This document shows, piece after piece, positions 1 through 41,837 of a stretch of DNA of 41,837 nt; within the stretch, counting starts at the first letter, position 1; the number at the start of each line of letters is the position of its first letter. The DNA is from a virus, in the IMG/VR virus record IMGVR_UViG_3300023104_000002, positions 1 through 41,837 of that record; one strand, written 5' to 3'. The position numbers and the translations under genes are program-made. The notes beneath the pieces are model-generated. The model saw only the letters and a list, made by a program, of their open reading frames with translations, was not told the DNA's origin and did not search any database.

Positions 1-127
1 GACAACGAGACGGCAAACACGCTCGACGGCCTGCATCGCGCTGACAGCTACAAGTTTAAGGCTCAGCAGGCACGCGACAACTGCCGCAGTGAAGCAGGCA
101 AGGGTGGCTTTGGCGCGTACCGCGTCA
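1..127. repeat. Direct terminal repeat, left copy (circle junction)
   Basis: These 127 bases are identical to the last 127 bases of the window. The portal reading frame crosses the join without interruption, so the repeat is best read as the overlap left when a circular genome was assembled; 127 is a common assembler k-mer length. Headful packaging, expected of P22-like phages, gives circularly permuted ends and no fixed terminal repeat of this size. Unique length is therefore 41,710 bp. Confidence 0.95.
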
Positions 128-1890
128 CGAACGAATGGGCCGACCCGCTCGACAAGGACAGCGACGAACAGCGCATCAACCCGGCATCACTGATCGCGGA
201 CGCCGATCAGTGCGTGTTCTGGGATCCGAACAGCAAGCTCTACGACAAGTCGGATGCCAAGTATTGCTTCGTGCTGGTCGGGATCGATCCAGAGACGTTC
301 AAGGAGGAATACCCCGAGGCTACGCACGCATCGTGGCCCGAGGGTGTGACGCGGCCCTACGATTACATGTGGTTCCGACCCGAGACGATTATTACGCCGG
401 AATACTACGAGATCGAAGACAAGGACGAGTGGGTCCTGATCTTCACCCAGGACACTAGCGGTGAGGAAGAGCGCCACTGGCAAAAGGATCTCACAGCCGA
501 AGATATCACGGACCTGCAGGACCGCGGCTTCAAGATGCGGAAGCGCAAGGCCAAGCGCCAGCGCTGCCACAAGTACGTGCTGTCCGGTGCCGAGGTACTG
601 GAGGATCGCGGTTACATCGCAGGCGGTATGATCCCGATCGTACCAATGTACGGCAACCGCGCATGGGTCGATGGCGTCGAATGGTTCTGGGGCATCGTGC
701 AGCCCAACATGGACACGGTGCGTGTGTTCAACGCGCTGATGTCGAACCTGTACGAAATCAATACGCTGGCGCCGTACGAGCGGCCGATCTTCGCTGCCGA
801 GCAGATGCCGCAGAACCTGGCGGATATGTGGGCGCGCGGGAATATCGATCGCCATCCGTACGCGCTGGTCAACCCACTGCTGGATCCTGCAACAGGCCAG
901 ATCGTCAGCGCCGGCCCTATCGGCAAGGTCGAACCCCCGACGATCGGCGCGGCGCTCGCCACTATGCTCCAGCTCGTCAGCGCGGAAGCTGCCGACGACG
1001 ATCAGGACCCCGATGAGGTCAAGGCCAACGTCAGCGCGGATGCCATGGACATTGCCGCAGCGCGTGTTGATGCGAAGTCCGGCGTCTATCTCGACAACGG
1101 GCGCCAGACGACGCAGCGCGAGGGCGAAATCTACCTTGCGATGGCCTGCGAAGTCTATGCCGAGCCCGGCCGCGAAGTCGAGACGATGACCGAGGATGGC
1201 GACGACGGCGTTGCCAAGCTTCACGAGGATTACAGCGACAAGGGCGAACTGAAGGTCCGCAACAACTTCGCGACCGGCCGCTACAAGGTCATGGCCGATG
1301 TGACCGAGGCGACCACCACGCGCCGAGATCGCACGGTCAAGCAGATGCTGAACTATGCCAACGTCAGCGTTGCCGCTCAGGACATGGAAGGCGCGCAGGC
1401 TGCGTTGATCACCGCCGGCCTGAACATGGACGGCGAGGGGATCGACGACTTCATCAAGTGGCAGCGTGCTCGCGCCCTGAAAATCGGCTTGGTCGAGCCC
1501 AGTGAGGACGAGAAGGCACAAGCTGCGCAGGAGGCCGAGCAGGCACAGCAGCAACCCGACCCGCAGCAGATCGCGCTCCAGGCGCAGGTCAAGGAGTCGC
1601 AGAGCAAGGTGGACCTCAACGAGGCCAAGACGGTCGAGAGCCGTGCAGCCGCAGCACTGAAGGCTGCACAGGCCGAGGCTGTCGGCGGTCCCGAAGCTGC
1701 ACCCGAAGCGCCATCCGGGCTGACCGCGGCAAACGATGCAGCCGACGCCAAGCAGAAGGATGCCCGCGCCGAGCTTCATTACGCGCAGGCCGACAAGCTT
1801 CGCGAAGACATCCCGCTCCAGCGCATCAAGCTCGGGCGTGAACTCGATTTGGCGGAACGTCAGCAAGACCACGCTGAACGCGCCGCCTGA
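1..1890 (+). CDS. Portal protein (P22 gp1-like), C-terminal part
   Basis: Forms the dodecameric ring at the capsid vertex through which DNA enters and leaves and to which the tail attaches. The frame is open from base 1 and continues the gene that starts at 41402. Joined across the circle it encodes 732 aa, close to the 725 aa of P22 portal. The middle part is rich in acidic and aromatic residues. The last 130 residues or so are Ala/Gln/Glu-rich and probably helical, like the C-terminal barrel of P22 portals. It lies between terminase and scaffold, the expected place. Family assignment rests on length, order and general character rather than one diagnostic motif. Confidence 0.9.
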   Translation, partial: DNETANTLDGLHRADSYKFKAQQARDNCRSEAGKGGFGAYRVTNEWADPLDKDSDEQRINPASLIADADQCVFWDPNSKLYDKSDAKYCFVLVGIDPETFKEEYPEATHASWPEGVTRPYDYMWFRPETIITPEYYEIEDKDEWVLIFTQDTSGEEERHWQKDLTAEDITDLQDRGFKMRKRKAKRQRCHKYVLSGAEVLEDRGYIAGGMIPIVPMYGNRAWVDGVEWFWGIVQPNMDTVRVFNALMSNLYEINTLAPYERPIFAAEQMPQNLADMWARGNIDRHPYALVNPLLDPATGQIVSAGPIGKVEPPTIGAALATMLQLVSAEAADDDQDPDEVKANVSADAMDIAAARVDAKSGVYLDNGRQTTQREGEIYLAMACEVYAEPGREVETMTEDGDDGVAKLHEDYSDKGELKVRNNFATGRYKVMADVTEATTTRRDRTVKQMLNYANVSVAAQDMEGAQAALITAGLNMDGEGIDDFIKWQRARALKIGLVEPSEDEKAQAAQEAEQAQQQPDPQQIALQAQVKESQSKVDLNEAKTVESRAAAALKAAQAEAVGGPEAAPEAPSGLTAANDAADAKQKDARAELHYAQADKLREDIPLQRIKLGRELDLAERQQDHAERAA

Positions 1891-1938
1891 CCCAACCAGC
1901 ACCGCCCGGCTGTGACGGGTGCGTAGGGAGAATGACTG

Positions 1939-2784
1939 ATGGCTAGCCAGCCCATTATAGAAGACGAGCAGGACGACGAGATCCCAGAACTGGACGACCC
2001 GATCGTCGAGACCGACGAAGACCAGGACGACGATCAGCCGGGCGATGAAGGCGAAGAAGTCGTTAGGTTCGCCGATGACGAGCCGGACGCCGCGCCCGCC
2101 GACACCGACCTCGTCAAGCACCTCCGCCAGCAGATCCGCGAGCGTGACAAGCGCCTGTCCGAGGCTCAGCGTGCAGCACCGGCCGAAGAGCCTGTCGTGG
2201 TCGGTAACCGCCCTAAGCTATCCGATCCCGACATCGACTATGACGACGATAAGTTCGAAGCTGAGTTGGACGCGTGGGACGAACGTCGCCGCGCTGCCGA
2301 GAAGCAGCAGCAGGCCCGCACGACGCAGCAACAGCGGCAGGAAGAGGAATGGGGCAAGACCGTCCGATCCTACGCCGACAAGAAGGCTGCGCTTCGGTAT
2401 CCTGACGTACAGGTTGCCGAGGAAACCGCGTTCGCAGCCCTGTCGCCGACCGCCCAGGCATTGATCGCCAAGCACGCCGACAACCCCGCGCTGTTCATCT
2501 ACGCGGCCGGCAAGTCCCCGACCAAGCTCGCCGAACTGGCGCGCATCGATAGCGAGGGCGACCCGTTCGCTATCGTCAAAGCCGTTACCAAGATGGAGGC
2601 CACATTGCAGACCACCCGAAAAGCCCCGCGCGCGCCCGATCCCGATACGCCGGTGCGTGGTCGTGTGGTTGCGGCTGGTAGCGCGGATAAGCAGCTCGCC
2701 AAGCTCGAGGCCGAAGCCGAGAAGACCGGCAAGCGTGACAAGGTGATCGCGTTCAAGCGCGCGCAGAAGGAAGCAGCCAAGTGA
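1939..2784 (+). CDS. Scaffolding protein (P22 gp8-like)
   Basis: 281 aa; helps coat protein assemble into procapsids and leaves before DNA packaging. The first 60 residues are extremely acidic (Asp/Glu runs), the middle (about 95-160) is Gln/Glu/Arg-rich and probably coiled coil, and the C-terminus is basic (Lys-rich), as in P22 scaffold, whose basic C-terminal helix-turn-helix binds coat. Its position between portal and coat fits. An SD-like GGGAG lies upstream of the ATG. Sequence resemblance to P22 gp8 is only in composition and layout. Confidence 0.8.
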   Translation: MASQPIIEDEQDDEIPELDDPIVETDEDQDDDQPGDEGEEVVRFADDEPDAAPADTDLVKHLRQQIRERDKRLSEAQRAAPAEEPVVVGNRPKLSDPDIDYDDDKFEAELDAWDERRRAAEKQQQARTTQQQRQEEEWGKTVRSYADKKAALRYPDVQVAEETAFAALSPTAQALIAKHADNPALFIYAAGKSPTKLAELARIDSEGDPFAIVKAVTKMEATLQTTRKAPRAPDPDTPVRGRVVAAGSADKQLAKLEAEAEKTGKRDKVIAFKRAQKEAAK

Positions 2785-3248
2785 CCGATACTCGCCAACT
2801 CCGCAGTCCATCTGAAGCCCGCATGACGCAGGAAGGCCAGCAGAACGCAGGCGGTCAGCGCCGCACCGACGACAACGGCAAGCCCTATTACGACCAGGCG
2901 CCGCTCAGCGAATATCCGCGGATGATGTACCGTGCGACCGAGACCGAGCAGACGCAGGAATATGCCGACGCGATCAACGGGCTCAAGGACGAGCCGATGG
3001 TGGTCAACCGGTTCGCTGGTCTGCTGTGCGAGACGATGATCGCGCACGATGCGAGCGAGGCCGAAGTGCTGGCGACCAACGGCTGGGACATTTCTCCGCA
3101 GGCCGCGCATGGCGTCGTTTCGGGCCTCGTCGCCGCCACAACCGCGAAGGATGACGAGATCGCCGCGTTGCGCGCTGAGATCGAGCAATTGACTGCTCCA
3201 CCCGCCAAGACCGGCCGCGTGAAGGCTGATGCAGAGCCTATTGCATGA
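2781..3248 (+). CDS. Hypothetical protein in head module
   Basis: 155 aa, GTG start overlapping the scaffold stop (GTGA), so probably coupled to it. The N-terminus is polar and Gln-rich; residues about 130-145 form a short helical stretch and the tail is basic. No family recognised. The location just before the coat gene suggests a head-assembly role or a scaffold partner, but this is only positional. Confidence 0.7.
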   Translation: MTDTRQLRSPSEARMTQEGQQNAGGQRRTDDNGKPYYDQAPLSEYPRMMYRATETEQTQEYADAINGLKDEPMVVNRFAGLLCETMIAHDASEAEVLATNGWDISPQAAHGVVSGLVAATTAKDDEIAALRAEIEQLTAPPAKTGRVKADAEPIA

Positions 3249-3255
3249 ACGATTA

Positions 3256-3281
3256 GGCTCGGGTATAGGGATACCCGAGCC
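3256..3281. promoter_or_regulatory. Perfect 11-bp stem-loop between 155-aa gene and coat gene
   Basis: Arms 3256-3266 (GGCTCGGGTAT) and 3271-3281 pair perfectly around a 4-base loop. No T-run follows, so it is not a classic intrinsic terminator. It may be an RNA processing or stability element before the highly expressed coat gene, or a weak terminator. Its core CGGGTAT-N4-ATACCCG recurs at 10626-10643. Confidence 0.6.
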
Positions 3282-3306
3282 AACCAGTTTCCGGGACACT
3301 GTGAGT

Positions 3307-3351
3307 CCTGAGTAGCGGCGAAATCGAGCAAGTCTCTTTCAGCTACTCAGG
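3307..3351. promoter_or_regulatory. Second stem-loop in the coat leader, next to its ribosome site
   Basis: CCTGAGTAGC (3307-3316) pairs perfectly with 3342-3351, with a 25-base loop. The 3' arm runs into the coat SD (GGGAG, 3350-3354), which sits 8 bases before the GTG start at 3363. It may modulate coat translation or protect the 5' end of a processed mRNA. The pairing is seen; function is inferred. Confidence 0.45.
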
Positions 3352-3362
3352 GAGTTATCACA

Positions 3363-4634
3363 GTGGCATCCAGTTTCCCGTACGTGGTCCGTGCAGCCTT
3401 CGACGACATGATCGAGAGCTTCGAGGATCGTCTCGCATACGCCGCAATGGCGACCAAGATCGACCTCGGCGACGCCCAGGAGCAGGTCTACAGCCGCGAC
3501 AAGGTGTGGATCCCGCAGCCGATGATCGGCTCGAGCTATGACGGATTCGACCAGACCAGCAACTTCGACGGCCTGACCCAGATGTGGGTTCCGGCGCAGG
3601 TCGGCTTCCACAAGTCGAGCCCGAAGTCGTTCAGCGCCAAGGCCATGCGCAACAAGATGGCGATCGACATGTACGCGGGCGAGGTAGGCACGAAGCTGGC
3701 GTCGGACGTGAACAAGGCGGTCCGCAATCGCGTGGCGCTCGAAGGCTCGATCTTCACGAAGCGCACCGTCGCTCCGACCGGATCGGCCGATCTGTTCCTG
3801 TCGATGGCGCAGATGACCGAGATCGGCGTGCCCAGCGAGAACCGTGTCGCCATGGTCGGCGTCCGCAACTCGATCGGCATGCTGTCGAATGTGTCGGACC
3901 GCGGCACCATGGGTGATCTGTCCGTGTCGGCGTACAAGGACGGCAAGCTGTCGACCCGCATCGCTGGCTTCGACGTCGGTATCGATGACCAGCCGATCCG
4001 CCTCGCGCCTGCCGCTGGTGGCGCGACGACCGTCAACGGTGCCAACCAGTATTGGGAGCCCGCCGCGACGACTGTGCAGACGGACGGCACCGAGAACAAC
4101 CGAGACAACCGCTATTCGAACCTCGTCGTCACGGCTGCGGCTATCGCGAGCGTCAAGGCGGGTGATGCGTTCACGATCGCGGGCGTCAACTCGGTCCACC
4201 TGATCTCGAAGCAGGACACCGGCCAGCTTCAGACGTTCCGCGTGATCTCGGTCAACACCGGCACCAACACGATCCAGATCGCTCCGGCGCTCATCTCGAA
4301 TGGCGGCAACACGATCGGTGGTCGTGAGTATCAGAACGTGTCGGCGACCCCGGCAAACGGCGCGGCTCTGACGTGGCTCAACACCACGCTCGCCGAGATC
4401 AGCCCGTTCTTCGTTCGCAGCGCGGTCGGCCTCCTGCCGGGCACGTTCGAAGTCGAGCCGGAAGATGGTTGGGAGGTCATGCAGGCTACCACGCCGAAGC
4501 TCGGACTTCGCATCATCTGCACCAAGCAGGGCGCGATCAACGATCTGTCGACCAAGATGCGCTGGGATATCGATTTCGGCACCGTCCTGACGCAGCCGCA
4601 GTTCGCGGGCGCCATGATGTTCAACCAGGCATAA
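3363..4634 (+). CDS. Major coat protein (P22 gp5-like)
   Basis: 423 aa (P22 coat is 430 aa), HK97 fold, forms the icosahedral shell. GTG start with SD GGGAG 8 bases upstream. The N-terminal region fits a P22-type N-arm and E-loop. Residues about 255-310 (SVKAGDAFTIAGVNSVHL, then LQTFRVISVNTGTNTIQIAP) resemble the beta-rich accessory I-domain of P22 coat with its KRGDKISFAGV-type segment. A GTFEVEPEDGWEVMQATTPKLG segment near residue 365 leads to the conserved C-terminus. Position after scaffold matches P22. Confidence 0.93.
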   Translation: MASSFPYVVRAAFDDMIESFEDRLAYAAMATKIDLGDAQEQVYSRDKVWIPQPMIGSSYDGFDQTSNFDGLTQMWVPAQVGFHKSSPKSFSAKAMRNKMAIDMYAGEVGTKLASDVNKAVRNRVALEGSIFTKRTVAPTGSADLFLSMAQMTEIGVPSENRVAMVGVRNSIGMLSNVSDRGTMGDLSVSAYKDGKLSTRIAGFDVGIDDQPIRLAPAAGGATTVNGANQYWEPAATTVQTDGTENNRDNRYSNLVVTAAAIASVKAGDAFTIAGVNSVHLISKQDTGQLQTFRVISVNTGTNTIQIAPALISNGGNTIGGREYQNVSATPANGAALTWLNTTLAEISPFFVRSAVGLLPGTFEVEPEDGWEVMQATTPKLGLRIICTKQGAINDLSTKMRWDIDFGTVLTQPQFAGAMMFNQA

Positions 4635-4647
4635 CGGGAGAGACGAC

Positions 4648-5100
4648 GTGGCTGATACCAAGAACCCCGCTGAACAGAACCTCGACAAGAACGCTGCGGA
4701 TGGCCTCAAGCTGTCCGACGCGGAAATCGCTAAGGCGCGCAAGGAAGGCGCCAAGGAGGACGTGAAGGATGCCGCCAAGGACGTGCATCGCGCGCTGACG
4801 GACGGCAACCTTCCCGGCGAGCCTCCCGCGCGGTCGTGGCATGGCTCGGACGAGATCCAGCCATGGGCCTATATCCTCGACCTCGGCGTCGACGCGTTCG
4901 AAGAGAAGGTGGCGAAGTCGAACAAGACCGATCCCGTCCCTGACGAGAAGGTTTACGGCCTGCTCGCGCTCGAGCGCAACGGCCAGAACCGCACGCCTTA
5001 CGTGAAGGCGGCGATGAAGCGTCTCGGTCTGAAGGCGGACGAACTGCCTGGCGGCGGTCCGGCGTACACGAACGACCTGACGAGCATCACCGACCTGTGA
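4648..5100 (+). CDS. Hypothetical head-region protein
   Basis: 150 aa, GTG start preceded by GGGAGAG. The N-terminal 55 residues are Lys/Asp/Ala-rich and helical; the rest contains a WHGSDEIQPWAYILDLGVDAF stretch and a basic segment. No family recognised. P22-like phages often have a small variable gene just after the coat gene, so a head-completion or minor structural role is plausible but unproven. Confidence 0.75.
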   Translation: MADTKNPAEQNLDKNAADGLKLSDAEIAKARKEGAKEDVKDAAKDVHRALTDGNLPGEPPARSWHGSDEIQPWAYILDLGVDAFEEKVAKSNKTDPVPDEKVYGLLALERNGQNRTPYVKAAMKRLGLKADELPGGGPAYTNDLTSITDL

Positions 5101-5172
5101 GCTTGGCACGGATGGCGCGGGAATACCCCCGACCGCGTCATTCGTGTTGAGGACCGGGGCAGGGGACACCTG

Positions 5173-5571
5173 ATGCGCAATATCATCTTACTGGCGCTGG
5201 CATTGGTCGCGTCACCTGCCGCGGCTCAAACTACCCGTCCTGCACCGATGCCTTCCCAGGCGAGTGGCTCGGCTTCGGGTGTCGCCGTCATAGCCGGCGT
5301 AGGGCAGGCCAACAGCGTCAACATCGTAAACGGTGGCACTGCCGGGTTCGCGGTCCTCTACGATAGTGCTACGATCCCCGCAGACGGTGCATTGACGCCC
5401 TCGCTGATCCGCTGGTGCATGCCGATCGCAATCAACCAGGGCATCCGCGACGGCTTCGGCACGCCCCTCTATTTTTACAACGGCCTGTCCGCGTTCGTGT
5501 CGTCCACGAGTTGCACGACTAAGGCGGCGGTGGCCTACGGGTTCGCCGCAGCGCAGGTGCAGGGTCAGTGA
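5173..5571 (+). CDS. Exported small protein with signal peptide, late operon
   Basis: 132 aa. Residues 1-18 are a textbook Sec signal peptide: MRN, hydrophobic core IILLALALVA, then SPAAAQ with an AxA cleavage site. The mature part is Gly/Ser/Ala-rich with only two cysteines (in a WCMP stretch and an SSTSCTT stretch) that could pair. SD AGGGG precedes the ATG. Its GTGA overlap with the next gene, which also has a signal peptide, suggests they act together. An exported protein inside a virion gene block is odd; it may be a surface exclusion or envelope protein. Function unknown. Confidence 0.8.
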   Translation: MRNIILLALALVASPAAAQTTRPAPMPSQASGSASGVAVIAGVGQANSVNIVNGGTAGFAVLYDSATIPADGALTPSLIRWCMPIAINQGIRDGFGTPLYFYNGLSAFVSSTSCTTKAAVAYGFAAAQVQGQ

Positions 5572-6044
5572 TCCGCCTGCTACCCTTGCTCGCGCTGGTA
5601 GCCGCGCCGGCACATGCTCAGGTCGTATCGCCTCCAGGTGTGACGCTGGGGCAGGTGCAGTCGCTGATGGACCAGTCGCTGGCGCCGGTGAACACCAAGG
5701 TCGACACGCTCGCAGCAGATGGCCTGACCAGCGCCAATCGTCAGCAGGCGTTGCGGATCCAGGTCACACCCGATGCAAACGGTCGCGCGGTGTTCACATA
5801 TCCGATGCCCTACGCGACCGGCGTGAAGCCTGCGGTCACCACGACAGCCGAGACACCCAACGGGGCGGCCTATCGCAACGATGCCAGCGTCGAGGAAAAC
5901 AGCGCCACGAACACGCAGGTCGTGATCCTCGTGCAGCGTGTGCCGAAGACGATCGTCGTCAGCCTGCTTGGGTCCGTCACCAGCATCATCGCCCCCGTCA
6001 CCACCCCTGTCTGGATCAACGTGCTGGTGAGGGCCCCAGTATGA
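5568..6044 (+). CDS. Second exported protein with signal peptide
   Basis: 158 aa, GTG start overlapping the previous stop (GTGA). Signal peptide at residues 1-17 (MIRLLPLLALVAAPAHA, AHA cleavage site). After it comes a helical stretch (about 25-60), then a beta-rich domain (about 65-158) ending in hydrophobic Val/Ile strands. The strand-rich half resembles small phage proteins of sphingomonad prophages, but no function is known to me. Confidence 0.8.
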   Translation: MIRLLPLLALVAAPAHAQVVSPPGVTLGQVQSLMDQSLAPVNTKVDTLAADGLTSANRQQALRIQVTPDANGRAVFTYPMPYATGVKPAVTTTAETPNGAAYRNDASVEENSATNTQVVILVQRVPKTIVVSLLGSVTSIIAPVTTPVWINVLVRAPV

Positions 6045-6066
6045 CCCATATCGCAAGGAACGCAGT

Positions 6067-8091
6067 ATGACTGTCCGCCTTCTCGTTCCTGCTTATGGCA
6101 AGCAGACCAATGCGCTTTACACAGGCACCACCGCAGCTGAGCGCGCGCTGATCGATGCGGGGCAGGCGGACGAGAATCTCGCTGCGTCGTTCGATTATCC
6201 GGCGTATCTGGCGGGTAAGTCGATGGCGCCGGCTGTAGCTTTCACGCAGCCTGCCGTCGACGCTGCCACTGCCGCTGGGGTTGTGTTTGCTGATGGGGTG
6301 GCGCGGGTCGCACGTGTAGCTCCACCCGCTTCCGCGGTGGACTCGCAAACCTACAATCAGATCCCGATCGCAAAGCCGATGATATGGGACACCGACTGGT
6401 GGACTGACGTTGACGACGTGGGCGCCGCTCGCATCTTGGCATGGGCAGAGCGCGTTGGATTGGTTGACGTTCGCGCGGTCGGGTTGGACGCTAACTGGCT
6501 GTATTCACCGGGCTCTCTTGATGCAGTGCTGCGCAATGACGGGCGCCCCGACGCCGTTATGTGCAAGCCTAAGACGGCGCACGTTCCTGATGGGGCTCCT
6601 GTTTATCAGCGCAACGTCTCAATCAATTACCCAAACCGTTCGCTGGTCAACGCAAACCTGCCGGACGCCGTAACTGTGTATCGCACGGTATTGGCACAAG
6701 CCACTCGGAGCGTCGACATCGTATGCGTCGGCTACCTCACGAACATCCACGAATTGCTGAACTCGCCTGCGGATGCAATCTCACCGCTTACTGGCGCACA
6801 ACTGGTAGCTGCCAAGGTTGGTACGCTTTGGGTTATGGGCGGCGCGTATCCGTCATCCGCTGCGGCGGGTCCCGGTTCCGCTGGCGGATCGGGTGGCGCG
6901 GCAGAGAATAACTTCGCTCGCACTGCTCAATCTATTGCTGCTGCAATTAACGTGGCCGCTAACTGGCCCACCCCAATCACGTGGATGGGCTACGAGGTCG
7001 GCGTGACCGTTGTCAGCGGGCAACATCTTGGCTTCTCGTCCTCGACGGATATTGTGGCGAATGCCTACAATCTAAACGGGGCCTCCGGGGGGCGTCCATC
7101 GTGGGATCCCATGATGACCCTTCTGGCGTGCACGGGCGATCCCACGCTGGCGGGTTACACGACCGTGAGTGGGAAGAATGTCGTCGCGGCCGGTGGGGTG
7201 AACACCTTCACGGCTGGCGCGGGTAATCACCGCTATGTCGTAAAAGCGAAGGCGGACGGCTGGTATGCGAACCAGCTTAATGATTTGATGCTTCTCACGA
7301 CGCAGCCAGCGCCGCCTAGTGCGGCTCGCGTATTGCAGGACGGTTTCTGGCAGGCGCTCGCATTGTCGAACCGGAAACTTGGAATGGCCCAGCCTTCTGC
7401 GTTTGCCAATCGCACAACCGCCACGGCAGATGTCGAGAATCTGTTGTTCCAAGTTCACGCCTCCGATTGCGCAGAGGTCGGTGATGCAGGTTCTGTGTCT
7501 ATCATCCCGAACCGTGCAGGCCGTATTGGCTTCCGGCTTCCGGCTCCTAACGGAGGGATGGCGACCTATGTTGCAAATAAGGGCGGAAAGACTGCGCTGA
7601 ACTTTGCGGCTAATAACTTCTATCTGACCGAAGCCTTCCGCCAATCGCTCTATATGACGGTGTACGCGCGGGTATGGTTCGACACTCTGCCCACCGCAAA
7701 CCAGACATTGCTTTCTTGCGACAGCAACAGCGGCAATGGAACACGCCAGTTTCACGCCAAGGTTATTCCGGGCGGTATCCAGCAGATCGTCGCATTTTCT
7801 CAGACGGGCACTGCGTCAACCGACAATGGCCCTGCATCGGTAGTAACCGGCGCATGGGTCGACCTCGTATACCGGTTGAGAGAGAGCGATATCGAAGCGT
7901 TGTTTGGAGCAACTGGGGCAAGCGGAGCAACTGCTCGGGGTGCATCAGTATGCGCCAACACAGGCATTCTGGTCCTAGGCCGCTCCGGTATCACCTCGGA
8001 ACAATTCGTCGGCTTTCTCCACGAACTGCGGGTCTACCAGTCGTGGCATAGCGACGCGCAGATCGGTCTCGTCATAGCTGACATGGACTAA
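6067..8091 (+). CDS. Virion-associated protein with nucleoside hydrolase-like and lectin-like domains
   Basis: 674 aa, ATG with SD AAGGA. Residues 1-55 look like a short anchoring domain common in sphingomonad phage tail proteins. Residues about 100-350 read as an inosine-uridine nucleoside hydrolase fold: DTDWWTDVDD at 108-117 is the Asp-rich calcium/ribose site, VGYLTNIHELL (221-231) and VMGG (256-259) are the conserved core, ENNF at 280-283 matches the EFN site, and GYEVG (308-312) and RPSWDP near 345 complete the pattern. Residues about 480-674 look like a LamG/concanavalin-like jelly roll. Known enzymes of the family split N-glycosidic bonds of nucleosides; substrate here is unknown. Codon use is visibly less GC-rich than that of its neighbours, which suggests transfer. 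It sits between coat and gp4. Confidence 0.8.
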   Translation: MTVRLLVPAYGKQTNALYTGTTAAERALIDAGQADENLAASFDYPAYLAGKSMAPAVAFTQPAVDAATAAGVVFADGVARVARVAPPASAVDSQTYNQIPIAKPMIWDTDWWTDVDDVGAARILAWAERVGLVDVRAVGLDANWLYSPGSLDAVLRNDGRPDAVMCKPKTAHVPDGAPVYQRNVSINYPNRSLVNANLPDAVTVYRTVLAQATRSVDIVCVGYLTNIHELLNSPADAISPLTGAQLVAAKVGTLWVMGGAYPSSAAAGPGSAGGSGGAAENNFARTAQSIAAAINVAANWPTPITWMGYEVGVTVVSGQHLGFSSSTDIVANAYNLNGASGGRPSWDPMMTLLACTGDPTLAGYTTVSGKNVVAAGGVNTFTAGAGNHRYVVKAKADGWYANQLNDLMLLTTQPAPPSAARVLQDGFWQALALSNRKLGMAQPSAFANRTTATADVENLLFQVHASDCAEVGDAGSVSIIPNRAGRIGFRLPAPNGGMATYVANKGGKTALNFAANNFYLTEAFRQSLYMTVYARVWFDTLPTANQTLLSCDSNSGNGTRQFHAKVIPGGIQQIVAFSQTGTASTDNGPASVVTGAWVDLVYRLRESDIEALFGATGASGATARGASVCANTGILVLGRSGITSEQFVGFLHELRVYQSWHSDAQIGLVIADMD

Positions 8092-8133
8092 CCCCACCCA
8101 TCACCCCAGGCGCATCGCAGGCGGGAGAATACC

Positions 8134-8592
8134 ATGACCATCACCCTATCCCTTCCCCGCGGCGGTAAGCTGAAATCCGACATCCTCGACCTTGCGTTCG
8201 ACGACTGCGGGGCGGCGGGGTTTGCGTTTGATCGCACGCCAGAGGAACAGTCCGCGGCGCTCCGCAAGCTCAACGCGCTGATGTTCGAACAGCCGTGGAG
8301 CCTGCTGGGATACGCGCAACCGACATATGGTGCTGGCCTTCCCGAAGAGCAGTCCGGCATCCCCGATTTCGCGCTGAACACGGTCGCGCAGTATCTGGCG
8401 CTGCGGATCGCGCCCGGCATGGCTGTCACGCTATCACCGGAAGCCACGCGCGCAATGGGCCGATCGCTGCTGACAATGCAGTCGGAGCTCGCTACGATCC
8501 CGACGACACAGCTTCCCGGCAATACGGTGCGTGGTTCGGGCAGCACGCGCACGGGCTACTATCGCCGCTATCCGTATACGGGCCGCGTGTGA
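8134..8592 (+). CDS. Tail accessory factor / head completion protein (P22 gp4-like)
   Basis: 152 aa (P22 gp4 is 166 aa). Twelve copies would extend the portal and form the base on which the gp10 hub binds, closing the filled head. The N-terminal half is helical with an LRKLNALMFEQPW segment typical of the family; the C-terminal part is an extended, Thr/Gly/Tyr-rich tail. SD GGGAGA precedes the ATG. Overlap with the next gene and the order gp4-gp10 match P22. Confidence 0.88.
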   Translation: MTITLSLPRGGKLKSDILDLAFDDCGAAGFAFDRTPEEQSAALRKLNALMFEQPWSLLGYAQPTYGAGLPEEQSGIPDFALNTVAQYLALRIAPGMAVTLSPEATRAMGRSLLTMQSELATIPTTQLPGNTVRGSGSTRTGYYRRYPYTGRV

Positions 8593-9971
8593 CCCAAGCA
8601 TCGCTCCTGTCCGGCATCACCGCCAGCAAAGCCGCGGAGTTTGGCGTCAGCTATCCGCGCAACCTCGAGCCGATCATCGTCAACAGCGGGATCAGCAAGG
8701 GGCAGCTGCGAAGTGCGGCCGGCGCGGTGCAGATTGGCAGCGGGCCTGGCATTGATCGGGCTGCTGTCAACTGGAACGATGCCTGCTACCGGGTGATGGG
8801 CTCGCAACTGGTGCAGGTCGCAGCCGATGGCACGGTGAAGCAGCTTGGCGACGTCGGCGCAGACGGAACCGCGAACCTGGATTACTCCTTCGATCGCCTG
8901 ATCGTTCGCAGCGGCACTCGCCTGTACTATTGGGACGGTGTGGCGTTGAAGCAGGTGATCGATACCGATCTGGGCGTCATCCTGGATGCTATATGGATCT
9001 CCGGTTACACGATGACCACGGACGGCAAGTACGTCGTCGTGACGGAGCTGTCAGACCCGTTCCAGGTAAAGCCGCTGAAGTACGGTTCCGCGGAGTCCGA
9101 CCCCGATCCGATCACCGGACTGATCCGGATCAATAACGAAGCGGCGGTGCTGAACCGCTACACGATCCAGTTCCTCGACAACCAGGGCGGCAGCGGCTTT
9201 CCGTTCGCGAACGTGGGTGGCGCGCTGATCAATACCGGGTGCGTATCCGCGACCGCCAAATGCCTTTTCGGCAACACCTTCGCTTTCGTCGGCTCGTCGC
9301 GCGGGGATGCGTTGGGCGTGCATGTCGCCGGCAGTGGCTCGGCGAAGAAGATCAGCACGCGCGTGATTGACGATGCGCTGTCTGCGGAGAAGGACCCGAC
9401 CGCGATCGTGCTGGAGCGCCGGGTTTCGCGCGACGAACTGCGGCTGTTGGTGCATCTGGCGAGCGAGACGTGGTGCTTTCTTGCAAAGGCGTCAGAGGCG
9501 GCAGGCGAGCCGGTTTGGTACCGTCTCGGCTCGGCGCAGGACCACGCATACCGGCCGCGCAATGCCGTCAACGTCTACGGGAGGACGATGGTCGGCGATG
9601 TGAAGTCCCCCGCGCTCGGTACGCTCTCGTCGGACGTGTCGGCGCACTTCGGCGAACCGGCTGAATGGATGTTCGACGTCGGGATGATCTACAACGGCGG
9701 GAAGGGCGCTATCCTCGATAGCGTTGAGCTGATCGGCTTACCGGCGCGCGGCGATGCTGGTGTCGCGTTCATGTCGGTGACGCAGGACGGAGTGACGTTC
9801 GGCCCCGAGCGCGGTATCTCGACAGGCGCCAAGGGTGACCGACAGAAGCGCATGGCCTGGCGTCCGCATGCTCGGGTACGCAATTACGCTGGTATCCGGT
9901 TCCGCGGCTACGATACAGCCGTGCAGGGGTTCGCTGCGTGCGAGGTCAACGCGAGGGGCTTGGGCGCGTGA
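8589..9971 (+). CDS. Packaged-DNA stabilisation / tail hub protein (P22 gp10-like)
   Basis: 460 aa (P22 gp10 is 472 aa); hexameric hub that plugs the portal exit and carries the tailspikes. Start chosen at GTG 8589 (GTGA with the gp4 stop) because upstream extension would overlap gp4 by almost 300 bases. Features shared with gp10: N-terminal NLEPIIVNSG and GPGIDRAAVNW, repeated beta-strand blades, a GDVKSPALGTLSSDVSAHFGE segment near residue 340, then a MSVTQDGVTFGPERG strand near 400 and a C-terminal R-x-R-x-x-AGIRFRG strand, equivalent to the P22 TTDGINYGREQM region. Confidence 0.9.
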   Translation: MTQASLLSGITASKAAEFGVSYPRNLEPIIVNSGISKGQLRSAAGAVQIGSGPGIDRAAVNWNDACYRVMGSQLVQVAADGTVKQLGDVGADGTANLDYSFDRLIVRSGTRLYYWDGVALKQVIDTDLGVILDAIWISGYTMTTDGKYVVVTELSDPFQVKPLKYGSAESDPDPITGLIRINNEAAVLNRYTIQFLDNQGGSGFPFANVGGALINTGCVSATAKCLFGNTFAFVGSSRGDALGVHVAGSGSAKKISTRVIDDALSAEKDPTAIVLERRVSRDELRLLVHLASETWCFLAKASEAAGEPVWYRLGSAQDHAYRPRNAVNVYGRTMVGDVKSPALGTLSSDVSAHFGEPAEWMFDVGMIYNGGKGAILDSVELIGLPARGDAGVAFMSVTQDGVTFGPERGISTGAKGDRQKRMAWRPHARVRNYAGIRFRGYDTAVQGFAACEVNARGLGA

Positions 9972-10501
9972 CGCCGGTTCCAACACTGAACCGGGATGCC
10001 CTGACCCGCGCGCTAAACGGCGATCGCCGGCTAGTGGCCGCGTTCGAACAGCAGGCGATTGCGGTCGGCGAAACGCAGGACGCTGTGACGGTACAGGCCG
10101 ATGCGACCGAGGCGTTGCAAGATGCCACCGTCCTGACGCTGTCACCGAACGGCGCGCTGACGAACGAGCGAGTGTTGAAGCTCGGCGACGGCGTTCGTGC
10201 TATCGATGACGGCACCTACCTGACGCTTTTCGTTGATGATCGGTTCGCGCACGTCGCGGGCGGGTTCCGGGTCGATCTGACAGCGCAGGGAGATACGGCG
10301 GTTGTGCTTCCGCTCGGGGGCATGCTGGCGACAGTCGACGGCGAGGAGACGCTGACGAACAAGACGCTGGACGCGGCGGTGCTTGTCGCGGCGATCCTCA
10401 ACGCGTCGGAATATGCGACTGATGCAGCGGCAGCGGCTGGCGGTGTACCAGTCGGCGGGCTGTATCTGAAGGCTGGGGCGGTATTTCGTCGGGCAGCTTA
10501 G
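9968..10501 (+). CDS. Fibre- or needle-like tail protein
   Basis: 177 aa, GTG start overlapping the gp10 stop (GTGA). Residues 20-60 are helical with Gln/Ala/Thr repeats, then a beta-rich stretch. GEETLTNKTLDAAVL near 125-140 is a motif seen in many trimeric phage fibres, and the C-terminal GGVPVGGLYLKAG resembles fibre ends in sphingomonad prophages. In P22 this slot encodes the gp26 tail needle, so it could plug the tail, but sequence evidence only supports a trimeric fibre-like protein. Its stop overlaps the stop of a small opposing gene. Confidence 0.7.
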   Translation: MTPVPTLNRDALTRALNGDRRLVAAFEQQAIAVGETQDAVTVQADATEALQDATVLTLSPNGALTNERVLKLGDGVRAIDDGTYLTLFVDDRFAHVAGGFRVDLTAQGDTAVVLPLGGMLATVDGEETLTNKTLDAAVLVAAILNASEYATDAAAAAGGVPVGGLYLKAGAVFRRAA

Positions 10502-10608
10502 GCGAGATCCCAGCCCATCTTCAGTAGATAGCCTACCGCGATCACGAACAGGCAAAAGCACACGGCGCCGAACAGAAAACCGATCGTCTGAAATAATAGC
10601 TTCACCAC
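10498..10608 (-). CDS. 36-aa membrane peptide, antisense to the late operon
   Basis: GTG start at 10608 with SD GGGAG 8 bases upstream on the minus strand. The product is almost entirely a single membrane helix (IGFLFGAVCFCLFVIAVGYLL) with Lys near the N-terminus and a KMGWDLA tail. It fills most of the only sizeable gap in this part of the late region and ends tail-to-tail with the fibre-like gene (3-base overlap). No family known; too short for homology. It could be a lysis modulator or a superinfection-exclusion peptide expressed from the prophage. Confidence 0.5.
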   Translation of the reverse strand: MVKLLFQTIGFLFGAVCFCLFVIAVGYLLKMGWDLA

Positions 10609-10625
10609 GAGTCGACTCCCACAAA

Positions 10626-10643
10626 CGGGTATTGATATACCCG
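10626..10643. promoter_or_regulatory. Stem-loop CGGGTAT-N4-ATACCCG
   Basis: A perfect 7-bp stem with a TGAT loop, lying between the divergent 36-aa peptide gene and the gp7-like gene. The same core heptamers and loop size occur in the longer hairpin at 3256-3281. Either a shared protein or RNA signal, or a processed-mRNA boundary. No T-run follows on either strand. Confidence 0.45.
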
Positions 10644-10719
10644 ACTACATGAGTTACACAACGCCTACGGACGCTAACGCCTGCTCCGGGGCACCACCTC
10701 ATTCGAGGCGTGTGTTCAG

Positions 10720-11373
10720 TTGGGCCTTTTCTCTGTCATCGGCGGTATCTTCGGAGGCAAGGCCCAGAAAAAGGCCAGCCAGAAGGCGATGGAGGCGCAG
10801 ACCGCGGCTTACAACCGTGGCATCGACATCCAGCAGCAGCAGTACGACACGACGCGGTCGGACTACATGCCGTACACGCTCGCCGGCACCAAGGCGATCG
10901 GCGGATATGGTGATCTGCTCGGGACGAACGGCGCAGACGCGCAGACTACTGCGGTCCAAGGTTTGCAAAACTCGCCATTTTTCCAGCAGAATCTAGCCGA
11001 CGCGAACGAGAACCTGTTGCAGACGGCCTCCGCCACCGGTGGCGTTCGAGGTGGCGACACGGCCGGCGCAGTCGGACAGCTCAGCCCTCAGCTTCTTCAG
11101 CAGTATTATGAGAAGGCGCTATCGGGTTATGGCAACCTTGCGCAGCTTGGGCTTGGTGCGACCGGCTCGGTAGCAAGCGCGGGCCTGTCCAACGCCAACG
11201 CAGCGACCCAGCTGACCGGCAACATCGGGCAGGCGCAGGCGGCGAACTACCTGACCAAGGGCGGCATCAACGCCGCGAACTGGAATAACGTCGGGGGCTT
11301 CCTCGACCAGGCCGCGTCTGCCGCAATGCCGGGGGGCTCTGGCCTCGCGGGCGCGCTCAAGAGCATCTTCTAG
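10720..11373 (+). CDS. DNA ejection protein (P22 gp7-like)
   Basis: 217 aa (P22 gp7 is 229 aa); packaged in the head and injected with DNA to help form the trans-envelope channel. TTG start with GAGG upstream. Opens with a hydrophobic glycine-rich segment (MGLFSVIGGIFGGKAQKKA), then a Gln/Tyr-rich helical part, as in this family. Followed without a gap by two larger proteins in the order gp7-gp20-gp16. Confidence 0.82.
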   Translation: MGLFSVIGGIFGGKAQKKASQKAMEAQTAAYNRGIDIQQQQYDTTRSDYMPYTLAGTKAIGGYGDLLGTNGADAQTTAVQGLQNSPFFQQNLADANENLLQTASATGGVRGGDTAGAVGQLSPQLLQQYYEKALSGYGNLAQLGLGATGSVASAGLSNANAATQLTGNIGQAQAANYLTKGGINAANWNNVGGFLDQAASAAMPGGSGLAGALKSIF

Positions 11374-13367
11374 TGGAACTGTCCGACTACGCTCAGGCGC
11401 TAGGGGCGGCGCAGCGGCTTGTACCGAACTGGCGGCAGGGCGACGCGCAGGAGGCTGATCTCGCGACCGCTCGCATGCAGCCGCAGTTGATGCAGGCGCA
11501 GATCGCGCGATCGCAGGCACAGTCTCAGAAGGAGGCGCAGGAGGTTGCGTTTAAGGAGCAACGCCGCGCCGCATTCCAATCTGGCCTGACGAGCCTTGGG
11601 GGCCGGCCGACGCCGCAGAAGCTGTACCAGCTCAGCGCGCAGTTCCCGGAGTTCGCTGCGCAGATCCAGGGCGCCGCGAAGGGCATCAGCACGGAAGACG
11701 GCGCTAAGGTCGTGCGCAACCTCGCGCCGGTGCAGTCGCTGATCCAGAACGGCAAGTATGATCTCGCAGCGGCTGAGGTGAAGCGGCATATCGACGCGGA
11801 CAAGGCAGCGGGTATCGAGCCGGACGAGCATGACACCGAATTGTACGGCATGCTCACGTCGGGCGATCCTGATCAGGCGAAGTCGGCTGGCGGGATCGTC
11901 TATGGCCTGCTGTCAGCGCTGAACCCGGAGACGGCTGCGGCGAACCTCGCCAAGGTATCCGCGGACAAGAACAAGGTCGTCTCGGCTGGTGGCGCTCTGG
12001 TCGATGAGAACGGCAACGAGCTTTATCGCGCATCGTCCAAGCCTGAATATCGGACCATCAAGAACGCGGATGGTTCGGAATCGATTGTCCAAGTGGGAGG
12101 AGGTGATCCAGCATCTGGTTACGCATCGCCGGGTTATGGCGGTGGTAGCCGATCAGACGGGGCGGCGGGTGGAAGTTCCACTGCCCCGGGCGGTCGTACT
12201 CGTGGTGGGTGGACACCGCGTGCGCGGAATGGCGGTGACAACGATGACGCTGCGGTAGACGGCAAGATTTCTGGTATGACGAAGGCGCTGGGGATCGATC
12301 CAAGCGCACCGTTCCCGCCCGGCATGACGAACCTTCAGATTGCGCAAGCCTTGACGCTCAGCGAGGGCGGCAAGGGCTCTATCGCTGATCGGAACAACAA
12401 TCCCGGCAACCTAACCGATCCTAAGACGGGGGGCTACCGCAAGTTCGCGACCAAGGAAGCCGGGTTGCAGGCTGCTGCCGCACAGGTCGCGCGCAACCGG
12501 TCACGCGGTCAGAACACGATTCAGACGATGGTCGAGGGGCTACCGGCTGGTGGTGGCACAACCGCTGCGCGTCCAGCACCGGCGACATCAGGCGCCAAGG
12601 TAGTGTTCACGTCGAAGCCCGGCAGCGGCAACCCGGTCGACACCGCGACGGTCAATTTCTACGCGGAGAAAATCGCGGCAGGCGGCGACCTTCCGCAGCT
12701 CGGGTCGGGCAAGGAATCGTCCGCATGGCGCCGCGCGATCCTGTCGCGGGCCGCTGAAATCCAAGGCGGGCGTGGCGTCAACGGCGGCGAAAGCAACCTC
12801 GCTCAAGCCGATGTAAAAGCGAACCGCTCCGCGCTGCTCCAGGCGCAGAAGCAGTACACCTCGACGGTAGGCTTCGAAGACACGTTCCAGCGCAACGCCA
12901 AGGAAGTGCTGCGGCTCGCGCCGAAGGGCGTCGGGGGCAGCGCGCCGATCTTCAACCGCTGGATCCAGTCCGGCCGCAAAAGCATCAAGGGTGATCCTGC
13001 GGTGTCGGCGTTCAACGTCGCGGTCAACACGGCTGCGAACGAATACGCTAAGCTGGCATCGGGCGCGAGTGGGGGTGCCGTCACGTCCGACAGCGCGCGA
13101 CATGAAGCCATGGAGATCCTGAACAACGCGCAGACGCTGCCGCAGCTTCAGGCGTCGATCAAGCAGATGCAGATCGACGGGCACAACCGGGTTCTCGCGC
13201 TTGACACGCAGATCAAGCGATTGCGCGACGGGATTAGCGGCGCCGGTAATTCCGGCCGCAGCCAGCCTGCCCCGGCCGCAGCACCACAGGGCGGTAAACT
13301 GATCGGCATGTATAAGGGCAAGCAGGTGTTCCAGCTCGCTAATGGCCGTCGCGTGGTGGCCCGCTAA
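11373..13367 (+). CDS. Large ejection protein with murein-hydrolase-like motif (gp20 position)
   Basis: 664 aa, GTG start overlapping the previous stop by one base. The N-terminal 220 residues are helical and Gln/Ala-rich; 240-295 is a Gly/Ser linker. Residues about 320-375 hold LSEGGKGSIADRNNNPGNL (329-347), then GGYRKFATKEAGLQAA, a pattern found in phage structural lysozyme/transglycosylase-type domains, with E331 as a possible catalytic acid. The C-terminal half is helical. It would be ejected into the periplasm, where local cell-wall cutting would help DNA entry. Not similar in sequence to P22 gp20; the call is by position and motif. Confidence 0.78.
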   Translation: MELSDYAQALGAAQRLVPNWRQGDAQEADLATARMQPQLMQAQIARSQAQSQKEAQEVAFKEQRRAAFQSGLTSLGGRPTPQKLYQLSAQFPEFAAQIQGAAKGISTEDGAKVVRNLAPVQSLIQNGKYDLAAAEVKRHIDADKAAGIEPDEHDTELYGMLTSGDPDQAKSAGGIVYGLLSALNPETAAANLAKVSADKNKVVSAGGALVDENGNELYRASSKPEYRTIKNADGSESIVQVGGGDPASGYASPGYGGGSRSDGAAGGSSTAPGGRTRGGWTPRARNGGDNDDAAVDGKISGMTKALGIDPSAPFPPGMTNLQIAQALTLSEGGKGSIADRNNNPGNLTDPKTGGYRKFATKEAGLQAAAAQVARNRSRGQNTIQTMVEGLPAGGGTTAARPAPATSGAKVVFTSKPGSGNPVDTATVNFYAEKIAAGGDLPQLGSGKESSAWRRAILSRAAEIQGGRGVNGGESNLAQADVKANRSALLQAQKQYTSTVGFEDTFQRNAKEVLRLAPKGVGGSAPIFNRWIQSGRKSIKGDPAVSAFNVAVNTAANEYAKLASGASGGAVTSDSARHEAMEILNNAQTLPQLQASIKQMQIDGHNRVLALDTQIKRLRDGISGAGNSGRSQPAPAAAPQGGKLIGMYKGKQVFQLANGRRVVAR

Positions 13368-16009
13368 TGGACGGCTTCGTAGACCTTCCCGCCGACGCGC
13401 AGATCGAACCCATCCCCGAGGGGTTCGAAGCGCTGCCAGACGACGCGCAGATCGAAGGCGCACGTCTTGATCCTGCTGCGTACCAGGCGCAAGTCCGCGC
13501 GCTCGTAGCCAAGGGCGACCGTAACGGCGTCCGCGCGCTGGTAACCTCGCAGGGTGGCGATCCCGACCAGATCCAGGGGCTCGACCAAGCACTTGCCGCA
13601 GCCAAGCAGGGCCGCGGTTTCGGCGTCGATACGTCGTCCAGCCAGCCGACCGCCTCGGTCGCGCCTGAAACGGTGGGCGGCGCATTGTACCGCGGCGCTG
13701 GTGACGTAGTTGCAGGCCTGGCAGATATTCCCGGCCTGATCGCGAACCCGATCGGTGCTGGCCTCAATTACGTCTCGGACAAGCTCGGCTACGGCCGCCC
13801 ATTCTCGGAGGACGTGGGCAACACCCTCCGTGATATGACCGGCGCGCCAAAGGCGGTGACAGACACCGAGCGCTACCTGAGCAGCGCCTCCCGCAACGGC
13901 GCCGCATCGATCGCTACTGCGGGCGCTGGCCTAGCTGTGCAGGGCGCTGGCGGCATGGCTGGCTTCGTGGGTAACCAAGTCGCGTCCAACGTCGTCAACG
14001 ATGCTGTCGGCGGTGTCATTGGCGGCGCTACTGGCGAGGGTGGCGGCGATCTAGGCGAGCGCATTGGCGGAACTGCTGGGCGGGCGATTGGATCGGTCGT
14101 CGGCGGGCTTGGCGGCGGTAGCGCTGGCGGGCGCGCATCGGAGGCCGCTGCCGTTCGTCTGGCTGGCCGGCTACCACGCGAGATCGCAGTCGACGCCCGC
14201 GGAGCGCTTACCGAGGAAGGCCGCGAACTGGCAGCACGCGCTGGCGCATCCGAGGACGACCTAGTTCGTGAGTATGCTCGAGCTCGACGCACGTCCGACC
14301 CACGCCTTCCTGCCGAGCGTCAGGCGGGCCGTGAAGCATTCCGCGCGCGCACCGATCGCCCGGAGGTTGCCCCGCAAGCCGATGTCGAGGTTATAGCACA
14401 GGACGGCACCGTCATCGGTCGCACCCCGACCGCACGCGAGCCGGGTCCCGACATCAACGCGCAGACCGCCGCCATTCAGGCGGAAATCCAGCGCCGCGTC
14501 CAATCTGGCGAAGCGTTCGACGGTCCTGCCGCGCCACCTCCACCGCCGCGCACGCCATTCCAGGAAGCCGCAGACGAGGGTGTCCAGCTAACCCGCGGGC
14601 AAGCGGAACAGAACTTCGAAGTCCAGAACGACGAGAACGGTTTGCGCGTCTCGGCGACTGGCGAAGGCGAACAGGCTCGGCAGTTCTTCCAGGAGCAGCA
14701 GCGTCAGATCGCGGGCGCGATTGAACGTTTTCGCGGTAACTTCGGGCCAGATGCCGGCAACGCGGCTGACCGCGGGGAGGTGTTGAAGACCGCCGTGACG
14801 CAGCTTCGCGACAGCGGGGCGGAAGGCGTGCGCGCGATGTACCGCGAAGCCGAAGCGCTCGGCGGTGACGGCCTGAAACTCGAAACCAAGGGCATCCACG
14901 ACGCAGCAACCGATGTGTTGATCGATGAAGCCGTGCCCGAAGGTGTGAAGCGTGCCGTCAGCCAGGAATTAGCGCGTTACGGCATCATTGGTGAGGCGGC
15001 GCCAACGAACGAGGCGGGCATTACGCGCGTAACCCTCGACGATGGTTCGGCTGTGTCGTTCCGCGGTCCCGTCAAGGAACTGACGGCTTCGAATGCAGAG
15101 GATCTGCGCAAGGCCGTCAACCGGCTCTATATGAGCGACCCGACGCGCGCGTCGCAGGGCATCAAGCCGGCGATTGACGATGCGCTTGAGGCGGCGCTGA
15201 CCAAGGGCGCGGCATCCGGTGAGGGGCAGATTGCGAACGCGTATGGCGCCGCACGCGATGCCTACAAGGTCCAGCGCGGCACGTTCCACGCCAAGGACAT
15301 CATCGAAAGCATCGTCGCCAACAAGAAGGGCACGAACACGCCTGTCCTGCTGCCCGAGAAGGCGATTGCGCAGGTCATCGGCGCGGGCTCCAAGGGCGTG
15401 TCGAACCTTCGCCAGACCAAGGCGCTGCTGTTGTCGTCGGGCACCGACCACGGGCGGCAGGCATGGGCCGCGATTCAGCATCAGGGCTTGGCCGATATCT
15501 TCGACAGCGCTTTGTCGCGCAACGTCAACCACGGCAACGGCCAGATCGGCGATGTCGTCAGCGGCGCAAAGCTGAACAGCGCGATTGACAAGTTCGGTGT
15601 CGACAAGCTGCGCACTCTGCTCTCGCCGGAGGACTTTAATGGTCTGATGAAGCTGCGGCGCATCATTGGCACCGCGACGATCCCGATCAGCGGCACTACG
15701 AACCCGAGCGGCACGGCGACGAAGCTGATCAACTACATGAAGCAGGGCACGCTTCGGTTCGCCGGCGCGATCCCTGGAGTGGGTGCTGGCGTCAACGCGT
15801 TCGTCGGGCTCGCATCGAAGGGCAAAGAGATCGCCGCCACGCGCAAGACCTTGGCCGGCATCACTTCCTACGATGGGCAAGCCGAAACCGGACGTCGCCT
15901 CGACCAGCAGGCTCGCGATTTCGTCCGCGAATACATCGACAGTGGCAAGAGCGGGAAGCTCGTTCCGGCGTCGATCAACCTATCGGCGACCCAGGGGCGC
16001 GACAAATGA
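13367..16009 (+). CDS. Large ejection protein (P22 gp16 position)
   Basis: 880 aa, start overlapping the previous stop (TAATG). Residues about 110-265 are hydrophobic and glycine-rich with GxxxG repeats (AGAGLAVQGAGGMAGFVGNQ and similar), suiting insertion into the cell membrane. A proline run lies near residue 400; the remaining 450 residues are helical and charged. P22 gp16 (609 aa) enters the cytoplasmic membrane and is needed for DNA transfer; this protein has the same place in the operon and similar composition but is longer. Confidence 0.78.
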   Translation: MDGFVDLPADAQIEPIPEGFEALPDDAQIEGARLDPAAYQAQVRALVAKGDRNGVRALVTSQGGDPDQIQGLDQALAAAKQGRGFGVDTSSSQPTASVAPETVGGALYRGAGDVVAGLADIPGLIANPIGAGLNYVSDKLGYGRPFSEDVGNTLRDMTGAPKAVTDTERYLSSASRNGAASIATAGAGLAVQGAGGMAGFVGNQVASNVVNDAVGGVIGGATGEGGGDLGERIGGTAGRAIGSVVGGLGGGSAGGRASEAAAVRLAGRLPREIAVDARGALTEEGRELAARAGASEDDLVREYARARRTSDPRLPAERQAGREAFRARTDRPEVAPQADVEVIAQDGTVIGRTPTAREPGPDINAQTAAIQAEIQRRVQSGEAFDGPAAPPPPPRTPFQEAADEGVQLTRGQAEQNFEVQNDENGLRVSATGEGEQARQFFQEQQRQIAGAIERFRGNFGPDAGNAADRGEVLKTAVTQLRDSGAEGVRAMYREAEALGGDGLKLETKGIHDAATDVLIDEAVPEGVKRAVSQELARYGIIGEAAPTNEAGITRVTLDDGSAVSFRGPVKELTASNAEDLRKAVNRLYMSDPTRASQGIKPAIDDALEAALTKGAASGEGQIANAYGAARDAYKVQRGTFHAKDIIESIVANKKGTNTPVLLPEKAIAQVIGAGSKGVSNLRQTKALLLSSGTDHGRQAWAAIQHQGLADIFDSALSRNVNHGNGQIGDVVSGAKLNSAIDKFGVDKLRTLLSPEDFNGLMKLRRIIGTATIPISGTTNPSGTATKLINYMKQGTLRFAGAIPGVGAGVNAFVGLASKGKEIAATRKTLAGITSYDGQAETGRRLDQQARDFVREYIDSGKSGKLVPASINLSATQGRDK

Positions 16010-16599
16010 CCAAGCTCACCAACCCCACTCCGCTATTCCTAGACCTACGCGGCGCGCTGCTCGACGCCGGCCACGTCTGGGTAGGTGTCGCAGGGCAGGA
16101 CCCCGAGACGAACCCGATCGCGCTGTTCTGGGATGCCGAGCGCACGATCGCCGCCAGCCAGCCGCTGCAAACCATGGGCGGGCGGATCGTCAACGGCGCG
16201 TATCCCGGGTCGGTCTATTTCGCCGAAGATAACTTCTCGATGCGGACGCGCGATGCAGACGGCAACCTGGTCGACTATTCGCCAGCGTTGACCGGTGCGG
16301 CTGTCCCGTACCAGCCGCTTGACAGCGACCTCACCGCTATCGCTGCGCTCGGTACCACGGACTACGGGCGCACGCTGCTCGCGCTTGCCAATCAGGCGGC
16401 ATTGCGGACTGCAACTGGCATTCCCGACCCTCTGCCCGCCGTTGGAGGCACCGTAAGCGGCCCTGTCACGCGGCAGGCCTCGGGGCGCTATCTGCATCAC
16501 GGCGACGGTACGCTTGTCGGCGACACGATCACGCGCGGCACGGCTGATCCTTCGGGCGGCGCGGATGGCGACCTCTATTTTCAGTACACCACATCATGA
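16006..16599 (+). CDS. Tailspike head-binding adaptor protein
   Basis: 197 aa, ATGA overlap with the previous gene. Residues 5-95 follow the P22 tailspike head-binding domain: NPTPLFLDLRG, then GHVWVGVAGQDPETNPIALF, QPLQTMGGRIVNGAYPG, and NFSMRTRDADGNLVDY, equivalent to the P22 segments that give strands binding the tail hub. Residues 105-197 (LDSDLTAIAALGTT, then NQAALRTATG) are the linker motif seen in many fibres. Unlike P22, the receptor-binding beta-helix is on a separate protein (17041-19026). Confidence 0.85.
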   Translation: MTKLTNPTPLFLDLRGALLDAGHVWVGVAGQDPETNPIALFWDAERTIAASQPLQTMGGRIVNGAYPGSVYFAEDNFSMRTRDADGNLVDYSPALTGAAVPYQPLDSDLTAIAALGTTDYGRTLLALANQAALRTATGIPDPLPAVGGTVSGPVTRQASGRYLHHGDGTLVGDTITRGTADPSGGADGDLYFQYTTS

Positions 16600-17057
16600 G
16601 CGCATGGGCCAACATTGGTGGCACGTGGCGCAAGGGCGTGCTCTGGGAGAACGTCGGCGGCACGTGGCGCAAGCTCACGCCCTGGCTGAATGTCGCGGGT
16701 ACGTGGCGCAAGGATCCGAACCCATCGTCTGCGGCGATCGCAGCCATCGCGAACCCAAATGACGTTACCGGCGCGATTAGCCGCCCCGCAGGCGGGCTAG
16801 CGCAGACTAACGAAAGCACGGTTGCCGTGACAGGGGGGATGGCGCCGTTCAGCTACGCTTGGTCGTCGAGCGGCACCATGACCGCGACAAACCCCTCAGC
16901 CGCAGCAACCCGCTTCACCGCCTTTGTCGAGGCCGGGGAGACGGTAGGCGACTACTTCACGTGTCTTGTGACCGACGCAAAGGGGCAGACAGCGACAGCA
17001 ACCGTAGCCGCATCAGTTTCAAATTACGGGAGGCAGTCGAATGGCCCAATACAGTGA
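16596..17057 (+). CDS. Tail linker protein with three GTWRK repeats and an Ig-like domain
   Basis: 153 aa, ATGA overlap with the adaptor gene. Residues 4-42 are three 13-residue repeats of the form W-x-N-x-x-GTWRK. Residues about 60-140 read as an Ig/PKD-like beta sandwich (TVAVTGGMAPFSYAWSSSG, FTCLVTDAKGQTATATV). Such domains are common in phage tails and often bind carbohydrate or stabilise fibres. Its place between adaptor and spike suggests that it joins them. Confidence 0.75.
   Translation: MSAWANIGGTWRKGVLWENVGGTWRKLTPWLNVAGTWRKDPNPSSAAIAAIANPNDVTGAISRPAGGLAQTNESTVAVTGGMAPFSYAWSSSGTMTATNPSAAATRFTAFVEAGETVGDYFTCLVTDAKGQTATATVAASVSNYGRQSNGPIQ
16605..16721 (+). repeat. Three tandem 39-bp repeats (13 aa each)
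   Basis: Units at 16605-16643, 16644-16682 and 16683-16721. ACGTGGCGCAAG recurs exactly every 39 bases (16623, 16662, 16701). In protein, each unit has Trp, Asn and GTWRK (the third has AGTWRK). Such repeats can expand or contract by slippage. Confidence 0.85.
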
Positions 17058-19026
17058 TTTCGTCCGCGACGATTACGGGCGCCCGATCCCCGGCGCGACG
17101 GCAAAGCTGTACGCGATCAACGGGTCGACACTGATCGATACGGACGTAACGGGCATTGACGGCCAGTTCACGCTTACCGGTCCGGACGCCAAGTGCGTGC
17201 TTCAGGTGTCGTTTGGCGGTGTCTCCGAGCGGTCCACGGTACTTGTCGGCAACCCGCCGGAATATGTCGGCCCCCCCGGGTCGTCGGACAACACATATAC
17301 CACGCTCGCTGCGCTGCTGGCATCCGACCCAGCGCGCAGGGTGGCCCGTCTGGCCCCGTTGGCGGGTGACGCCACGCCTCCAGGTAACTTCACCCACAAT
17401 GGTACTGCATGGGTCCGTCAGGGCGCTGATGGAGTCGCCAGTCGCCCGGTCGCGACCGGGGCAGTGGTGGAGATGGTGCAGGATACCCTAAACCGCACCG
17501 TGCTCACCCCTGAGCTATTCGGCGCAACCGGCTACCCAACCTCCGACGAGGCAAAAGCAGGCGCGGACAGCACGGTCGCGATCCAGAAAATGGCGGATGC
17601 TGGTGCGACGTTGCGGCTTCCGGTTACCGGCAACGGGCGCTGGTACAAGGTGGGGACGGTGTCCTGGCCTTCGCATACGCGGTGCGGCCCGATCCGGTTT
17701 TTCACCCGAGACAGCAACCGCGACGTGCAACCTGTTCTGATCGACGGACGCTCGACGCCCAAATCGGATTACGTCTTCACCGATCTGGAGATCCACGGCA
17801 ACCGCTTGGGCCAGACTGAACTCGGTTACAACGCGGCGGGTGTGCCTGGCTCGGTGTCTGGCACTGACAGCCAGCGTAGCGGTGTTTGCATCCAGGGACG
17901 TGTCTCCGACGTGACCCTGACCCGGCCCAAGATCTGGTACTGTGCGGTTGACGGTATATGGATCTATCATGACGGTTTGGACAATGATCCAGCAGCGGTA
18001 CGCCCCGCCGATGTGAACGACCTATTCTTCCGCAACATCACGATCACGGAACCCGACCTTCGCTGGAACGGGCGGCATGGCGGCTCATCGGAATCGCTCG
18101 ATGGCCTCACCATTCGCGGCGGTATCAGCACCCTCAACGGGTACGACATGCCGGGCTATCCGAAGATGCCGTACAGTGATGGCGGGAACGGGCGGACGAC
18201 CAACTTCTATGGCGGGCCGAAGTATGGCCGCGCATGGGACTGCGAAAGCTACCTGATCGGCACCCGGTACAAGAACCACGTCATCGACGGGCTCGACGGA
18301 CGCGGCAACTGGGGCGGCTCGGTGCTGTTCTACCACCGCCGCCATCCGGCTACCGCTGGCGATTACTGCGAGAACCTGATCGTCCGCAACACCAAGGCGG
18401 ACGACAATCATGGCGCATCCGGTGACGGATCGATCACGGTGTTCGCGCTGAACGACGTGACCGAGACGGCATACACAGGCACCGACGCGTTCAAGACGAT
18501 CCGGCTGCTCGATAACCGCTGCGAGGACAACTACCTCAACATCAACTGCGCGAACGACATCGAAATCCGCGGAGGATGGGTTAACGTCACGACCGCCGTT
18601 GGCTACTCGGTGGTGTTTGGTGCCTGCGTCGACGTTCGGTACTGCGACATCGCAAGCAACAAGCCGGTTCTAGGGCGCCCGAATACAATCGCTCGGACTG
18701 GCACGGCGACCACCTCGGGTTGGACGGTCGCGACGGAAACGCTTGCCTTGCGCCATGATCTCCCCAGCGGCGCGGCGCGGTATCGTTACACGGCATCGAT
18801 CACGCCATCGGCGACGGGACAGGCCAAGTTCACGGCTACGTTTACGCCGGGTTGGAAGCTTACCCCGGCTAAGCCGAGTTCGATCAACAACTCGACGGGC
18901 AACCTGGTCGTGTCAGATGCCTTCCCATCGGGAGACGGCCAGAACGCTATCGACTTCTACATGATCGCGAACGGGCTCAACCCGACCGCCTTCGTGCTCG
19001 AATTCGACGCCGAGCGGATCAGCTAG
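17041..19026 (+). CDS. Tailspike, right-handed beta-helix
   Basis: 661 aa; overlaps the previous gene by 17 bases. Residues 1-75 form a small beta domain (GRPIPGATAKLYAINGS, then GIDGQFTLTG, like carboxypeptidase regulatory domains) that may bind the linker protein. From about residue 160 (LTPELFGATGYP, a common spike hinge motif) to 540 the sequence has the irregular Asn/Gly/Asp-rich coils of a beta-helix (LEIHGNRLG, LFFRNITITEPD, LIVRNTKADDNHG, NCANDIEIRGG). The last 120 residues are a separate beta sandwich. It probably binds and may cut surface polysaccharide; catalytic residues cannot be placed from sequence alone. Confidence 0.85.
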   Translation: MAQYSDFVRDDYGRPIPGATAKLYAINGSTLIDTDVTGIDGQFTLTGPDAKCVLQVSFGGVSERSTVLVGNPPEYVGPPGSSDNTYTTLAALLASDPARRVARLAPLAGDATPPGNFTHNGTAWVRQGADGVASRPVATGAVVEMVQDTLNRTVLTPELFGATGYPTSDEAKAGADSTVAIQKMADAGATLRLPVTGNGRWYKVGTVSWPSHTRCGPIRFFTRDSNRDVQPVLIDGRSTPKSDYVFTDLEIHGNRLGQTELGYNAAGVPGSVSGTDSQRSGVCIQGRVSDVTLTRPKIWYCAVDGIWIYHDGLDNDPAAVRPADVNDLFFRNITITEPDLRWNGRHGGSSESLDGLTIRGGISTLNGYDMPGYPKMPYSDGGNGRTTNFYGGPKYGRAWDCESYLIGTRYKNHVIDGLDGRGNWGGSVLFYHRRHPATAGDYCENLIVRNTKADDNHGASGDGSITVFALNDVTETAYTGTDAFKTIRLLDNRCEDNYLNINCANDIEIRGGWVNVTTAVGYSVVFGACVDVRYCDIASNKPVLGRPNTIARTGTATTSGWTVATETLALRHDLPSGAARYRYTASITPSATGQAKFTATFTPGWKLTPAKPSSINNSTGNLVVSDAFPSGDGQNAIDFYMIANGLNPTAFVLEFDAERIS

Positions 19027-19615
19027 CCATGGCGAGGTATTCACCCCGCGCCGCATCTTCCAACGTCGCCACCTTGCGCGATCGCTCCAGCAGCTTTCGC
19101 GCGGGGTTGCCAGCGTGAATATGCCAAGCCTTGAGCGGGCGGATAGCCATCGACAGCGCGCCCAGAACAGCGCCTTCGCGAAGATGTGCTCCGGGCAGCA
19201 CGACGCTGTTCGCACCGATCGAGCAGAACTTGCCGATCACGACCGGGGAGATGCGCGCGTTGATCAGTTCGGACGGGACGTTGCAACTCAGCATACTGTT
19301 GCCGCTGAAGTCGTCGCTGGCGGTGAAGACTTTCACGCCGTGCGACATGCCCCCGAAGCCGTGAATTTCCATGCCGCCACGGCACCCGAGCAAGCAGGAC
19401 GATCCGATATGGATGTAGTCGCCCATCACCAGCGAGCCGCCATTTGCGATGATCGTCGTGAACCCGTCTACCCGCACGTTGCTGCCGATGCGGATGTTCT
19501 CGACGCCAACGACAACGCAGTTTCTGGCGATCAGCACGTTCTCGCCAACCTCCGCAAAGCCGAAGCTGCGAAGTTCGTCGGAGCCGTAATAGCCCGGATT
19601 AAGCGGGTTGTGCAT
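19019..19615 (-). CDS. Hexapeptide-repeat O-acetyltransferase (surface polysaccharide modification)
   Basis: 198 aa, left-handed beta-helix (LpxA/WbbJ type). Hexapeptide turns run through VGENVLIARNCVVVGVENIRIGSN and PVVIGKFCSIGANSVVLPGAHLREGAVLGA. The loop SHGVKVFTASDDF holds the His usually catalytic in sugar O-acetyltransferases, and GNPARKL is the usual end motif. It runs against the late operon and overlaps the tailspike stop by 8 bases, so it is likely transcribed from its own promoter in the lysogen. By analogy with phage O-antigen modifying genes, it may alter the receptor bound by the spike. Substrate unknown. Confidence 0.88.
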   Translation of the reverse strand: MHNPLNPGYYGSDELRSFGFAEVGENVLIARNCVVVGVENIRIGSNVRVDGFTTIIANGGSLVMGDYIHIGSSCLLGCRGGMEIHGFGGMSHGVKVFTASDDFSGNSMLSCNVPSELINARISPVVIGKFCSIGANSVVLPGAHLREGAVLGALSMAIRPLKAWHIHAGNPARKLLERSRKVATLEDAARGEYLAMAS

Positions 19616-19690
19616 CCCCGGAATCTGGGCCGGTCTTTCGCACTTGTCCAGAGGGTAGCGTGATGACCTCGAACGACGGGCGGGAGCCTC

Positions 19691-20008
19691 ATGCGCGTGG
19701 ATGATCAGAGCTATATCCTGCGGTACGGGTATGTCGCGCTGGCGGCGCTGTCGGGAGCGTTCACCGCGCTCGGCTTCGTTAAGTGGCAGCAGCTATCCCG
19801 AGCCGAACTCCTGATGACGCTGGTGGGCGGGTTCTCGTTCGCCATCTTCGTCACGCCTTGGGTCGCGCACGAATGGCTTGGCGTCGCGGAGACGAACACG
19901 CGGGCCATCGCAGCGCTCACCTACGTCTTCGGCTCCGGTAGCAACATCCTCCTGCCAACGATCATCCGGTCCGTGAAGCGCTTGCTCGGCACGGGAGACG
20001 CGGCATGA
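19691..20008 (+). CDS. Putative holin (three membrane segments)
   Basis: 105 aa with hydrophobic helices at about 12-30, 38-58 and 68-90 and a basic C-terminus (KRLLGTGDAA). SD GGGAG lies 5 bases before the ATG. It overlaps the next membrane-protein gene by 4 bases and precedes the lysin, the usual lysis cassette order. Called holin from topology and context only. Confidence 0.65.
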   Translation: MRVDDQSYILRYGYVALAALSGAFTALGFVKWQQLSRAELLMTLVGGFSFAIFVTPWVAHEWLGVAETNTRAIAALTYVFGSGSNILLPTIIRSVKRLLGTGDAA

Positions 20009-20325
20009 CGTTCGACATCATCAACTCGCTGGCCCGCGCGATCGTGACGTTCGTGTGCGTCTACAAGCTATACCGCTTCCACGACATGATGATCCCCGCC
20101 GAACGGATGGGACTCGGGTTCATGGCGTCGGGGTCGCTGATGACGGTCCCGATCATCTGGCAGGGGCACCACAGCCCGTTCGATGGTTGGGCGGTATCGG
20201 TAATGACGATTGGCCTGGCGGTGTTCCTAGCCGGCCGCACGTGGCGGGATCGACGCCACCAGCGCGCGAACGACCGACAGGTTCAATACTGGCAGGCTCA
20301 CAAGGCCGGGAAGAGGGGGATATGA
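20005..20325 (+). CDS. Membrane protein of lysis cassette (holin or antiholin)
   Basis: 106 aa, ATGA overlap with the previous gene. Three hydrophobic stretches (about 6-22, 37-52, 63-80) followed by a strongly basic tail (RTWRDRRHQRANDRQ). Similar proteins occur next to lysins in sphingomonad phages. It may be the holin, with its neighbour as partner; the sequence does not tell which. Confidence 0.65.
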   Translation: MTFDIINSLARAIVTFVCVYKLYRFHDMMIPAERMGLGFMASGSLMTVPIIWQGHHSPFDGWAVSVMTIGLAVFLAGRTWRDRRHQRANDRQVQYWQAHKAGKRGI

Positions 20326-20924
20326 CAGACCCACGCGCACCGTTGTTCGACGCGGTAAAACCACACCTCCCCAAGGGCTACGACCCAGCCATCATCGCGG
20401 CACTGCATGCGTTTGCGGACGTCGCCGGGATCGCCAAAGAGGCTGCGGCGCCCACTGCGTCCGGCGTATCGCTGCCAGACGACTACTGGCCGCTGCTCGC
20501 CAAGATCGAAAGCGCTGGCCGTCCGTACGTGAAGGCATCCACCTCGAGCGGATCGGGCCTGTATCAGTTCCTGAAAGCAACGTGGATCGGCGAGGGCGGC
20601 AAGTGGGGCGGCGACGCATCGCAGGCGTTCGGCGGGCTCAAGCCATCGACCGACGAGCAGACCGCGCGCGCCAAGACGTTCACCGCCAAGAACGCGGTGA
20701 TCCTGCTGCGGGCCGGCATCCCCGTGAACAAGGCATCGCTCTATGCAGCGCACTTCTTCGGCGCTGGCATGGCTGCGAAGGTGATCGGGGCAGACACCAA
20801 GGCGCGCGCGGATCTGATTGCTGGCGAGGCTGCGACTAAGGCCAACGAGTCGATCCTACGCGGCAAGACGGTCGGCGAGTTCCTGACCTGGCTGAACAAG
20901 AAGACGGGAGATTGGGCGCGATGA
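20322..20924 (+). CDS. Endolysin, lytic transglycosylase-like
   Basis: 200 aa. Start set at ATG 20322 (ATGA with the previous stop). LLAKIESAG at 58-66 places a catalytic Glu (E63), followed by SGSGLYQFLKATW (76-88), the Ser/Gly-Leu-Tyr-Gln-Phe motif of goose-lysozyme-like and SLT-type enzymes. No signal peptide, so it needs a holin. It would cut glycan strands of peptidoglycan at the end of infection. Lies between membrane proteins. Confidence 0.88.
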   Translation: MTDPRAPLFDAVKPHLPKGYDPAIIAALHAFADVAGIAKEAAAPTASGVSLPDDYWPLLAKIESAGRPYVKASTSSGSGLYQFLKATWIGEGGKWGGDASQAFGGLKPSTDEQTARAKTFTAKNAVILLRAGIPVNKASLYAAHFFGAGMAAKVIGADTKARADLIAGEAATKANESILRGKTVGEFLTWLNKKTGDWAR

Positions 20925-21124
20925 CCGACCGAGAGAACCTAATCGCCTTCCTCGCGATCATCGTCGCGCTGGTCGTGCTGTCGGGGCTGGGGGCTTTCAC
21001 CGGCAAACCTGCCGACCTCGCAATCATGACCGGCCTGATCGGCGTGCTGGGCACCTTCCGCCCGAAGAACCCTGTCGGTGCGAATGTAGAGAAGGCCGAA
21101 ACAGTCAACCAAAGTGGAGCATGA
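20921..21124 (+). CDS. Small membrane protein after endolysin
   Basis: 67 aa. ATG at 20921 overlaps the endolysin stop (ATGA). One long hydrophobic helix (LIAFLAIIVALVVLSGLGAF) and a weaker second one (LAIMTGLIGVLGTF). Could be a pinholin-like or spanin-like partner; no lipobox is visible. Assigned to the lysis cassette by position. Confidence 0.65.
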   Translation: MTDRENLIAFLAIIVALVVLSGLGAFTGKPADLAIMTGLIGVLGTFRPKNPVGANVEKAETVNQSGA

Positions 21125-21360
21125 ACATGGATAACCAGCACAAGAAGATCACCGGCTATCGCGATCTGTCGCAGGCCGAAATCGACCTTATGAACGAGGT
21201 GAAGGCGCACGAAGCCAAATGGAACGGCTTGGTCGATCGCCTCAAAGCAATGGGCTCGTCGGTCGATCAGCGCAACGTCGCAATCGCTGCGACTGAGGGT
21301 GAGAACGCGTACATGCGCGCCGTCCGTGCCATCGCCCAGCCCGAGAGGAAAGTCGCATGA
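21121..21360 (+). CDS. acb2: Acb2-like anti-CBASS cyclic-nucleotide sponge
   Basis: 79 aa. The N-terminal pattern NQHKKITGYRDLSQAEIDLM, then NEVKAHEAKWNGLVDRL, and the C-terminal VDQRNVAIAATE, then YMRAVRAIAQPE, match the two-helix Acb2 (Acb2/Tad1-like hairpin) family as I know it. Family members form hexamers that bind cyclic di- and trinucleotides and so block CBASS (and in some cases Thoeris) signalling. It is coupled (ATGA) to the lysis cassette, where homologues are often found, so expression would be late. Recognition is by motif; no structure or search was used. Confidence 0.8.
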   Translation: MNMDNQHKKITGYRDLSQAEIDLMNEVKAHEAKWNGLVDRLKAMGSSVDQRNVAIAATEGENAYMRAVRAIAQPERKVA

Positions 21361-21536
21361 AGATCCCCGGCCTAGGCAAGATCGCCACGTTCGCGCTGAA
21401 ACGCATCGTCCTGCCCGCAATCGGAAAGGCTATCGCGACCCCAGGCAACCCGCTGGACCGGCGCAAGGCAACCGACCTGCTGACCGATGCTATCGAGGCT
21501 GAGGCTATGCGGCAGGCGGGGAAGTGGGGCGCCTAA
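21357..21536 (+). CDS. 59-aa hypothetical protein, last gene of late operon
   Basis: ATG at 21357 overlaps the acb2 stop (ATGA). The product has an amphipathic N-terminal helix (IPGLGKIATFALKRIVLPAIGKAI) and a charged C-terminal helix. Similar small proteins close lysis cassettes in related phages. Function unknown; it might bind membranes. Its stop overlaps the stop of the opposing DnaA-domain gene by 4 bases. Confidence 0.65.
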   Translation: MKIPGLGKIATFALKRIVLPAIGKAIATPGNPLDRRKATDLLTDAIEAEAMRQAGKWGA

Positions 21537-21763
21537 CCCTTCCGCAACGCATGCATCACAGTCGTATGATGCCGCCCGACAGCCTGACCGATTGCGTACA
21601 TGCTGAACCCGTCGTCGTATAACCGCCGCCAGACCTGACAGCGGGCGCGTACGAAGGAAACGGTGCGCGCGGTGCCCATCACGTCGTCAGGGTGGAGATC
21701 GTTGGCTGCTGCGGCTTCTGCTGCGTATTGGGCGACTCGGGAGGCTGACGGACTGCGCGACAT
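21533..21763 (-). CDS. Stand-alone DnaA domain IV-like DNA-binding protein
   Basis: 76 aa. The C-terminal GRHHTTVMHALRKG is the DnaA signature (consensus GRDHTTVxHAxxK) and the part before it (RARCQVWRRLYDDGFSMYAIGQAVG) is the helix-turn-helix of domain IV. There is no AAA+ domain, so it cannot act as an initiator alone. It could bind DnaA boxes in the host or phage and compete with or recruit DnaA. Last gene of the second leftward unit. ATG has only a weak SD; an in-frame TAG lies 36 bases upstream. Confidence 0.85.
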   Translation of the reverse strand: MSRSPSASRVAQYAAEAAAANDLHPDDVMGTARTVSFVRARCQVWRRLYDDGFSMYAIGQAVGRHHTTVMHALRKG

Positions 21764-22070
21764 GCCTGCCTGATAGAACAGGACGGGAACGGATTGCTAG
21801 CCCCGCATCGTCACCCATCGCGCTTCGATTGCAACCCGATTCGCGCGGTGGTAGTGTACGGGTGCTGCCGGTGTAGGGGTGAAATCCGTGGAGATCGCGC
21901 AGCACGTAGTTGGGTATGGCATGGTGCTGGTCGGGGAGTTCCTAGGTCCCGAGGCCGAATGCGGATCGATACCGCGCCCGACTCTAGTTTCAGGTCCCCG
22001 CTCTGCCATCGCGGCATCGGGCTAGGGTCGGCGGGGTTGGTGTTCGTAGAGCGCCGCCTCGCTGGCTACT
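21764..22070. other. 307-bp stretch with no confident gene
   Basis: Minus-strand frames of 68-70 codons exist (21797-22009 and 21811-22017) but lack SD sites and family features, and their protein composition is poor. A tRNA-like string (ATGGCAGAGCGG, then CGGTATCGATCC) was checked and has no anticodon stem. It may be a decayed gene or the spaced 5' leader of the DnaA-domain gene. Confidence 0.5.
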
Positions 22071-22241
22071 TCAGTTGTGGATCATCACGCGCCGATAATC
22101 GACTGCGTTGCATCGGCTGCAAACCCGGCGCTGACCAACCGCGCATTCGCCCGCGCTACCCGTGACGTTTCGAGGCTCTTCATACGCCGACCAGCGATGC
22201 GACCAAGGCCAGCACGTTACCCGCTCTTCAAGCAATCCCAT
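22071..22241 (-). CDS. Small Cys-containing phage protein
   Basis: 56 aa, ATG at 22241 with AGGAG 6 bases upstream; a TTG 51 bases further up is less likely. VTCWPWSHRW followed by a CSRC pair near residue 42 suggests a small zinc-binding or disulfide fold. Proteins of this kind are frequent in phage accessory operons; function unknown. Confidence 0.6.
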   Translation of the reverse strand: MGLLEERVTCWPWSHRWSAYEEPRNVTGSAGECAVGQRRVCSRCNAVDYRRVMIHN

Positions 22242-22276
22242 CGTCGGCTCCTGCTGGTGGGGGTGGGGTGCGTCAG

Positions 22277-22426
22277 TCACGTCGCCGGCCAAAACACAGA
22301 GTTGTCGGCGTGGTCTCGCTCACCCGGCATGCGGCAGTGAATGCAGCGTACATCGGTGCGGTACTCATTGTTTCCCATGCTCTCGACGTCCTCCCATTCG
22401 TGGACGCATTCGGCTTCCTCACTCAT
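22277..22426 (-). CDS. 49-aa protein with CxxC and HEWE motifs
   Basis: ATG at 22426 overlaps the stop of the gene before it (ATGA). CVHEWEDVE at 7-15 and CIHC at 28-31 give two Cys/His sites, as in small phage zinc-ribbon proteins. No known function. Confidence 0.65.
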   Translation of the reverse strand: MSEEAECVHEWEDVESMGNNEYRTDVRCIHCRMPGERDHADNSVFWPAT

Positions 22427-22704
22427 ACCACAGTTCCTTCATCCTGGCGGGCGTTCGAGGCGGGGTGGAGCTGGTGGCGGTCCAGCCAGTCGACATGCGT
22501 TCGGAGGTCGGCGGAAGTTTGCGGGTCGCGTCCAGCGAGCGTGCGATAGCCAGTGACGCCGCCATACAGGAAGCTGAGGTTGGTCGTTTTGCGTTCGTCG
22601 GCGCGCTTCGGCCAAATCATCCACTGCCATTCGAACCATTCACGATCCTTGGCAGTGCCAGCGAGGTAATGATAACGCCCCTCGATCTGGTTCTGGTCGC
22701 TCAT
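22423..22704 (-). CDS. Hypothetical protein, Trp-rich
   Basis: 93 aa with ATG at 22704, coupled (ATGA) to the upstream gene. Residues 20-35 hold five Trp (REWFEWQWMIWPKRA). Unknown family, no membrane segment. Member of the leftward accessory run. Confidence 0.65.
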   Translation of the reverse strand: MSDQNQIEGRYHYLAGTAKDREWFEWQWMIWPKRADERKTTNLSFLYGGVTGYRTLAGRDPQTSADLRTHVDWLDRHQLHPASNARQDEGTVV

Positions 22705-23168
22705 ACCCCCACCCCGCCAAGCTGGTCGGTCTCGGAGGTGGGGGTGGCTCGGGTGTCCCAAAGCGCGCACGCTGTTTTGTAGTCCGCTGAGTACGCACCG
22801 GAGGCACCACAGCAACACTCGGCACGGTATCGCCGCCCACCAGTCGGGGATTTCGTCTGCTGCACGTTGATCGCGCTTTCCTGCACCGCGTTCATGTCAT
22901 CATCGGCACGTCCGCAGAAAGGGCATGGCTTGAGCTTGCCGTTCCGCGCATCGGGCGTTGTCTCGGTCGCCGGTCGGTAGGCGACAATATCGCGAGCAGG
23001 CTGATGGTCGGAAGTGATATGCAGCCAGTTCAGATAGTCGACCGGACCGACGCACAGCTTACCATCGCGAAACAGGACGGCACCTTGTTCGCCGCGCATC
23101 ACGTCATCAGGCGCGCTATCCCCGCCCGCCCAAACCTTCATGCCAGCGGGGATCGTGATGACGCTCAT
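22701..23168 (-). CDS. Lar-like zinc-ribbon protein with extra N-terminal domain
   Basis: 155 aa. The C-terminal half has KPCPFCG (80-86) and CCCGASG followed by TACALWDTRA, the two Cys pairs and Trp of the Lar (restriction alleviation) family. The N-terminal 70 residues form a separate small domain ending in DIVAYRPA, common in phage proteins. Lar of Rac prophage alters EcoKI restriction/modification; whether this protein does so is unknown because the name covers many phage zinc ribbons. Confidence 0.75.
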   Translation of the reverse strand: MSVITIPAGMKVWAGGDSAPDDVMRGEQGAVLFRDGKLCVGPVDYLNWLHITSDHQPARDIVAYRPATETTPDARNGKLKPCPFCGRADDDMNAVQESAINVQQTKSPTGGRRYRAECCCGASGAYSADYKTACALWDTRATPTSETDQLGGVGV

Positions 23169-23204
23169 GCTGCTTGCTCCAATTGGGTGAGGGGGGAGGG
23201 GGCT

Positions 23205-23387
23205 TCAGAGGGTGATGATGACGCCATAGCCGCGCTCCTTCATTGCCGAGGGCGCGGCCATGACACCGCGCACGCCACCGTCGTAATCACCATCATGGGG
23301 ATCCTGATCGTGCGCGCACACAGCGACCGTGGCAGTCGGGGGCATCTTGCGCAGTTCTGCGATCAGCTTGCGAACAGTCATGCTCAT
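23205..23387 (-). CDS. Small phage protein (TVRKLIAELRKMPP type)
   Basis: 60 aa, start coupled (ATGA) to the gene upstream. MTVRKLIAELRKMPPTATVAV followed by an acidic Gly-rich loop is a pattern common in phage operons. It probably folds as a small alpha-beta unit. Function unknown. Confidence 0.7.
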   Translation of the reverse strand: MSMTVRKLIAELRKMPPTATVAVCAHDQDPHDGDYDGGVRGVMAAPSAMKERGYGVIITL

Positions 23388-24013
23388 GCTGCGATCCTTT
23401 CTGGCCTAGCAGTCCGCGCGATTGACAGGAGCAGATCGCGAAACGGCAGAGGCGTGGCGTTGCGGATGATCGTCTTGTTCTTGCCGCCCACCATCGCGAC
23501 CACACCGATGCGCCTGGCCTTCTCGTATCCGTACCGCTCGATCATCCATTCGGGGATGCGCTGCTCACCGCGGGTCCAGTCGAGTTCCGGCAGGTCGACG
23601 CCATGCGCGTAGAGCCAAGTCGGCTTCCGGCTTTCGTGACCGTAGTGACCTTGCTCGACGTAGCAGGTGTATCCGCCCTGGAAGTCGGCAGCGATCCAGC
23701 CACCACCCCGAGCCGGCGCATTGAGATTGAACGCAGCCCATGCCTTGCTGTCAGCGGGATGCTCCAGGACACCGCCCCACTTGCGGACAGACGCCAGGGC
23801 TGCTGCAAAACAGCCTTCGTCGGCACCGAGCTGGTACTGGTGCGGCTTGCGCGTGCTGCCATGCCAGAAGCGTCCCCAACGCTGGCAGGGCGGGTGGGCA
23901 ACGACCGGATGCGGGCCGGCGTACTGCCGAGCGTCCCGCGCGATGTCCCAGGGGTCGACACCGGCCTGGTCGAAGTAGCATCCGTCCGTTTCGACGTAGA
24001 GGGCGGCGATCAC
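23384..24013 (-). CDS. Phage protein with methyltransferase-like PPC motif
   Basis: 209 aa. VVAHPPCQRWGR (37-48) resembles motif IV (PPC) of cytosine-5 DNA methyltransferases, and GGVLEHPADSKAW and HGHESRKPTWLY-type segments are shared by a widespread phage family often placed near them. No SAM-binding F-x-G-x-G motif is visible, so a standard methyltransferase is doubtful; base modification or antirestriction remains possible. It is the first gene after attP on this strand. Confidence 0.7.
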   Translation of the reverse strand: MIAALYVETDGCYFDQAGVDPWDIARDARQYAGPHPVVAHPPCQRWGRFWHGSTRKPHQYQLGADEGCFAAALASVRKWGGVLEHPADSKAWAAFNLNAPARGGGWIAADFQGGYTCYVEQGHYGHESRKPTWLYAHGVDLPELDWTRGEQRIPEWMIERYGYEKARRIGVVAMVGGKNKTIIRNATPLPFRDLLLSIARTARPERIAA

Positions 24014-24127
24014 GACGCCGCCCGATTCGCGAGCGCCGAAACCCCTGTACGGTGATTGTACGCGCGTTCCGGTTTTGTGCGCGTAAATCGCTGCATCAAA
24101 GTGCGAGCATGGCGGGAGGCTGGTGGT

Positions 24128-24144
24128 GAAAACCCTAGGTTTTC
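24128..24144. terminator. Hairpin abutting the tRNA 3' end
   Basis: GAAAACC-CTA-GGTTTTC, a perfect 7-bp stem with a 3-base loop, touching the CCA end of the tRNA fragment at 24145. In the leftward direction it ends in TTTTC and could be a bidirectional terminator for int, or the terminator the integrated tRNA gene would use. Confidence 0.5.
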
Positions 24145-24194
24145 TGGTGCACCCGACTGGATTCGAACCAGTGGCCTCTGCCTTCGGAGGGCAG
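24145..24194 (-). other. attP core: 3' half of a tRNA-Arg(CCG) gene
   Basis: On the minus strand this is an anticodon arm (24178-24194; loop CTCCGAA, anticodon CCG at 24185-24187), a T arm with a perfect 5-bp stem and TTCGAAT loop (24156-24172), the 3' acceptor strand CGGGTGC, the discriminator A and CCA (24145-24148). No D arm or 5' acceptor strand precedes it, so it is not a whole tRNA. It lies 12 bases from the end of int. This is the usual attP design: integration restores the host tRNA's 3' end. The exact limits of identity with the host need attB. Confidence 0.9.
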
Positions 24195-24206
24195 CTTTCA
24201 ACATAG

Positions 24207-25316
24207 CTATTTACCTACCTTTTCTGCGGGTTTCAGGCCAGTCTTTTCTTTGGCTTGTACGAAGCCTGTACGAAGGGCCTCTAAAATCTTCGAGTCGCTG
24301 TCCTCAGCGTGCGTGTAGATCTTGTCGATCATGCCGCCCTTTGCGGACCATCCGCCGACGCTCTCAATCGACTTGGTATCAACGCCCTGGCGCACGCGCA
24401 TTTCCTGTCCGAAGCCATGCCGGCCAGCGGAGTGCGGCGGGAGATGCGGAATGCCGGCTTTCTTGCAGGCCGTGATCCAGCCCTTGCGCGGACCGTCCTT
24501 GCTCGCCCAGCCGAACACGCGCTTGTTCTCAGGATAGCGCCGATCCCAACCCCGCGGGAACTTGGCTGGCAGCGCGCGCAGCTCAGCGATCAGCTCAGGC
24601 ATCAACTCCACCACGCGGTCCTCATGGCCCTTAGCCCCGGGTATGACCGCGGTGCCGGCGTCGAGGTCGAGTGCGTCAGGGTGCAGAGCCGTAGCTTGCC
24701 CAACGCGGGCGCCGGTCGTGAACATGAACAGTGCCAGCGCGCCGTGACGTTTCGATGCTTTCGCGCGGAAGGCAATTATCCATAACCAGTCCCCGGGTAC
24801 TTTCGGCTTGCGGCTGATCTTACCGCGGTTGCGATCCTGCCGCACCCGCTCGGCGCGATCGTATCCCTTGATGCGGATCGGCGGGCATAGGCCTAGATCG
24901 TTCGCATTATTGATGACGGCGCGGGCGGGGGCGATAACCCAGCGGCGCCATGTGTCTGCGGAGTTCTTCGGATAGAGCGACGCGCCCAGATCGCGGATCA
25001 TCTTCGCGGTGATCTTCTTGACCGGCAGCGAGCCTATGCGTTCCACGATCGGCATCAGGTATTTCGCCGTCTCGGTGCTAGCCGGGTACAGTACGACGGC
25101 ATCGTTAAACGTGAAGTCGCGCTCGTCGGCTTCCTCATGGCCTAGGACCTGGCGGCGCTCTTCCCGCGCCTGCCGTTCTGCGATCCATTCCCGCGCGCCA
25201 GCTTCTGTAGATGCGCCAGTGCTTTCGCGGACGTAGCCGGTAACGTCGCGCCCGTTGAACTGGATCCGGCCTTTGACCCACCACGTCTTGCCGCGGGGGT
25301 AGGGTTCGAGCGGCAT
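24207..25316 (-). CDS. int: Tyrosine-type integrase
   Basis: 369 aa. Start set at ATG 25316, with AGAGGA upstream. It has an N-terminal DNA-binding part (1-65), a core-binding domain (67-160) and a catalytic domain (170-360). Catalytic residues: R204 in TTGARVGQA, H295-R299-H300 in HSAGRH (usual HxLRH), W323 in GGW and Y334 in DKIYTHA. Carries out site-specific recombination between attP (next to its 3' end) and the host tRNA-Arg gene. The start region overlaps the xis frame by 175 bases. Confidence 0.95.
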   Translation of the reverse strand: MPLEPYPRGKTWWVKGRIQFNGRDVTGYVRESTGASTEAGAREWIAERQAREERRQVLGHEEADERDFTFNDAVVLYPASTETAKYLMPIVERIGSLPVKKITAKMIRDLGASLYPKNSADTWRRWVIAPARAVINNANDLGLCPPIRIKGYDRAERVRQDRNRGKISRKPKVPGDWLWIIAFRAKASKRHGALALFMFTTGARVGQATALHPDALDLDAGTAVIPGAKGHEDRVVELMPELIAELRALPAKFPRGWDRRYPENKRVFGWASKDGPRKGWITACKKAGIPHLPPHSAGRHGFGQEMRVRQGVDTKSIESVGGWSAKGGMIDKIYTHAEDSDSKILEALRTGFVQAKEKTGLKPAEKVGK

Positions 25317-25498
25317 GCGCCATCCTCTAAAATATGATCGATCTGCTCGGGCGTAATCAGCATCGCCTTGCCGAGCGTGAAATAGGACCCGGTGCTGCGG
25401 GCCTTGGCGCGTAGGGTGCGCTCCGACATTTCGATGTCTCGAGCGGCGAAGTGTTCGCACCATTGCGCCGGCGTCTTGGCTCGTTCGTGAGCATACAT
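25142..25498 (-). CDS. xis: Excisionase-like HTH protein overlapping int
   Basis: 118 aa from ATG 25498. Residues 1-55 (KTPAQWCEHFAARDIEMSERT, then LRAKARSTGSYFTLGKAMLITPEQIDHIL) match alphaproteobacterial small excisionase/MerR-like proteins that precede integrases. The remaining 60 residues lie in the +1-shifted frame over the int 5' end, and their ALAHLQKLA end resembles tails seen in the family. It would direct excision. The call is firm for the N-terminus; the long overlap makes the exact C-terminus less sure. Confidence 0.75.
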   Translation of the reverse strand: MYAHERAKTPAQWCEHFAARDIEMSERTLRAKARSTGSYFTLGKAMLITPEQIDHILEDGACRSNPTPAARRGGSKAGSSSTGATLPATSAKALAHLQKLARGNGSQNGRRGKSAARS

Positions 25499-25502
25499 GA
25501 TG

Positions 25503-25811
25503 TCACCCACCAGCCGCCTCCTTCCCCCCAACAACCCCCGCCGTCGCCCCCTGCTCAAGGTGCTGGCGGGTCAACTGGATGCGAACGGGGACGATCTTGA
25601 AGTCCCGCATAGCCGTTCCGCGCATGGCAACGTCGGTGAAGAAAGAGGCAATATGCTCATGGGCCTTGCGCTCGCTTTCGAATGCCAACGGAGTCCAGAA
25701 CTGACCGTCTTTGTTCAAAATGCCATAGAAGTTCCGGCCGTAGACACTGCTGTCGATCGTCGCCGCCACGTCTTCAACAGCCCCCGCCTTGGGGGTGGTG
25801 GTCGGGTTCAT
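25503..25811 (-). CDS. Hypothetical protein
   Basis: 102 aa, ATG at 25811 overlapping the upstream stop (ATGA). A central domain (SVYGRNFYGILNKDGQFWTP, then EHIASFFTDVAMRGTAMRDFKIVPVRI) looks like a small alpha-beta fold found in phage accessory genes. Upstream of xis by 4 bases and probably co-transcribed. Confidence 0.65.
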   Translation of the reverse strand: MNPTTTPKAGAVEDVAATIDSSVYGRNFYGILNKDGQFWTPLAFESERKAHEHIASFFTDVAMRGTAMRDFKIVPVRIQLTRQHLEQGATAGVVGGKEAAGG

Positions 25812-26005
25812 GGTCGATCCCCTTCGAGCGCGGTGAGAAAGAACAGCACGCCGAGCAGCCCAATAGGACCGAACAGCACGGTAAAGCCCTTGGCGAAGTC
25901 CAAGCCGTCCGCTTCGCCCCAGCGCCGGTAAAAATGACGGGTAGCAAGCCAAGCGCCAAGACCGCCCGAGCCGAACCACAGGACCATGATGATAAGCCCG
26001 ATCAC
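25808..26005 (-). CDS. Small membrane protein (two segments)
   Basis: 65 aa with hydrophobic helices at about 2-21 (IGLIIMVLWFGSGGLGAWLA) and 41-59 (FTVLFGPIGLLGVLFFLTAL), separated by a basic loop. ATGA overlap on both sides. Early expressed small membrane proteins often affect superinfection or the envelope; no evidence here. Confidence 0.65.
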   Translation of the reverse strand: MIGLIIMVLWFGSGGLGAWLATRHFYRRWGEADGLDFAKGFTVLFGPIGLLGVLFFLTALEGDRP

Positions 26006-26229
26006 GGTACCATCTCCCAGCCGTTATGGATTTCCTCGTCGGCAATATCGTGGGCATCGTCCTCGCCCCACCCGTATCGCGGGTCACCGAAATCACCAGT
26101 TTCGTATTCCGTGTCTGACAGCGCAGCCTCGGCCATATTGAGCGCTTCGTCTCGATCGAGCGTAGGAACATGGCGCGCAATGAACCGGTCCGCGATCCAG
26201 CCGCGGAACTCGTCGCGTGTGCCGGTCAT
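26002..26229 (-). CDS. Acidic hypothetical protein
   Basis: 75 aa, overlapping both neighbours by 4 bases. Strongly acidic in the second half (TEYETGDFGDPRYGWGEDDAHD). Unknown family. Acidic small early proteins can be DNA mimics, but nothing specific supports that. Confidence 0.65.
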   Translation of the reverse strand: MTGTRDEFRGWIADRFIARHVPTLDRDEALNMAEAALSDTEYETGDFGDPRYGWGEDDAHDIADEEIHNGWEMVP

Positions 26230-26519
26230 GATGAAGCCCCTTCGTGTTGCGAGCCTGAGGTGGCGAGAGCGCGGAGACGGGCGGCGGTGTTTCTCCGTGC
26301 CCCGGCGCTAATCGTGTAGTCGCGGGCGATGAAGGTCCGATCAGGTCCGCCATTGATCGTGACGATGACCTTCGACCCGGCCGCGTTCGCACGGATCGCC
26401 AGTTCGCAGTCATCGGGCTCGAACAGCGCGATCTCGCACTGCACATCGATAGCGTTGTCGAACCCGCTGCGGATAGCCTCGACGCGGTCAGCCAGCGCCA
26501 ACAGTTCCTGCGCGCTCAC
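26226..26519 (-). CDS. Hypothetical protein
   Basis: 97 aa. GTG at 26519 overlaps the upstream stop (GTGA). Residues 2-20 are helical, followed by strands (CELAIRANAAGSKVIVTING) and a DYTISAGARRNTAARLRAL helix. Similar layouts occur in phage proteins of unknown role. Confidence 0.65.
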   Translation of the reverse strand: MSAQELLALADRVEAIRSGFDNAIDVQCEIALFEPDDCELAIRANAAGSKVIVTINGGPDRTFIARDYTISAGARRNTAARLRALATSGSQHEGASS

Positions 26520-27217
26520 TTCCCCCCTCCCTGCGACAAGAGGCGGATGGCGGCACGGGCGTCGGTGATGATATCCTCCAATGCGATACGCCATATTCGC
26601 GCGCCCATGTCCTGCCCGTCCTGGATGCGGACTTCAGCGAATGCGGCGATGGTTTCCAGCGCCTCAATCGCCTTCGCCGCCCCTTCGTCATTCGCTGCCG
26701 CAACGGTGGCGAGAGGTTTTTCCGGGCTGACGGAAGAACCGGGCGAGGACATGGCAAGGATGGTCTCGTCGATTACATGCCACGGATGCAGCGTCGTGTT
26801 GTTGCCGACAGCCTCGCGCGCAGCTTGGCGTATCGCTTCCCGGCGTTCGGGCGTCATGCGCAACTCGGCAATCTCCCGTTCCTGCATCCTGAACCAGAAC
26901 AGCAGGTTGCGCAGGACGTTGGCGCTGGTCGTCAGCACGATCCCGTCGCGGCAACCGGCCATGCAGCCCGAACCGAGCGGCATCGGCTTACCCTCACACA
27001 CCGGGCAAGCTTCCTCCCCCGGCGCTGGCAGTGTCTGCGAGAGGGCGGCGAGGCGTTCAGCGGTTTCCAGAATGTCCCGGCCAAGTGGTACGTTCGGATC
27101 AATCGTCCGTCGTGGCGTAACCCGTGAAAGGGTCAGCAACAATTCTGCCGCGTGGGTAATCACCTCATTCAGCCCCGTTGCGGTAGCCTCGGCACCCTGC
27201 ATAGCTGAATTAGTCAT
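26516..27217 (-). CDS. Hypothetical protein with CxxC-type knuckle
   Basis: 233 aa. ACPVCEGKPMPLGSGCMAGC (70-89) has four Cys that can bind zinc, like a DnaJ-type or zinc-ribbon knuckle. The rest is helical; a TPERREAIRQAAREAV segment follows. No catalytic motif seen. Coupled to both neighbours. Confidence 0.7.
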   Translation of the reverse strand: MTNSAMQGAEATATGLNEVITHAAELLLTLSRVTPRRTIDPNVPLGRDILETAERLAALSQTLPAPGEEACPVCEGKPMPLGSGCMAGCRDGIVLTTSANVLRNLLFWFRMQEREIAELRMTPERREAIRQAAREAVGNNTTLHPWHVIDETILAMSSPGSSVSPEKPLATVAAANDEGAAKAIEALETIAAFAEVRIQDGQDMGARIWRIALEDIITDARAAIRLLSQGGGK

Positions 27218-27390
27218 GCATCACCTTTAAGGGCGGCACAGGCCTGTTTGCCTTTGGGAGTAAGCTCGCGGCTATTTGAATAAACCAGTCCGAGGGATCG
27301 AACATCGTTGAACGCTCGCGTCCGTGCGCGCCTGCTCTCAATATCGTATTCTTTGCCGGTCAAAACGCGTTTTTGATTTGCGGTCAACAT
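27214..27390 (-). CDS. Small winged-helix-like protein
   Basis: 58 aa, first gene of the second leftward unit, ATG with GGAGG upstream. LTANQKRVLTGKEYDIESRRAR, then NDVRSLGLVYSNSRELTPKGKQA, looks like a short winged-helix (MarR-like half) with its wing at RELTPKGKQA. May bind DNA. Sits 27 bases from the -10 of its promoter. Confidence 0.65.
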   Translation of the reverse strand: MLTANQKRVLTGKEYDIESRRARTRAFNDVRSLGLVYSNSRELTPKGKQACAALKGDA

Positions 27391-27404
27391 GGCTTGCCTC
27401 CGTA

Positions 27405-27462
27405 AATTGTGCCCTTTATATAAACCGCACAGTTTAAGCGCGCAAGAGTAAAGGTCACAATT
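27405..27462. promoter_or_regulatory. Operator-like inverted repeat between divergent genes
   Basis: AATTGTGCCCTTT (27405-27417) and AAAGGTCACAATT (27450-27462) are inverted copies with 12 of 13 matches, flanking the -10/-35 region. Spacing between arm centres is 45 bp, about four helical turns. The RHH protein encoded next to it is the likely binder, giving autoregulation and control of the leftward unit. Confidence 0.6.
27417..27445 (-). promoter_or_regulatory. Leftward promoter of second unit
   Basis: On the minus strand TTGCGC (27440-27445), a 17-bp spacer and TATATA (27417-27422). It would start transcription about 10 bases upstream of the 58-aa gene's SD region. The left operator arm overlaps the -10. 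Confidence 0.6.
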
Positions 27463-27465
27463 ATC

Positions 27466-27651
27466 TTGGCACAGGACAACGCATCCACTACACCGCGCCC
27501 TATGGGACGGCCGCCACTCAACCATACCCGCATCCACGTCAGCTTGCCGCCCGAGACACTGGCGCGTCTCGACGAACGGGTTGGCACGTACGGTCGCGCC
27601 AAGTTCATCCGCGAGGCCGTGCAACAGAAGCTGGAGCGCGACAAAGTCTGA
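27466..27651 (+). CDS. Ribbon-helix-helix (CopG/Arc-type) regulator
   Basis: 61 aa, TTG start just after the inverted repeat. HTRIHVSLPPETLARLDERV is the beta strand and helix A of an RHH fold; GTYGRAKFIREAVQQKLERD is helix B. The N-terminal part (TTPRPMGRPP) is a basic, AT-hook-like arm. The only rightward gene between 21536 and 34404 apart from shadows. Probably binds the flanking repeat as a dimer or tetramer. Confidence 0.85.
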   Translation: MAQDNASTTPRPMGRPPLNHTRIHVSLPPETLARLDERVGTYGRAKFIREAVQQKLERDKV

Positions 27652-27661
27652 CCACCCCCGC

Positions 27662-28111
27662 TCATGCCCCACCTAGGGCGTTGAGGGCGGCGCGGATCGC
27701 GCGTTCGACCACGGGCCAGCGGAAGAACGCATATTCCATGCCCGAGTCCGTGTATTCCTCACCGTCCGGCCCGCGCAGGTCGTCCTTTACAGTGCGAATG
27801 AACTCCGCTTCTCGCGTCTGGGTGGCATTGATCGCTGGCGTCGAAGTCTGACGAAGGTTCGGGATTTCCGGCCAATTCTGTGACATGCCGTCGCGGTCCC
27901 AAAGACCCGATTGCATCTTCCACTTCAAGTGATCGCGGCGCTCGAATAGACCCATGTATAACCCAGTAGCGCCGGGCCAGTCGAACGCGTCCTTTTCGAT
28001 CGCGCGCGGTTCAGCCTCGTCGGTTTCAAGGTCGCCGGAAATGTCGAACGAATAGTCCGCACCTTCGCCCGACTTGCAAGGAAGGGGGGACATGTTTGTA
28101 TCAGTGACCAT
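27662..28111 (-). CDS. Hypothetical protein, last gene of early-left unit
   Basis: 149 aa from ATG 28111, overlapping the TnpB-like stop by 11 bases. Contains WPGATGLYMGLFERRDHLKWK and a DSGMEYAFFRWPVVERAIRAAL end. Unknown family. Ends 10 bases from the end of the opposing RHH gene. Confidence 0.65.
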   Translation of the reverse strand: MVTDTNMSPLPCKSGEGADYSFDISGDLETDEAEPRAIEKDAFDWPGATGLYMGLFERRDHLKWKMQSGLWDRDGMSQNWPEIPNLRQTSTPAINATQTREAEFIRTVKDDLRGPDGEEYTDSGMEYAFFRWPVVERAIRAALNALGGA

Positions 28112-29249
28112 CGGGCGTCTCCATGTGAGGGGATGTGCCAAAACCGGCACCGCTTGCTTTGGCCGCTCCGCTCAATGAAGAACCACGAAGGCTCCTATCG
28201 GCAGCTCCTACTTCTAGCGTGTCCAGCCCGACACGGAGAATGTTGCGCGCGGCGTTTACGTCTCGGTCGTGGACCGTTCCGCAATCGCTGCACTCCCAAT
28301 CTCTTATTCCAAGACCTGCGATACCTTTCGGCCTCGACGCGGGCAGTGAGCCACACGAAGAACAGGTTTGGGTACTGTAGGCCTCGGATACCTCAAGGAA
28401 AATCCGGCCATGCGTAATCGCCTTGTACCGGATCATGTTCTTGAAGATCGACCAGCTAGCGTCGTGTATCGACTTCGCCATCTTGGTCTTGGCCAATTTC
28501 GACGAGCTAGCATCACCAACGATGATGAGCCCGTATTTCGCGCACAATGCTTTGCTCGCCTTGTGCTGAAAATCTCTGCGACGGTTTGCCACCTTGAGGT
28601 TGATCGCGCGAACTCGCTTCGTTTTCCGGCCGCGCTGACCTTCTGCTAACGCGGCCTCACTCTGCCGGTAAAAGCGAGGCATCTGGATCGCTTCACCATC
28701 TGACAGTGTCGCGAGCGTTTTTAACCCCAGATCAATACCAACGGCCGCAGCCTCCACGGGGTCGGCGCACTGCACCTCAACTGGAACGTTGCAATACCAG
28801 TTGCCGTTGCTGTCCGCGTTGAAACTGCCAGTTCCGAACCGTTGGCCTGCATGCAGCAGGCCGCGCAGATGCATTGCTTCGTAGCGCTTGCCGTTGAACA
28901 CGAAAGCCGTGCCGTCGAACCTTACCTTGCCGGTGCTGAATGGCACCCAGCCTAGCGACCTACGCGAGCGCCAGCGCAGCCAAGGGCGCTTGTGTGCTGC
29001 CCGAGCCCTATCATAAGCTGCGCATACCCTCTGGATCGTGCACGAATGCACCCCAAGGTCGGCAGAGGCGCCGGCGGTCAGTTTCATCAGGTCGAAACCT
29101 GAAAGCCACTTCCGGCGAGCGCGCGCTGTCTTCTGCTGCGTTTCGTTGCAGTAGTTCCAGACGAAGTTGACCGAACGGGCTTGGCGATTGAGGTCAGCCT
29201 TGTGCTTGTCCCTGAGGCGAACCTTTACCGTGATGATTGTACTCGTCAT
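28101..29249 (-). CDS. TnpB-family (IS200/IS605 OrfB) RuvC protein inside phage operon
   Basis: 382 aa. ATG at 29249 overlaps the upstream stop (ATGA) and its own stop overlaps the next start. N-terminal basic helical domain, then RuvC: VGIDLGLKTLATLSDG with D173; bridge-like basic segment (RGRKTKRVRAINLKVANRRR); IIVGDASSSKLAKT (242-255), where the usual RuvC-II Glu position reads Gly; FLEVSEAYSTQTC with E286 and E289 nearby; zinc finger CSSC (296-299) and CSDC (320-323); DRDVNAARNIL with D328/D330. Members are RNA-guided nucleases, ancestors of Cas12. No tnpA, no IS ends, no adjacent non-coding guide RNA region is visible. Could be a recent IS hitchhiker or an adopted phage gene. Confidence 0.92.
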   Translation of the reverse strand: MTSTIITVKVRLRDKHKADLNRQARSVNFVWNYCNETQQKTARARRKWLSGFDLMKLTAGASADLGVHSCTIQRVCAAYDRARAAHKRPWLRWRSRRSLGWVPFSTGKVRFDGTAFVFNGKRYEAMHLRGLLHAGQRFGTGSFNADSNGNWYCNVPVEVQCADPVEAAAVGIDLGLKTLATLSDGEAIQMPRFYRQSEAALAEGQRGRKTKRVRAINLKVANRRRDFQHKASKALCAKYGLIIVGDASSSKLAKTKMAKSIHDASWSIFKNMIRYKAITHGRIFLEVSEAYSTQTCSSCGSLPASRPKGIAGLGIRDWECSDCGTVHDRDVNAARNILRVGLDTLEVGAADRSLRGSSLSGAAKASGAGFGTSPHMETPDGH

Positions 29250-29686
29250 GCCGCCTGAGCCTCGCCTTCGCGGCGTAAATCTGTGACGTCGCAGCCGAGC
29301 CACTTGCTCAGCGTCGCCAGCGCCCAGTCGACGAAGGCCTTGCGCTCGTCCTCGGTCATCTTGGCGAACGACGTGCTTTCGTAATCGCGGAACACGTCTC
29401 CGCTTGGCAGCGTCACGAGACGCACAAGGCCACGGCGGTCCTTGAGTATCTTGTGGAGCATTTCGGGATCCAGGGCGTCGCCTTCGATCCGTTCCGACAG
29501 CATCGGCGCGGCGACAGCGAGACAGGCCCAGTAAAGGGCATTCCGGCGCACGTTGCCCGCAGTCCGCGTGATGCGAACCCGAACCGGGCCGTCGTCAATT
29601 GCGGCGAGCGCGGCTTCGGCGATCGGGCCGACCGGGCGCAACCCGCCAAGCACGCGACGGAAAATCAGTGGCGCAGCATCGCTCAC
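29246..29686 (-). CDS. NinB / DUF1367-like recombination or replication protein
   Basis: 146 aa. VRRNALYWACLAVAA (46-60), HKILKDRRGLVRLVTLPSGDVFRDYESTSF-type strands and MTEDERKAFVDWALATL follow the general pattern of phage NinB/DUF1367 proteins (RNxLYWA, then S-x-SF-x-x-M). NinB-family proteins help recombination in lambda-like phages. It sits between an HNH protein and a TnpB protein, downstream of Erf. Assignment is moderate. Confidence 0.65.
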   Translation of the reverse strand: MSDAAPLIFRRVLGGLRPVGPIAEAALAAIDDGPVRVRITRTAGNVRRNALYWACLAVAAPMLSERIEGDALDPEMLHKILKDRRGLVRLVTLPSGDVFRDYESTSFAKMTEDERKAFVDWALATLSKWLGCDVTDLRREGEAQAA

Positions 29687-30069
29687 ATCAGTTCTCCAGT
29701 TAGATAATCGTCACGGTTCGCGACCGCGATGGCGACCAGATCGACGCCGGTCTTCGCGAGGAACGCGGCCTCGCTGCCGAGTAGGTGGACGCTGTTCGTC
29801 CCCATGTTGTGGCAACCCGGATCCAGCTTCACGACCAGCATGTGATCGCGGCGCGAGCCTTTCCCGGGGGCGCTGGCAAGGATGTGGTGAACCACCGTCC
29901 CGCCGTGACGTCCGCAGCCCATGCAGACGTCGCCGAGCGTGTCCCAGTACGCCTGCTCGTCCGCGTTCGGCTTGATCCCGCGCGAGACAGCCTTGCGGGC
30001 TACCTTGCGGACCGGGGTGGTGCGGCGCATCGGCGTCTTGGCGCGCAAGGGGGTGTGGCGGGCGAGCAT
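29683..30069 (-). CDS. HNH-type nuclease, Ref-like recombination endonuclease
   Basis: 128 aa. Basic N-terminus (35 residues, Arg/Lys-rich), then CMGCGRHGGTVVHHI (49-63), DHMLVVKLDPGCHNMGTNSVH and GSEAAFLAKTGVDL, the HH-x(n)-CH-N-x(n)-H arrangement and final helix of Ref/NinX-like HNH proteins in phages. Acts near Erf; probably cuts DNA in recombination or repair. ATGA-coupled to the NinB-like gene. Confidence 0.75.
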   Translation of the reverse strand: MLARHTPLRAKTPMRRTTPVRKVARKAVSRGIKPNADEQAYWDTLGDVCMGCGRHGGTVVHHILASAPGKGSRRDHMLVVKLDPGCHNMGTNSVHLLGSEAAFLAKTGVDLVAIAVANRDDYLTGELM

Positions 30070-30740
30070 CAGAAAGCCTCGCCAGCGCTCAGCACGGTCC
30101 GGCGATCAGTGAAGGCCTTCTGCACCGCCTTGAAGATAAACGGGTCGACCTTGTTAACGCCGTTGATCAGCCGCTTGTTGCGGTCTCGCAGATCGTCCAA
30201 GCTGTCGTTGTCGACGGCCAATCCGGCTTCTTCGATCAGCTCGCGCGCCCAATCACCCCAGCCGGTCGCGGGCTCGTCAATATGGACCTTGACCTCGTGT
30301 GTCTCTTCGTCGGCGTCGGGCGTGCCCTCGACCGGGATATTGAACAGCATGAACGCGGCGCTCTTGTATGCTGCCGACATCGCCTTGGCCGTCGACTTGT
30401 CGCCGCTGTCGAGCGCTTCGCCATAGGACGATGCAGTGTGCTGCGATCCGTCCTTAACCGAGACAAAATCAAATTCGCCTTTGACGGTCGTGTAGAACAG
30501 ATTGCCGCCCGACTTCGATACGCGCTCGACCTGGGCCCGCTCGACGATGCGGGGGATCACGACTAGCCCTTTAGCTGGTAACAGCGGCCCGAGCGTTTCG
30601 TAAACGTCGTCGATACCGCGGAACATGTAGCCGCTGCCCTGCGAGTTCTTGCGGGTCTTCGCGATGCCGACCTTGGCAATCTCAGCCTGAACCTCGGCAA
30701 TCGCTGCATAGACTTGCGGCGCGGTCTGTGATGCCGTCAT
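30069..30740 (-). CDS. erf: Erf-family single-strand annealing recombinase
   Basis: 223 aa (P22 Erf is 204 aa). GYMFRGIDDVYETLGPLL (37-54) and YGEALDSGDKSTAKAMSAAYKSAAFMLF (104-131 in two adjoining motifs) are the ERF signature. Anneals single strands, and in P22 circularises the incoming genome when packaged ends are redundant. Consistent with headful packaging and the circular map. Confidence 0.93.
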   Translation of the reverse strand: MTASQTAPQVYAAIAEVQAEIAKVGIAKTRKNSQGSGYMFRGIDDVYETLGPLLPAKGLVVIPRIVERAQVERVSKSGGNLFYTTVKGEFDFVSVKDGSQHTASSYGEALDSGDKSTAKAMSAAYKSAAFMLFNIPVEGTPDADEETHEVKVHIDEPATGWGDWARELIEEAGLAVDNDSLDDLRDRNKRLINGVNKVDPFIFKAVQKAFTDRRTVLSAGEAF

Positions 30741-30877
30741 GGTCGAAGCCCCTTGGTAATGCGGCGAGCCGTGGCCACCGTGGTTTCGTATTTCTCCGCA
30801 ATCTCGCGGAGCGTTTCGCCGATCCTGCGGCGCCGGCGCATTTCGGCGCGGTCGCCGTCATCGAGTGCCGCTGCCAT
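30737..30877 (-). CDS. 46-aa HTH protein
   Basis: Starts at ATG 30877, sharing one base with the previous stop, and ends with a 4-base overlap on erf. RRRRRIGETLREIAEKYETT followed by VATARRITKGL is a helix-turn-helix like that of recombinase Hin or small phage regulators. Acidic N-terminus. Could regulate or bind DNA with Erf. Confidence 0.6.
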   Translation of the reverse strand: MAAALDDGDRAEMRRRRRIGETLREIAEKYETTVATARRITKGLRP

Positions 30878-31695
30878 CAGACGGCCTGCTTCGTTTCGGC
30901 GATGCGGAAGCCGGGGATCGAGCCGGGAGGCTTCGAGCCCACGCGGATGATGTCGCTGGCCTGCCCGAGCATCCATTCCTTCAACTCGGCAGGACGCATC
31001 TGGCGGAAGTAGGCTAGCGCTGCGGCCGGGTCCTCGAGCGTCGGCGTCCAGACGGACTTAATGCCGATCGCGCGACCGCCGCCCGTTGCGTGAACCTGGG
31101 CCCGCGCCTTCTCCGCATGGTTGGCGGTCTTGGCGATGGCCTTGGCTTGGTCCTGCAGCCGTTCCGCCTCTTCACGCTGCGCGAGGTTTGCCGACTGCGC
31201 TGCTGCCTGCGATGCTTCTCGGGCGACCCGTTCGGCCTCAACCTGCTTTGCACGCAATGCCGCGGCTTCGGCGCGCTGCTGGCGGTCCAGTTCGGCAAGG
31301 TAGGGCGCGAGCGCGGTGTTCAGCGCCGACAAGGCGAGGGCGGTCTTACCCTTGTCCTTGTGGATCAGCGGATTGTAGGCGTCCTGAACCTTCTTCTTCG
31401 CCTCGTCGAACGGCTTGGCTTCTGCTACGCGCCGTTCCTCGCCGGCCTTCGCTGCCGCCTGGATGCGCTTACGCAGCTCGCCAACCTCGGACGCTTGGCC
31501 CGCAGTCGCGATTGGCTCGCCGTCCAGCCACAGCTTGGCTTCCTCGTACAGGTCGTTGACCTCTTTCGCGGTCAGTTCGAAGGGCGTCGGCTCGGGCGGC
31601 TGGTTGTCGCCGATCACCGCGCGCGGGTTCGGCATGCGGTCCAGTAGGTCGCCAACCGTCGTCGCCATCGTTCCGTTTCCAAGATCAACGGGCAT
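30877..31695 (-). CDS. Coiled-coil protein upstream of erf
   Basis: 272 aa, start at ATG 31695 overlapping the 58-aa gene by 11 bases; another ATG at 31668 is possible. Residues 100-205 form a long Ala/Glu/Arg coiled coil; the C-terminal domain (VWTPTLEDPAAALAYFRQMR, then LKEWMLGQASDIIR) is compact and conserved in genes before erf or recT. Likely a recombination or replication accessory protein. Confidence 0.75.
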   Translation of the reverse strand: MPVDLGNGTMATTVGDLLDRMPNPRAVIGDNQPPEPTPFELTAKEVNDLYEEAKLWLDGEPIATAGQASEVGELRKRIQAAAKAGEERRVAEAKPFDEAKKKVQDAYNPLIHKDKGKTALALSALNTALAPYLAELDRQQRAEAAALRAKQVEAERVAREASQAAAQSANLAQREEAERLQDQAKAIAKTANHAEKARAQVHATGGGRAIGIKSVWTPTLEDPAAALAYFRQMRPAELKEWMLGQASDIIRVGSKPPGSIPGFRIAETKQAV

Positions 31696-31861
31696 GGACG
31701 TTCTCCACACGAGGAAGGGGAGTGGCGGGGGTGCGCAACGCAGCAGCCCGCTCAGCCCACGTCCGCCCGTCTGCACAGCGCAGAGGGAAGGGCGAGACGT
31801 AGGCGCCGGGGATGAAGGGGCGCGCGCGGGTAAGAGCCTTCGTGGATGCGGGGACGGTCAT
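31685..31861 (-). CDS. 58-aa hypothetical protein
   Basis: ATG at 31861 (ATGA with the previous stop). The basic, Pro-rich product holds a CADGRTWAERAAALR segment and no membrane helix. It fills the space between two clear genes with exact couplings on both sides, the main support for it. Confidence 0.6.
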   Translation of the reverse strand: MTVPASTKALTRARPFIPGAYVSPFPLRCADGRTWAERAAALRTPATPLPRVENVHAR

Positions 31862-32229
31862 GCGTCACCTGCGCGGGCTAGCGCTGCCGGTGAAATCTGC
31901 TGTTTGAGCGCGACCATTTCGGATTTGGCGCGATCCATCGAACGCAAGGCTTCCAAGCGCTTCTCTGGTGCGCCGAAGAACGGGCCTACAATCTGGTCAA
32001 CATCGTAAAGCTCGCGACGCATCCGCTGGTTCTCGCGTTCCAGCATGTCGAGGTGCGACTTGAGATTGTATTCGAGATTGTCGCGCAGATAGTCTTCGGT
32101 CGTGTTCAGCACGCGCTCGTAGAAATCGTCCGCTGCCTTCTGGATGATTGGGGTGAGTTGGCCGATGTCGATCGCAGCAATTGCGCCGGCGATCTTCGAC
32201 TGGTCAAAACGTGGCGTTTCTTCGGTCAT
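31858..32229 (-). CDS. Coiled-coil hypothetical protein
   Basis: 123 aa. Helical throughout, with a likely coiled coil at 45-115 (NLKSHLDMLERENQRMRREL, then SMDRAKSEMVALKQQ). No family recognised. ATG shares a base with the upstream gene's stop. Confidence 0.65.
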   Translation of the reverse strand: MTEETPRFDQSKIAGAIAAIDIGQLTPIIQKAADDFYERVLNTTEDYLRDNLEYNLKSHLDMLERENQRMRRELYDVDQIVGPFFGAPEKRLEALRSMDRAKSEMVALKQQISPAALARAGDA

Positions 32230-32441
32230 CAGATATACCCCAGCTTGGCGAGCGCAGCATCACGGTGCGCGTCGAAATGAAGGTCGATCATCGCCTGCCC
32301 AGCAGCACGACGGTCGGCGTAGGTCGGGTCGGACAGTTGCGCCTCGATGCTCGCGATCAGGACTGACGCGTCCTCGTAGTCATCGGACGGCTCGAACATG
32401 CGGACGGGCTGCGGGACTAGGAACGAGGTGACGGCGTTCAC
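32229..32441 (-). CDS. Hypothetical protein
   Basis: 70 aa, coupled on both sides. DYEDASVLIASIEAQLSDPTYADRRAAGQAMIDLHFDAHRD-type helices. Unknown function; part of the run of small early genes. Confidence 0.6.
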   Translation of the reverse strand: MNAVTSFLVPQPVRMFEPSDDYEDASVLIASIEAQLSDPTYADRRAAGQAMIDLHFDAHRDAALAKLGYI

Positions 32442-32644
32442 AGTGCGCCTCCCAGCTTCGTCACGCGCTTGCCCGCGATGGCGAACAGCGCGTTGGTCAT
32501 CTCTTCCGGCGTCCGCGAATACAGCGCGTTGCTCGGCTGCGACCGGTGCGCGTGGTCAGCAACCGCGCGGCACTCGTCCAGCGTCCAGTCGCGGCCCGGT
32601 ACTGGCGGGTTGCGCTTGGGGGCGGTGATGAAAGCGTGCTTCAT
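32438..32644 (-). CDS. Hypothetical protein
   Basis: 68 aa, start at ATG 32644 (ATGA with the upstream stop). Contains RDWTLDECRAVADHAHRSQP and a TPEEMTNALFAIAGKRVTKL helix. Unknown; possible small HTH. Confidence 0.6.
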   Translation of the reverse strand: MKHAFITAPKRNPPVPGRDWTLDECRAVADHAHRSQPSNALYSRTPEEMTNALFAIAGKRVTKLGGAL

Positions 32645-32859
32645 GCCGCACCTGCCAGATCGCAATCAGCCATCTCGATCGCGTCCATCGCATCGCTCAG
32701 GCTGCTGGTGACGAGCCGGTAAGGATGCTGCGCGCGCTCCTTCTGTTCAGCCTCAACAAGTGCGTAGGCCTGCGCCAGACGATTGCTTGCCCAGCCGGTC
32801 GAGCCGATCGCCGTCACGTCCTGCGCGGACTGAGGCGTGAGCTTCTGGTGCGCGCTCAT
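32641..32859 (-). CDS. Hypothetical protein
   Basis: 72 aa, helical (LAQAYALVEAEQKERAQ, LSDAMDAIEMADCDLAGAA). Coupled ATGA upstream and downstream. Function unknown. Confidence 0.6.
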   Translation of the reverse strand: MSAHQKLTPQSAQDVTAIGSTGWASNRLAQAYALVEAEQKERAQHPYRLVTSSLSDAMDAIEMADCDLAGAA

Positions 32860-33221
32860 GCTGCGGTTGCCTTGGCGATGGCGGCGCGGTTGGCCTTGAT
32901 CAGCGCAACGATGGCGTCGTGATCGCTAGGTGCATCGCGACGAACGGCCGACAGGATCACGAGCGACCACTTGTCTAGTTCGAGCGCCACATCATGCTGA
33001 TCCGGTGCGGCAGCGATTAGGCGGGCATCGGCAGCGTTCTTGATCTCAAGATGGCAACCAGAGCCACCATCCCATGCTGCGAAAGCGACAACAGCGTTGG
33101 GCGAGACTAGCGCGGTCTCGTAGCAGCCGGTCTGACCCATCGACCAAGGACCAGGCGTATGCGTCACCGTCACGTCCTGCGCGTTGGCGGTGGGGGAGGG
33201 GGTGTGGAGATGGCGGGCCAT
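32856..33221 (-). CDS. Phage protein with TPGPW / ARLIAAAP motifs
   Basis: 121 aa, ATG at 33221 sharing one base with the previous stop (TAATG). HTPGPWSMGQTGCYE, then EIKNAADARLIAAAPDQHDV, is a very common phage early protein pattern. It folds as a small beta domain with a C-terminal helix. Role unknown. Confidence 0.75.
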   Translation of the reverse strand: MARHLHTPSPTANAQDVTVTHTPGPWSMGQTGCYETALVSPNAVVAFAAWDGGSGCHLEIKNAADARLIAAAPDQHDVALELDKWSLVILSAVRRDAPSDHDAIVALIKANRAAIAKATAA

Positions 33222-33562
33222 TATGCGGCCTCCGCCAGAGCAGCGAGCGCCTTGTTGGCGGCAAATGCTGCTTCCAGACCAGAGTGTGACCGCACTTGCG
33301 CGTAGCTGACAAACTCCATGCGATAGCCATCGGGATAGCTCGCGCGGAATTGCTCGTGACGATCGGGGCGCGAACCTTCGACGATGCCGAGGTCGTAAGG
33401 CATGAAGCTTTCGCTGCTGCACATATGCGAGCCGAGCGCCAAACCATCTTGCGAAATGAGCTGGGCGATCAAGCAACCGGCGCTACCGCCGTTGTTGAAG
33501 CCGTAAATCACGGGGAGGTCGCTGAGCGCCTTGCCGTGCGGGTTGTAGGATGCGGTAGCCAC
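33221..33562 (-). CDS. First gene of the early-left operon, hypothetical
   Basis: 113 aa. Contains YGFNNGGSAGCLIAQLIS and a MEFVSYAQVRSHSGLEAAF end. Lies 49 bases downstream of the -10 of the strong leftward promoter, so it would be the first protein made after infection or induction from that side. Family unknown. Confidence 0.75.
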   Translation of the reverse strand: MATASYNPHGKALSDLPVIYGFNNGGSAGCLIAQLISQDGLALGSHMCSSESFMPYDLGIVEGSRPDRHEQFRASYPDGYRMEFVSYAQVRSHSGLEAAFAANKALAALAEAA

Positions 33563-33610
33563 TTGGCGTCTCCCGAGACGCGAGCCGGATGCCCGCTGTC
33601 TTCGAGAATG

Positions 33611-33639
33611 GATATACGACCTTCGTACACTTTCGTCAA
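33611..33639 (-). promoter_or_regulatory. Early-left promoter
   Basis: Minus strand TTGACG (33634-33639), 17-bp spacer, TATATC (33611-33616), very near sigma-70 consensus. The spacer carries TGTACGA at positions 5-11, the same place as in the early-right promoter, so a repressor bound there would block both. Confidence 0.8.
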
Positions 33640-33653
33640 ACGAAATTCGTACA
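33622..33653. promoter_or_regulatory. Left operator: two TTCGTACA sites and a central palindrome
   Basis: TTCGTACA occurs at 33622-33629 (within the promoter spacer) and 33646-33653, with start points 24 bp apart. Between them TTTCGT-CAA-ACGAAA (33631-33645) is a perfect inverted repeat covering the -35. The TCGTACA heptamer is shared with the right operator. Confidence 0.65.
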
Positions 33654-33871
33654 AGGAGAATCAGATATTTACAATCGCCGCCCGAAACGAACGTGCATCA
33701 CGTATTAACTGGATTTTGAGGGACAGACGGATTGCAATGTAGGATAAGCGGAGGGAGAGGAGAACGAATAAAGAACGCCACCCTACACGAAGCCACGAAT
33801 CACCGGGAGATGATGTATTATGGGCCGCTTGCTTAACACGGCAGACCCACTGACTAGCCCAGACTTAGCGC
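33654..33871. other. Untranslated region between repressor and early-left promoter
   Basis: 218 bases holding the end of the repressor transcript. On the plus strand AGGAG (33654-33658) is followed by a 25-codon open frame at 33665 that begins with ATA, not a normal start. No convincing terminator or gene is seen. Confidence 0.5.
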
Positions 33872-34312
33872 TTACCCACGCCCTGCTTGCCGGCTTTGAG
33901 AACGAAGCCCCTGGAAGAAGCCTTCCACATGGCTCGCACTTTCCCTTAAGTGAGGCTGCGATGCGAACGCAGAGAACGCTTGCACGTCTAGAGCGGTTTC
34001 TTCGACCAGCTCATCAGCCTGAGGCGCAGCGTGACCGAGCTGTGACGCTACGTACTGCACCACCAATCTTGCGACTGGTAAGCTCAACGCCAGCACGCCA
34101 GGTGCTTCCGCCTCAGGTTCGGGCTTCAGGCCGAATTTGTTGATCAGCAGTACGCCCTCGTCGTAGGTCATGCGGCGAGGCTTCCCCGTCTTTGCTGACG
34201 GGTTGTAAAGCATGGTGGCGTTGGTCGTATTGACGCCAAGCACCTTTGCGATCTGGGCATGGGTAATGCCTCGACGCTTTAGCTCAGCGAGAATTTGATC
34301 GGCGCTATCCAC
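33872..34312 (-). CDS. HTH repressor (CI position)
   Basis: 146 aa from GTG 34312. Residues 1-40 are a helix-turn-helix (ILAELKRRGITHAQIAKVLG, then VNTTNATMLYNPS). The C-terminal part is helical and lacks the Ser/Lys LexA-type peptidase, so induction cannot be by ordinary RecA-driven self-cleavage. Oriented leftward opposite the Cro-like gene, as in lambda. Likely binds the TCGTACA sites flanking it on both sides. Upstream extensions would run over the operator. Confidence 0.8.
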   Translation of the reverse strand: MDSADQILAELKRRGITHAQIAKVLGVNTTNATMLYNPSAKTGKPRRMTYDEGVLLINKFGLKPEPEAEAPGVLALSLPVARLVVQYVASQLGHAAPQADELVEETALDVQAFSAFASQPHLRESASHVEGFFQGLRSQSRQAGRG

Positions 34313-34355
34313 GCGGGACCGGTAGCACCGGGCCGATGCGGCTGTAAGAAAGAAG

Positions 34356-34386
34356 GTCGTACACCCGCTTGCTTTGATTGTACGAC
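34356..34386. promoter_or_regulatory. Right operator: inverted GTCGTACA ... TGTACGAC
   Basis: GTCGTACA (34356-34363) and TGTACGAC (34379-34386) are perfect 8-bp inverted repeats with starts 23 bp apart, about two helical turns. The right arm is inside the early-right promoter spacer; the left arm lies toward the repressor gene and could control its own promoter. Confidence 0.75.
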
Positions 34387-34397
34387 TATCGTATATC
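34369..34397 (+). promoter_or_regulatory. Early-right promoter (leaderless Cro transcript)
   Basis: TTGCTT (34369-34374), 17-bp spacer, TATATC (34392-34397). Only 6 bases separate the -10 from the ATG of the next gene, so the transcript should start at or within a base or two of the start codon. Confidence 0.75.
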
Positions 34398-34403
34398 GTT
34401 TGC

Positions 34404-34604
34404 ATGGCAACCGTAGCAGAAATGATCGAAGGGTTGGGCGGGGTCCGAAAGACCGGCGCGGCTCTGGGCGTGGCACCGACCACGGTTCAGCATTGGAAGC
34501 AGCACGATCGCGTGCCGGTGTGGCGGGAGGACAAGCTTAAAGCTGCGTTCGCCGCCCGACCTGCCACCCGGAAGCCCGCCGACGCTACGAGCATCGCGGC
34601 ATGA
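34404..34604 (+). CDS. Cro-like HTH regulator
   Basis: 66 aa. GLGGVRKTGAALGVAPTTVQ, then HWKQHDRVPVWREDKL, is the compact HTH of Cro/YdaS-type phage regulators. First gene of the rightward operon. Probably leaderless (see promoter). Expected to compete with the repressor for TGTACGA sites. Upstream in-frame starts lie within the promoter and were rejected. Confidence 0.85.
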   Translation: MATVAEMIEGLGGVRKTGAALGVAPTTVQHWKQHDRVPVWREDKLKAAFAARPATRKPADATSIAA

Positions 34605-34813
34605 GCGGGCAGGGCTGGCAACCGATCGCCACCGCGCCGCTCGGCGAAGATACCTCGTTCCTCGGCTGGGACATTCATAACGGCTTCTACGTCGCTCGCT
34701 TCGACTACTTGTTCGACGGCGAGAACGGGCAGGTAGCAAAGTTCTCCGACCACGATTGGCGGCGGTGTCATCCCACTCACTGGATGCCGCTCCCCGAAGC
34801 GCCAGTCGCATGA
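34601..34813 (+). CDS. DUF551-like protein
   Basis: 70 aa, ATGA overlap with the Cro-like gene. GWQPIATAP near the start and THWMPLPEAP at the end are the two hallmarks of DUF551, a small phage and bacterial domain of unknown role. Confidence 0.85.
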   Translation: MSGQGWQPIATAPLGEDTSFLGWDIHNGFYVARFDYLFDGENGQVAKFSDHDWRRCHPTHWMPLPEAPVA

Positions 34814-35022
34814 CCGACCCCCTCACCATAACCATAGCCGCTGCGATCTTCGGCGTGCTCGCCTTCATCGACGTGCTTCGCGCCAACCGCAGCCTGCCGC
34901 TGTTCCGGCCAAGCCTGCGCCATCGCCACGAGCAGGGCGCGGCACACCGCAATGCGAAACTCAATCGGTCCGTCCTGCCAGGCGGGTCTGTCCATCATCA
35001 TCATGGGAGCGTTTCTAAGTGA
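34810..35022 (+). CDS. Small membrane-anchored protein
   Basis: 70 aa from ATG 34810 (ATGA). Hydrophobic helix at 5-22 (LTITIAAAIFGVLAFIDVLR) and a basic, His-rich C-terminus. Role unknown. Confidence 0.6.
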   Translation: MTDPLTITIAAAIFGVLAFIDVLRANRSLPLFRPSLRHRHEQGAAHRNAKLNRSVLPGGSVHHHHGSVSK

Positions 35023-35480
35023 GCAACCGCAGCAATGTCTGTCCGCGCACGCCGATCGCGAAGGACAAGTTTCAGCAGACGCTTGCAGCCGCATGGGGCC
35101 GCGTCTGGCCTGACATCGGCAAGGGTACGATGGCCGACCGCATGGGGCTGTCAGACAGCAAGACGATTGATCGCGCGCTGACGGGCAGCAATCTCCCCGA
35201 GGCTCACACGGTGTTCAACTCGCTGCTGGCGGACCGGACCGCGCTTGACGAGATCATGAAGCTCTACGGCTTGCGCGTCTCGCTGATTACCGCGGACGCC
35301 GCCAACGACATGCAGACGCTCTCGGGTTTGTGTGAGACCGCCGGCGAGCTGGCTGAGGCCTTGAAGGACGGCGTTCGCCATCATCAAGAGACTCTGCGTG
35401 TCGCTGACAAGCTCCGCCCGCACATGCCGTCGCTGAGTGCGCTGATCCATGAGGCTGACGCACTGCGAGCCACGTCGTGA
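35019..35480 (+). CDS. Possible early regulator (CII position)
   Basis: 153 aa, GTG start overlapping the previous stop. Residues 12-70 (IAKDKFQQTLAAAWGRVWPD, then GTMADRMGLSDSKTIDRALTG) may form an HTH; the C-terminal half is helical. In lambda-like layouts the gene after cro encodes CII, so a regulatory role is plausible, not shown. Confidence 0.65.
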   Translation: MSNRSNVCPRTPIAKDKFQQTLAAAWGRVWPDIGKGTMADRMGLSDSKTIDRALTGSNLPEAHTVFNSLLADRTALDEIMKLYGLRVSLITADAANDMQTLSGLCETAGELAEALKDGVRHHQETLRVADKLRPHMPSLSALIHEADALRATS

Positions 35481-35650
35481 ATATCTGGCCATTCACCACC
35501 GCCAGCGCCACTCCGACGCCTGCTGACGCGGCTCGCACCCTTGGCGCTATCGCTCGCAAGAACGCAGCCGATCGCCGCACCGCCATGCTCGCCACCCTTC
35601 GGGGCTGTGTCGCTCGCGGTGATGTCGCGAAGCTGGGATGGAAAGCATGA
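35477..35650 (+). CDS. 57-aa hypothetical protein
   Basis: GTG at 35477 overlaps the upstream stop (GTGA), and its stop overlaps the next ATG. Ala/Arg-rich helices (PADAARTLGAIARKNAADRR). Supported by couplings on both sides. Unknown. Confidence 0.6.
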   Translation: MNIWPFTTASATPTPADAARTLGAIARKNAADRRTAMLATLRGCVARGDVAKLGWKA

Positions 35651-36381
35651 GCGGCGAGCGTCCCATGCCAGCCGACTTCGGCGATCATCTGACAAAGACG
35701 ATCGCGCAGCAGATGGAGATCTTCGGCGCCGGGAAAGGGGCAATCGCCCGCTGGCGTCGTGAATGCGGCATCAAGGTAAATCAGCGCGGCTGGTCAGATG
35801 CCGACCTTGAGACAATCCGCCAGGGGATGATCGCTGGCCTGAACGCTGCACAGATTGCGGAGTCGATGGGCAACGGTCGCGGACGCAAAGGCGTGCTGAA
35901 TGCTGCCAAGCATTACGCGCTTGGCGAATGGGCGAGCAATAAGGGCGGTCGTCCCACTGACACCATTCCCGACGACTTCGCGGAGAAGTGGGCGACGATG
36001 ACGATCCGCGACCTGATGGTCGTCTATAGCCGCAGCTTCAACACGATCACCAAATGGACGCGGAAGCTAAACCTGAAGCGGCCGCGCCGTGCAGTCGCAA
36101 AGCCGCAGACCGTCAGCTTTATTCGGCAGGCACCGAGCGAGAAGCGCCGGTTCGTGAAGGATCGCTACGCCAACGCCCCCACGAATACGCACCAGCGCGA
36201 CATGAGCGCGGCGGGCATCGCAGCCGATGTCCTGCGTCGGGATCGCTGGGCGGTCTATCGCTGCAACGAGGCTGGCCATCAATCGATTGGCGGCAAGTTT
36301 TGGCGCTGCGGTCGTGTCGTCGTCACCGACGCCGAACTGATCGAACGCGCCGCCCGCATTGAGCGGAAACTGGCAGCATGA
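35647..36381 (+). CDS. Multi-HTH DNA-binding protein
   Basis: 244 aa from ATG 35647 (ATGA). At least three HTH-like units: residues 15-45, 50-95 ([20 protein letters not shown], then [15 protein letters not shown], resembling GcrA/Myb-like units) and 115-145 ([20 protein letters not shown]). The C-terminus ([16 protein letters not shown]) has a single WAVYRC segment seen in phage proteins. May regulate early genes or replication. Confidence 0.7.
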
Positions 36382-36527
36382 TTCTCGCCCCCGCAGCCGT
36401 GCAGATGCCTTGCGCGCGGATCCGCACCTGGAGTGGCCAGACCTTCAACTTCCACCGCGTCAGCGAGCCCGTGACTGGTGCGCTGCCGATCTTCGAAGTC
36501 CCTCATCTCACGAAAGCAGCACGATGA
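36378..36527 (+). CDS. 49-aa hypothetical protein
   Basis: ATGA overlaps at both ends. Contains [17 protein letters not shown], a small beta motif. No family recognised. Confidence 0.6.
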
Positions 36528-36838
36528 CCGAACAAACCACACGACAGCACGGCATGGGCGGCGGGCAGGTTGCGGCCGACGAGCTGCGGCTGTTGCTCGA
36601 GCGTGTCGAGCGCCTTTCCGAAGAGGCCAAGGGCATCTCCGACGACATCAAGGATGTCTACGCGGAGGCCAAGGGGCGCGGCTACGATCCGAAGACCATG
36701 CGGAAGGTCCTCGCGATCCGCAAAAAGAAGAAAGAGGAATACCAAGAGGAAGAGGCGATCCTTGAGGTGTACCTCGACGCGCTCGGCATGCTGTCGGGTA
36801 CGCCGCTGGGTGACTACGCGCTGAGCCGCGCGGCCTGA
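36524..36838 (+). CDS. gapR: GapR (DUF2312) nucleoid-associated protein
   Basis: 104 aa, start at ATG 36524 (ATGA). [20 protein letters not shown], then [20 protein letters not shown], then [20 protein letters not shown], is the full DUF2312 domain. In Caulobacter, GapR binds overtwisted DNA ahead of forks and stimulates type II topoisomerases. In an early phage operon just before RusA and replication genes it probably supports phage DNA synthesis or competes with the host protein. The family is almost confined to alphaproteobacteria and their phages, which supports the host guess. Confidence 0.93.
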
Positions 36839-36840
36839 TC

Positions 36841-37212
36841 GTGGTGCGGTTCGAACTCCCTTGGCCACCTGCCAAGCTGACCCAGAACGGTCAGTACGGC
36901 AGGCACTGGCGCACGAAGCAGACTGCCGCGGCCTCGTACAAGGCTGACTGCAAGATCATGTGCCGTGCGGCAGCGATCGGCCGAATGGAAGGCGACCGCG
37001 CCCATCTGTCGATCCGCTTTTGCCCGCCAGACCGGCGCCGGCGCGACCTCGACAACATGTTCGCCAGCTTCAAGCACGGCATTGACGCGGTCGCTGAGGC
37101 GATCGGGATTGATGACTACGGCTTCGCTTTCACGATCGTGCGCGGTGAGCCCGTCAAGGGCGGCAGTGTCGAAGTCACGATAACGGCTGACCAGGCGGAG
37201 ACTGCTCAGTGA
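36841..37212 (+). CDS. rusA: RusA-like Holliday junction resolvase
   Basis: 123 aa, GTG start (36844 GTG also possible). ELPWPPAKLTQNGQ near the start and DRRRRDLDNMFASFKHGIDA (64-83) with D69 and D71, plus D91/D92 in IGIDDYG, give the RusA catalytic site. Cuts four-way junctions made by Erf recombination or replication. Confidence 0.92.
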   Translation: MVRFELPWPPAKLTQNGQYGRHWRTKQTAAASYKADCKIMCRAAAIGRMEGDRAHLSIRFCPPDRRRRDLDNMFASFKHGIDAVAEAIGIDDYGFAFTIVRGEPVKGGSVEVTITADQAETAQ

Positions 37213-37805
37213 GCGTCATTGCAACCGCCGTCCGTCATCTGCTCGCCGCTGGCGTGACCGGTGAAGCGCTGGTTGCGGCCATCGCTGACATGGAAGCTTC
37301 GCAGCCAGTCGACGCCGTAGCTGAGAAGCGCCGCGCCTACGATCGGGAGCGCAAAAGGGCGCTTAAATCCACCGGAATTCCACCGGAATCCACGGAAACA
37401 CCGGAATTCCAGACCGGTCCCTTTCCCTCCCCTTCTTCCTCCCCAGACCCCTCCAACAACCCCACCCATACCCCCGGAAAAGACACCCCCGCGCGTAAGG
37501 GAACCCGAATTTCGGATTGCTGGAAGCCGGAAGCACTCGACGGCGCAGATCAGGCGATGGTCGCAGCGTGGCCACCCGGCACGATCGACCGAGAAATGGC
37601 CAAATTTCGGGACTTCTGGGCCGCGAAGGCCGGGGCCGGGGGAGTGAAACGAGACTGGCAAGCAACCTGGCGAAACTGGCTGAGATCAGCCGATGAGAGG
37701 ATACCCCGCAATGGCAACCGCACTGCAAACCATCGAAACTTCGGCAACGCCAACCGATCCAGCGAAATTGATGACGCCGCCCGAAACCTGGGCTTTGGCG
37801 GATAG
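37209..37805 (+). CDS. Replication protein with C-terminal DnaT/O-like helper motif
   Basis: 198 aa, GTG overlapping the rusA stop. Residues 40-110 are a basic then Pro/Ser-rich linker. The C-terminal part (MAKFRDFWAAKAGAGGVKRD, then WQATWRNWLRSADER) is the F-x-x-(Y/F)W, then DW-x-x-TWRNWLR signature at the end of many phage replication initiator proteins. It probably loads or recruits host helicase. No N-terminal winged helix is evident. Confidence 0.78.
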   Translation: MSVIATAVRHLLAAGVTGEALVAAIADMEASQPVDAVAEKRRAYDRERKRALKSTGIPPESTETPEFQTGPFPSPSSSPDPSNNPTHTPGKDTPARKGTRISDCWKPEALDGADQAMVAAWPPGTIDREMAKFRDFWAAKAGAGGVKRDWQATWRNWLRSADERIPRNGNRTANHRNFGNANRSSEIDDAARNLGFGG

Positions 37806-38424
37806 CCAGTTCTCATCGCTGGCCTGGGACGCCGCCTACGCCGCCAAGCAGTTCCACCCGGCAGCGCTGCCCCGGCTGATCGCCGCCCACGACGCCGCGT
37901 TGGCGCCCGTGTCCGGCGATTGGCTCCAGAAGCGGCTGCGGTTGCTGTGGAAGTCGTCGGTGGTGAACGGTAGCCTCGACGCGACGGCATGGCTGCACGA
38001 GACGGGCCGACTGCTCGCCGACATCCCGCAGGACATCCTCGCCGACGCGATCGACGATTGCGTGAAGGCCAGCGAGCGGGGGTTCATGCCGACCGTGGGC
38101 CAGATCCGCGCCATCGCTGATCCGCGGATGCAGCAGCGCGAGACCCACGCTGCACGGCTTCGGTCGATCGAGCGGGTGAAGAACGGTGCAACCGCGACGA
38201 AGGCGGAAGCGCCCCGGCCGCGCGCGCAGATCGACAGCAGTCTGGCGGAGTCGACCGCGGACATTCTCAAGCGCTGCTGGCCAACGATGAACAAGCACGA
38301 GCCGGGGTATGACGACCGATCGGAGAAGCTGAACCTCGACCCGAGCCGGCCATGCAAGAAGCCGACGCGCGCCGACTATTTGGCCATGGGTGTCGATCCC
38401 TCCGTACTGGAGGGGATAGCGTGA
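37711..38424 (+). CDS. Replication-associated hypothetical protein
   Basis: 237 aa; ATG 37711 chosen, 95 bases inside the previous gene; an ATG at 37693 is also possible. Helical, with SGDWLQKRLRLLWKSS near residue 70 and a PTVGQIRAIADPR segment found in proteins next to phage replication initiators. Probably a helicase loader or replisome partner. Confidence 0.7.
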   Translation: MATALQTIETSATPTDPAKLMTPPETWALADSQFSSLAWDAAYAAKQFHPAALPRLIAAHDAALAPVSGDWLQKRLRLLWKSSVVNGSLDATAWLHETGRLLADIPQDILADAIDDCVKASERGFMPTVGQIRAIADPRMQQRETHAARLRSIERVKNGATATKAEAPRPRAQIDSSLAESTADILKRCWPTMNKHEPGYDDRSEKLNLDPSRPCKKPTRADYLAMGVDPSVLEGIA

Positions 38425-38588
38425 GCGCGGCGCTCGACGATCTGACGCGGCGCGCGAAGGTCGCCAGCGAGGCGCTGGTCGCGGCAATGGAATGCGACGC
38501 AGATCCGGATGTCGTTCGCTGCGCCCGATACGTCGCGCTGAACGCTAGCGCGGTGTCGCTCGCCAAGCTTGGTCGGGGCCTGAAGTGA
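38421..38588 (+). CDS. 55-aa hypothetical protein
   Basis: GTG at 38421 overlaps the previous stop (GTGA). Single helical unit (LDDLTRRAKVASEALVAAME). No function known. Confidence 0.6.
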   Translation: MSAALDDLTRRAKVASEALVAAMECDADPDVVRCARYVALNASAVSLAKLGRGLK

Positions 38589-38740
38589 AGCCCGCCACCG
38601 CATCCCGCCCCAGCCTATCCCTCAACTGGGTCCGCAAACCCGAGTGGGGGTGCATTCCTTGCGGCTTCCGCGCCCCTCACCCCGCCCACCACTGCGGATC
38701 GCCAATGTCCCCCGTTACGAATGAAGGAGCAGGAAGATGA
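38585..38740 (+). CDS. 51-aa zinc-finger-like protein
   Basis: GTGA and ATGA overlaps at the two ends. WGCIPCGFRAPHPAHHCGSP has Cys-x2-Cys with two His and a Cys, a plausible zinc site. Probably a small nucleic acid-binding protein. Confidence 0.6.
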   Translation: MKPATASRPSLSLNWVRKPEWGCIPCGFRAPHPAHHCGSPMSPVTNEGAGR

Positions 38741-38952
38741 GAACGTCAGCACAGTTGCGCGGTGCCATGGCCCAGAAGACTCGGGCGCGGCTGCGGTTTC
38801 AGCAGGTATGCCAGCACTCGGAAGCCGGGTCGACAAAGTGTGAGGCTGCAACAGCGATCGGCCTCACGGTCGGTGGCATTGACAGCATGCTCTACCGCGA
38901 GCTTGGTACCACCGCTTGGCCGATCGCTCGCACCGAAGATCAGGCGGCGTAA
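38737..38952 (+). CDS. Small HTH-like protein
   Basis: 71 aa. ATGA overlap. AGSTKCEAATAIGLTVGGIDSML is a likely HTH. The basic N-terminus (MRTSAQLRGAMAQKTRARLR) could also bind DNA. Function unknown. Confidence 0.6.
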   Translation: MRTSAQLRGAMAQKTRARLRFQQVCQHSEAGSTKCEAATAIGLTVGGIDSMLYRELGTTAWPIARTEDQAA

Positions 38953-39119
38953 TGGGCGACGTCAGCAGCTTCGGCAACGCGACCTACAGCGCGCAACAGG
39001 CCGTCGGCAAGGCTCCCCAGCTCTACAACCGCCACGAACGCCGGGTTGCGAAGGCTCACCTACGCTCGCGCCGCAGACGCACCCCCGCCCGCAACACATC
39101 GCAAATTGGAGAAGGATGA
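38952..39119 (+). CDS. Basic 55-aa protein
   Basis: ATG 38952 shares a base with the previous stop (TAATG). The C-terminal half is very basic (RHERRVAKAHLRSRRRR), as in small nucleic acid-binding phage proteins. Unknown. Confidence 0.6.
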   Translation: MGDVSSFGNATYSAQQAVGKAPQLYNRHERRVAKAHLRSRRRRTPARNTSQIGEG

Positions 39120-39460
39120 TGAGTGAGATGCATGACCTGAGTGAGGCTCGCAAATTCGACGCTGCCTTGTGGGATCAAATGGGGGCGTTGGTGCGGCGAA
39201 TGGCTGAGCGCGAAGAAGACCGAGGTGGTTGTTTGAACATTACCGCATGGATGCTTGAGGCCGATGCTATTTCTGCCGCGTTGCCCGCGCCCGTTGATCC
39301 AGACTTGATTGAGGCGAGAAAGATTAACGACAGTTCGCCGTACGACCTCACGGAGATGGACCCGCGTGCAGCTCAGCGAGTGGTGAACCAGGTTCAAGAC
39401 GCTATCCTGGCAGGCATTAAGCTAGGTCGCGCCCTCGCCACCCCGGCCACCTCCGCATGA
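39116..39460 (+). CDS. Hypothetical protein
   Basis: 114 aa, start at 39116 (ATGA; the next codon is also ATG). Helical, with LWDQMGALVRRMAEREEDRG and an ILAGIKLGRALATP end. No family recognised. Codon use is slightly less GC-biased than that of neighbours. Confidence 0.65.
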   Translation: MMSEMHDLSEARKFDAALWDQMGALVRRMAEREEDRGGCLNITAWMLEADAISAALPAPVDPDLIEARKINDSSPYDLTEMDPRAAQRVVNQVQDAILAGIKLGRALATPATSA

Positions 39461-39496
39461 CGGGGCATCTTTGTTTTGGGTTGGGGGAGTAGGGGG

Positions 39497-39754
39497 ATGA
39501 GTCCTCAACAAATCGCAGTGGCCTTTGCTGAACGCCTAGGCCGCCACCGTGCACTGACACAGGAGGAAACCGACATGCTGCAATTGGTGATCGAGAAGCG
39601 CAGCCCATATTGGACGGGCAGTGAGGTCGAGACGGTCCGGCGTATGCGTGCTGCTGGTAAGCGGGCGCCGACGATCGCTCGGGCGATTGGCCGGTCGCCC
39701 GGATCGGTGAACAGCAAGTTGCGGAATATGAAGCGGAGGGATGCTCGTGGATGA
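39497..39754 (+). CDS. HTH protein before terminase
   Basis: 85 aa from ATG 39497, preceded by GGGGGA. The C-terminal half (VETVRRMRAAGKRAPTIARA, then IGRSPGSVNSKLRNM) is a GcrA/Myb-like or homeodomain-like HTH. It may be a late-gene activator or help the terminase recognise pac. Confidence 0.65.
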   Translation: MSPQQIAVAFAERLGRHRALTQEETDMLQLVIEKRSPYWTGSEVETVRRMRAAGKRAPTIARAIGRSPGSVNSKLRNMKRRDARG

Positions 39755-40103
39755 AGTGATCGACAAGCTATCGGAGACGGGCAACCTCACGAAAGCCTGT
39801 CGCGACACAGGTGTGAGCAAGACGACTTTCCTGCGTTGGTGCGATGCGGATGCTGCGAACGCGGACCGATACGCGCGCGCGCGCGAGGCCGGGCTAGACG
39901 CCGAGGCTGACAGGGCCATAGACGAGGCGCTGGAGGCCAAGGACGCAGGCTTGGGGCGGTTGGCGCTCGATGCTCGTAAATGGTACCTCAGCAAGCTCAT
40001 GCCTAAGAAATACGGGGACAAGTCGCTAGTGGGTTCCGATCCGGAGAACCCACTGCCGGCCGGTTTCACGGTTAACTTGGTGAAGCCTGTTGGCGAGCGT
40101 TGA
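39747..40103 (+). CDS. Terminase small subunit
   Basis: 118 aa. GTG 39747 preferred over ATG 39741, because GGAGGG (39735-39740) directly abuts the ATG but sits 6 bases from the GTG. Residues 10-30 (LTKACRDTGVSKTTFLRWCD) are the N-terminal HTH, the middle is the oligomerisation helix pair and KWYLSKLMPKKYGDKS near 85 is characteristic of Sf6 gp1-like subunits. Recognises the packaging site and recruits the large subunit. Confidence 0.9.
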   Translation: MDEVIDKLSETGNLTKACRDTGVSKTTFLRWCDADAANADRYARAREAGLDAEADRAIDEALEAKDAGLGRLALDARKWYLSKLMPKKYGDKSLVGSDPENPLPAGFTVNLVKPVGER

Positions 40104-41301
40104 TCTCCCCGAATACGCAGCCGACCTGTGGCAACCGTTCCGGCACCTCGCGTGGCATGGTGGCCGCGGACCAGGCAAGACGCGCACGGTCGCAACTGGC
40201 CTAGTCCTGCAATCCATGGAGCGTCACGAACGTGTCCTGTGTGGTCGCGAAACGCAGCGATCAATCCGAGACTCGTCCAAGCGCGTGCTTGACGACGAAA
40301 TCGATCGGCTGGGCGTGCGCAAGGTGTTCACCAGCACCGAGACCGAGATCCGGGGCCCTCATGATAGCCTGTTCCTGTTCAACGGCGTGCGGGGCAACGC
40401 GACCGGGCTGAAGTCGGTCGAGGGCGTGACCACGTTCTGGGGCGACGAAGCGCAGGCGTTCAGCCAGGGCAGCATCGACACGATCGTTCCGACTATCCGC
40501 GCGCCGGGCTCACGCCTGATCTGGACGTGGAACCCTGACCTACCGACCGATCCTATCGACGTGATGTTCCGCGGTGCGAAAGGTCCGCCGCCTGACAGTA
40601 TCGTGCGAGAGGTTAATTACGGCGACAATCCGTGGTTCCCTGACGTGCTGCGTGTCGCGATGGAACATGACCGCGAGCGCGACGTCGACAAATACAATCA
40701 CATCTGGCGCGGGCAGTATCGCCAGAACAGCGAGGCGCGCGTCTTCAAGAACTGGCGGATCGAGCCGTTCGAGAGCCCGGCCAATGTCGAGTATCGTCTT
40801 GGTGCCGACTTCGGGTTCAGCATCGATCCTTCATGTTTGGTGCGCTGCTGGATCAGCGGCACTCAGCTATTCGTTGATCATGAGGCGTGGGGCTTGGGCG
40901 TAGAGATCACGAATCTGCCGGCATTGTTCATGTCGGTGCCGGACGCGGAGAAGTGGTGGCTTACGGCGGACAGCTCGCGACCCGAGACGATCAGCCATTT
41001 GCGCAACCATGGCTTCCCGCGCATTCGTCCAGCGCTGAAGGGCGCGCGTTCGGTTGAGGAAGGTGTCGAGTTCATCAAGAGCTTCGACATCGTCGTGCAT
41101 CCACGGTGCCAGCGCACGATCGACGAACTGACCCACTACAGTTACAAGCTGGACCCGTTGACTGGCGAAGTGCTTCCGGTGCTGGAGGACAAGAACAACC
41201 ACGTCATCGACGCGCTTCGGTATGCCGTCGAAGGCGCCAGACGGGCGTTGGCGAGTAAGCCGACGTTCGTTGCGGCCATCCCGAGCATGGCTCGTAGATA
41301 A
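40090..41301 (+). CDS. Terminase large subunit (ATPase-nuclease)
   Basis: 403 aa, TTG start in the overlap with the small subunit. Walker A HGGRGPGKT (23-31), Walker B FWGDEA (D119, E120), coupling motif IWTWNP (144-149), and the RuvC-like nuclease D240 (GADFGFSID), D294 (TADSSRPE) and D374 (NNHVIDALRYAVE). It resembles the PBSX/Sf6-type large subunits that package by headful. Powers DNA into procapsids through the portal encoded next. Confidence 0.95.
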   Translation: MASVDLPEYAADLWQPFRHLAWHGGRGPGKTRTVATGLVLQSMERHERVLCGRETQRSIRDSSKRVLDDEIDRLGVRKVFTSTETEIRGPHDSLFLFNGVRGNATGLKSVEGVTTFWGDEAQAFSQGSIDTIVPTIRAPGSRLIWTWNPDLPTDPIDVMFRGAKGPPPDSIVREVNYGDNPWFPDVLRVAMEHDRERDVDKYNHIWRGQYRQNSEARVFKNWRIEPFESPANVEYRLGADFGFSIDPSCLVRCWISGTQLFVDHEAWGLGVEITNLPALFMSVPDAEKWWLTADSSRPETISHLRNHGFPRIRPALKGARSVEEGVEFIKSFDIVVHPRCQRTIDELTHYSYKLDPLTGEVLPVLEDKNNHVIDALRYAVEGARRALASKPTFVAAIPSMARR

Positions 41302-41302
41302 G

Positions 41303-41342
41303 CGACTTGCGTCCGGTAAGGTTTATTCTCGGACACAAGTCG
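41303..41342. terminator. Stem-loop after terminase
   Basis: CGACTTGCGTCCG (41303-41315) pairs with 41330-41342, 12 of 13 bases, around a 14-base loop that contains TTTATT. No T-run follows, so a partial terminator or an RNA processing site between terminase and portal is more likely than a full stop. Confidence 0.5.
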
Positions 41343-41401
41343 TCATGTGCCCAACCAATGCCCAACCCGGATAATCGCGCGCTCGCGTATGCATCCGCGT
41401 C

Positions 41402-41837
41402 ATGCAGGACCACGATACAGCGCTGGAGGAAAAGCCGACCGGCACCGATGCGCTTGAGAAGGTTCACGACCGCGCGATGCAGCGGTTCGGCGATGCGGTA
41501 CTTCCCCAGATGCCGGTCCGCGAGCTTGCACTAGCCGCGCGTCGGTTCGCCGATATTCCAGGCGCTATGTGGGAAGGTGCTGCCGGCGATCAGTTCGGCG
41601 AGAGCGTTAAGTTGGAGTTCCCGAAGCTGCGGCGCTCGCTGCGTAAGCTCGAGAATGACTTCCGCCAGAACCGCATCGTCCCCGACTTCCGCCCGGCTGG
41701 CGGCGACAGCGACAACGAGACGGCAAACACGCTCGACGGCCTGCATCGCGCTGACAGCTACAAGTTTAAGGCTCAGCAGGCACGCGACAACTGCCGCAGT
41801 GAAGCAGGCAAGGGTGGCTTTGGCGCGTACCGCGTCA
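41402..41837 (+). CDS. Portal protein, N-terminal part
   Basis: ATG 41402; in-frame ATG 41345 is followed by a stop at 41372, so this is the first usable start. The first 145 residues (ending at the window edge) continue without a frame break into base 1 through the 127-base overlap. The ARRFADIPGAMWEG and LRKLENDFRQNRIVPDFRP segments match the beginning of P22-type portals. SD weak. Confidence 0.88.
   Translation, partial: MQDHDTALEEKPTGTDALEKVHDRAMQRFGDAVLPQMPVRELALAARRFADIPGAMWEGAAGDQFGESVKLEFPKLRRSLRKLENDFRQNRIVPDFRPAGGDSDNETANTLDGLHRADSYKFKAQQARDNCRSEAGKGGFGAYRV
41711..41837. repeat. Direct terminal repeat, right copy
   Basis: Same 127 bases as 1-127, within the portal gene; a join artefact of a circular assembly. 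Remove one copy for the true genome. Confidence 0.95.

What the first reader, a model, noticed from the sequence alone, without database searches (positions are those of the whole stretch)
28101..29249. TnpB-family protein embedded in the early operon, without transposon ends
A 382-aa RNA-guided-nuclease family protein is translationally coupled on both sides (ATGA at its start, 11-base overlap at its stop). There is no tnpA, left or right end, or non-coding stretch for a guide RNA. RuvC-I Asp (D173), the zinc finger and DRD are intact, but the usual RuvC-II Glu position reads Gly in IIVGDASSSK, so the catalytic Glu may have moved (E286/E289) or been lost. Phages have adopted TnpB-like proteins as guided repressors, so this could be a phage nuclease or regulator expressed right after recombination genes. 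Coupling and motifs are seen; exaptation is inferred.
Basis: partly seen in the sequence, partly recalled or inferred. Interest (0 to 1): 0.8.

Follow-up and report, generated by a model that had tools for sequence, protein, structure and literature searches.

The report
Phage RNA-guided nuclease, probably rival-targeting
A bacterial virus carries a small RNA-guided DNA cutter inside its early operon, with the guide RNA hidden in the end of the cutter's own gene, and the predicted guide matches a short sequence conserved in related viruses but absent elsewhere in its own genome, so it may cut rivals or copy itself into them.

Summary
The gene is real and lies on the minus strand (28101-29249), coupled on both sides. 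It is an intact TnpB, not a dead one. The "missing" RuvC-II Glu has moved to E289, the known Ealt position; E289, D173, D330 and G245 are invariant in 48 aligned sequences. The predicted fold matches ISDra2 TnpB and mimivirus Fanzor2 at Z>21. The claim of no room for a guide RNA is wrong. As in its relatives, the omega-RNA is encoded by the 3' end of the reading frame: a covariance model built from 25 other loci finds it at 28247-28159 (E=7e-8). There is no tnpA, and none of the left-end hairpins seen in mobile relatives. New here: the first 17 nt after the omega-RNA (the guide position) match exactly a 5' motif conserved in early genes of other sphingomonad phages; the match starts at guide position 1 and stops at 17. 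The two closest relatives carry different guides that also match, from position 1 and for 15-17 nt, other conserved motifs of the same phage group. The window has no second copy of its target. Best reading: an exapted RNA-guided homing/exclusion nuclease acting against sister phages. Catalytic site and guide RNA are well supported; cutting rivals is inferred.

The parts
28101..29249 (-). tnpB-like CDS, 382 aa, alternative-Glu (Ealt) RuvC nuclease
28731..28733 (-). codon of RuvC-I Asp173
   Evidence: invariant in 48 aligned sequences
28383..28385 (-). codon of alternative RuvC-II Glu289 (ExxxxxxCxxC)
   Evidence: invariant in 48 aligned sequences; motif defined in PMC10711439
28260..28262 (-). 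codon of RuvC-III Asp330 (DRD)
   Evidence: invariant in 48 aligned sequences
28281..28364 (-). zinc finger C296-C299 ... C320-C323
28159..28247 (-). omega-RNA (guide scaffold) encoded within the CDS: stem A CGTGTC/GACACG, extended stem B, 3' end GGAGCGGCCAA
   Evidence: covariance model R1 built from 25 other loci: 30.6 bits, E=7e-8, full length; fold
28142..28158 (-). predicted guide AGCAAGCGGTGCCGGTT, matching a conserved 5' motif of early genes in other sphingomonad phages
   Evidence: no second copy in the window
29245..29249 (-). ATGAC at the left junction: ninB stop/tnpB start, where homology to the sister phage ends
   Evidence: TGAC flanks the left end of mobile relatives
29246..29686 (-). 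ninB-like recombination gene, upstream neighbour
   Evidence: phrog_72 E=6e-6
27662..28111 (-). downstream gene, 149 aa, no family match, overlaps tnpB by 11 bases
30069..30740 (-). Erf-like single-strand annealing gene of the same operon
   Evidence: phrog_155 E=1e-29

Best explanation
This is a phage-resident TnpB of the alternative-Glu clade that has lost the transposon machinery and works as an RNA-guided homing/exclusion nuclease. It is translated from the early operon. Its omega-RNA and guide are the 3' part of its own mRNA, where TnpB can release the RNA (shown for other TnpBs, inferred here). The 17-nt guide pairs with a conserved 5' motif (AGAAC|AGCAAGCGGTGCCGGTT) of early genes in sister sphingomonad phages, which are cut on co-infection or in a lysogen. 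Breakage disables the rival and, with the flanking ninB homology and the phage's own recombination genes, can copy the cassette into it. The owner is spared because it has no other copy of the target. Shown: intact catalytic residues, predicted TnpB fold, covarying omega-RNA, guide match, no self-target, no tnpA, no left-end hairpin. Inferred: expression, cleavage, exclusion or homing, and the target-adjacent motif.
For: D173/E289/D330 invariant in 48 aligned sequences, G245 in place of the canonical Glu also invariant. Ealt is a described TnpB configuration, and a TnpB ortholog with a rearranged RuvC-II was active in a cleavage screen (PMC10278001). AlphaFold model, mean pLDDT 87: Z 22.5 to ISDra2 TnpB and 21.2 to mimivirus Fanzor2 over residues 1-347; tail 350-382 disordered. 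Omega-RNA: 10 of 15 pairs with two-sided changes, covariation 0.355 against 0.152 in shuffles; window hit E=7e-8. Guide position 1 is exactly where similarity to other phages starts in all three sphingomonad copies, with runs of 17, 15 and 17 nt. Only 3.2%, 0.07% and 1.7% of downstream 15-mers are shared with phages fetched independently by ninB. The sister phage L054 carries all three targets. The window and the L002 record lack a second copy of their own targets. In L002, L003 and L004, the nearest other phage-borne relatives, the first 10-11 guide nt are repeated left of the gene behind CCGCC, ATGAC and CCGAC; 3 of 64 elements show this. dN/dS about 0.2.
Against: No expression, RNA or cleavage data. 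Only three sphingomonad copies, one of them N-terminally truncated and fused (L059). Most of the phages matching the window guide were fetched with that guide, so counts for it are biased; L054 was not. Early genes of these phages are mosaics of short conserved motifs, so a match at the guide position could reflect recombination at such a motif. The nucleotides before the targets (AGAAC, CCGCC, GCAAC) are not one clear motif and differ from the TGAC seen at the left ends of mobile relatives. Stem B of the window RNA is remodelled, and its single-sequence fold is no better than shuffles (z -0.42). In Sphingomonas sp. PP-CE-3G-477 the target of the truncated L059 copy coexists in a second prophage region.
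Confidence: 0.58

Rival explanations
1. Ordinary TnpB-only insertion sequence (IS1341-like) that landed after ninB; the sequence after its right end is simply the interrupted phage gene. The nuclease only maintains the element, and the left end was lost by decay.
For: Betaproteobacterial relatives are multi-copy mobile elements with a left-end hairpin and a right end just past the stop. In relatives L005, L007, L009 and L010 joining the flanks at TGAC restores an in-frame phage gene start (joined by eye).
Against: No left-end hairpin or tnpA in the window. The flank matches the presumed empty site for 17 nt only. In L059 the match is antisense to the gene that follows. In L002-L004 the target is partly duplicated, which peel-and-paste transposition does not do.
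Confidence: 0.27
2. Nuclease-dead RNA-guided repressor (TldR-like) controlling a phage or host gene.
For: Phage-borne, no transposase, early operon; TldRs are known in temperate phages (PMC13418256).
Against: All three catalytic acids are kept and invariant. Guide targets lie in coding starts of other phages rather than a host promoter, and no second target is in its own genome.
Confidence: 0.07
3. Decaying cassette with no present function; the guide match is left over from modular recombination at a conserved phage motif.
For: Stem B is remodelled, the ORF reads through the RNA end into flank, and the early region is mosaic.
Against: Full-length ORF, dN/dS about 0.2 against L002/L059/L003, covariance-model match, and three different guide matches with the same start and similar length.
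Confidence: 0.08

Closest known systems
IS200/IS605 TnpB (ISDra2, ISFba1)
   Same: Predicted fold over residues 2-347 (Z about 22), RuvC D and DRD, zinc finger, omega-RNA at the 3' end with a hairpin within 10 nt of the guide
   Different: Glu at the alternative position; no tnpA; no left-end hairpin; embedded in a phage operon; reading frame runs through the RNA's right end and the guide
Ealt TnpBs with D-Phi-G (rearranged RuvC-II clades) and Fanzor2
   Same: Glu six residues before the zinc finger; DLG in RuvC-I as in the D-Phi-G clade; structure close to mimivirus Fanzor2 (Z 21.2)
   Different: Not DPG, so not a pro-Fanzor; proteobacterial phage context
TldR (TnpB-like nuclease-dead repressor) of temperate phages
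   Same: TnpB homologue fixed in a phage without transposase
   Different: Catalytic acids intact; guide matches other phages rather than a host flagellin gene
Phage free-standing homing endonucleases (T4, ICP1 HEGs; PMC10448857)
   Same: Nuclease gene near early/recombination genes, at a boundary of genetic exchange, predicted to act on the uninterrupted allele in sister phages
   Different: Recognition by an RNA guide rather than a protein-DNA interface
TnpB gene drive of insertion sequences in plasmids (PMC11870625)
   Same: Guide recording the insertion site directs cutting of element-free replicons
   Different: There the element is an IS200/605 insertion sequence and the arena is plasmids; here it is phage against phage, without transposase or left end

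Membership tests
TnpB family (guided TnpB) | Family profile over cut-off | tested here: met
   NF040570 219.8 bits (cut-off 100), PF07282, PF01385
TnpB family (guided TnpB) | TnpB/Cas12f fold | tested here: met
   predicted model: Z 22.5 to 8h1j, 22.1 to 8exa
TnpB family (guided TnpB) | omega-RNA at the 3' end with subterminal hairpin and adjacent guide | tested here: met
   R1 match E=7e-8; hairpin then 9 nt to the guide; RNA production itself not tested
Ealt TnpB clade | D-x-G, then E six residues before CxxC, then CxxC...D | tested here: met
   pattern fits residues 173-330, E289
Pro-Fanzor (DPG + Ealt) | DPG in RuvC-I | tested here: not met
   DLG in the window; one P among 48 aligned sequences
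Mobile IS200/IS605 or IS1341-type element | left and right end hairpins | tested here: inconclusive
   right-end RNA hairpin present but remodelled; left-end hairpin of relatives not seen
Mobile IS200/IS605 element | Y1 transposase TnpA in the element | tested here: not met
   no PF01797 match in the record
TldR | inactivated RuvC site | tested here: not met
   D173, E289, D330 kept
Homing endonuclease gene | cuts the uninterrupted allele and is copied into it | not testable with these tools
   guide matches uninterrupted motifs in sister phages; activity needs an experiment

The most novel reading that the evidence does not exclude
A lineage of temperate sphingomonad phages has turned TnpB into an RNA-guided inter-phage weapon and homing gene: free of transposase and left end, with scaffold and guide written inside the coding sequence of an early operon, and guides aimed at short motifs conserved across competing phages.
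Probability: 0.5. Interest if true: 0.85.

Novelty: new variant of a known kind. Interest (0 to 1): 0.72.

Why it matters
It would place TnpB among tools phages use against each other, link transposon nucleases, homing endonucleases and phage-encoded CRISPR in one case, and give an RNA-guided nuclease with natural targets that can be tested directly. It also shows that guide RNAs can be overlooked when they lie inside a reading frame, so a phage TnpB without non-coding flanks should not be called guide-less.

Tried and rejected
Rfam found nothing in the window at gathering scores. The downstream gene has no relatives in viral contigs or phage records, so it could not be used for synteny. A 20-nt pattern across the 3' side of the guide gave no hit, in line with the match ending at 17 nt. 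The guide of L004 matched only unrelated contexts, so guides of more distant relatives do not generally hit conserved phage motifs. Many of the 41 contigs with an exact 16-mer of the window guide are unrelated and chance-like; about nine of them, plus L054 and L059, carry the motif in a gene-start context. A search for more sphingomonad copies with the L002 protein found none beyond window, L002 and L059, and one in 398 genomes. First alignment A1 misplaced stem B in copies with insertions, so the model was built from A2. A dead-repressor reading was dropped after mapping E289. Altae-Tran 2023 and Wiegand 2024 could not be read.

Full report
What is there. The reading frame is on the minus strand, 29249 down to 28101, 382 aa. 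It starts at the ATGA shared with the stop of ninB and overlaps the next gene by 11 bases. The record is a 41.8-kb viral contig with an integrase, an Erf-like annealing gene and ninB on the same strand. Profiles place the protein in the guided TnpB family.

Catalysis. The Gly at 245 sits where canonical TnpBs have the RuvC-II Glu. In an alignment of 48 sequences G245 is invariant, and so are D173, E289 and D330; E286 is only frequent. E289 lies exactly six residues before the first CxxC, the alternative Glu position defined for Fanzors and a clade of bacterial TnpBs (PMC10711439). One TnpB ortholog with a rearranged RuvC-II was active in a cleavage screen (PMC10278001). The model (mean pLDDT 87) aligns with ISDra2 TnpB at Z 22.5 and mimivirus Fanzor2 at Z 21.2 over residues 1-347. 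The last 33 residues are disordered. So the site is rearranged, not lost.

Guide RNA. Relatives share a strongly conserved DNA segment at the 3' end of the gene: hairpin A, a linker, hairpin B, then GGACGTCAA or GCAGTCAC, after which sequences diverge. On 25 of them 10 of 15 pairs show two-sided changes and the covariation score is 0.355 against 0.152 in shuffles. The model built from these 25, none of them the window, finds one strong site in the window, 28247-28159 minus, 30.6 bits, E=7e-8; the next best match has E=2. Part of the score rests on codons that are also conserved as protein. Stem A pairs perfectly; stem B is replaced by a longer hairpin ending next to the 3' tail. The scaffold is thus inside the ORF, which reads on through the guide. 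TnpB is known to process its own mRNA into omega-RNA (PMC10278001), so polycistronic expression is no obstacle; that this protein does so is inferred.

Guide and targets. The sequence after the RNA end is AGCAAGCGGTGCCGGTT. It occurs exactly in other phages at the 5' end of several different early genes (AGAAC|AGCAAGCGGTGCCGGTTGCGCAGG): L054, L059, L137, L139, L144, L152, L169, L171 and L176 carry it behind AGAAC (L147 and L168 have a variant context). The match begins at the first guide position and ends after 17 nt. The other two sphingomonad copies behave the same way with other sequences: L002 has TCTTGTCGCAGGGAG, L059 has AGCCCCCGCCTCGGTGT, and both match conserved motifs of these phages from position 1 for 15-17 nt. 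In phages fetched independently by ninB, only 3.2%, 0.07% and 1.7% of the 15-mers downstream of the three RNA ends are shared. A 16-nt guide was used for ISDra2 TnpB (PMC8612924). The window has no second copy of its target within three mismatches; the L002 phage record has none either. L054 has all three targets. Its DNA is 100% identical, over the three 3-kb stretches compared, to a prophage region in the Sphingomonas genome that also carries L059. The L059 protein is truncated and fused there, which would explain the coexistence if it is inactive (inference).

Origin. Betaproteobacterial relatives are multi-copy mobile elements with a left-end hairpin. In alphaproteobacterial-type phage relatives L005, L007, L009 and L010 the element sits behind TGAC at a gene start, and the RNA is read in frame as the start of the next phage gene (read by eye). 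The window lacks the left-end hairpin, and homology to L054 (92.7% over 2488 bp) stops exactly after ATGAC. In L002, L003 and L004, the first 10-11 guide nt are repeated to the left of the gene (3 of 64 elements). Peel-and-paste transposition leaves no duplication (PMC8612924); insertion by break repair inside the element's own target could (inference). The protein is under purifying selection (dN/dS about 0.2; dS is above 1, so rough).

Reading. An RNA-guided nuclease kept by the phage after loss of the transposon parts, aimed at uninterrupted motifs in sister phages, fits best. Homing and exclusion of rivals are two sides of the same cut. A precedent is the TnpB gene drive in plasmids (PMC11870625); phage homing endonucleases are the protein-guided analogue (PMC10448857). 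Weak points: three copies only, unclear target-adjacent motif, mosaic phages, no experiment. Searches of the open library for phage TnpB with homing or superinfection terms listed no paper whose title or abstract reports this, but most subscription papers are not held.

Noticed in passing
L005 6991-7090, L007 6988-7077, L009 2616-2723, L010 1667-1766, L118 4988-5087: In alphaproteobacterial-type phage relatives a Shine-Dalgarno-like stretch and ATG lie inside the omega-RNA, so the scaffold (KPRPSGRGAVT-like) is read in frame as an N-terminal extension of the downstream phage gene: an operon-compatible insertion at the start codon.
   Followed up: partly
window 28086-28057, 27835-27801, 27697-27676; L054, L137, L139, L144, L152, L171, L176: Early genes of sphingomonad phages share short (20-35 nt) near-identical DNA motifs at gene starts, ends and interiors, joined to otherwise unrelated sequence; they look like recombination linkers of a mosaic cassette region.
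   Followed up: partly
L054; G002 contig C3 331619-333402; L059: Sphingomonas sp. PP-CE-3G-477 carries a truncated, fused tnpB in one prophage-like region and, on another contig, a prophage region identical to L054 that holds the targets of all three guides.
   Followed up: partly
L002 about 5964, L003 about 5870, L004 about 5920: Direct repeat of the first 10-11 guide nucleotides to the left of tnpB, preceded by CCGCC, ATGAC and CCGAC, seen in 3 of 64 elements.
   Followed up: partly
L009 8452-8373 (minus): A second strong omega-RNA match (50.6 bits) in the same phage locus, pointing to another TnpB element.
   Followed up: no
L010 contig (G406) 6801-7154: A Y1 transposase gene on the contig of a phage-borne relative; whether it serves the tnpB element there was not checked.
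   Followed up: no
window 21908-21984 and 24207-25463: A tRNA-Arg(CCT) gene lies 2.2 kb from the phage integrase; it could mark the attachment site or be phage-encoded.
   Followed up: no
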